Shown: in pieces, positions 1 through 36,858 of the stretch | Position numbering within the stretch: position 1 is the stretch's first letter | How the letters are laid out: the number at the start of each line of letters is the position of its first letter | DNA from: Chitinispirillaceae bacterium | GTDB taxonomy: Bacteria > Fibrobacterota > Chitinivibrionia > Chitinivibrionales > Chitinispirillaceae | Length of the DNA stretch: 36,858 nucleotides | NCBI GenBank assembly: GCA_016930275.1 | Contig: JAFGHA010000191.1 | Coordinates: forward strand, 1 to 36,858 | Direction: 5' to 3' | The notes under the pieces: generated by a model | Told to the model about the DNA's origin: nothing | Seen by the model: the letters and a program-made list of their open reading frames with translations, nothing else | The model's database searches: none | Made by a program: the position numbers and the translations under genes

Positions 1-455
1 ATCGGAATTCCCGCAAGAATGCCGAGGATCCCGGAGGTAAGGCGGTTGGAAAGAATCCGTTCGAAGGGCATGATCCCCGGTCGCATGGAACGGGCTCCGA
101 TACAGATCCCGGGAGCGGGCTGTTGAAGGGAGGCGGCGATGAACTTCGGCAGATCGTCGGGGGAGTGCTGACCGTCTGCATCCATTGAGATGATCCATCT
201 GCTTCCACCGGTAATGCAATGATGAAATCCGGTTAGCAGGGCACTTCCTTTTCCCCGGTTGACATGATGGCGAAGGCAGGACACTCCCAGGTCCGAGCAG
301 AGTTGCGGAGTCGAATCACCGGATGCGTCATCAACCACGACAATGTTCTCCCGGGGGACGGACTTCCTGACGCGGGGGAGCAGCTGCAACAGCAGATCCG
401 CTGCCCTGAAGGCGGGGATGACGATTGTGGTATCAGAAGGCCATTGATTCGTCAT
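1..455 (-). CDS. Family 2 glycosyltransferase (partial, runs off the left edge)
   Basis: This is the N-terminal ~150 residues of a GT-A fold glycosyltransferase of family 2, DPM1/polyprenyl-phosphate sugar transferase type. Visible motifs are the N-terminal strand TTIVIPAFRAADLL, the nucleotide-binding VVVDDASGDST, NRGKGSALLTGF, and the metal-binding MDADGQHSPDDL. These enzymes move a sugar from a nucleotide donor to a lipid or glycan acceptor at the cytoplasmic membrane face. The ATG at 455 overlaps the 3' end of the acyltransferase gene (stop at 433), so the two are probably co-translated. The C-terminus, including any membrane anchor, lies outside the window, so the acceptor cannot be guessed. 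Confidence 0.85.
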   Translation of the reverse strand, partial: MTNQWPSDTTIVIPAFRAADLLLQLLPRVRKSVPRENIVVVDDASGDSTPQLCSDLGVSCLRHHVNRGKGSALLTGFHHCITGGSRWIISMDADGQHSPDDLPKFIAASLQQPAPGICIGARSMRPGIMPFERILSNRLTSGILGILAGIP

Positions 456-1095
456 GGGAGAGACTCTTTTCAATTTCACGACGGTACTGTTCAATGAGTT
501 CATCCGTGGCATTCCCGGGAGGCGGAAGAGGTTTGCCGAGGGTTACCGATATTCGTGCAAAGGGTTTCGGTATAATGAATTTATCCCACGAATTGAGCCG
601 CCAGCAACGGCTGACCCTGAAATCGACCGGTACCACCTGCGCACCGGTGTCAATAGCGATCCGGGCTGCTCCCGGTTTCACTTTCTCCCGCGGACCCCGT
701 GGACCATCGGGGGTGATAACCAGACACTGTTTCCGTTCGAGCAGTCGAACACTTTCTCTGAAAGCGGCACTGCCTCCCCGGCTTGAAGAACCGAAAATAA
801 TAGCATGATGCCACCGTCTGGCCACTCCCGCCGCGATTCTTCCATCCCTGCTTTTTGAAACAACTGCAGTTTTTCCGGTGTTTCTGAAAATATAGGTGAG
901 TGCGAGCAGACGTGAATGCCAAAAACAGTATATGCGCCCTTTTCCGCGATCATTGAACGGATCGAGGCTGAATGGATCGTTTACCGATATACGCCAGGTA
1001 GCTCCGAGGAAAGTACTGAGGAGCCAGATACAAAATTCCGTGAAAATGGCGGTTATCCTTCCGATTGAGCGATTATCGATGACAAACGGGGTTGT
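433..1095 (-). CDS. DUF374-type lysophospholipid acyltransferase family protein; start codon unclear
   Basis: The frame shows the DUF374 signature in order: a hydrophobic N-terminus, CFWHSRLLALTYIF, VVSKSRDGRIAAGVARR, FGSSSRGG and ITPDGPRGPREKVKPG, then VPVDFRV. Members are probably membrane-associated acyltransferases acting on lipid A or phospholipid. The only usual start codon in frame is GTG at 825, which would remove the conserved WHS and SKSRDG segments and leave just 130 residues. The frame is open back to the TAG of the upstream kinase gene (1096-1098) and contains no ATG, GTG or TTG above 825. The interval given is the whole open frame (221 codons), close to what I expect for the family. 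A rare start such as ATC at 1080, or a sequence error, would explain it. Confidence 0.75.
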   Translation of the reverse strand, partial: TTPFVIDNRSIGRITAIFTEFCIWLLSTFLGATWRISVNDPFSLDPFNDRGKGRIYCFWHSRLLALTYIFRNTGKTAVVSKSRDGRIAAGVARRWHHAIIFGSSSRGGSAAFRESVRLLERKQCLVITPDGPRGPREKVKPGAARIAIDTGAQVVPVDFRVSRCWRLNSWDKFIIPKPFARISVTLGKPLPPPGNATDELIEQYRREIEKSLSHDESMAF

Positions 1096-3249
1096 CTATT
1101 TTCCCGGGTACGAGAGGAGACGGTCGAGTTGTGTCGAAAGCTCACTCATCGTGAACGGTTTCTGCAGAAAATAGGTGATGTCATCGTTGAGAAGGTGTTG
1201 AACTTCATTGTCGGGACTGTAGCCTGAACAGATCAGGATTCGCTGGCTTTCCCGGATTTCCCGAAATGCCTTGAAGAGTTTCTTGCCGTTCATGCCGGGA
1301 AGAATCAGATCGAGTACGATACCACGGTAACGACCCGGTTTTTTTCTGACGAGTGCCAGTGCATCGGCTCCATTGGTGGCGGTTTCAACCGAATAGCCCA
1401 GTCTTCCCAGTACCATTTTGATCATTTTGGCAACACTGACTTCGTCGTCAACCACCAGGATCGTTCCGGTACCGACGGTTATTCCGGAGGGCAGCTTCGG
1501 TTCAGTCACCTCAATCGGTGTGTTGCCCAAGGGAAGGTAGATATGAAAAGTGGTACCTTTTTCCGTCTCCGAATTGACATCAAGTACTCCATTGTGAGAC
1601 TGAACTGTGCCGTAGACTGCCGCCAGTCCCATTCCGGTTCCCTTACCCGGTTCTTTGGTGGTGAAAAAGGGCTCGAAAAGATGGCGCCGGGCGATATCAC
1701 TGATACCGGTTCCCGTATCGGAAATCGCGATGTGTATATATTCGGCGGGAGTGACTTTCTGCTGGTATGGTGTGGCGAAATTCGAATCGAGTTCCACTGT
1801 TACCGTTGCAAAAGTCAATGTACCGCCCTGTTTCATGGCATCTCTGCCGTTAAGGGCGATGTTGAGCAGCGCATTCTGTACCTGTCCGGGGTCGCCCTGA
1901 ATATGATATCGGGCGGCATCGAGTTTCTGAAGAATGGTAATCGACCGGTCGATACTGCGGGCCAGTATGCCGGAGACTTCACTGATGATTGCGTGGACAT
2001 CGATTGTCTGACTGAGGTAGTTGCCTTTTCGTGCGAACGCCAGCAATTTACCGGTGAGATCTGCGGCACGGGTAACGATTCCGGTGATTGCCTTGGCGGT
2101 GGCATGTGTCTCCGAATCTTCCGGATGGTCGGCCTTGATGCATTCCGCAAATCCCATTATACCTGCAAGCTGATTGTTGAAATCATGGGCGATCCCTCCG
2201 GCCAGCTGGCCGATTACCTGCATTTTTTCCGATTGGCGCAGTTGTTCCTCAAGCAGCGCTTTTTCTTTTTCGACCGCTTTTTTTTCACTCAGATCTCTGA
2301 GAATGCCCTGTATACCGACCGGATCTCCGTTATCGTTGAGAATCAGGGAAGGGGTGAACTCGGCAATGAAACTGCTGCCGTTCTTTCGCTGGAATTCGAA
2401 TTCAGGGAGTATGCGGTAATGCTGGCGTGCCTGCTTGATGAAATGGGAGAAGAAAAAAATGAGGTGTTCACTGTGTTGCCGGTTGGTAAGATAATCAACG
2501 CTTTTCATGTGCAGTTCTTCGGGAGTATAGTCGAATACATAACTTACCGAAGGACTTATGTAGGTAATTCTGAACTCGAGATCGATGAGCAGAAGAACAT
2601 CACGCATGTTTTCTGCGAGAAGACGGTATTTTTTTTCGCTGGCGCGAAGTTCTTCGGTCCTGCTCTGGAGTGTCTTGAATGAATTCAACAGCTGTTTCTG
2701 AATGAAATGAACCACGGTGAGACTTGCCAGAGAGAATACGATATACCCGGACAGCTGTGAGATCCAAGACTGCGGCAGATTCATATAGGTCGCGACGTTC
2801 AAATCACAGGCTATTTTCCCTGTTGAAAAGAGAAATCCGGCAATTGAAAGAATGCTGATGCTCATAAAAAGTACCAGCAGACCCGCTGAATAGCCGAACA
2901 GAGTTCCCGCCACCACGCAACAGCTGATGAGAAGTGTGAAATTGACGGTGAGAAGCCCGACGAAGAAGAATTTCAGGCACCCGCTCACGGTAAGTACCAG
3001 TATGAAAAGTGTCCCGACCAGTGTTGAGGGAAGTTTGCTCCGGAACAGAAGTACCGTAACCACCAACAGATAGGTGGTCACGTCGAGGATAATGGAGATA
3101 TGCCAACCGATCTTTGCGATTTTGAGCATGGATCCCAGCGTGGCGAATGCCCCGAATGTAATGGCGAACAGCGCGAGTTTATCAAAAAGAACCCGGGTCA
3201 GATTCCTGATATTATTATCAGGGTAGAGGGGAGTGGATGATGACGTCAT
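1096..3249 (-). CDS. Hybrid sensor histidine kinase (membrane, PAS, HisKA, HATPase, receiver)
   Basis: About 717 residues. The N-terminal ~190 residues hold about six hydrophobic segments of a membrane sensor module that I cannot name. Next come a short coiled segment, a PAS domain (about 210-330), a HisKA domain with GGIAHDFNNQLAGIMGFAE (phospho-acceptor His near residue 355), and a HATPase with NGRDAMKQGG, SDTGTGI and GKGTGMGLA. A C-terminal receiver has ILVVDDE and VLDLILPGMNG (phospho-acceptor Asp near 647). This is the HDFNN class of hybrid kinases, which sense a signal and relay phosphate internally to the receiver. The frame is open up to 3450, but ATG 3249 is preferred: AAGGAAG lies upstream, and the longer form starts within 30 bases of the divergent gene. 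No DNA-binding output or partner regulator is adjacent. Confidence 0.9.
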   Translation of the reverse strand: MTSSSTPLYPDNNIRNLTRVLFDKLALFAITFGAFATLGSMLKIAKIGWHISIILDVTTYLLVVTVLLFRSKLPSTLVGTLFILVLTVSGCLKFFFVGLLTVNFTLLISCCVVAGTLFGYSAGLLVLFMSISILSIAGFLFSTGKIACDLNVATYMNLPQSWISQLSGYIVFSLASLTVVHFIQKQLLNSFKTLQSRTEELRASEKKYRLLAENMRDVLLLIDLEFRITYISPSVSYVFDYTPEELHMKSVDYLTNRQHSEHLIFFFSHFIKQARQHYRILPEFEFQRKNGSSFIAEFTPSLILNDNGDPVGIQGILRDLSEKKAVEKEKALLEEQLRQSEKMQVIGQLAGGIAHDFNNQLAGIMGFAECIKADHPEDSETHATAKAITGIVTRAADLTGKLLAFARKGNYLSQTIDVHAIISEVSGILARSIDRSITILQKLDAARYHIQGDPGQVQNALLNIALNGRDAMKQGGTLTFATVTVELDSNFATPYQQKVTPAEYIHIAISDTGTGISDIARRHLFEPFFTTKEPGKGTGMGLAAVYGTVQSHNGVLDVNSETEKGTTFHIYLPLGNTPIEVTEPKLPSGITVGTGTILVVDDEVSVAKMIKMVLGRLGYSVETATNGADALALVRKKPGRYRGIVLDLILPGMNGKKLFKAFREIRESQRILICSGYSPDNEVQHLLNDDITYFLQKPFTMSELSTQLDRLLSYPGK

Positions 3250-3477
3250 GATGGAATTGTACTTCCTTGACGGGATGATGTAAAGAGACTCCGATATACC
3301 GATCCACAGGTAAAATAATGAATTACCGGCAGAGATGAAACTGAAGGGAAGCGAAACACTGTAGGGATTATCGAATGGCTTTTCGACAATGCCGCAGTTG
3401 TAACGAAACCGGTAGTTATATTCACACTTTGACCGGACCCTTACTTTCACCTGCCTTTTTTCAACAAAGGAAGCACA
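3250..3477. promoter_or_regulatory. Divergent intergenic region between kinase and TapB-like genes
   Basis: This 228-bp gap separates two divergently transcribed genes, so it must carry both promoters. I do not see a convincing -35/-10 or -24/-12 pair on either strand. An AAGGAAG ribosome-binding site lies just before each start codon. Confidence 0.4.
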
Positions 3478-4170
3478 ATGAAATCCTTATTTTTTACTGG
3501 AACAATAGCGTTACTGCTGACTGCACCGGTCAGTGCGTTCGATTGCAAAGTATTCATTCCGACGCAGGAAGGCGCGGAATACGTGACCACCAGTTACAAT
3601 AAACGTGATAAACCGGAAACTATAGTACATCGAAAACTGACGAAAGTGGAAACTGTCGGAGATAAAACGGTTTTTTATATGCACCAGCTTATTACCGATA
3701 AAAAAGGTAAAAAACCCCTGGAAAATACCTATCGGTTCAACTGTCGGGGAGGCATTTTTTATGTCGATATGAAGCTGTTTCTCAATCAGCCCCAAATGAA
3801 GGCCTATCAGGACATGGAGATGACGGTGGATGCCGATGGTCTTGAAATGCCGAAAGAAGGAACCGCAGGACAGAAATTGAATGATGGAAAAATCACCGCT
3901 ACCGTGAATATGGGGATGCCGTTGAAAATCAACGTTACAGTTTCAAACAGAACCGTAAATGGAACGGAAAGTATCACCACTTCTGCGGGAACATTTGAAT
4001 GTATCAAATTGACCGAGGATGTGGATCTTCAGATCGCGTTTGTTAAAACCGCTTATCGGACGGTTACCTGGTATGCTGAAAATCACGGGGTGATCAGACA
4101 GGAAACGTATAATCCCGATAAACCGGAAAAACCTACCGGATACAGTGTACTGACCGAGATCAGGAAGTAG
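3478..4170 (+). CDS. Exported TapB/DUF3108-like protein
   Basis: 230 residues with a clear signal peptide (MKSLFFTGTIALLLTAPVSA, cleavage after residue 20). The mature part is beta-rich, with alternating hydrophobic residues, the fragments TYRFNCRGGIFYVDM and TSAGTFECIKLTEDV, and a closing TVTWYAENHGVIRQE. That layout, in which the SAGTFEC strand is followed by a W-x-A-x-x-x-G-V-x-R strand, is seen in TapB-like/DUF3108-like periplasmic or outer-membrane-associated proteins. Their biochemical role is not established. Start: AAGGAAG ends five bases before ATG. The gene stands alone, divergent from the kinase. Confidence 0.65.
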   Translation: MKSLFFTGTIALLLTAPVSAFDCKVFIPTQEGAEYVTTSYNKRDKPETIVHRKLTKVETVGDKTVFYMHQLITDKKGKKPLENTYRFNCRGGIFYVDMKLFLNQPQMKAYQDMEMTVDADGLEMPKEGTAGQKLNDGKITATVNMGMPLKINVTVSNRTVNGTESITTSAGTFECIKLTEDVDLQIAFVKTAYRTVTWYAENHGVIRQETYNPDKPEKPTGYSVLTEIRK

Positions 4171-4428
4171 CCCGAAAGAATGGTGTTGTCGTTTGCATCA
4201 GGTTTCTGCCATCAAGTTAACCAAATCTTTCTCGGCAACTACACAGGTACCCGATTGTTGATTCCGCACATCGAACACCTGTCGAAGGATTAAGAGGACG
4301 GGATAACGGAACGTTTTTTTTAGTAACTCAGGTATTCAAAACGCATTCACCCGCGTTCTGACCTGCTCTATGCGTTGCTTTGCCAGATGAAGATATCTAC
4401 ATTGTTTTCTGCCGGAGTTCATCTCCCT
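4171..4428. other. Non-coding stretch between TapB-like gene and tRNA region
   Basis: About 260 bp with no supported gene. A 37-codon ATG frame (4180-4293) has no good ribosome-binding site and no recognisable content. A run of eight T at about 4313-4320 follows the TapB-like gene at a distance, but I do not see a proper hairpin just before it. Confidence 0.4.
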
Positions 4429-4454
4429 TTGTTATGGTCGGGGTGACTGGATTT
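4429..4454 (-). repeat. Direct repeat of the tRNA-Pro 3' end (att-like duplication)
   Basis: These 26 bases are identical to 4570-4595, which cover the last 20 bases of the tRNA-Pro gene (T-arm 3' half, acceptor arm, encoded CCA) plus six bases beyond. The copies lie 141 bp apart in the same orientation. The upstream part of a tRNA is absent here, so this copy cannot make a tRNA. A duplicated tRNA 3' end is the classic scar of site-specific integration, but a decayed second tRNA copy would look the same. Confidence 0.6.
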
Positions 4455-4535
4455 CACGTCGCTTCGTTTCGTGGTTCCTCACTGCCGTTCGGAGCTGAAC
4501 ATGGCTCATCGTCCATGGTACTCCCAACCGGATAT

Positions 4536-4574
4536 AACAAAGGGAACCAGTTCTACGAACCGATTCCCCTTGTT
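4536..4574 (-). terminator. Long hairpin immediately downstream of tRNA-Pro
   Basis: An 18-bp stem with a 3-base loop: 15 Watson-Crick and 3 G-T (G.U in RNA) pairs, no mismatch. It starts two bases after the encoded CCA of the tRNA. No T-run of usual length follows, so it may be a processing or 3'-stabilising hairpin as much as a terminator. Confidence 0.5.
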
Positions 4575-4575
4575 A

Positions 4576-4652
<77 letters not shown>

Positions 4653-4892
4653 ACAAATTTCAAGAAGCAGAAAAATACATCGCAGCGGAAGGCAGGGCAA
4701 GGTTCGATTTCCTCCGGTGATGGGAATAAGGGCGGTTTTATTCCTGCCGTGGCAATTTTTTCCGCATCTCCCGGCAGATGCTGCCCTGAATCCCCGTTGG
4801 CTCCTTAAACGCTCAAGTATTCACAAGTTGAGATACGGTTGTAACTCACTGATAAATAATGATAAAATTGATTTCTTCACGAGCAGGGGTTC
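4653..4892. other. Non-coding leader region before the flagellar operon
   Basis: Lies between the tRNA-Pro 5' end and the sigma-54 element. Open frames here are reverse-strand shadows of the tRNA or have no coding character. The AT-rich part (about 4800-4870) could hold activator sites for the sigma-54 promoter, but I cannot identify a repeated or palindromic site. Confidence 0.35.
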
Positions 4893-4908
4893 TGGCATAT
4901 CGGTTGCA
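4893..4908 (+). promoter_or_regulatory. Sigma-54 (RpoN) -24/-12 promoter for the flagellar operon
   Basis: TGGCATATCGGTTGCA matches the RpoN consensus TGGCACG-N4-TTGCA at both conserved blocks with exact spacing (GG and GC 12 bases apart). It lies about 35 bases upstream of the first flagellar start codon, with AGGAG between. Sigma-54 control of hook-phase flagellar genes is well known in several phyla. Confidence 0.7.
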
Positions 4909-4943
4909 ATGCAATTTAATGCTCTTTCGGTTCAGGAGAAATT

Positions 4944-5522
4944 ATGAATTTGAAAATGAAGGATTTTTTTGCCATCGCTGTGGTGACGGTTGCCACGTTT
5001 CCGGTTTTGTATCTGGTGATGCTCTTTGTCACCGGTGCTGCACGGATCGAATTCCAGCGTCCGAAAGTGGATACCGAGAAACAACGGAAGGTTGAAGTGG
5101 TGAAACAGTCGGCACGCAAAGATTCGCTGGCGTTGCACAATTCGAAAACATTTCAGGCGTTACAGCTTGAGCGGGCGGAACTCGAGAAAGAGCGTCTTCG
5201 GCTGCGCGAACAGCAGGACCGGATCAATCTTCTGCAGTCTGAAGTGGAGCAGCAGCAGAAAAGACTTGCCGAGGAGCGGGAGAAATTCGAAACGGTGGTT
5301 GAGAAGAGTGATTCTCTCGGTAGTAAAAAGATAAAGGATCTGGCGAAAATGTATGCGGCCATGCGGCCTTCGGAAGCGGCAACCATTCTGGAGACGCTTG
5401 ACGACCGTATGGTCGCAAAAGTGCTCAAGGGGATCAGCGACGACCGGCAGAAAGCCAAAATTCTCGGTTCACTGCCGACCGCCAAGGCCGCCCGGATCAG
5501 TAAAATCATCGGAGCACCATGA
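4944..5522 (+). CDS. MotE/YlxF-like flagellar protein (MgtE-N-like domain)
   Basis: 192 residues. One N-terminal transmembrane segment (about 8-32) is followed by a long charged coiled coil (about 75-125) rich in E, R and Q. The C-terminal globular part is KDLAKMYAAMRPSEAATILE, then LDDRMVAKVLKGISDDRQKAKILGSL, which is the MgtE-N/FliG-like fold of MotE-family proteins. MotE-type proteins are periplasmic, membrane-anchored helpers of motor proteins. The Bacillus relative YlxF occupies the same place, just upstream of fliK. AGGAG precedes ATG 4944. It is the first gene after the sigma-54 element and leads the operon without fliF, fliG, fliH, fliI or fliJ in front of it. Confidence 0.8.
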   Translation: MNLKMKDFFAIAVVTVATFPVLYLVMLFVTGAARIEFQRPKVDTEKQRKVEVVKQSARKDSLALHNSKTFQALQLERAELEKERLRLREQQDRINLLQSEVEQQQKRLAEEREKFETVVEKSDSLGSKKIKDLAKMYAAMRPSEAATILETLDDRMVAKVLKGISDDRQKAKILGSLPTAKAARISKIIGAP

Positions 5523-5596
5523 CATGAGAACAAAAGATGCTCCGCTACGGGGCAGTTTGATAAATAACCATTAACGTAAGGGAAGGAGGTGACGAG

Positions 5597-7291
5597 ATGA
5601 GAACTGATGCAATGGGAGATTTTTTCGGCGGTAAAGGAAAGGCGGCGACGCGGATGGACTGTACGGGTTTTCAGAAAAGAAACAGTACCGGTACGGGGTC
5701 GGTGTCGATGCGAGACAAAACCGTTGGAAAAAAACCTTTTCAGAAGGCGTTGTCTGAGGTTACCACCGAAAATACCGCGGCGCACCGTAGTGCAAACGCA
5801 CGACTGGCCGGTAAGGAAAGCGGGAATATGAGGGTGGTTAAGGAGAACGACAGGAAAGAATTCCAGCATCCGGCGCGCAGTGAACCGGATGAGTTGTCGG
5901 AGGAGCAGATGTACCGGCTTCTTGGTATTCTTGCGGAAGGGGATGCGGTTACTCCCGTCGATGAAAACGGCGTGATGCTTCTGGTTGCCGATGATGTCGC
6001 CGATGATGCGGAAAGTGTGGTCAGAGAGGTGTTGGCTACATTGTCGGAGACACTGGGAATATCCGTTTTCGGCAACCTCGATGAGTTATCTCTCAAGGAG
6101 GTCGGTCAGGATACCCGGAAACAGTTCGCCGAGATAGTTTTCACTCTCAGGAAGATGCTGCAGGCATTCGATTTCAGTCGCGAGCAGGGAATGCCGATCG
6201 ATCTGCCGTCGGGAACGGTGGAAGGCGAAGGTATCGATGCCTTATCGGATGTGCTGCAGGTGAGTGTTTTCAAAATTGAGATGGCCTGTTCGATGCTGGG
6301 TATCGCCGAGTCCGTTCAGAAGCAGGTCACGATACAAATGGAAGTGTATCAGGCCGGCGGGATCATTCAGGCGATCGATCCGTCAACCATCTCAATGGCT
6401 TCGCAGCACACCGACCGTCTGTTCAAAGGATTGTTTTCCGGAGAGCAGTCGACAACGGATATTGCCGCACTGGTCCAGCAGGTCAAGAACCTGCTTGCCG
6501 AGAACGGTGGTGATAAGGCGTCCGTTATCGTCGAAACTGCCGGAAATCAGTCATCGTTGAAAGGTGATCTGCAGCAGTTCGACGCCACCGTTTATCGTGC
6601 CATGTTGAAGATAGACAAGCAGGAAGCGGTGGAAAAACAGAACGGTGAGGCCGTGCTCGAAGCCGGGAAACTGGGAATGTCGAAGATCGGGCAACCCGTT
6701 ATTCCGGTAGCGGAGGATCCTGCCGCGATGAACCCGAACGGATCGTCTGAATCCGGTCAGCCGCTTGCACTGCAGTCGGCGACACCGATGAATACGGTCG
6801 TTGGAGGTACCGGACAGCTACCCGGCACACTGATGCGGATGACTGATGAAACGGTCATGGAACAGATTACCGGTAAACTGCAGACGGTACTCCGGTCGGG
6901 TCTGACGGAAGTACGGATTCAACTGCGGCCGGAGTCGCTCGGTGAGGTGTCGATGCGGATCAGGATGGAAGATGATGTCGTTGTGGCGAAAATCGAAGTA
7001 CAGAATCAGCAGGTCAAGGAGATCATGGAGAGAAACCTGCCGATGCTCAAGGATGCCCTGGCACAGCAGAACATCACGGCCGGATCATTTGACGTACAGG
7101 TGAACAACGGTACCGGACGTCATTTCGGGAATATGCCGAATTCCCCCTGGAACGAGGAGGAAATGGCTCGGCAGGGGCTCGGTGGTGAAGGAAGGGAGAA
7201 GGAACATGGTACCGACGGAGAACACCGGCACCATCCGGAGAGTGAAACCGGCAGACGTTTTGGCAGCAATAGTGTGGAATATTTTGCGTAA
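5597..7291 (+). CDS. fliK: Flagellar hook-length control protein FliK
   Basis: 564 residues. The N-terminal ~400 residues are low in recognisable motifs and variable, as usual for FliK. The C-terminal domain (about 420-510) holds the Flg_hook signature: LTEVRIQLRPESLGEVSMRI, then VVAKIEVQNQQVKEIMERNL and LKDALAQQNI. A charged, glycine- and histidine-rich tail follows. FliK is exported as a molecular ruler and flips FlhB substrate specificity from hook to filament when the hook reaches length. The start ATG 5597 has GGAGG at proper distance. The next gene is the hook-cap flgD, 15 bases downstream. Confidence 0.93.
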   Translation: MRTDAMGDFFGGKGKAATRMDCTGFQKRNSTGTGSVSMRDKTVGKKPFQKALSEVTTENTAAHRSANARLAGKESGNMRVVKENDRKEFQHPARSEPDELSEEQMYRLLGILAEGDAVTPVDENGVMLLVADDVADDAESVVREVLATLSETLGISVFGNLDELSLKEVGQDTRKQFAEIVFTLRKMLQAFDFSREQGMPIDLPSGTVEGEGIDALSDVLQVSVFKIEMACSMLGIAESVQKQVTIQMEVYQAGGIIQAIDPSTISMASQHTDRLFKGLFSGEQSTTDIAALVQQVKNLLAENGGDKASVIVETAGNQSSLKGDLQQFDATVYRAMLKIDKQEAVEKQNGEAVLEAGKLGMSKIGQPVIPVAEDPAAMNPNGSSESGQPLALQSATPMNTVVGGTGQLPGTLMRMTDETVMEQITGKLQTVLRSGLTEVRIQLRPESLGEVSMRIRMEDDVVVAKIEVQNQQVKEIMERNLPMLKDALAQQNITAGSFDVQVNNGTGRHFGNMPNSPWNEEEMARQGLGGEGREKEHGTDGEHRHHPESETGRRFGSNSVEYFA

Positions 7292-7306
7292 GGAAAGGAG
7301 GTGACT

Positions 7307-8551
7307 ATGGCTGATGTATCAAGTGTTTCATCTTCGATTGATCTGTTGACGAAATCATCGGAACCCTATACGGCTACTGCGGCGATCAACGACGGCTTTA
7401 TCGATGCCGCCAGTTCGACCGTTACCGGTGACCGGACGACCGGTCTTTTCGATATTTCGGGAAACAATCTGGGCAAGGATGATTTTCTGACCCTGCTGGT
7501 GACGCAGTTGCAGTACCAGGATCCGCTCAATCCCATGGAGAACACCGAGTTCATATCGCAACTCGCGCAGTTCAGTGCACTTGAGAACAGTACCAATGTC
7601 GAGAAGGCGATAGGTAACTTGGGTGATTCGTTTAAAAGTACGGTTGAAGCGCAGCAGTACAGCGCACAATCGATGAACAACACCGCAGCGGTATCGCTCA
7701 TCGGCAAGGAGGTACGCATGCGGCAGACCACGGTGAACTGGTATGCCAAAGCGGGAGTACAGGTGCCGATCAACGTGCATCTGGGAAACAACAATTCGGC
7801 GGTAGTCGAGATTGTCAACCGGGACGGGGAGGTGGTGAAAACGCTTAGAACGACCGGCAAAGACAGTGAGAATTCGGCAGCACTGCAATGGGATGGAACC
7901 ACGGATACGGAGGAAATCGCGCCGAGCGATGTGTACGAAATCCGGATCCAGGGTCAGGAGGAGCATCCAGAACTGTATGCTTTTGCCCAGGATGTGGTTG
8001 AAGGGGTGCGATTCAGCTCCGAGGGTGCACTGGTGAAAATCGCCGGACAGGAACTCTCCATCGGTAACGTGCTTGATGTGTCGATCGGCGGGAACAACGG
8101 GATAACCGGCAGTCTTTCATCGTCATCGGCTGTGGCGCTGCTCGGAAAAGAGGTACGCATGCGCCAGACATCGGTAAGCTACCGGGGAATGGCCAACGAG
8201 CAACTTGCCATCAATGTTGAAGCCGGCGCACGGCAGTACGTGCAGATGGAGCTGATCGACAGTTCCGGACGTATGGTCTATGCTGCCACGACACAGGTCG
8301 ACGAAGGCGGTCTTGCGCGGTTCAGCTGGAACGGTCTGAAAAATGACGGTTCCTATGCGGACCCCGGAGAGTACAGGATACGATTCGTCGGTGAGGAGAA
8401 CGATCAGACGCTCTACGCCTTTTCGGAAGGGATCGTGAGCGGGATTGCCAATCTCGGCGGTGATGCGCGGCTGCGGGTGGGTAATTATACGGTTCCCCTG
8501 AGCAGTATCATCGATATCGCAGAGGCGGAAACGGAAGTGGGTGCCGTATGA
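7307..8551 (+). CDS. flgD: Hook-cap/scaffold protein FlgD with duplicated C-terminal module
   Basis: 415 residues, well above the ~220 typical of FlgD. The N-terminal FlgD domain is clear: LGKDDFLTLLVTQLQYQDPL and NPMENTEFISQLAQFSALEN (about 45-85). The C-terminal Tudor/Ig unit then occurs twice. Copy 1 starts SLIGKEVRMRQT at residue 130, and copy 2 starts ALLGKEVRMRQT at 277. Each continues into an Ig strand set ending in Y-E-I-R or Y-R-I-R, then LYAF..V..G. FlgD caps the growing hook and guides FlgE assembly. ATG 7307 is chosen because AAGGAGG abuts the in-frame GTG 7301, leaving no room. The gene overlaps the next start by ATGA. Confidence 0.93.
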   Translation: MADVSSVSSSIDLLTKSSEPYTATAAINDGFIDAASSTVTGDRTTGLFDISGNNLGKDDFLTLLVTQLQYQDPLNPMENTEFISQLAQFSALENSTNVEKAIGNLGDSFKSTVEAQQYSAQSMNNTAAVSLIGKEVRMRQTTVNWYAKAGVQVPINVHLGNNNSAVVEIVNRDGEVVKTLRTTGKDSENSAALQWDGTTDTEEIAPSDVYEIRIQGQEEHPELYAFAQDVVEGVRFSSEGALVKIAGQELSIGNVLDVSIGGNNGITGSLSSSSAVALLGKEVRMRQTSVSYRGMANEQLAINVEAGARQYVQMELIDSSGRMVYAATTQVDEGGLARFSWNGLKNDGSYADPGEYRIRFVGEENDQTLYAFSEGIVSGIANLGGDARLRVGNYTVPLSSIIDIAEAETEVGAV

Positions 8552-8976
8552 GTACGCCGGGAATGAATACGGTTGCCATGCGGCAGATGATCGCTTCTCA
8601 TCAGGGAGCGGTGGTCAGACCGTCCGTACCGGCAAATCATTACGACGGTACGGCAACGGTACAAACCGGCGACGCGAACAGCGGTGCGGCATTTTCAAGC
8701 ATACTGGAATCACGTCTCGGTGAGGTCAAATTCTCGGCACATGCGGCAACCAGGATGAAAAGCCGCAGTATCGAGATGACCCCGGCAATGATGGGCAAGT
8801 TACGGAAAGCGGTTGACGGAGCAGAACGCAAAGGGGCGAAGGATTCGCTGGTACTTCTGAAAAATTACGCGTTTATAGTAAATATTCCGAACAGGACGGT
8901 GATAACGGCAATGGACGGCGCGAGTTTGAAGGATAACATTTTCACGAACATCGACAGCGCGGTTGTTGCGGAATAA
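8548..8976 (+). CDS. Flagellar operon protein, TIGR02530 family
   Basis: 142 residues. The C-terminal two thirds match the small family found between flgD and flgE in many flagellar clusters: VKFSAHAATRMKSRSIEM, then LRKAVDGAERKGAKDSLVLL, YAFIVNIPNRTVITAMDG and DNIFTNIDSAVV. Its function is not established; its fixed place implies a role in hook assembly. The start overlaps the flgD stop by ATGA. The N-terminal ~55 residues are low-complexity and probably flexible. Confidence 0.88.
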   Translation: MSTPGMNTVAMRQMIASHQGAVVRPSVPANHYDGTATVQTGDANSGAAFSSILESRLGEVKFSAHAATRMKSRSIEMTPAMMGKLRKAVDGAERKGAKDSLVLLKNYAFIVNIPNRTVITAMDGASLKDNIFTNIDSAVVAE

Positions 8977-9093
8977 ACGGTACAGGGCCGTTGCGCCGGT
9001 TCAGGAGCGTAACGGAGGTACGGAACCGCCGAACGACAGAAGCGGTTCAGAAAAGTTGAATACGCAAATACCGCCTCGGGTGAGGAGGTACTT

Positions 9094-11211
9094 ATGGTAA
9101 GGTCACTTTATGCGGGAATCAGCGGACTGCGGAACCATCAGGTCGGTATGGACGTGACCGGCAACAATATTGCCAATGTCAATACCGTCGGATTCAAAGC
9201 GGGCCGGGTCACTTTCGAAGAGTCAATGGCACAGCTGCTGCAGGGTGCTTCGCGTCCGGCCGGCAACGCGGGCGGCACGAATCCGTTGCAGGTGGGGTTG
9301 GGTATGTCGGTAGGCTCGATCGACACCATTCTTTCGCAGGGAAATCTGCAGACCACCGGGCAGATCACCGATCTTGCTCTTGAAGGTAAAGCATATTTCG
9401 CTTTTTCAAACGGTGAAGGGAATTTCTACGGGCGCAACGGGGCATTGCAGCTTGATTCACTGGGCAGACTTGTTTCTCCCACCAACGGTTTTCGACTGCA
9501 GGGGATGATGGCAGCTGTTGACGGCACCTATCCCGCAGGTACGCAGATTGGTGATCTTCGGGTTCCCTACGGCGAAAAATCACCCGCCCGTGAAACGAGT
9601 ATGGTACGGTACGCCTGTAATCTCGACTCGGATTCCGAAGGACTCGGTACCGTCGCGCATTCCAACCGGTATCTCGCTCAGGCGGCTGATAACGATACGG
9701 TGACGGCGCTTTTCGATCAGGACGGCAACGATTTGGGAATTCAGGTCGGCGATGCGCTGTCGGTTTCGATAGCCGGATCCGATCCCGGTCAGATCGTCGT
9801 AACCCCGACCATGACCATGGCGGATCTCGCGGCTGAAATTCAGACGTATCTGCGTACCGAAACGGGTAATAACTTCGTCAGCGTCAATGCGAACAACGGT
9901 GACTTCACTGTCGATGCCTCGCTGCTCAATGTCGGGGACTCCATTGTCGGATTGCAGATCAGCAGCAATCGCCCCGGTTCAAATTCCTATGTGGCCAATG
10001 CTTTTTCATTTCCTCCTTCAATAGACGGGGGAAGCTCGCATACGGTCACCGGGTTCCGTGCACCGGCAACCGAAACGGATAACCTCGCGGATATTTTCGA
10101 TGCGAACGGGCAGGCGCTCGGTCTTGAATCCGGCGACGAGATCAATATCAACGGTTCCGTCGGCGGCACAAATATAACCACGACTACCGCCACCTTCGAT
10201 GATCCCGCTGATCCCGATACGCTGGTGACACTGGGGGATCTCACGGTACTGCTTCAACAGGCATTCCGTCTGCCGCAGACGGATGGAACGCTGTATGACA
10301 ATCCGTCGGTCAGCGTGAATGACGCGAATACCGATGATGATCGTATACCCGACGGTTCAATCGTGATTCGCGGACAGCGCGAAGAGGCATTCGCCATTGA
10401 CAGTATTTCAATAACCGCGACCGACTCGAACAATGCCGTACCGGCACCGCGCCGTTTCAACGCCAACATGGCATTCACCGAGATCCAGACCGCACGGAAT
10501 ACCGGCATGCAGAGCACTTCAATCGTCGTTTACGATGAATCGGGTGATGCACATTCGATCACCACCACCTTCACTCATTCCGGGACACCGGGGGAGTGGC
10601 TCTGGGAGATCACCACCGAAGGCGGCGAACAGATTATCAGCGGTAACCGGGGAAGAATCACCTTCGGCCAGGACGGATCTCCCTCTTCGTTCACCTTTGA
10701 TGATAATTCCACACAGTTCCGTTTTGATCCGATGAACGGATCCAATGTGGTAGGTATCAACCTTGATGTCGGAACACCGGGCTCATACCGCGGAATTACC
10801 CAGTTCAGGGCGGAATCGACGACGGTGGCGCGTGAGCAGGATGGATACCCGATGGGAAAACTTCAGGAGATTTCGATTGATGAATACGGGGAAATTTCGG
10901 GGGTATATACCAACGGTATCTCGAAATCGATTGCCCGTATCTTCGTTGCTGAAGTAAACAATCCGGCGGGACTCATGAAAGTGGGGGACAGCATGTACTC
11001 GGTCTCCAACAACAGCGGAGAAGCGGTACTGCTCCGTCCGGGAGTCGGCAGTGCGACGAAAATCAAACCGGGAGCACTGGAGATGTCGAACGTGGAACTG
11101 GCTACAGAGTTCACTAATATGATCACCACGCAGCGTGGATTCCAGGCGAACGCCCGGGTTATCACCACCAGTGACACCATGCTGCAGGAACTCGTACAGC
11201 TGGTGCGGTAA
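9094..11211 (+). CDS. flgE: Flagellar hook protein FlgE with duplicated middle domain
   Basis: 705 residues, long for FlgE. The N-terminal rod/hook motif is SLYAGISGLRNHQVGMDVTG then NNIANVNTVGFK. The C-terminal one is LEMSNVELATEFTNMITTQR followed by GFQANARVITTSDTMLQELV, forming the D0/D1 coiled coil. Between them two related ~130-residue modules follow each other, starting DNDTVTALFDQDGNDLGIQV (residue 199) and DNLADIFDANGQALGLESGD (residue 331). They belong to the surface-exposed part. Hundreds of copies build the universal joint between rod and filament. GGAGG precedes ATG 9094. A strong hairpin follows the stop. Confidence 0.95.
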   Translation: MVRSLYAGISGLRNHQVGMDVTGNNIANVNTVGFKAGRVTFEESMAQLLQGASRPAGNAGGTNPLQVGLGMSVGSIDTILSQGNLQTTGQITDLALEGKAYFAFSNGEGNFYGRNGALQLDSLGRLVSPTNGFRLQGMMAAVDGTYPAGTQIGDLRVPYGEKSPARETSMVRYACNLDSDSEGLGTVAHSNRYLAQAADNDTVTALFDQDGNDLGIQVGDALSVSIAGSDPGQIVVTPTMTMADLAAEIQTYLRTETGNNFVSVNANNGDFTVDASLLNVGDSIVGLQISSNRPGSNSYVANAFSFPPSIDGGSSHTVTGFRAPATETDNLADIFDANGQALGLESGDEININGSVGGTNITTTTATFDDPADPDTLVTLGDLTVLLQQAFRLPQTDGTLYDNPSVSVNDANTDDDRIPDGSIVIRGQREEAFAIDSISITATDSNNAVPAPRRFNANMAFTEIQTARNTGMQSTSIVVYDESGDAHSITTTFTHSGTPGEWLWEITTEGGEQIISGNRGRITFGQDGSPSSFTFDDNSTQFRFDPMNGSNVVGINLDVGTPGSYRGITQFRAESTTVAREQDGYPMGKLQEISIDEYGEISGVYTNGISKSIARIFVAEVNNPAGLMKVGDSMYSVSNNSGEAVLLRPGVGSATKIKPGALEMSNVELATEFTNMITTQRGFQANARVITTSDTMLQELVQLVR

Positions 11212-11224
11212 GGAGGTAGTGCAT

Positions 11225-11271
11225 TTATTCGCTCATTGATCCCGCTGGGCGGGATCGAAATGAGCGAATAA
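11225..11271 (+). terminator. Strong hairpin after flgE
   Basis: An outer 12-bp stem (TTATTCGCTCAT paired with its exact complement), a small asymmetric internal loop, then an 8-bp GATCCCGC/GCGGGATC stem closed by TGG. No T-run follows. It lies 14 bases after the flgE stop, so it may terminate, attenuate or protect the 3' end of the hook transcript. Confidence 0.6.
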
Positions 11272-11346
11272 GAAGTACCGGTCACTTATAGAGCCTCGGT
11301 GACCCCAAAAAAAATAACGTAAAGCGGGAGCGTTAAGCCCCTGCTA

Positions 11347-11375
11347 TTGCATGGAATGTGTTTCTATGATATGAT
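11347..11375 (+). promoter_or_regulatory. Possible housekeeping promoter before flbD
   Basis: TTGCAT and TATGAT are separated by 17 bases, about 20 bases upstream of the flbD start codon. The -10 block is good and the -35 weak. A second, smaller hairpin (11280-11304, GGTCAC/GTGACC) lies upstream. Together with the flgE hairpin this suggests the operon may be split here. Confidence 0.35.
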
Positions 11376-11395
11376 TGTGAAAACCGGAGTTTTTC

Positions 11396-11635
11396 ATGAT
11401 AGCGTTACGAAAAATCAACGGCAGTGAATTCGTTCTCAACGCCGACCTCATTGAAACCGTCGAGTCGACCCCCGACACAATGATCACATTGACATCAGGA
11501 AAGAAGATCATCATTCAGAACAAAGTTGATGAAATCGTACGAAAAGCTATAAAATACAAACAATTATGCAACCAGACACTACAGGTGGTTCCGCAGAAAC
11601 CACCGGTGAATGCACCAACGCCCGGACAGGGTTGA
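11396..11635 (+). CDS. flbD: FlbD-family flagellar protein
   Basis: 79 residues. MIALRKINGSEFVLNADLIE, TVESTPDTMITLTSGKKI and a V-D-E-I-V-R-K motif are the complete FlbD (YlzI) signature. It is a small family always found between flgE and motA or fliL. Its molecular role is poorly understood and it is unrelated to the Caulobacter regulator of the same name. GGAG lies upstream. The proline-rich tail (about 65-79) is extra to the core. The motA gene follows after 16 bases. Confidence 0.9.
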   Translation: MIALRKINGSEFVLNADLIETVESTPDTMITLTSGKKIIIQNKVDEIVRKAIKYKQLCNQTLQVVPQKPPVNAPTPGQG

Positions 11636-11651
11636 AAGGAGCGCCTGAAGC

Positions 11652-12422
11652 ATGGATCTGGCGACACTCATAGGACTCATCTGCGCCGTATTTCTGATTC
11701 TTTTCGGAATCAAGCCGCAGAACATTCCGGCGTTCATCGATCTGCCTTCGATGTACATAACGCTCGGAGGAGCGATCAGTGCCACGATTGCCGCGTTTCC
11801 CGCTTCGAAGCTGATAACCGCTTTCGGTGTGCTCAAGAACGCCTTTCTGGTAAAAACTGAAACACCGGTGGAAATCATCAAGCAATTGGTGGAATTCGCG
11901 GAACAGGCGAGGCGAGAAGGCATTTTGACCCTCGAGGCACGAGCGGCGGAGATCAAGGATGAATTCCTCAAGAAGGGGATCCAGCTTGCGGTTGACGGTA
12001 CCGAATCTGAACTTATTAAAGATATTCTCAGTACCGAGATCGCGTTCACCGAGGCACGCCACGAGGAAGGTGCGAAAATTTTCGATTTCCTTGCTTCCAT
12101 GGGACCGTCTTTCGGGATGATCGGGACGCTGGTAGGTCTGGTGCTCATGCTCGGAAATATGAGCAATGTGGAGTCGATCGGTCCGAATATGGCTGTGGCA
12201 CTGATCACCACGCTGTATGGATCTATCCTGGCCAATGTGTTTTGTATACCTATTGTGGAAAAACTCAAGGGGTATTCCCGGAAAGAGATTCTGATAAAAG
12301 AACTGATGCTCGAAGGTATCATGTCGCTTCAGTCCGGTGATAATCCGCGAATTGTCGAACAGAAACTCACGGCGTTTCTGGAGCCGGGGATGCGGGTTTC
12401 GGTACTGAAGGCGAAAAAGTAA
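11652..12422 (+). CDS. motA: Flagellar motor stator protein MotA
   Basis: 256 residues with the four-helix MotA plan: TM1 MDLATLIGLICAVFLILFGI, TM2 at about 34-55, a cytoplasmic loop with ARREGILTLEARAAEI (the charged rotor-contact region), then TM3 PSFGMIGTLVGLVLMLGNM and TM4 GPNMAVALITTLYGSILAN. MotA5MotB2 forms the inner-membrane ion-driven stator whose loop pushes on FliG. It is followed by motB after an 80-bp gap, wider than other gaps here. Confidence 0.95.
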   Translation: MDLATLIGLICAVFLILFGIKPQNIPAFIDLPSMYITLGGAISATIAAFPASKLITAFGVLKNAFLVKTETPVEIIKQLVEFAEQARREGILTLEARAAEIKDEFLKKGIQLAVDGTESELIKDILSTEIAFTEARHEEGAKIFDFLASMGPSFGMIGTLVGLVLMLGNMSNVESIGPNMAVALITTLYGSILANVFCIPIVEKLKGYSRKEILIKELMLEGIMSLQSGDNPRIVEQKLTAFLEPGMRVSVLKAKK

Positions 12423-12502
12423 GAGATGAAAATATTTTAGTCATTGATTTTGAAAAGTATGAGATTGTTACTTGAACTGATTTGAAAGGTTGTGATTGAA
12501 CG

Positions 12503-13252
12503 ATGGCACGTGTTAAAAAACAGGAGTGTCCGAAGGGGGCACCGGCATACATGCTTACTTGGGGTGACATGTGTACGCTGCTGCTCTGTTTTTTCGTGAT
12601 GCTCCTTGCGATGTCAACTATCGATCCGGCCAAATTCGATGTGGCGGCGTCTTCTTTTCAGAATGCTTTTAGTGGTGTTCTGGAATCGTTTCCATCGATT
12701 CTGATCACGCAGGATGTGCTGATTCCACGTCTGGGGGGAGACGAGCAGAACAAGCGACTTGCGGTCGATGCCGCACGAAGAATCCGTAAAGCGGTAAAGA
12801 GTGAAAATCTTGAGGATGCCATTAAAGTGAAAGTTACGGAGAGCGGCATTGCGGTAAAAGTAGCCGATCCGATCGGTTTCGATATCGGTGAAGCCGATAT
12901 AAAGCCCGAGCTTATCAGTGTTTTAAGTCAGATCGCCGAGATTATCGGTCGGGTGGATGGAACGCAGATCAGGGTTGAAGGACATACGGACGATATTCCC
13001 ATTCATACCCGGGAGTATCCGTCGAATTGGGAACTCAGTGCGGCACGAGCGCTTAACGTGGTTAAATTTCTCGCTTCCAGAGGGAACATCGCACCGGCGC
13101 GACTGAGTGCCATCGGGTACGGGGAGTATCGCCCTCTCGTTCCCAACACAAGTGTAAAAAACCGGGTGCAGAACCGGAGAATCGAAATTTTCGTTGATTA
13201 TATGCAGAAAAAAGAAAATCAGAACGCTGTTATTACAGAAAAACGGGAGTAG
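12503..13252 (+). CDS. motB: Flagellar motor stator protein MotB (OmpA-like)
   Basis: 249 residues. A short cytoplasmic N-terminus is followed by one TM helix, YMLTWGDMCTLLLCFFVMLL, with the ion-binding aspartate at position 22. The periplasmic plug and linker precede an OmpA-like peptidoglycan-binding domain (about 130-235) with TQIRVEGHTDDIPI, NWELSAARALNVVKFL and NRVQNRRIEIFV. MotB anchors the stator to the cell wall. The upstream gap (12423-12502) is AT-rich and might hold a weak promoter, but I see no clear one. fliL starts five bases after the stop. Confidence 0.95.
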   Translation: MARVKKQECPKGAPAYMLTWGDMCTLLLCFFVMLLAMSTIDPAKFDVAASSFQNAFSGVLESFPSILITQDVLIPRLGGDEQNKRLAVDAARRIRKAVKSENLEDAIKVKVTESGIAVKVADPIGFDIGEADIKPELISVLSQIAEIIGRVDGTQIRVEGHTDDIPIHTREYPSNWELSAARALNVVKFLASRGNIAPARLSAIGYGEYRPLVPNTSVKNRVQNRRIEIFVDYMQKKENQNAVITEKRE

Positions 13253-13257
13253 GATTT

Positions 13258-13812
13258 ATGGCGGATCAGCCCGAAACAACCGAAGGCGGAGCTGGAGCGG
13301 CTTCGGTACAGAAAAGTGAAGGCGGTAATAATAAAATTATCATGATCGGAATTCTGGCGGGAGTCATTCTGGTTAATTCCGTCATCGCTTTTATGATGGT
13401 CAGAGTAACCAAACCACCGAACCCGGAGGCGAAAGCCGTGCAGGCTCAAGCGGATTCCCTCAAACAGGTGAATGAACGGATGACCGCCATGGGGGCCACA
13501 ACCGCCGATGCACCTATCGAGGCTATTGTCAATATTGCCGGTACCGAAGGAGACCGTTTTCTTAAAGCGGCGATCATCTTTGAATACGACGATAAGCAAT
13601 ATCCGGATCTTGGCGAGGAACTCGCCCGCAGAGTACCTAAGTTCAAGGACTTACTGATAAATCATCTTTCCCGGTTAACGCTGGCGGATCTCACCGAGGA
13701 CGATGCCAAAGAGAAGATCAGAAAAGATCTGCTTCGACTGGTGAACGCTACCATTCCACCGAAAGTTGGTGAGGTACGGGAAGTGCTTTTTACATCTTAT
13801 ATCATTCAATAA
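13258..13812 (+). CDS. fliL: Flagellar basal body-associated protein FliL
   Basis: 184 residues. A flexible N-terminus precedes a single TM helix (about 27-47, IIMIGILAGVILVNSVIAFM). The periplasmic FliL domain has an AIIFEYDDKQYPDLGEELAR core, DLLINHLSRLTLADL, a charged helix and the closing VREVLFTSYIIQ, the usual FliL C-terminus. FliL forms a ring around the stator and raises torque. GGGAGTAGG lies upstream of ATG 13258. The fliM gene begins after 13 bases. Confidence 0.92.
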   Translation: MADQPETTEGGAGAASVQKSEGGNNKIIMIGILAGVILVNSVIAFMMVRVTKPPNPEAKAVQAQADSLKQVNERMTAMGATTADAPIEAIVNIAGTEGDRFLKAAIIFEYDDKQYPDLGEELARRVPKFKDLLINHLSRLTLADLTEDDAKEKIRKDLLRLVNATIPPKVGEVREVLFTSYIIQ

Positions 13813-13825
13813 CAAGGGATTATTC

Positions 13826-14863
13826 GTGAGTGACATCCTGTCGCAGGAAGAAGTTGATGCACTGCTGAGTGCTGTATCCGCAGGAGCGAGTGAGGCGGCG
13901 GAGCCGGTCAGTACTCCGGAAGTGGATACTCCGGTGTTCGGCGGGTTCTCCAGCAGCGACAGCGAAAAATCACTTTCATTGTACGATTTCAGGCGTCCCG
14001 ATCGTGTTTCAAAAGACCAGATGCGAACACTGCAAAATCTGCATGAGGGATTTGCACGGCAATTTTCGACGACGCTGACGAATTTCCTGCGTACCTTCGT
14101 CGAGATAGAACTGGTGAGTGTCGATCAGCTCACCTATTCGGAATTCGTTATGTCGATTTCAAATCCGAGCTGTATCTATGTCTTTAAAATGGAACCTCTT
14201 GAAGGAAATGCGATACTGGAGATCAATCCTTCACTCGTGTTTTTCATCATCGATCGCCTGTTCGGCGGGCAGGGGCGCCCTTCGGAACAGAATCGTGAGT
14301 TGACGCTTATCGAACAGAACGTGATCAACCGGATCGTTGAGCGAAGTCTGCAGGACCTTAAGGAAGTATGGGAACATATTGGTGTATTTAGTCCTAAAAT
14401 AGAGGCTTACGAGACCAATCCGCAATTCGTCCAGATAGCGCCTCCCGGCGAAACGGTTATCCTCATTTCTCTTGAAGTACGAATGCAGAATGCATCGGGG
14501 CTCATGAGTATCTGTTTTCCCTATATGCTGCTCGAAAATGTAATCAACAACCTTTCGGGAGAATCGTGGATGTCATCACGAAGTTCGGCAACCGTTGAAA
14601 CACGAACTACTCTTGAACATGAACTGGAATCGGTTGAACTGCCGGTTTCCACACTGATCGGCAAAACCTCGTTGACCATACGGGATCTTCTTCAGCTTCA
14701 GCGTGGTGATGTACTCTGTCTTGATAAACCTTACGACAGCGATCTGATACTGCAGGTGGGAGGAAAGAACAAGATGGCGGTGCGTACCGGACTTGTGGGA
14801 CGTAAAAAAGCGGTGAAAATAATCAAGGTGCTCGAAAAGGAGGTTCCGGGCTGCGATGAGTGA
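13826..14863 (+). CDS. fliM: Flagellar motor switch protein FliM
   Basis: 345 residues from GTG 13826. The first residues, SDILSQEEVDALLSAV, are the conserved CheY-P binding segment and fix the start; the longer upstream reading frame would overlap fliL. The middle domain has LFGGQGRPSEQNRELTLIEQ. The C-terminal SpoA domain (about 255-340) binds FliN. FliM is the middle layer of the cytoplasmic C-ring, receives CheY-P and transmits the switch to FliG. The stop overlaps the next start by eight bases, so fliM and fliN are translationally coupled. Confidence 0.95.
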   Translation: MSDILSQEEVDALLSAVSAGASEAAEPVSTPEVDTPVFGGFSSSDSEKSLSLYDFRRPDRVSKDQMRTLQNLHEGFARQFSTTLTNFLRTFVEIELVSVDQLTYSEFVMSISNPSCIYVFKMEPLEGNAILEINPSLVFFIIDRLFGGQGRPSEQNRELTLIEQNVINRIVERSLQDLKEVWEHIGVFSPKIEAYETNPQFVQIAPPGETVILISLEVRMQNASGLMSICFPYMLLENVINNLSGESWMSSRSSATVETRTTLEHELESVELPVSTLIGKTSLTIRDLLQLQRGDVLCLDKPYDSDLILQVGGKNKMAVRTGLVGRKKAVKIIKVLEKEVPGCDE

Positions 14864-15905
14864 TATTCTTTCTCAGGAACAGATTGATGCCCTGCTGAAT
14901 GCACAGGGTTTTGAAAGCGACGGCGGCGGGGAACTCTTTCAGGAGAATCCGACGGATCTGTATTCCCTGCTTCTGAAGACCTTCGATTATTTCTGCGAAC
15001 AGGCTTCCACCGTTATCTCCACCGTGCTCAACCGGAAGGTCGTGTACCATTCCGAATTGTGTGAGCAGGCTGCTGCTGATACTATTCAGGAAAAACTTCC
15101 CTCGGTTCTCCTCGCGCTGAAAATCGGCATCAAGGGAGCACTTGAAGGAGAATTTTACCTCCTGTTTCAGAAAACGAACGTGGCGGTACTTTCCGATCTC
15201 ATGATGATGGGTGACGGAAGCGCAGAGTATACCGAAGATCATAAAGATGCCATTTCCGAACTTTTCAATCAGGTTATGGGGGCGTTTACCACTACCCTCA
15301 CCGGTGAGCTGGGAAGCGCCGTAAATTCCGATTCCATCGAAACCGTCGAGTTTGATCTCGATAATCCGCCTTTTTCCATCGATTCACAAGAGATGCTTCT
15401 GATTTCACAAACCATTGAAGAGATGCCTGATACTTTCGTGGTGATTCTTGTTCCGAAGGAATTTTCGGCACAAATCGGCGAGAAAATGAAGGAAATTGCA
15501 GCTCCGATAGGTGGCGGTACAGGTGATGATGGTGTCGGCCTGAACATGAATGAACTTGATGATCTTTCAAAAGTCACCTCATTTTCTGGAGGCGATGAAG
15601 GAGGATTTCATGAAACACGAATGCCGATGGCGTCAGGAGCTTCCCAGCAGAACATCGAAATGCTGCTGGATATTGATCTCGATGTCAATATTGAACTGGG
15701 GCAATCAATGCTCTCGATCAAGAGAATCCTCGAACTGGCACCCGGAGCAATCGTAGAGCTTGACCGGATGGCGGGGGAGCCGGTCGATCTGATGGTCAAT
15801 AAAAAAGTGGTCGCCCGTGGCGAGGTCGTGGTTATCGATGAAAACTTCGGTATCCGGATCGTATCGCTGGTTTCTCCTGAAGAACGCATACGGAGTCTGC
15901 GATGA
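14856..15905 (+). CDS. fliN: Motor switch protein FliN/FliY with CheC-like domain
   Basis: 349 residues, far longer than a minimal FliN (~130), so of the FliY type. An N-terminal SDILSQEQIDALLNAQ segment repeats the FliM CheY-binding motif. A CheC/FliM-middle-like domain (about 25-215) follows, carrying one D-x3-E-x2-N phosphatase-type motif (DAISELFN). After an acidic, glycine-rich linker comes a C-terminal SpoA/FliN domain, NIEMLLDIDLDVNIELGQ then GAIVELDRMAGEPVDLMVN. It forms the base of the C-ring. FliY proteins with two motifs dephosphorylate CheY-P; I find only one here. Confidence 0.92.
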   Translation: MSDILSQEQIDALLNAQGFESDGGGELFQENPTDLYSLLLKTFDYFCEQASTVISTVLNRKVVYHSELCEQAAADTIQEKLPSVLLALKIGIKGALEGEFYLLFQKTNVAVLSDLMMMGDGSAEYTEDHKDAISELFNQVMGAFTTTLTGELGSAVNSDSIETVEFDLDNPPFSIDSQEMLLISQTIEEMPDTFVVILVPKEFSAQIGEKMKEIAAPIGGGTGDDGVGLNMNELDDLSKVTSFSGGDEGGFHETRMPMASGASQQNIEMLLDIDLDVNIELGQSMLSIKRILELAPGAIVELDRMAGEPVDLMVNKKVVARGEVVVIDENFGIRIVSLVSPEERIRSLR

Positions 15906-16178
15906 TACCGACGCATTCCTGCCGCCGTATTTATACGACAACAGGATACAGGAACAAACGGGGCACGGGGAACGGGAAACGCATATCGGCCGATGATGAA
16001 AACGTTAGTAATTAACATTAATAAAATCAGTATGTTGAATATGTTTTTCGGTACGGCTTGTTGACAAATCATCATCCGTCGGGAAGCGGAGAAATGATTG
16101 AGTTCGTAACGTTAATTTAATCAGTACGTTACAATTAATATTCGGTACATCCTGAAAACATGAGTGGGGCATGTTGCT
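15906..16178. other. AT-rich gap before fliO with an imperfect direct repeat
   Basis: About 270 bp without a gene, the longest gap inside the flagellar cluster. Two similar AT-rich blocks, about 16005-16055 and 16109-16147, share an AACGTTA start, AATCAGTA-GTT in the middle and TTCGGTAC at the end. No clear sigma-54, sigma-28 or housekeeping promoter stands out, though such a gap would be a natural place for one. Confidence 0.4.
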
Positions 16179-16733
16179 ATGAGAATTGGTACACCTGCAG
16201 TAAAAAACAGTTCATTCATCCATCTTCCAATGGCGTTGCTGCTGCTGTGTTTTTGCGCCGGTGCACTTCATGCCCAGCATGATGATATCGGCGGCTTTGA
16301 TATCGATAAAGTACGCGAAGCGACCCGGTATGCCGATACCGGTCTCGCCGATGCACCGGTTCCGAAGCGGCAGGAAGAGAGCATGGTTATGCTGGTTTTG
16401 CGAATCATGCTGTATCTCGGCATCGTCATTACCCTTATTCTCGTGGTTTCATGGTTTTTCAAACAGAAGGGATTGCAGGCGGTACGCGGCGGGGGCGGTG
16501 CGATGGATATCATCGAGACGCTGCCGATCGGTCAGAACCGCATGCTGATGATGGTCCGCATTCTCGATGAAATATATCTGGTTTCACAGACCGCCACCTC
16601 CATCTCGCTTCTGGATAAAATCGGCGGGCAGAAAGCCGTGGACATCATCTCCTCCTCCAAAGGTGGGGGAACCATCATGAACTTCAAAGATGCATTCAAC
16701 AGTTTTATGGGAAAGATGAAAAAACCGGTATGA
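16179..16733 (+). CDS. fliO: Flagellar biosynthetic protein FliO
   Basis: About 184 residues from ATG 16179 (a GTG at 16164 is also in frame). A signal-like hydrophobic stretch (MALLLLCFCAGALHA) is followed by a short periplasmic piece and a TM helix (about 72-93, LRIMLYLGIVITLILVVSWF). The cytoplasmic FliO domain has MDIIETLPIGQNRMLMMVRI and DEIYLVSQTATSISLLDKI. FliO helps assemble the FliP ring of the export gate. ATG 16179 gives a well-formed signal peptide. The stop overlaps fliP by ATGA. Confidence 0.88.
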   Translation: MRIGTPAVKNSSFIHLPMALLLLCFCAGALHAQHDDIGGFDIDKVREATRYADTGLADAPVPKRQEESMVMLVLRIMLYLGIVITLILVVSWFFKQKGLQAVRGGGGAMDIIETLPIGQNRMLMMVRILDEIYLVSQTATSISLLDKIGGQKAVDIISSSKGGGTIMNFKDAFNSFMGKMKKPV

Positions 16734-17584
16734 AGAGACACCTCATGAATACCACCGCAGTTCCGGTTGCCGGCCACGACCAGCCGTCCGGTATTTCGTC
16801 TTCTGCCGGTCCGCCGCAGGCGAATCCCGGGAAAATCCGCTTCGCTTTTCACCGGATAGCGATACTGGTTCTTTTTGTTTCCCAACTGGTTACGCCGGTG
16901 GTAGCTCAGGTACTTCCCAAGCTCACGATCGGTCTTGCCGAATCGGATAAACCCGGTGATGTGGCAGTTGCATTGCAGGTACTGTTTCTGATTACCGTAC
17001 TCGCACTCGCCCCTTCCATTTTGGTGATGGGTACTTCGTTCGTCAGGATCATTATCGTACTTTCATTCCTCCGCAGGGCAATCGGAACACAAACGATGCC
17101 TCCCGATCAGATCATGGTAGGGCTGGCACTTTTCCTGACACTTTTCATCATGACGCCGGTATTTACGCAAATCAATGATGACGCACTTCAGCCGTATCTC
17201 AAGCAGGAGATCGAATTCCAGGAGGCGATCGACAAAGCGGGAGTACCGGTGCGGAATTTCATGCTCCGCCAGGTGAGTGAAAACGATGTAGCACTTTTCG
17301 TTAAAATTTCACGAATGCCTCCACCGCGCAACGTTGACGATCTGCCATTCACCGTGATTATTCCCGCCTTCATCACCAGTGAATTGAAAATGGGATTCAT
17401 CATCGGGTTTATTCTGTTTATTCCGTTTCTCGTTATCGACATGATTGTTGCAAGTATCCTGCTTTCGATGGGCATGATGATGCTGCCGCCGATCATGATC
17501 TCGATGCCGTTCAAGATTATTCTGTTTGTACTGGTTGATGGGTGGCATCTTATTGTAAGACAACTTGTTACATCATTCAATTAA
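16730..17584 (+). CDS. fliP: Flagellar export gate protein FliP
   Basis: 284 residues. After an unusual polar extension of ~40 residues comes a signal-like helix (about 43-60). The FliP core then follows: FLITVLALAPSILVMGTSFV, RIIIVLSFLRRAIGTQTMPP, the polar loop with QPYLKQEIEFQEAIDKAG, then LPFTVIIPAFITSELKMGF and LLSMGMMMLPPIMISMPFKI. Five FliP subunits form the export pore with FliQ and FliR. The start overlaps fliO by ATGA. No other start codon would bring the protein closer to family length without losing the signal helix. Confidence 0.95.
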   Translation: MKRHLMNTTAVPVAGHDQPSGISSSAGPPQANPGKIRFAFHRIAILVLFVSQLVTPVVAQVLPKLTIGLAESDKPGDVAVALQVLFLITVLALAPSILVMGTSFVRIIIVLSFLRRAIGTQTMPPDQIMVGLALFLTLFIMTPVFTQINDDALQPYLKQEIEFQEAIDKAGVPVRNFMLRQVSENDVALFVKISRMPPPRNVDDLPFTVIIPAFITSELKMGFIIGFILFIPFLVIDMIVASILLSMGMMMLPPIMISMPFKIILFVLVDGWHLIVRQLVTSFN

Positions 17585-17610
17585 CGTTTCTTCATAAAGA
17601 GGGGTTTTCT

Positions 17611-17883
17611 GTGGAAGCATCAACGGTAATCGACATCGGGCGACAGGCATTGATTGTCACCCTGCTTGTGTCGGGTCCGATGCTTCTTGCAGGTTTGCTG
17701 ATAGGTCTGCTGGTGGGGGTGTTTCAGGCGGTAACCCAGATTCACGAGATGACCCTGACATTCATTCCGAAAATACTGGTTATGGTACTTGTATTTCTGG
17801 CACTGCTTCCATGGATGCTGATTAAAATCGTCGAATATTCCACATCGGTGTTCAATCTGATTAGCCAGGTCGGTAGACTGTGA
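17611..17883 (+). CDS. fliQ: Flagellar export gate protein FliQ
   Basis: 90 residues from GTG 17611, the usual FliQ length. Two TM helices are present: ALIVTLLVSGPMLLAGLLIG and PKILVMVLVFLALLPWML, with the conserved FQAVTQIHEMTLTFIPK between them. Four FliQ wrap the FliP/FliR core. The longer upstream frame overlaps fliP; GTG 17611 has AAGAGGGG in front. fliR starts at the stop. Confidence 0.94.
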   Translation: MEASTVIDIGRQALIVTLLVSGPMLLAGLLIGLLVGVFQAVTQIHEMTLTFIPKILVMVLVFLALLPWMLIKIVEYSTSVFNLISQVGRL

Positions 17884-18668
17884 TGACCCTGCCGTTTACC
17901 GTCGATCAGGCGGCGCTGTTTTTTCTGGTGTTCGTACGGGTGGTTTCGATCCTTGCACTGGTTCCCATTTACGGTTCACAATCAATTCCTCCTCAGCTCA
18001 AGGTCGGTTTCGCCCTTATTCTGACAGCGCTTCTGTTTGTTCCTTCTACGACTGCGGGAATAACCTTCGGGAACGAGTTTTCACTTCCGTTTTTCGGTCT
18101 TCTGGTGGCAAAAGAGGTGATGGTGGGTGTTGCCGTCGGGTACGTCGCTTCGATGCTTTTTACCGCTGTGCAGTTTGCGGGAAAACTGGTCGATACCGAG
18201 ATGGGGTTTGGATTCGTTGAACAGATGGATCCGACCACCAATGAGCGGGTGACGGTCTGGGGGCAGATGCAGGTGGTTCTTTTTACCGTTATTTTTCTGA
18301 TCATGAACGGTCATTATTTTCTGCTGCTTGCAGTGCAGAAAAGTTTCGAACTCATACCGCTGACCGGTGCTCATCTGCCGGGAGGTATGGTCGCGATGCA
18401 TCTCACTACGGTTACCGGCGCGATTTTCGTGGTAGCGGTGAAATTCGCGGCCCCGATCTATGTCACCCTGATTTTATCGGAGGTGGCACTCGGTGCGGTC
18501 GCCCGTACGGTACCGCAGATGAACATCTTTTTTATCGGTATGCCGCTCAAGATCGCTACGGGACTCGGAACAACGATCCTCGTTCTACCGATGCTTCTGA
18601 CGTTGTTTCGGGGAACGGTTGAGAAACTGATACAGGATATCTGGCGTCTGTTGTTTCTGATGGCATGA
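17883..18668 (+). CDS. fliR: Flagellar export gate protein FliR
   Basis: 261 residues from ATG 17883, which overlaps the fliQ stop (a GTG at 17880 is also in frame). Several TM helices carry FliR-type features: FLVFVRVVSILALVPIYGSQ, the FVEQMDPTTNERVTVWGQM loop, and ALGAVARTVPQMNIFFIGMP near the end, a well conserved FliR segment. One FliR completes the FliP5-FliQ4-FliR1 export gate. flhB follows after 13 bases. Confidence 0.95.
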   Translation: MTLPFTVDQAALFFLVFVRVVSILALVPIYGSQSIPPQLKVGFALILTALLFVPSTTAGITFGNEFSLPFFGLLVAKEVMVGVAVGYVASMLFTAVQFAGKLVDTEMGFGFVEQMDPTTNERVTVWGQMQVVLFTVIFLIMNGHYFLLLAVQKSFELIPLTGAHLPGGMVAMHLTTVTGAIFVVAVKFAAPIYVTLILSEVALGAVARTVPQMNIFFIGMPLKIATGLGTTILVLPMLLTLFRGTVEKLIQDIWRLLFLMA

Positions 18669-18681
18669 AAGGTCTGACATA

Positions 18682-19752
18682 ATGGCTGAAGATTCAGCGG
18701 AAGAAAAAACCGAAGCCCCATCCGAGAAAAAGCGACAGGACGCACGGGAGAAGGGAACGGTTGCCAAAAGTACCGAGATCAATTCGGTCGTGGTACTTAT
18801 TACCGCTCTTATCATGCTCAAACTGCTCGGACCGTGGATGTGGGAAGAGTTGACCAGAAGCACCACCGATTTTCTTTCCGCAATTTCGAATACCGGGTTG
18901 ACCGATGCCGGACTCATCCGGTTCATCCATAAAGGTCTGATCCTTCTGGCGAAGATCACGCTGCCGGTTGCAGGTTCGATCATGATCATGGGAATCGTCG
19001 CGAATATCGCACAGATCGGTTTTCTTTTCACCACGAAACCGCTGGTGCCGAATATCGAAAAGATCAATCCGATCAGCGGATTAGGACGGTTTTTTTCGCT
19101 CCGGTCGATTTTCGAAACGGTGAAAAATATCGCGAAACTGACGGTGATCGGATTTGTCGCCTACCTGACGCTCAAGGGTGAATTTCCGAGAATGGTACAG
19201 CTTGCCGATACGCAGATCGGAACGATCTGGCTTTTCATACTGAACATCTCGTTTAAAATACTGCTGAGGATCGCCCTGGTGCTGCTGATTGTCGCGATAC
19301 TTGACTATGCGTATCAGCGGTACGATCATGAGAAGCGTTTGCGGATGAGTCATCAGGAAATAAAAGAGGAACGCAAACAGCTGGATGGTGATCCGCAGAT
19401 CAAAGCGAGAATCCGTTCGATGCAGCGCGAGATGGCGCGCAGAAGAATGATGGAGCAGGTGCCCAAGGCGACGGTGGTGGTAACCAACCCTACCTACATC
19501 GCGATCGCGCTCCGGTATGAGCCGGCCGAGGGCGATGCTCCGGTAGTAGTTGCCAAAGGAAAACGGGTGATTGCCGAGCGCATCAAACAGCTGGCCCGTG
19601 AGCATGGAATTCCGATCGTGGAGAACAAACCGCTTGCACGTGCCATGTACGACAAGGTTGAACCGGGTCTGCCGATTCCGGTGGAATTTTTCACGGCGAT
19701 CGCCGAAATAATGGCATATGTCTATCGCCTGAGGAACAGGAGTGCCGCATGA
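18682..19752 (+). CDS. flhB: Flagellar export switch protein FlhB (NPTY instead of NPTH)
   Basis: 356 residues. A charged N-terminus with the typical EEKTEAPSEKKRQDAREKG is followed by four TM helices (about 30-210). The linker carries SHQEIKEERKQLDGDPQIKA and a cytoplasmic domain (about 225-350) follows. FlhB controls the switch from hook to filament export, and autocleavage between N and P of its NPTH site conditions this. Here the site, at N269-P270, reads NPTY followed by IAIALRYEP, so the His is Tyr. The remaining cytoplasmic domain looks intact (ERIKQLAREHGIPIVENKPL, ARAMYDKVEPGLPIPVEFF). The stop overlaps the next gene by ATGA. Confidence 0.95.
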   Translation: MAEDSAEEKTEAPSEKKRQDAREKGTVAKSTEINSVVVLITALIMLKLLGPWMWEELTRSTTDFLSAISNTGLTDAGLIRFIHKGLILLAKITLPVAGSIMIMGIVANIAQIGFLFTTKPLVPNIEKINPISGLGRFFSLRSIFETVKNIAKLTVIGFVAYLTLKGEFPRMVQLADTQIGTIWLFILNISFKILLRIALVLLIVAILDYAYQRYDHEKRLRMSHQEIKEERKQLDGDPQIKARIRSMQREMARRRMMEQVPKATVVVTNPTYIAIALRYEPAEGDAPVVVAKGKRVIAERIKQLAREHGIPIVENKPLARAMYDKVEPGLPIPVEFFTAIAEIMAYVYRLRNRSAA

Positions 19753-21749
19753 AAAGAGCAACCTTATGCAGTATCGTTGCCGCGATGATGAGCGTAGTCT
19801 GGTATATTCACTGTTCACCGGTTTCCACGCAACCGGATACCGGTGAAGGACCCGCGCTGCTGCAGCTGAGTCTCGAGGAGACCGGCAGGAGCGTCGCTGA
19901 ATTTTCAGGAGCTCCTATCCCCGCAACGGTCATGCTTGATCGTGACACCCTGTTCAATGTGCTCACCTGGCATACCGGAGCGGGGTATCCGCTCTATTCC
20001 GATACCGTTCTGAATACGAAGGCGAGAAAATTTACCGTCGAATTATACTGGACCACGTATCCCCGCTACAAGGATACCACCGATAATATTTACTACGATA
20101 CCGTATGGGTGAGCATCGGCGGCGGACTAAAGAAGAGCAACAAGGTAAGGATCAAGGTAACCAATCTGCCGATTGTGGTCGACAGTGCCCGTTTCGACAC
20201 CATTGCGTTCCTCGGGCAGGATACCGTATGGCAATGCTCGCTTCCCCAGATGGTGCAACCATCCTATCCATTCACCATTTTCGCGCGCGATCTCGACAAC
20301 AAGCAACCGATGATACAGGTACTGGGAAACAAAGGTACCATTACGCACGACGGGACCAATCCGCTGGAGATGGAATATCTTCTTCCGGAAGGCGATTTCT
20401 GCGATACCATCGATTTTATCATTTTCGATCAGCAACGCGGGCAGGCATTCAGAACGCTGGTGGTGAATCATACAACTCCTAACAGACGGCCGGTGATCGA
20501 CAGTGTGCAGGTGAGATCAACCATGCTCAATGCATCGTCGATGGTAAACGGAGTGTACCGGGTGGCTTTCTTTTCATTCGATACGCTGAAATTGAGAGTG
20601 TTCGCGCATGATACACTCGGTTCGGTGAAGGGGTATGAATGGAGTGCATTGAGTAACAGTATCGAGATCGATTCAACGGCAGGATATCGTGCCACCTATG
20701 TGTGTGGCGATGCCGACTGCACCGATACACTCAGAGATTCTTCAGTATCGGTTGATGTGATCACCGTCAAGGTGTACGATAATCGCGGTGACAGCGCAGT
20801 GCGGAAAATCGAACTCCTGAAAGGGGAAATCAATCAGCCGCCGAAAATCGGGAGCCTGCTGATCGGTGACGATGAAGTCTCGTTTACCGATACCTCCGCA
20901 AAAGTCACCGTTGCCGGAGGAAAATCGTATCTGGTGGCGGTTGAATGCAGCGATCCTGAAAACGATGAGGTTTCGGTAACATGGACCGGTTCTCCGACGT
21001 CACGATTTTCAGGAAAAACGGATTCGACGATTCTTTATACCGCTCCATCAACGATCGGCACCGATACATTGCGTATCAAAGTTTCCGATGGAGAAACGGC
21101 AATTGTACGTCGGCTGCTTTTTGCCGTGACCGACATCCTTCCCCGATTTGACAGTCTGACGGTTGCGGATACGGTATTTACCGGTATCGATTCCGTATTC
21201 AGTCTTGAAGTGGTTCCGGGCGATACACTGCTTTGTATCGGGTATGCAACCGATCCGGATACCGGTGATGCGATGTCGTATGGCTGGTCTTCGGAAGGCG
21301 ACGGAAGTTACTACGTAAGAATCGAAAATAGAGCACGATATATCTTGCCGGATCCGCTGGTAAAAGATACTATTATACTGACAATACAAGATGGGGAAGC
21401 TCAATTGGTTAGAAGAGTAATCTGTGCTCCGGCGAACCGTGCACCGGTAATTGACAGCATCACCGGGGATGATCTGCGGCTGACCGGGAACGCCGCGTTT
21501 TTAAATGATACCGCCGCCCCAGCCGATACCGTCGTGTTTGCAGCGTTCGGCCATGATCCCGAGGAAGCGTCGCTGAGCTGGCTGTGGAACGCGTCGGATA
21601 CCACGCTGCTCGGTTCCCGTACGGCTTCATTCATCAATTATTACTGTCGTAATTCCAATTACATCGATACGGTGTCGGTAACCCTCGAGGATGAGAAAGG
21701 GGCTGTCGCCGTCAGGAAGATTATTCTGACGGTTATCAAAACAAAATGA
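19749..21749 (+). CDS. Large exported Ig/PKD-like module protein inside the export operon
   Basis: 666 residues, not recognised as any flagellar protein. An N-terminal hydrophobic segment (about 5-20) ends at YIHC-SP, a poor lipobox, so it may be a lipoprotein or a signal-peptidase-I substrate. After ~220 residues of beta-rich sequence come four Ig/PKD-like modules of about 100 residues, starting near residues 245 (NRRPVIDSV), 362 (NQPPKIGSL), 464 (LPRFDSLTV) and 563 (NRAPVIDSI). Each has a SDPENDEVSVTW-like or DPDTGDAMSYGW-like strand in the middle. It overlaps both flhB (ATGA at 19749) and flhA (ATGA at 21746), so it is translated together with the export gate. Function unknown: a periplasmic or surface partner of the basal body is possible. 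Confidence 0.85.
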   Translation: MKRATLCSIVAAMMSVVWYIHCSPVSTQPDTGEGPALLQLSLEETGRSVAEFSGAPIPATVMLDRDTLFNVLTWHTGAGYPLYSDTVLNTKARKFTVELYWTTYPRYKDTTDNIYYDTVWVSIGGGLKKSNKVRIKVTNLPIVVDSARFDTIAFLGQDTVWQCSLPQMVQPSYPFTIFARDLDNKQPMIQVLGNKGTITHDGTNPLEMEYLLPEGDFCDTIDFIIFDQQRGQAFRTLVVNHTTPNRRPVIDSVQVRSTMLNASSMVNGVYRVAFFSFDTLKLRVFAHDTLGSVKGYEWSALSNSIEIDSTAGYRATYVCGDADCTDTLRDSSVSVDVITVKVYDNRGDSAVRKIELLKGEINQPPKIGSLLIGDDEVSFTDTSAKVTVAGGKSYLVAVECSDPENDEVSVTWTGSPTSRFSGKTDSTILYTAPSTIGTDTLRIKVSDGETAIVRRLLFAVTDILPRFDSLTVADTVFTGIDSVFSLEVVPGDTLLCIGYATDPDTGDAMSYGWSSEGDGSYYVRIENRARYILPDPLVKDTIILTIQDGEAQLVRRVICAPANRAPVIDSITGDDLRLTGNAAFLNDTAAPADTVVFAAFGHDPEEASLSWLWNASDTTLLGSRTASFINYYCRNSNYIDTVSVTLEDEKGAVAVRKIILTVIKTK

Positions 21750-23836
21750 ATGCTCCGAATTTCAGCTCTTCGGTCTCGTATGCCCTCAATTCACCGGTAG
21801 CGAAGACCCTGGCGCGTCAGCGCGATCTGATCATCATCCTGGGAGTGATCGGGATTCTGGTTGTGATGGTGCTGCCGCTTCCTACGGCGATGATGGATCT
21901 GCTGCTGACGCTCAACCTCTGTCTGGCGCTGATCATTCTGCTCGTTTCGATGTATACCCGTGAAGCACTTGAATTTTCGGTATTTCCATCGCTGCTTCTC
22001 ACGGTTACGCTCTTCAGGCTTTCGCTGAACGTCGCCACGACACGGCTCATTCTCAGTCAGGCCGATGCCGGGCGGGTTGTGGAGGTATTCGGTACGTTCG
22101 TTACCCGCGGCAATATGGTGGTGGGAGCGATCATTTTTCTGATTATCGTTATCATTCAGTTTGTCGTGATCACCAAAGGTGCGGGACGTATCGCCGAAGT
22201 GGCCGCACGGTTCACCCTCGATGCGATGCCGGGAAAACAGATGGCGATCGATGCCGATCTCAATGCCGGGCTCATCAACGAGGAACAGGCGCGGTTTCGC
22301 CGGGTTCAGATTTCACGGGAGGCCGATTTTTACGGGGCGATGGACGGCGCATCAAAGTTCGTGCGGGGTGATGCGATCGCCGGAATCCTGATCACGATCA
22401 TCAATATCGTGGGAGGGTTCATCATCGGTGTGGCGCAGTTGCGGATGTCGTTCACCGGTGCACTTGGTACGTATACATCGCTTACGATCGGTGACGGTCT
22501 GGTATCGCAGATTCCGGCGCTCATGATTTCAACGGGGGCCGGCATTCTGGTGAGCAGAGCGGCCTCGCAGACCGATCTGGGGCAGGAGATCACCACGCAG
22601 ATTTTCTCCCGTCCGCGGATTCTGGGGGTGGCAGGTGCAATGATGCTGTTTTTCGCCCTTATTCCCGGATTCCCGAAAGTGCCGTTTATCGTTCTGGGGC
22701 TAGGCAGTCTCGCGGCCACCTGGATCGGATCACTGCGTCAGAAAGAGGAAGTACGCACCAAGGAAGTGGAGTCCGCGGCTCCCAAAAAACAGGAAGAACG
22801 CATCGAGGATTATCTGCACGTCGATCCGATGGAACTCGAGATCGGGTACGGGCTCATCCCGCTTGTGGATGTCAAGCAGGGAGGAGATCTGCTCGACCGG
22901 ATCACCATGATCAGGCGCCAGCTTGCCACCGAATTAGGGATCATCATTCCTCCCATCAGGATACGCGACAACATCCAGCTCAAGCCCAATGAATACCGGA
23001 TTAAAATCCGGACGATTCTCGTTGGAAACGGTGAACTGATGAGCGGCGCCTATCTGGCGATGGATCCCGGCAGCGCAACGAAAAAGATCCGCGGTATCGA
23101 AACGGTGGAACCCGCGTTCAATCTGCCGGCGCTCTGGATTACCGAAAGCCAGAAGGAGGATGCGGAGCTTTCCGGGTACACGGTGGTCGAACTGCCGGCC
23201 GTTCTGGCGACCCATCTCACCGAGATCATCAAACGGCACGCCGACGAGATTCTCACCCGTCAGGATGTACGCAGCCTGCTCGATACTATCAAGGAGAAGA
23301 ACGCCACCGTCGTTGACGAGCTGGTACCGGGACTGCTTTCGGTGGGAGACGTGCACAAAGTGCTGCAGAATCTGCTGCGTGAACGGGTATCGATCCGCGA
23401 TCTGGTGCTGATCCTCGAGACGCTGGCGAACGTGGCGCCGCGCAGTAAAAACAGCGAACTGCTTTCGGAATACGTCCGTAACGCACTCGCTTCACGGATA
23501 TGTGAAACCTATAAAAATGAGGACAACGTCATCCCGGTGATCACCCTCGATCCGAATCTGGAAGCACGTCTGGAAGGGGCACTGCAGGAGGTCGACGGCG
23601 CGTTCCGGTTTGCGCTGCCGCCGTCGGATGTCGGAAGAATAATCGAAAAAACAAACGCTGTCGTCGAACAGGTGCGTACTACCGGCGAGGTACCGGTGGT
23701 GATCTGTGCACCTACGATCCGGAGTCAGTTCAAGCGTCTCATGGAGAGCAGTCACCGCGATCTGGTGGTGCTCTCGTACAACGAAATCGTGGCCGGAGTG
23801 GAGATCCGTTCGATGGGGATGATTTCGCTTGGATAA
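21746..23836 (+). CDS. flhA: Flagellar export gate protein FlhA
   Basis: 696 residues. The N-terminal half has eight or so TM helices and the conserved FHIPEP region (FRLSLNVATTRLIL, VVGAIIFLIIVIIQFVVITK, RFTLDAMPGKQMAIDADLNA, then RADFYGAMDGASKFVRGDAI-like sequence and IQIPALMISTGAGILVSRA-like sequence). The cytoplasmic C-terminal domain (about 340-690), which forms the nonameric ring docking substrates and chaperones, is complete, with VDPMELEIGYGLIPLVD and EIIKRHADEILTRQDVRSLL. The start overlaps the Ig-module gene by ATGA. A 140-bp gap without a clear terminator separates it from flhF. Confidence 0.96.
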   Translation: MNAPNFSSSVSYALNSPVAKTLARQRDLIIILGVIGILVVMVLPLPTAMMDLLLTLNLCLALIILLVSMYTREALEFSVFPSLLLTVTLFRLSLNVATTRLILSQADAGRVVEVFGTFVTRGNMVVGAIIFLIIVIIQFVVITKGAGRIAEVAARFTLDAMPGKQMAIDADLNAGLINEEQARFRRVQISREADFYGAMDGASKFVRGDAIAGILITIINIVGGFIIGVAQLRMSFTGALGTYTSLTIGDGLVSQIPALMISTGAGILVSRAASQTDLGQEITTQIFSRPRILGVAGAMMLFFALIPGFPKVPFIVLGLGSLAATWIGSLRQKEEVRTKEVESAAPKKQEERIEDYLHVDPMELEIGYGLIPLVDVKQGGDLLDRITMIRRQLATELGIIIPPIRIRDNIQLKPNEYRIKIRTILVGNGELMSGAYLAMDPGSATKKIRGIETVEPAFNLPALWITESQKEDAELSGYTVVELPAVLATHLTEIIKRHADEILTRQDVRSLLDTIKEKNATVVDELVPGLLSVGDVHKVLQNLLRERVSIRDLVLILETLANVAPRSKNSELLSEYVRNALASRICETYKNEDNVIPVITLDPNLEARLEGALQEVDGAFRFALPPSDVGRIIEKTNAVVEQVRTTGEVPVVICAPTIRSQFKRLMESSHRDLVVLSYNEIVAGVEIRSMGMISLG

Positions 23837-23976
23837 CTACCTCTTTTCCTGTCTTTTTGTCACTTCTGGAAACAGGGAATCGTGAATCGGGTTCTCTGAG
23901 CAGTAAACGGCGAAGGAACAGGGGCGGGGGGATTGATAAAAGAAAAAAAGCCTTCAATTGACTGGATTTAATCACT

Positions 23977-25239
23977 ATGCGAATCAAAAAATTCACCGCC
24001 GGAAGCATGCGCGAAGCGCTCATGCAGATCAAGAGTGAGCTCGGCGAAGAGGCCATCATTCTCAAGACCCGGAAGCTTCCGAAGAAGGTGTTTCCGCTCG
24101 GATCACACGATGAGGTCGAGGTAACCGCGGCAATCGATGAGAGTGCGCCTTCACCGCCTGCAATGCCGCCCATCACTCTAGGATCGACCGGTGTCTACGG
24201 CAGACCTCGTCCGTTGTCACCGGTATCGTCCATTATCGACCCGGATCAGCCAGGGACGCCTGAAATAAAGCGGTGGGAACCGCCCCGTGCTTCCGGCAGG
24301 GATGAGGACGCCCGTCAGAAATCATCACCCCGCCGCAGTGATGACCGCCATGATCAGCAGGAGCTGATGGAACTCAAAGAGAATGTGCGTGAGTTGCGTG
24401 AGCTGGTTAAAGGCATTATGAAGGAGGAATCGGGAACCGTCTCCGATAACGGATTTACCGGCGGGTGGGCCATCCTGCACCAGCGGCTCCTCGACGCGGA
24501 AGTCAAACCGGACATCGCCGGGGAACTGGTTAAAAAGGTGAGTTCTTCGGATATAATGCTCTCCGATTCACAGGCGGAAAAAAAGTTCACTTCGTCGCTG
24601 GGCGCGATCCTGCCGGTTGCCGGTCCCCTCAAGCTCAAAAAGGACGAACCGCTGGTGGTCGCGTTCATCGGACCGACCGGCAGCGGTAAAACCACCACCC
24701 TCGCCAAGTTGGCGGCGCACTGCCGGATCACCCGCAAGAAGAAAGTATCGATTATCACCGCGGATACCTACCGTATCGCGGCGATAGAACAGATACGAAT
24801 GTTCGCGGATATCATCAAAGTGGGCATTCAGGTCGTATTCTCTCCGGAAGAGGTACCGGCAGCGCTTGAGGCCTGCGCGTCGGATGATATCGTTCTAGTG
24901 GATACCGCGGGCAGGAGTCAGCGCAACACCGAGCATATGACCGATCTGCACACATTCATGGAAGCGCTCGGTGCCGATGAAGTGCATCTGGTACTCAGCG
25001 CGACCACGAAGGATTCCGATCTGCTCGACTGTGTGGAGCGCTACCGGAAAGCGGGAGTCAACCGGCTGCTGTTTACCAAACTCGATGAAACCGCCAGGGT
25101 CGGCAATATCCTCAATGTGGTCAGGCAGACCGGCGTCGCGATGTCCTACTTTACCAACGGGCAAAGTGTCCCCGACGACATCGAGGTCGCTCAGACCTCC
25201 CGCTTCATCAGACGGCTTCTGGAGGGAAGTCCGCTGTGA
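23977..25239 (+). CDS. flhF: Flagellar placement GTPase FlhF (SRP-like)
   Basis: 420 residues. The N-terminal MRIKKFTAGSMREALMQIKS, ELGEEAIILKTRKL block is characteristic. A variable basic linker is followed by an NG domain with G1 GPTGSGKTTTLAKLAAH (about 232), TADTYRIAAIEQIRMFADI, the DTAGRS G3 motif, TKLDETARVGNIL and SNGQSVPDDIEVAQ-like (TNGQSVPDDIEVAQ) end. FlhF is an SRP-type GTPase that fixes the place and number of flagella and recruits early basal-body parts. The start has no strong Shine-Dalgarno. The stop overlaps flhG by four bases. Confidence 0.95.
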   Translation: MRIKKFTAGSMREALMQIKSELGEEAIILKTRKLPKKVFPLGSHDEVEVTAAIDESAPSPPAMPPITLGSTGVYGRPRPLSPVSSIIDPDQPGTPEIKRWEPPRASGRDEDARQKSSPRRSDDRHDQQELMELKENVRELRELVKGIMKEESGTVSDNGFTGGWAILHQRLLDAEVKPDIAGELVKKVSSSDIMLSDSQAEKKFTSSLGAILPVAGPLKLKKDEPLVVAFIGPTGSGKTTTLAKLAAHCRITRKKKVSIITADTYRIAAIEQIRMFADIIKVGIQVVFSPEEVPAALEACASDDIVLVDTAGRSQRNTEHMTDLHTFMEALGADEVHLVLSATTKDSDLLDCVERYRKAGVNRLLFTKLDETARVGNILNVVRQTGVAMSYFTNGQSVPDDIEVAQTSRFIRRLLEGSPL

Positions 25240-26129
25240 ACGATCAGGCACAGCGGCTGCGGGAACTCGCGGTCGATCAGCAGCTCTCATCACCCCGTAA
25301 AGAAACTGGTGCCGGCAGTGTCCGGCGGGCGAAAAATGCTCCGCAGAGTATCTCGGTAACCAGCGGCAAGGGAGGAGTCGGCAAAACCAATTGCGCGCTC
25401 TTTCTGGCGACCGCATTCGCCGCGATGAAAAAGCGCGTTCTGCTGCTCGATGCCGATCTGGGTCTGGCGAATGTCCATATTCTTATGGGTATAGCACCGC
25501 GGAAGACGATTGCCGACGTGGTTGCCGGAACCTGCCGGATCAATGAGGTGGTGACCACCACTCCTGGTGGATTCGATATCATTCCCGGTGCATCGGGCCT
25601 CGAAAAGATGGCGATACTCGACCGCGGGCGACTGGAGCTGCTGCAGAGGGAATTCCGGCGGCTTGAAACCCGGTATGATCTGCTGCTGGTCGATACCGGT
25701 GCGGGAATCGGTACCGCGGTGACGCAATTCGCTTCGGGTACCGACCTCACCCTTGTCGTGATAACGCCTGAGCCGACCTCACTCGCCGATGCCTACGCGA
25801 TGGTGAAAGTGCTTTCAGAACGGACTGACCACCCGATCGGCATCGTTGTCAACATGGCGGTATCCGATCGGGAGGGGAGTGAAATATTTGACAGATTGAA
25901 TGCTCTGGTGGTAAAATTTCTGAAACGGTCGCTTGAGCACTATTGCACACTGCCGCAGTATCGGGAAGTGGGGCAGTATGTCCGTAAACAGCGGTTACTG
26001 CTGCTCGAAAAGAGCAATACCGTGTTTTCGAGGCGCATTTATCAGCTTGCTGCACGGATAGCCGGCAGCGGAACTCCGGTAAAGAGCGGTTTTTTTGACC
26101 GGCTGGTACAGGGGATGCGGAACAAATGA
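25236..26129 (+). CDS. flhG: Flagellar number ATPase FlhG (FleN/MinD-like)
   Basis: 297 residues from GTG 25236. A short N-terminal helix with LRELAVDQQL, the FlhF-activating DQAxxLR-type segment (DQAQRLREL), precedes a deviant Walker A, SGKGGVGKT (43-51). Then come LLLDADLGLANVHILMG, DIIPGASGLEKMA, LLLVDTGAG and VITPEPTSLADAYAMVK. A basic C-terminal tail can bind the membrane. FlhG pairs with FlhF to limit flagellar number. The start overlaps flhF (GTGA) and the stop overlaps the next small gene (ATGA). Confidence 0.94.
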   Translation: MNDQAQRLRELAVDQQLSSPRKETGAGSVRRAKNAPQSISVTSGKGGVGKTNCALFLATAFAAMKKRVLLLDADLGLANVHILMGIAPRKTIADVVAGTCRINEVVTTTPGGFDIIPGASGLEKMAILDRGRLELLQREFRRLETRYDLLLVDTGAGIGTAVTQFASGTDLTLVVITPEPTSLADAYAMVKVLSERTDHPIGIVVNMAVSDREGSEIFDRLNALVVKFLKRSLEHYCTLPQYREVGQYVRKQRLLLLEKSNTVFSRRIYQLAARIAGSGTPVKSGFFDRLVQGMRNK

Positions 26130-26491
26130 TACACCTGATCAGACGTGGAGCACGGATCTTCGGCGGTGGAGTTTTTTTCATCGTGTTTATCGGTCTGCTG
26201 CTGCGCCCGAACGCGTTTGAATTTGACAACCTCGTAACCGCGCTTGCATACGCCTTTATTTCCGGTGCTTCGTGCTGGTTCGTCGGGATCGTTATCAGTG
26301 ATATCCTGATAAAGGGAGTGATCACCGATATCGGTGAGACGGGCATTCCGGAACTTCTCGAAGGGGGACTGCTCCAGCGGGTACAGACAATGCAGGAACA
26401 ACTGGTGCCGGGCGGAACCGAACTGCCGTTCGCTGAACCGGCCGGGGTAACGAAGAAGAATAAACGACGCAAAGCGAAAAAGGGCAACTGA
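26126..26491 (+). CDS. Small two-TM membrane protein between flhG and fliA
   Basis: 121 residues, family not recognised. A TM helix at about 11-28 (IFGGGVFFIVFIGLLLRP) and a second at about 38-62 (ALAYAFISGASCWFVGIVIS) enclose a short loop. A ~35-residue amphipathic region (DIGETGIPELLEGGLLQRVQ) and a very basic tail (KKNKRRKAKKGN) follow. Translation is coupled to flhG by ATGA. Its place between FlhG and sigma-28 suggests a membrane partner of the FlhF-FlhG pair or of motility regulation, but that is inference. Confidence 0.8.
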   Translation: MIHLIRRGARIFGGGVFFIVFIGLLLRPNAFEFDNLVTALAYAFISGASCWFVGIVISDILIKGVITDIGETGIPELLEGGLLQRVQTMQEQLVPGGTELPFAEPAGVTKKNKRRKAKKGN

Positions 26492-26540
26492 AAAGAACGG
26501 GAACAGTCGGTAGCGCAACACATCGTACGGAGATCTGTAA

Positions 26541-27305
26541 ATGTCGAGTCTTGATGGCCTGTGGCGGGAGTTCAAGGAGAGCGGTTCAAAAATAGCGAAA
26601 GACAAGCTGCTGGTGGAGTACGCCTATCTCGTGAAGTTTATCGCGAACCGTCTCGCCATCAACCTTCCACCGTCGGTCGATCGGGGCGATCTCGTCAGTT
26701 CCGGAGTACTGGGACTCATCAAGGCGGTCGAGACCTTCGAACCGGAGCGGGGATTCAAATTCGAAACCTATGCGGGGCATAAAATACGTGGCGCGATACT
26801 CGATGAACTGCGTGCCCTCGACTGGGTACCGCGATCGGTTCGCCAGAAATCGCGTGATTTGCAGAAGGTGTTCGCTGTTCTTGAGAACCGGCTTGGAAGG
26901 ATTCCCTACGACGACGAAGTGTGCAAGGAAATGAATATCTCGATGGAGGAATATGAGGACCTGCTCACCGAGGTGACCCCCACCACCATCATTTCGCTTG
27001 AAGAGCAGATGCCCGACCGTGGTTCCGATGCGAAAGAACTGAGAATCGTCGATTCGATCGAGGATCCAGGCAGCAGTAATCCTCTGAAGGAATTGGGGTT
27101 TGCCGAGGTAAAGGAAATTCTCAAGGAGACGATCGCCAATCTTCCCGAGAAGGAGAAACTGGTGGTTGCGCTGTACCATTACGAAGAGCTTACATTGAAG
27201 GAAATAGGTGTGGTTCTTGATATCACCGAATCCCGGGTGAGCCAGATTCATTCAAAGGCGATTCTCAAACTGCGGTCGAAGCTGTTGCAGCGGATAAACG
27301 CCTGA
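26541..27305 (+). CDS. fliA: Flagellar sigma factor FliA (sigma-28)
   Basis: 254 residues. The sigma region 2 block LLVEYAYLVKFIANRLA, GDLVSSGVLGLIKAVETFEP, RGFKFETYAGHKIRGAILDE and LRALDWVPRSVRQKSRDL is the clear FliA/WhiG signature. A region 3 follows, then region 4 with LPEKEKLVVALYHYEELTLK and LDITESRVSQIHSKAILKL. It directs transcription of late (filament, chemotaxis) genes once the hook is complete. GGAGAT is upstream of ATG 26541. No FlgM anti-sigma gene is visible in the window. Confidence 0.95.
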   Translation: MSSLDGLWREFKESGSKIAKDKLLVEYAYLVKFIANRLAINLPPSVDRGDLVSSGVLGLIKAVETFEPERGFKFETYAGHKIRGAILDELRALDWVPRSVRQKSRDLQKVFAVLENRLGRIPYDDEVCKEMNISMEEYEDLLTEVTPTTIISLEEQMPDRGSDAKELRIVDSIEDPGSSNPLKELGFAEVKEILKETIANLPEKEKLVVALYHYEELTLKEIGVVLDITESRVSQIHSKAILKLRSKLLQRINA

Positions 27306-27345
27306 ACGCCCGGCGCCGATCCGGACGACACAGACGGGACGGAGT

Positions 27346-27654
27346 ATGGACAGTGTCAATGTCAATTTTTCGGTGAATAACCTCCCGCAGATGGAGCGCA
27401 ACCAGTCGGAGGTACACCGTACTCCGATAGTCAATCAGGAACAGAACGCACGACTGGCGGCGGATGAGGCGGATGCGCGCCTTGCCATGCCGGTCGAAGC
27501 TGATGCGATCGAGAAGAAAAATATCGACCCCGACGATAAAAAAGAACGGCAGGAGCAGTGGAAAAACAAGAATCGGCGTCGCGACGGCCGTAAACCGGAC
27601 GAAGAACCGCCACCCGCGGTTACCGGTCCGTTTTCGGTGGATGTGCAGGCGTAG
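27346..27654 (+). CDS. Small charged, probably disordered protein downstream of fliA
   Basis: 102 residues. An N-terminal short motif (MDSVNVNFSVNNLPQMERNQ) precedes a strongly charged, K/E/R/D-rich and proline-containing tail with no predicted fold or TM segment. CGGAG precedes the ATG. It is 40 bases after fliA and 35 before the HDOD gene, so it lies in the operon. Similar short charged proteins are common next to sigma-28 genes, but I cannot assign a family. Confidence 0.65.
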   Translation: MDSVNVNFSVNNLPQMERNQSEVHRTPIVNQEQNARLAADEADARLAMPVEADAIEKKNIDPDDKKERQEQWKNKNRRRDGRKPDEEPPPAVTGPFSVDVQA

Positions 27655-27689
27655 GAGAAGAAACGGTACAACAGGAGAACGGAAAATCG

Positions 27690-28595
27690 ATGTCAACCGG
27701 TAAACAGAGCACTGGTCCCGATCGGATCAGAAAAATCACCGAAAGCATCATCGGTCTGCCGACACTGCCGACGGTGGTGGCCAAAATGATCGAACTGGTC
27801 GACAATCCGCGCACGTCAGCGGCATCGCTGGCACGGCTGATCGCTTCCGATCAGGCGCTCACCGCCCGCATTCTCAAGCTCGCCAACAGCGCCTACTACG
27901 GCTTTTCACGGGAAATATCCACGGTCAATATGGCGATCGTCGTGCTCGGGTTCAATACCGTCAAGGACATGGGGTTGTCGCTGTCGGTATTCGATGCCTT
28001 CAAGTCGAAACAGCAGCATCCGTCGTTTGACCTCAACCGGTTCTGGGAACACTCGATCGCCTGCGGGATTGCCGCGCGGATGCTGGCACGAAACTATCGA
28101 TCCCGGTATACGGGAGAGGCGTTTGTGGCCGGACTCCTGCATGATATCGGTAAAGTGATTCTCAATCAGTACTTTCAGAATGAATTTCTGTCGATTATCG
28201 ATGCTCAGGTAAAAGGTACCACCCTCGAAGAAGCCGAAGCTTCGGTGATCGGTACGCATCACTCGCAGATAGGCTCGTGGCTGGCTGAAAAATGGAACCT
28301 GCCGCGTATCATTTCGCGTTCGCTGCTTCATCATCACGATCCGTGGAACAGCCAGAAAGATCCGATTCTGGTGGCGCTCATCTGTCTCGCGAATCATATC
28401 TGTCACCTCAGCGGATTCGGGCATTCCGGACGGCTCCGGATGGGTGAACCCGATCCGCAGCTCTGGGAAATCTTCAGAAACGAGAATGTCCCGCTCGATG
28501 AGGCCGATCTTTCCAATCTGCAGACGGAGTTCCTGCTTGAATTCGACAAGTCGGAGGCGTTCATTTCGTCGCTGCACGAATCAAGAGAACTGTAG
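27690..28595 (+). CDS. HDOD-domain protein at the end of the flagellar operon
   Basis: 301 residues. The HDOD core begins at IGLPTLPTVVAKMIELVDNP, continues with SASLARLIASDQALTARILK-like sequence and LANSAYYGFSREISTVNMAI, then LGFNTVKDMGLSLSVFDAF. It also contains GLLHDIGKVILNQYF and a later GTHHSQIGSWLAEKWNLP, LLHHHDPW. HDOD proteins are non-enzymatic or weak relatives of HD hydrolases that act in signalling and motility. A GGAG site lies upstream of ATG 27690. No gene follows closely, so this probably ends the operon. Confidence 0.9.
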   Translation: MSTGKQSTGPDRIRKITESIIGLPTLPTVVAKMIELVDNPRTSAASLARLIASDQALTARILKLANSAYYGFSREISTVNMAIVVLGFNTVKDMGLSLSVFDAFKSKQQHPSFDLNRFWEHSIACGIAARMLARNYRSRYTGEAFVAGLLHDIGKVILNQYFQNEFLSIIDAQVKGTTLEEAEASVIGTHHSQIGSWLAEKWNLPRIISRSLLHHHDPWNSQKDPILVALICLANHICHLSGFGHSGRLRMGEPDPQLWEIFRNENVPLDEADLSNLQTEFLLEFDKSEAFISSLHESREL

Positions 28596-28682
28596 ACCGG
28601 ACCGGCAAGAGGGGGCTTACGACAGCCGCGAAATTTCCCCGCTGCACGAGGCGATAGAAGGACAGGGGCGGGACACAGGTAC

Positions 28683-29066
28683 TCTTCGGATACTTGTTCG
28701 ACAACCGTTCTGCTCGTTGCAGGAGCAGTAACGTTGATTGTTTATCCGGCTGCCGGCGGTTCGAAGACCGGCGGTACTAATGGTTCCATGGTTACAAAAA
28801 CTAAAATTGAAAGTCTTGAAGATGTCGGCAATTTCCTCTCGGGGACAGTATCGGTGTGTGACGGTTTCTCCATCAGTGATTGTATGGTATACCTTGCAGG
28901 TATTTCCGTTGTGGTGATTCCCGATGCTACCGGTGTCTTCACCATGATCAACGTGCCCGAAGGCACCTATTCCATGTGAAAATATTTTATCCGGAATGAT
29001 ATGGTTCAGGTTTGCAACATCGGTATTGTATCGGTACGCAACCTGCAACAACCTTTTTACCCATAG
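28683..29066 (+). pseudogene. Relic of a lipoprotein with a carboxypeptidase-regulatory-like domain
   Basis: The frame reads CSTTVLLVAGAVTLIVYPAA (signal-like), then GGSKTGGTNGSM, LSGTVSVCDGFSISDCMVYL, and ATGVFTMINVPEGTYSM. This is the beta-sandwich pattern (V-Y-L-A-G, D-x-x-G-x-F, V-P-x-G-x-Y) of regulatory-like domains attached to lipoproteins. No ATG starts the signal region. A TGA at 28977 interrupts the frame, which then stays open with coding-like sequence to TAG 29064. The next gene starts after about 65 bases. A short real gene starting at TTG 28734 is less likely, since the signal-like residues come before it. Confidence 0.4.
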
Positions 29067-29132
29067 CACTCATGCCCGACCGGGGTAGTGAGGATACTTC
29101 TTCAGAAATTATAACATTGTCCGGGAGTTCCC

Positions 29133-30296
29133 ATGAACCTTTATATTCACCGCTGTCTGAAAATTCTTACCAGTACCGTTTTACTCTGTGGAGCGGTCAC
29201 CGCTCCGTATTCCGCGGCATCTTCTTCACTGGACTGGTTCGTACAACCGGTTTATGGCTGGATCGATACCTACAGCGACGGGTACGCATTGATCAAACAG
29301 AACGACAAGTGGGGCTACCTCGATGAAACGGCGAAGGTCGTGATCGAGCCGCAGTACGAATCGGCCAGTGCATTCGTGGACGGCATCGCGGTCGTTGACA
29401 AACCGGGCGGGCCGCGGACGTTCATCAACAAACGGCAGGAACCGCTTTTTGCTACTGAATTCAAGGCGGCATTCTCCTTTTCGGAGGGATTGGCCGGGGT
29501 GAAGCAGGACCGTCTGTGGGGTTTCATCAACAGAGAGGGAACGCTGGTGATCGATTATCAATTCGATAATGTCGAAAAATTCAAAGAAGGCAGATGCATC
29601 GTCGGCAAGGATCAGCGTTACGGCATTATCGACGCATCGGGCAGGTATATTGTCGAGCCCGTATTGGCATATGCCAGGTTTTACAGCGAAGGGTATGTTG
29701 CCGTTCAGGTTCCCACTAATCATAAAATCACTTATCTCGACGGCAGGATAGGATGGAAAGCTCCGAAAATGATCGGTACCGTTACCATCGATTACTTCAC
29801 GTATCTTGACAAAAACGGTGCAATGGCTTTTTACAATACCGCACATGAAAAGGAAACGCGTGAGAGCATGAAGGATTCCAAATCGACTTTGAGATACTTC
29901 AACGCGGCGTATCCGTTTTCAACCGGGTATGCTGCGGTGCGACACGACAAACTCTGGGGATTCATCGGCACCGACGGCGTCTACAGCATTCCACCGAAAT
30001 ACAAAAGGATCATACCGTTCGGCGATACCGCCATCGCCTTCGTGCTGAAGCGGGAAGGCAGGTGGCTGGCGATCAATCATTCAGGCGAAAACCTTTTCAC
30101 CATCAAAGCCGATGATGCATGGCCGTATTCGGAAGGATTCGCGAAAATACGTACCGACGGGAAGTACGGCTTTATCGATGACCGAGGGAAAGCGGTAACT
30201 GCCGTGGAATTCGATGACGCCTATGACGTGAAAGGGGGGCTGGCGCAGGTGAAAATGAACGGAAAATGGGGGCTTCTGCGCCTGCGGAAACCGTAA
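29133..30296 (+). CDS. Exported WG-repeat protein
   Basis: 387 residues with a signal peptide (ILTSTVLLCGAVTAPYSAA, cleavage near 30). The rest consists of about six WG-type repeats, in which KWGYLD, LWGFIN, RYGIID, LWGFIG, KYGFID and KWGLLR each begin a strand pair, followed by I-x-P-x-Y/F and F-x-x-G-x-A-x-V. Such repeats form beta-propeller or solenoid-like surfaces of exported proteins, with no fixed enzymatic role. GGGAG lies upstream. A 6-bp hairpin overlaps the stop codon. Confidence 0.88.
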   Translation: MNLYIHRCLKILTSTVLLCGAVTAPYSAASSSLDWFVQPVYGWIDTYSDGYALIKQNDKWGYLDETAKVVIEPQYESASAFVDGIAVVDKPGGPRTFINKRQEPLFATEFKAAFSFSEGLAGVKQDRLWGFINREGTLVIDYQFDNVEKFKEGRCIVGKDQRYGIIDASGRYIVEPVLAYARFYSEGYVAVQVPTNHKITYLDGRIGWKAPKMIGTVTIDYFTYLDKNGAMAFYNTAHEKETRESMKDSKSTLRYFNAAYPFSTGYAAVRHDKLWGFIGTDGVYSIPPKYKRIIPFGDTAIAFVLKREGRWLAINHSGENLFTIKADDAWPYSEGFAKIRTDGKYGFIDDRGKAVTAVEFDDAYDVKGGLAQVKMNGKWGLLRLRKP

Positions 30297-30310
30297 CGGG
30301 AAACTCCCGT
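30296..30310. terminator. Small hairpin between convergent genes
   Basis: ACGGGA-AAC-TCCCGT forms a perfect 6-bp stem with a 3-base loop between the WG-repeat gene and the convergent exported-protein gene. No T-run is adjacent, so its strength is doubtful. Confidence 0.35.
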
Positions 30311-30318
30311 ACCTCCGA

Positions 30319-32085
30319 TCATTCCACGAATGCGTTCGGAATATTCAGGATGAAAAACTTCTGCTGAAAGAAGGTGTATCCCGATTCGGAAGATATGAGG
30401 ATCGAGTTGTCCTTTCCCAGTGCGATACTCCGCGGATGGCCGAAATGGTAAATCGGTTCGATCTCCTTAACGACGGTCCCGTCGGTGTTCATCTGCATGA
30501 TGCCGATCGCTTCTCCGTCGGGAAATCCGTATTTATTGTCCGTTACGCTTTTATTGTACGCCATGAGGAACGACCCGTCATCCAGAGGGGTCATGCACTG
30601 GATCATCACTGTTCCGTCGAGTATGGTCGTGTCCCATTCAAGTGAGCAGTCCGCCGAGAAACGGGCGACGGTACTGTACTGGATATTATCGATTTCTTCT
30701 CTTCCCAGCAGAAACAGACGGTTGTCGTCGGTTTCGAACAGTTGCCGTGCCCAGGGGCGCTGGCGGTTTCTGAGTATCGTATTGCTTACCATGTCGCCGT
30801 TTTCATCAGTTTTCAGCAGCCAGATACTGTAGTCGCGCAGTGTATCGTCGTAGGCATACCCCGCAAGCACGAATCCACCGTCGGAAAGAGCGACGATGCA
30901 GCTGTTGTAACTGTAATAGAAGGGCCATTCATACTCTTTTGTCCAAACGACACTGCCGTCCGGCGCAATTCGTGTGACACGCGGTACCGAGCAGTTCCCT
31001 CTGGCAGTGTCCAGAAAGTTTCGTTGCCCCGCTATGACATATCCTCCGTCGGACGTCAGCGCACCGTGACCGCCCTGAATCTCCTCATCGTCAACAAAAA
31101 TACGGCTGCTCAGTGAATCGCCGGAAGCGGACACCGTCATGGTCCACAGGTTAAAACCGCTGGACTCACGGGTATACCACATGTCGCCGAACATACGCAC
31201 CGTGTTGTCGCTCTGTATAATAAAATCGCGACCAAGATCATTCTCACCACAGCCATAGATGTTCTCCGCCAGGACGGAGCCGGTCGGATCGAGCGTGAAG
31301 AAACAGAGATCGTAATCGCCGGCGGGGGAATGGATCTGGCCCATTGCCATGTAGTTCCCGTTATCCAGCCCGGCGGCGAACACCTCCTGGTCGATATACA
31401 TGGAGTCGAGTTCGGTGATCCAGTTGGCATCGATCGCATAGATCGAAACCGCAACGACGGAATCCTCATACGGATTGAGAAGGTACTTTTGCGGTGTAAA
31501 TTCGGGATGCCGGATTTCCAGCATGTCCATTGCCGAAGCGGTATCCACCGCCGCCGCCGTTTTCATTACTCCCGGCCGCCGCACCGCGCCGTGTTCCGGC
31601 GCCGCCGTGACGAATTGAAAGGAGGCTCCGGCGTTTACTTTGCAGGTGAACGTATTCCCGCCGATTCTGCCGCGCAAAATGCGGATACTCTCCGCCGTCC
31701 GTCGATTCAGTGAAAAACGATGCGCTCCCGCCTGCAGGGTACGGTCGCAGATCGACTGCAGCAACCGCCCGCCGGTGGTGAAAAGATCGAGTTTTACTGC
31801 TGCCGGAGCCGGCAGATCAAATGCAACGTGGGATTGACGGATGGTGAGGGGGGAGAGGTGTTCCTTTACAATGGTCCGACTCGTCCCGGTTATATCTGCA
31901 GCCAGCATGAAATTCCCGTTTTCATCGGTAGTGTCTCGGGTGTCGGCACCGGCAAGCTTCACCACCGCGCCCTGCACCGGCGCCAGGGAGTAATCGGTTA
32001 CGGTACCGGAAATCCGTACCTCGTTTGCAGCGGTATACGACAAAGTGCAGATAATCAGGATCAGCATCATCGCGATTGTTCTCAT
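30319..32085 (-). CDS. Exported protein: regulatory-like domain plus propeller-like repeats
   Basis: 588 residues from ATG 32085, chosen over the longer frame because AAGGAG lies in front and the signal peptide (MRTIAMMLILIICTLSYTAA) begins here. A carboxypeptidase-regulatory-like domain follows (VRISGTVTDYSLAPVQGAVV and DTTDENGNFML, residues 24-75), then a short beta segment with VKLDLFTTGGRLLQSI typical of FCB-group surface proteins. From about 190 on, repeats such as HGALTSDGGYVIAGQRN, IAPDGSVVWTKEYEWPF and IVALSDGGFVLAGYAYDDT resemble beta-propeller blades. The protein is probably on the surface. Ligand unknown. Gene convergent to the WG-repeat gene. Confidence 0.85.
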   Translation of the reverse strand: MRTIAMMLILIICTLSYTAANEVRISGTVTDYSLAPVQGAVVKLAGADTRDTTDENGNFMLAADITGTSRTIVKEHLSPLTIRQSHVAFDLPAPAAVKLDLFTTGGRLLQSICDRTLQAGAHRFSLNRRTAESIRILRGRIGGNTFTCKVNAGASFQFVTAAPEHGAVRRPGVMKTAAAVDTASAMDMLEIRHPEFTPQKYLLNPYEDSVVAVSIYAIDANWITELDSMYIDQEVFAAGLDNGNYMAMGQIHSPAGDYDLCFFTLDPTGSVLAENIYGCGENDLGRDFIIQSDNTVRMFGDMWYTRESSGFNLWTMTVSASGDSLSSRIFVDDEEIQGGHGALTSDGGYVIAGQRNFLDTARGNCSVPRVTRIAPDGSVVWTKEYEWPFYYSYNSCIVALSDGGFVLAGYAYDDTLRDYSIWLLKTDENGDMVSNTILRNRQRPWARQLFETDDNRLFLLGREEIDNIQYSTVARFSADCSLEWDTTILDGTVMIQCMTPLDDGSFLMAYNKSVTDNKYGFPDGEAIGIMQMNTDGTVVKEIEPIYHFGHPRSIALGKDNSILISSESGYTFFQQKFFILNIPNAFVE

Positions 32086-32306
32086 GGATAACTCCTTCGG
32101 CGGATGTATTTGACAGGGCAGGGGACCAGCTTTCCACTCCGGCAGACCAACGTTCACCGGATGGTATCTTCTATTCTATAATAAATTAGCTATAGACGGG
32201 AATCTATTCAAGAACTCCTGAATTCACCGCATACAAAAGAATACACGGTACGTTGGACCTGCGAAGGCGTTTTCGGAAAAAGAACCGGTTTCAATCGTAT
32301 GCAATA

Positions 32307-32320
32307 TTACCTGCAGGTAA
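32307..32320. promoter_or_regulatory. 14-bp perfect palindrome, possible operator
   Basis: TTACCTGCAGGTAA is self-complementary and lies in the 316-bp divergent gap (32086-32401) between the exported-protein gene and the DUF1905/YdeI-like gene, about 80 bases before the latter's start. A dimeric regulator would suit it. A TATAAT block at 32177-32182 also lies in the gap, without a good -35. Confidence 0.3.
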
Positions 32321-32401
32321 CGTGTAATCAGTGTACCGCGCAGAGGTCGGGATGATTGCGTCCCGGCGTTTACGGCAAACCGGACAGGAAGGCGGCAGAA
32401 G

Positions 32402-32929
32402 GTGTCTTCAATCACGTTCAACATCACACCGTTCACTATCGGCACCCGGACCATTATCCATTTACCCCGGAGTGCGAGCGGGAAGCTTCCCTCGCGAGGT
32501 GCGGTTGCCGTTGAGGGCACCGTGGGCGGAGTGCATTTCACGACGGTACTGGAACCCGACGGCAGGGGGAGTCACTGGTTCGGGAGTGACGGGATTGTAC
32601 CTGCGGCAGCAGGAATACAGACCGGTACACCGGTGACGCTCACGCTCACCCCCGCAGGAGCATGGCCGGAGCCCGAAGTGCCGACTGATATGAAGAAAGC
32701 ACTTTCCGCCTCGCCGGAGGCGGATGAACAGTGGAACGATATAACGGTTCCCGCGAGGTGGGACTGGCTGCGATGGATACGCGCAACAAAAAATCCGGAA
32801 ACACGAATAGTACGGATACGCAAGGCGATCGAGATGCTTGCGGGAGGAAAACGGCGGCCATGCTGTTTCAACAGGAATGAGTGTACCGAGACGAGCGTTG
32901 CGAAAAACGGGGTGCTGCAGGATGCATGA
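32402..32929 (+). CDS. DUF1905 plus YdeI/OmpD-associated domain protein
   Basis: 175 residues from GTG 32402. A DUF1905-type beta-barrel module (about 8-90: IHLPRSASGKLPSRGAVAVE, then VTLTLTPAGAWPEPEVP) is followed by a YdeI helical part, DMKKALSASPEADEQWND, WDWLRWIRATKNPETRIVRI, RKAIEMLAGGKRRPCCFN. Homologues are small cytosolic proteins, sometimes linked to bacteriocin protection; the activity is unclear. AGGAAGG lies upstream of the GTG. The last ~20 residues look unrelated to the family. Confidence 0.75.
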   Translation: MSSITFNITPFTIGTRTIIHLPRSASGKLPSRGAVAVEGTVGGVHFTTVLEPDGRGSHWFGSDGIVPAAAGIQTGTPVTLTLTPAGAWPEPEVPTDMKKALSASPEADEQWNDITVPARWDWLRWIRATKNPETRIVRIRKAIEMLAGGKRRPCCFNRNECTETSVAKNGVLQDA

Positions 32930-32931
32930 GA

Positions 32932-32960
32932 CCTTTCCCCTTAACAGAGGGGAGGCTTTT
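32932..32960 (+). terminator. Rho-independent-type terminator after the YdeI-like gene
   Basis: CCCCT-TAACAG-AGGGG forms a stem-loop, extended by outer CCT/AGG pairing, followed by CTTTT. It starts three bases after the stop codon. Confidence 0.5.
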
Positions 32961-33057
32961 CGGATATAAGATATGGTTTGACACTTTATCTATTCAAATC
33001 GGTTTTAAACTACTTATCAACATTTCTATTTGCCAGGGTGTTGTCACGTCCGTGCTA

Positions 33058-33098
33058 GAAGCGTTAGGTATTCGGTACTTTGCACCGTTTCTATTATA
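33058..33098. repeat. 41-nt hairpin repeat, copy 1
   Basis: Begins GAAGCGT and ends CTATTATA, with CGGT-ACTTTGC-ACCG in the middle. It matches copy 2 (33147-33187) at about 32 of 41 positions with no gap. A partial inverted echo of its end (TATAGAAACG) occurs at about 34703-34712. Confidence 0.55.
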
Positions 33099-33146
33099 AA
33101 CGCTTTCCCGCACTCGCGGGCGGCCTACGTTTTCACTACCGTTCAT

Positions 33147-33187
33147 GAAGCGTGCGGAATCCGGTACTTCGTACCGTTGCTATTATA
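33147..33187. repeat. 41-nt hairpin repeat, copy 2, next to the IS end
   Basis: Same frame as copy 1, with the hairpin perfected here: CGGTAC-TTC-GTACCG. The IS left end begins three bases after the repeat (33191), so the element may have inserted at the edge of the repeat. Confidence 0.55.
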
Positions 33188-33190
33188 CCG

Positions 33191-34489
33191 CTTAGGAGTT
33201 AAGTAAAAATAACATCCCTATTTAAGGTCCGTATTGTATCTTATATGTATGCTACAAAACACCGACGAAACCATTCGCATCATTAAAGAAAAATACTCTC
33301 ATCTTACACACTGTCTCAACGAAAAAAGCCGTAGAATCTGGGCTGCATCTGAGGCAAAAAGTCTTGGCAGGGGCGGAATAAGTGTTGTGCATACGGCAAC
33401 TGGTATCGATTATAAAACAATAAGAAAAGGGTTTTCTGACATAGCTGCCAAAGATACATCCCCTTCAATCCGGCAACAAGGTGGAGGGAGGAAATCTTTA
33501 ATCAACAAAAATAAGGAACTGCCCGGAAAATTGGAACGTTTAATTGATCCTGTCACCCGTGGCGATCCGGAATCTCCGTTGCTGTGGACTAGCAAAAGCA
33601 CCTACAAATTGGCGGAAGAATTGAAGGGCAGTGGTATACCCATAAGCCAGAAGACTGTTTATTCTATGCTGGTTGGTTTGGACTATAGCTTACAATCAAA
33701 CAGGAAACGACATGAGGGAGTTGATCATCCGGATCGGGATGAACAGTTTGAATACATATATCAAAAGATTAAACTGTTTCAGCGGACTGGCGATCCGACA
33801 ATTTCTGTTGATACCAAGGAAAAAGAAAATATCGGCAATTTCAAAAATTCCGGTGTGGAGTATCATAAAAAGCTTAACCCGACCGAAGTTAACACGCACG
33901 ATTTCCCTGATAAAGAATTAGGGAAAGTAGCACCGTATGGTGTATACGATATCGGTAAGAATACAGGATGGGTTTGTGTCGGCATAAGTTCGGATACGGC
34001 AGAGTTCGCGGTAAATACCATCCGTTGCTGGTGGCGCATGATGGGAAGAAAGGATTATTCTGATTGCAGACGGATTCTGATCACTGCTGATTGTGGTGGA
34101 AGTAATGGAAACCGTGTAAAGCTCTGGAAATATGAGCTGCAAAAACTGGCTGATGAATTGAGCATATCAATACATGTATCCCACTTTCCGCCTGGAACCA
34201 GCAAATGGAATAAAATCGAACATCGAATGTTCAGCTACATTACTGCGAATTGGCGTGGAAGACCATTGGTCAGTCGTGAGGCTGTCGTTCAATTGATTTC
34301 GAACACCACAACCACGACCGGATTAAAAATCCGGGCGGTTTTGGACAATAACGATTATACAAAAGGGATTAAATTGTCGGACGATCAACTGGGCGCAATC
34401 ATTGAGAAAAAAGAGTCTTTCCATGGAGAATGGAATTATCGGATTATTGGCAGATAATATAGGGAAGTTATTTTTACTTAACTCCTAAG
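33191..34489 (+). mobile_element. Complete ISAzo13-family insertion sequence
   Basis: The 1299-bp element is bounded by 30-bp terminal inverted repeats (33191-33220 and 34460-34489) that match at 29 of 30 positions, both ending CTTAGGAGTTAAGT outward. It holds one full transposase gene on the + strand. I cannot see a convincing target-site duplication in the flanks. Confidence 0.85.
33249..34457 (+). CDS. ISAzo13-family transposase
   Basis: About 402 residues from ATG 33249 (a TTG at 33234 is in frame). The N-terminal LNEKSRRIWAASEAKSLG, GRGGISVVHTATGIDYKTIR is a DNA-binding part. It continues with GGGRKSLINKNKE, DPVTRGDPESPLLWTSKS, TISVDTKEKENIGNFKNSG, VHDFPD-like (THDFPDKELGKVAPYGVYDI), ITADCGGSNGNRVKLWKYEL and HFPPGTSKWNKIEHRMFSYI. 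The catalytic acidic residues lie in the SVDTKEKE, ITADCGG and WNKIEHR motifs. The reading frame is intact, so the element may be active. Confidence 0.93.
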   Translation: MLQNTDETIRIIKEKYSHLTHCLNEKSRRIWAASEAKSLGRGGISVVHTATGIDYKTIRKGFSDIAAKDTSPSIRQQGGGRKSLINKNKELPGKLERLIDPVTRGDPESPLLWTSKSTYKLAEELKGSGIPISQKTVYSMLVGLDYSLQSNRKRHEGVDHPDRDEQFEYIYQKIKLFQRTGDPTISVDTKEKENIGNFKNSGVEYHKKLNPTEVNTHDFPDKELGKVAPYGVYDIGKNTGWVCVGISSDTAEFAVNTIRCWWRMMGRKDYSDCRRILITADCGGSNGNRVKLWKYELQKLADELSISIHVSHFPPGTSKWNKIEHRMFSYITANWRGRPLVSREAVVQLISNTTTTTGLKIRAVLDNNDYTKGIKLSDDQLGAIIEKKESFHGEWNYRIIGR

Positions 34490-34572
34490 GCTCCACAAAC
34501 TTACGGTCGGCGGCTGTACATACTTTATCTCACGCCAACCGTTGAACAACATTACGAAAGTGATAACCTATC

Positions 34573-34707
34573 ATGAATATCAGAAAAATAAATCAATCCG
34601 ATATACCTGCATTGGCAGAAATGATTTTCAGTTACAAATTGGAACAGGATCCCGGTCTGGATGAAGGTATACGATCCGCTATTTCTGATTTTTTCCACTT
34701 ATTATAG
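34573..34707 (+). pseudogene. Truncated GNAT N-acetyltransferase N-terminus
   Basis: 44 codons reading MNIRKINQSDIPALAEMIFS and then YKLEQDPGLDEGIRSAISDF before a TAG. The first strand and helix are typical of GNAT acetyltransferases (I-R-K-I-N-Q-S-D-I-P-A-L), but the acetyl-CoA-binding core is gone. The remnant ends about 18 bases before the next gene, beside a short echo of the hairpin repeat, so a deletion or recombination joined the two. Confidence 0.5.
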
Positions 34708-34724
34708 AAACGAAGGGAGTAACG

Positions 34725-35735
34725 ATGGTGTCTCTGCGGTCACATTTTACTAAGGTTGTCTTTCTGTTCATTATAATCTTTTACTGGCCCGTGATGTGTC
34801 TGAACGCCATTGACGAGAATGCGGCAACTATGTTTGGTGCCGCTGAAAAGGGTGACCTGGCTGCGGTAGAGGCCCTTATACGCATGACGCCAAACCTTGT
34901 CAAAGCACGTAATGGTGACCAGCAAACAGCCCTTCATTTAGCTGCGGGGAATGGCCATTTGGAAGTCGTAAAATTCCTTTTAAAATCGAATGCCGACCCA
35001 GAGGCGAAAGACATGATTAATTTCACACCTCTGCACTATGCGTCCGGTTTCGGCTATGTTGAAGTTGTCGCAGTTCTGGAGGCTGCCATGACCGACAACG
35101 GCGAAGCCGAAAAAGCCAAGAAACATGTCAAGTCAATGAAAAATTCGATAATAGCAGCCGGGGAGATTGCTCAGGGAGACCGGCAGGGTGCTTTACAGCG
35201 TCTAAAGGCAGACCAGGAGGTCAGCTCGCAGGCAACATCTGAAACCTCTTTGGTAGCAGCTATTGAGGGTGGCAAGTTGGAACAGGTGAAGAAGCTGCTG
35301 GATAGCGGTGTTGATGTAAACCAGCGGTTTGAGTACGAATTCTCCTGGCTGATGGGGAGTAATAAGGAAGTTACTCCTCTTGAGCTGGCTGCTGTTTATA
35401 ACAACGTTCAGATAGTTGAACTGTTACTTAAGAAGGGAGCTGATGTTAATGCTTCCGATGGCGACGGATATACCGCACTTATAGTTGCTGCCCGTCAAGG
35501 GAACGCTGAGAATCTGCAGGTACTCCTGAAGGCTGGTGCCAAGGTCGATGCGCGTGCATGGGCAGGAGGAATTACCGCCCTGAATCAGGCAGCGGTTGCA
35601 AATCATCCCGATTGTGTCAAGGTCCTCCTAGCCGCTGGAGCCGATAAATCTATCAGAGACAATATGGACAGCTCTCCTCTGGATCGTGCCGAGTTCTGGG
35701 GGCATAAAGAAGTTATCCGTCTCCTTAGAAATTAA
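34725..35735 (+). CDS. Exported ankyrin-repeat protein
   Basis: 336 residues with a signal peptide (VVFLFIIIFYWPVMCLNA, cleavage near 29). Ankyrin repeats follow in two blocks, about 32-120 (QQTALHLAAGNGHLEVVKFL and FTPLHYASGFGYVEVVAVL) and about 180-335 (TPLELAAVYNNVQIVELLLK, YTALIVAARQGNAENLQVLL, ITALNQAAVANHPDCVKVLL, SPLDRAEFWGHKEVIRLL). A charged linker with a Glu/Lys-rich helix lies between. Such proteins bind partner proteins. An AGGGAG site precedes ATG 34725. The next gene starts after 39 bases. Confidence 0.9.
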   Translation: MVSLRSHFTKVVFLFIIIFYWPVMCLNAIDENAATMFGAAEKGDLAAVEALIRMTPNLVKARNGDQQTALHLAAGNGHLEVVKFLLKSNADPEAKDMINFTPLHYASGFGYVEVVAVLEAAMTDNGEAEKAKKHVKSMKNSIIAAGEIAQGDRQGALQRLKADQEVSSQATSETSLVAAIEGGKLEQVKKLLDSGVDVNQRFEYEFSWLMGSNKEVTPLELAAVYNNVQIVELLLKKGADVNASDGDGYTALIVAARQGNAENLQVLLKAGAKVDARAWAGGITALNQAAVANHPDCVKVLLAAGADKSIRDNMDSSPLDRAEFWGHKEVIRLLRN

Positions 35736-35774
35736 TCAAACCAAAAATCCGCACCATAATACCTTGGAAAATGT

Positions 35775-36203
35775 ATGTCTTCTAACGAGGAAAAAGCAGA
35801 GCGCCTTTTATCGATGGTGTATGTGCCTCTTATGGCAGGTATAGTATTGCCGATAGTTATTTTGCTTTTTCATTATGTTACTTTGCTTGTAACTTTTATA
35901 GAGATGAAAACCAGTCTTTCTCATACAGGAGAACTTTGGAGTTTTGTAGGAGTCGTATTAGGGCTTTTAAAGGTGGCTGTTTCACTTATGGCTCTTGTAG
36001 TAAGTGGAGTCAGAATATTTCCAGTTGTGCTTATGTATTATGGTATAGGAATCTTCGTATTTTATTTATATAAATTCTCCCGAAAGACTTTTTTTAAAAA
36101 CAATAACGATTCATACCGATCAATATTTTTCGGGATTATAGCTGGAATAATTACGGCCGTTGGTGCAAGCATCAGTGGAGGTTTTTTAAAAGTATATTTT
36201 TAA
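35775..36203 (+). CDS. Small polytopic membrane protein of unknown family
   Basis: 142 residues with four hydrophobic helices (about 14-43, 52-78, 81-100 and 117-140). The loop between helices 3 and 4 is basic and Asn-rich (KFSRKTFFKNNNDSYR). I recognise no family. It is 39 bases after the ankyrin gene and 35 before the small lipoprotein gene, all in one direction, so the three could be co-transcribed. GC content is clearly lower than the flagellar genes. Confidence 0.75.
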   Translation: MSSNEEKAERLLSMVYVPLMAGIVLPIVILLFHYVTLLVTFIEMKTSLSHTGELWSFVGVVLGLLKVAVSLMALVVSGVRIFPVVLMYYGIGIFVFYLYKFSRKTFFKNNNDSYRSIFFGIIAGIITAVGASISGGFLKVYF

Positions 36204-36238
36204 TCGGCGCCGTTCTTTGAGAGGGTATACTAAACGAC

Positions 36239-36751
36239 ATGGAAACAATTAAAACCATCATTGCCGCTATACTTGTATCGATCTCCAGTTGTGGAAGTAA
36301 AAGTAACGGAGGTGATTTTGTAAAGGATAATGTTTCTTTCTCCTATGCATCAGGCTGGAGTATAACCGAACAGGAAGATTACGGTGAATCAGGGTATTAT
36401 CTGTCGGTCGAAAAAAAAGGTTTTGATGAGAGTGGATTGATGACAGTAACATGGATTAACGCTATACGGGATTCAATGGATTATCTTGAAATAATACAAC
36501 AGGAATATAGAAAACAGAAATTACTGAAAAATCTGGAGTTCGCACCGATAAGAAAAAGCACCTTTAATGGAATGCCATCCCTATCATGTGATTTCAAGTT
36601 TAAAACAATAGGGGTGGGACATAACGGTACAATTTACGTTTTCCTGAAAGGTGGAAAAACGTATTCAATCATCAGACAAGAAGCCCTTGAAGATGTTTCA
36701 AAAAACAAAGAGGGATTTGAGCTGCTGGAATCATCGTTTAAAGTGGAGTGA
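36239..36751 (+). CDS. Small lipoprotein with a PsbP-like beta fold
   Basis: 170 residues. The N-terminus METIKTIIAAILVSISSCGS has a lipobox (ISSC), giving Cys 18 as a lipidation site. The mature part is beta-rich (VSFSYASGWSITEQ and GYYLSVEKKG) with a middle helix EIIQQEYRKQ and closing strands, like short PsbP/Mog1-like folds in bacterial lipoproteins. I cannot name a family with certainty. It lies last in a three-gene run with the ankyrin and membrane proteins. Confidence 0.7.
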   Translation: METIKTIIAAILVSISSCGSKSNGGDFVKDNVSFSYASGWSITEQEDYGESGYYLSVEKKGFDESGLMTVTWINAIRDSMDYLEIIQQEYRKQKLLKNLEFAPIRKSTFNGMPSLSCDFKFKTIGVGHNGTIYVFLKGGKTYSIIRQEALEDVSKNKEGFELLESSFKVE

Positions 36752-36812
36752 AAAACGGGGTTATTATTCCGAAGCGGGGTATCCATTTAAATACACCGAA
36801 TTAGACCATGGA

Positions 36813-36851
36813 GCGCTGAAAGCGCACAGCATACCAGCCCGGGCTAGTATG
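36813..36851. repeat. Two hairpins at the right edge
   Basis: GCGCT-GAA-AGCGC (36813-36825) is a perfect 5-bp stem. CATAC and GTATG flank AGCCCGGGCT (36830-36851) with one mismatch pair, forming a longer palindrome. These could be a terminator or a repeat element; the window ends seven bases later, so context is missing. Confidence 0.4.
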
Positions 36852-36858
36852 TTTCGCG

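Follow-up and report, generated by a model that had tools for sequence, protein, structure and literature searches.

The genes flhB and flhA, which encode parts of the flagellar export gate, are separated in the stretch of DNA analysed here (the window, 36,858 nucleotides from a Chitinispirillaceae bacterium) by a gene for a protein of 666 residues. What is a gene for an exported protein built of Ig/PKD modules doing between two export-gate genes, and is its product part of the flagellum? We find that association of the protein with the flagellum is well supported, while we infer its exact role and the side of the membrane on which it lies. The reading we favour, and to which we give about an even chance, is that it is a Fibrobacterota-specific envelope lipoprotein dedicated to the flagellum, with a role in assembly or bracing.

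The coordinates, length and frame of the open reading frame, which runs from an ATG to a TGA, were checked and are collected with those of its parts in the table. The earlier note was right that the gene overlaps both of its neighbours by ATGA, with the stop of flhB at 19752 and the start of flhA at 21746; the identical 4-nt overlap with flhB is found in G003, G025, G027, G032, G035, G041, G043, G064 and G152. Because the gene has these overlaps and a Shine-Dalgarno sequence of its own, and because no clear one precedes flhA in the window, it is plausible, judging from the sequence, that its translation is coupled to that of flhB and flhA. Against this, the flhA genes of G010 and G160, relatives without the lipoprotein gene, are likewise without a clear Shine-Dalgarno sequence. 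A scan for promoters and terminators at the flh genes gave matches no more frequent than in shuffled sequence. The GC content of the gene (51%) is close to that of flhB (52%) and flhA (56%). The block to which it belongs has the order fliOPQR-flhB-lipoprotein gene-flhA-flhF-flhG-fliA; a Pfam scan of the window identified FliO, FliP, FliQ, FliR and FlhB on the 5' side and FlhA and FlhF on the 3' side, with FliK, FlgD, FlgE, MotA, FliL and FliM further upstream and FliA downstream. We also note an open reading frame of 121 aa between flhG and fliA (26126-26491), kept in most of the flagellar loci that were read, and a protein of 387 aa with six WG repeats (PF14903) encoded just 3' of the flagellar block (29133-30296).

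Table. Positions in the window of the predicted lipoprotein gene, its parts and its neighbours
Feature	Position	Strand	Evidence
flhB (context)	18682..19752	+	PF01312, E 2e-129
Shine-Dalgarno AGGAG, within the end of flhB	19738..19742	+	Good, clear match before the lipoprotein gene
ATGA overlap, lipoprotein-gene start and flhB stop	19749..19752	+	Sequence; 4-nt overlap kept in relatives
Gene for the predicted flagellar-locus lipoprotein (666 aa)	19749..21749	+	Open reading frame; orthologues at the equivalent place across the phylum
Lipoprotein-type signal peptide, residues 1-21, and Cys22 (19812-19814)	19749..19814	+	Cys kept in homologues
D1, diagnostic conserved domain, residues 23-139 (W101, S130-N131, V.V.N motif)	19815..20165	+	A1/A3 conservation
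D2, conserved Ig/PKD module 1, residues 140-245, in both architectures	20166..20483	+	D2 profile, A3
D3, Ig/PKD module 2, CX4C motif (Cys319-Cys324)	20484..20831	+	D2 profile
D4, Ig/PKD module 3 (Big_9)	20835..21134	+	Pfam, D2 profile
D5, Ig/PKD module 4	21135..21425	+	D2 profile
D6, Ig/PKD module 5 (PKD_4-like)	21438..21746	+	Pfam, D2 profile
ATGA overlap, flhA start and lipoprotein-gene stop	21746..21749	+	Sequence
flhA (context)	21746..23836	+	PF00771, E 8e-272

The N-terminus of the protein (MKRATLCSIVAAMMSVVWYIHC followed by SPVS) is a signal of the lipoprotein type. An export signal had been recognised before, but its lipoprotein type, ending at Cys22, had been overlooked. Every homologue that has an N-terminus carries Cys at the lipobox position, and the protein of the window is very probably a lipoprotein, as far as its sequence can tell. 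Its lipobox, Y-I-H-C, is non-canonical at -1; the residue at this place is A, G or S, the canonical ones, in most members of the clade with a β-propeller (described below) and F, H, M, T, V or W in most members of the Ig clade. Since the -1 residue is thus variable in most of the class to which the window protein belongs, processing of the signal is likely rather than demonstrated.

What follows the signal is a head of two domains, D1 and D2, and a C-terminal arm. The D1 profile gives a single strong match per protein, while the D2 profile matches the window protein at residues 140-245, 246-361, 363-462, 463-559 and 564-666. As residues 140-245 resemble the C-terminal modules, the protein has five Ig/PKD modules, one more than the four counted earlier, and the N-terminal ~220 residues, taken earlier as unique, divide into D1 (about 23-139), which is indeed diagnostic, and the first Ig/PKD module. 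In Pfam the window protein matches Big_9 at 28.5 bits, above the cut-off of 23.6, and PKD_4 at 23.3 bits, under the cut-off of 27. For D1, neither Pfam nor NCBIfam nor the PDB offers a counterpart, and its profile shows no significant similarity to that of D2; a sequence search of the PDB with the N-domain gave no match, and the single-sequence AlphaFold2 model of this domain (pLDDT 38.6) was of too low quality to be compared with known folds. The residues W79, D95, N117 and D205 (mature-protein numbering) are invariant in a set of 19 diverse N-domains. We note in D3 a CX4C motif (CGDADC, 20703-20720), found at a similar place in several Ig-type relatives, which might possibly form a disulfide loop.

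How far does the family extend? A plain protein search first returned relatives adjoining flhB or flhA in genomes of the window's genus and of several families within its order, and the profiles A1 and then A3 extended the set of homologues to the whole phylum. The D1-D2 profile (A3) finds one copy each in 32 of 168 Fibrobacterota genomes, 62 of which have a detected FlhA. All 32 carriers have FlhA or FlhB, the sole carrier in which FlhA was not found (G026) having FlhB on a short contig, and none of the about 105 genomes without FlhA has a copy, so that among the 168 genomes the D1-D2 head is limited to those with flagellar genes. Within genus g13, G025 has both flagellar genes and the lipoprotein, and G031 (96% complete) has neither. 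Carriers and non-carriers are not independent samples, since one non-flagellate lineage dominates the aflagellate genomes, and most genomes are incomplete metagenome assemblies; G001, a member of the genus of the window, says nothing on the presence of the gene, as the contig breaks off at its flhA. Two observations place the organism of the window in Fibrobacterota: its nearest named flhA locus comes from a Fibrobacteres metagenome assembly (75% identity), and the genome set has a large clade without flagella, in line with the published state of Fibrobacter. Flagella have been reported to be ancestral in Fibrobacterota and lost in the Fibrobacter lineage (PMC4704652). Neither flhA nor flhB nor a lipoprotein is mentioned in the text of that study.

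Outside the phylum, no D1-D2 relative was found among about 285 genomes sampled. No match came from 36 flagellate genomes, one of which (behind L019) proved to be a Fibrobacterota genome without the gene, and three further phyla, with 39, 133 and 82 genomes, gave only weak matches to the Ig-module part. Such weak matches, with E values from 1e-6 to 1e-3, span model positions 75-221, mostly the Ig module rather than D1, and were not counted. In this sample, the earlier suggestion of an accessory of the FCB lineage narrows to Fibrobacterota only. The claim of an undescribed protein tied to the flagellum stands: homologues of D1 lie only beside flhA or flhB, or where a contig ends, and none is present in relatives without flagella, and the profile check set beforehand, for homologues outside flagellar loci or in non-flagellated relatives, found none. 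Nor did we find in the literature a description of this protein or of any gene inserted between flhB and flhA.

The gene lies directly 5' of flhA in 29 of the 31 loci in which the downstream side is visible, the two exceptions being G026, with flhB before the gene and other genes after it, and G008, which has a broken remnant; in G152 and G166 the contig stops before the flhA side can be read. From the locus of genus g34, which is Fibromonas-like, flhB is gone and the lipoprotein gene still precedes flhA, as in L182, where the order is fliK-flgD-lipoprotein gene-flhA. The arrangement is kept over about a dozen Fibrobacterota families and is therefore not due to chance. In two genomes of one genus, G166 (L214) and G167 (L199:2453-5185), flhB and the lipoprotein gene share one stop-free frame of at least 812 and 910 aa, respectively. 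There is no ATG between the two parts, and an in-frame GTG would yield a good signal peptide, so that either a fusion or an internal GTG start would fit. Two further observations concern FlhA and FlhB themselves. Genus g40 (L196 and L210, in G163 and G161) has a second, very divergent FlhA/FlhB pair, which perhaps belongs to another export system, and nearly every flagellate relative encodes a short protein that matches FlhB over its C-terminal part alone (PF01312 positions 262-335; for example G000:C215:8827-9045).

Comparison of the homologues indicates that the Ig array is not the conserved part of the protein. In the order of the window the arm is an array of Ig/PKD modules, in proteins of 496-1025 aa, and in the other deep clade a β-propeller stands in its place, whose profile matches NHL-type propellers in the PDB (the designed Pizza protein Pizza6, E 3e-23; PknD, E 1e-10). 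The D1-D2 head is common to both architectures. In the FlhA tree the propeller carriers form one clade (97/93) and the Ig carriers another (100/100), with non-carriers scattered among them, and the N-domain tree has the same deep split (100/99) and most of the subgroups of the FlhA tree. Horizontal spread within the phylum, a candidate that we considered, is unsupported given this agreement. On well-supported branches of the FlhA tree there are at least five changes to absence, and at least five flagellate lineages are without the gene. In G008 the copy is frameshifted and truncated after about two modules, and flhA lies 24 kb off behind other genes; this is decay in progress. On its contig C117 (L132-L133) the decaying gene is followed by short repeats and by the 24-kb stretch that parts flhB from flhA, which holds carbohydrate-enzyme-like genes. 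The two trees and the G008 remnant together fit a single gene in the phylum ancestor, inherited vertically with the operon, whose arm was exchanged once and which was lost at least five times without loss of flagella. The absence of the gene from these flagellate lineages and its decay in G008 also mean that no universal step of the Fibrobacterota flagellum needs the protein, which, on this comparative evidence, is dispensable and accessory. The N-domain diverges much faster than FlhA (identities of 19-61% versus 58-88%), as would also fit a surface protein that binds a ligand.

We infer lipidation, an outer-membrane or periplasmic location, a docking partner and a role in assembly or bracing along the following lines. 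The lipoprotein would be translated in a coupled fashion with FlhB and FlhA, which points to a low amount and to synthesis early, when assembly of the basal body begins. Export by Sec would be followed by cleavage by signal peptidase II and attachment of lipid to Cys22. The N-terminal unit of D1 and D2 would then dock onto a flagellar structure in the periplasm, and the interchangeable arm, be it Ig/PKD array or β-propeller, would reach another layer of the envelope. Most likely the protein would aid passage of the rod and hook through the envelope or brace the basal body against the outer membrane. A role as a sheath, one of those proposed in the earlier note, or as a filament-like component is unlikely for the product of a single-copy gene coupled to export-gate genes.

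Other explanations must be weighed against this one. It is possible, though we think it doubtful, that the protein is a structural scaffold, a ring or collar round the P and L rings or the stators that increases torque or keeps the motor in place within the envelope. Motor scaffolds such as the accessory disks of Campylobacter or Vibrio are typically lineage-specific and dispensable, as the lipoprotein is, and a predicted lipid anchor with a long modular arm (496-1025 aa) would suit such a part; but the translational context shared with flhB and flhA is one of low copy, neither Pfam nor NCBIfam finds a known scaffold or peptidoglycan-binding domain in the protein, and a literature search found no cryo-electron tomography of any Fibrobacterota motor. 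A more specific idea concerns FlgH, the L-ring protein, which is a lipoprotein in E. coli. Nearly all flagellate genomes encode it, and we therefore rejected the lipoprotein as a replacement for the L-ring. The protein might instead anchor the L-ring in the outer membrane, standing in for the lipid missing from the FlgH of this phylum, which has an ordinary signal peptide and no lipobox Cys in nearly all members read. FlgH is predicted to be non-lipidated also in lineages without the lipoprotein (G006, G009, G015, G011, G017, G034, G029 and G037), so the two show no reciprocal pattern, and the idea of a lipid substitute is unsupported and, in our estimate, highly improbable. We note that nearly all the flgH products read (L224-L255, from G000 and others) are without a lipobox Cys with or without the lipoprotein gene, G024 being ambiguous.

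Could the gene serve a function other than that of the flagellum beside which it lies? Its product could be a surface adhesin or sensor, with an Ig or propeller arm for the binding of polymers or glycans close to the flagellar pole. The arm diverges rapidly and was swapped, Big_9 and PKD modules are frequent in proteins of the cell surface, attachment to polymers is a trait of Fibrobacterota, and one termite genome encodes a fibro-slime protein with a FlgD domain (PMC4704652). Nevertheless, we hold this to be unlikely: the gene is coupled to flhB and flhA of the export gate and not to late genes or genes for attachment, it is strictly single copy and missing from genomes without flagella, and the part that is conserved is D1-D2 and not the arm. 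Alternatively, an unrelated lipoprotein gene that inserted a single time, in the ancestor of the phylum, between flhB and flhA may have persisted as a hitchhiker. One ancestral insertion would be enough, and the gene is dispensable and fast-evolving; yet the frame has been preserved over the deepest splits of the phylum, the gene remains with flhA where flhB has moved, and it is never found without flagellar genes, which leaves a mere hitchhiker very unlikely. We regard as distinctly unlikely, too, a basal-body part at the export gate itself, in which D1-D2 would contact FlhB and FlhA or the base of the rod and the arm would report crossing of the envelope; in the f14 genus this would entail a true fusion of FlhB and lipoprotein, released through autocleavage of FlhB and the action of signal peptidase II.

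None of 73 flhA loci with flhB from outside Fibrobacterota has an inserted gene between the two (the genes lie at most 246 nt apart), which makes a coupled insertion kept across a phylum unusual. If the envelope lipoprotein that we favour is a part of the flagellum, it represents a new accessory family for a much-studied machine. It was found by synteny where annotation by homology fails, its head being without a match in Pfam, NCBIfam or the PDB. Since close relatives differ in whether they carry the gene, and one head comes with either of two arms, the family constitutes a natural experiment through which its function is testable by comparison of motors.

Lastly, we compare the lipoprotein with known systems. 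In other bacteria, FlgP and FlgH are flagellar components of the envelope that bear a lipid anchor; neither matches the lipoprotein in sequence, and Fibrobacterota genomes encode a separate FlgH. Modular surface proteins with Big_9 or PKD domains resemble it only in the C-terminal arm, the D1 head and the locus being specific to the family. PorE (PG1058) of the Bacteroidota type IX secretion system (T9SS) is a predicted outer-membrane lipoprotein that combines a β-propeller with an Ig-like fold and acts as a scaffold of the secretion machine (PMC5053529). PorE belongs to the T9SS, and of its set of domains (TPR, β-propeller, CRD and OmpA_C) the family described here has the propeller in the sister clade only and neither TPR nor OmpA_C; D1 is unrelated to any library family. 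FlhE, the exported protein of the flhBAE operon, is dispensable for swimming and has been proposed to act as a chaperone in rod assembly (PMC11247099). Like the lipoprotein, for which Sec export is predicted, FlhE is Sec-exported, encoded with flhB and flhA and lineage-specific in its role. Unlike it, FlhE is a short protein (130 aa in E. coli), has no lipid anchor described and is encoded after flhA rather than between flhB and flhA. Homology between the two was rejected, as hhalign of A3 against E. coli FlhE gave a probability of 0.6% and Pfam scans gave no match to FlhE (PF06366). FlhE is nonetheless the nearest precedent, an exported protein of an flhBA operon that helps assembly, and by analogy, not homology, the lipoprotein may play a comparable part in Fibrobacterota.
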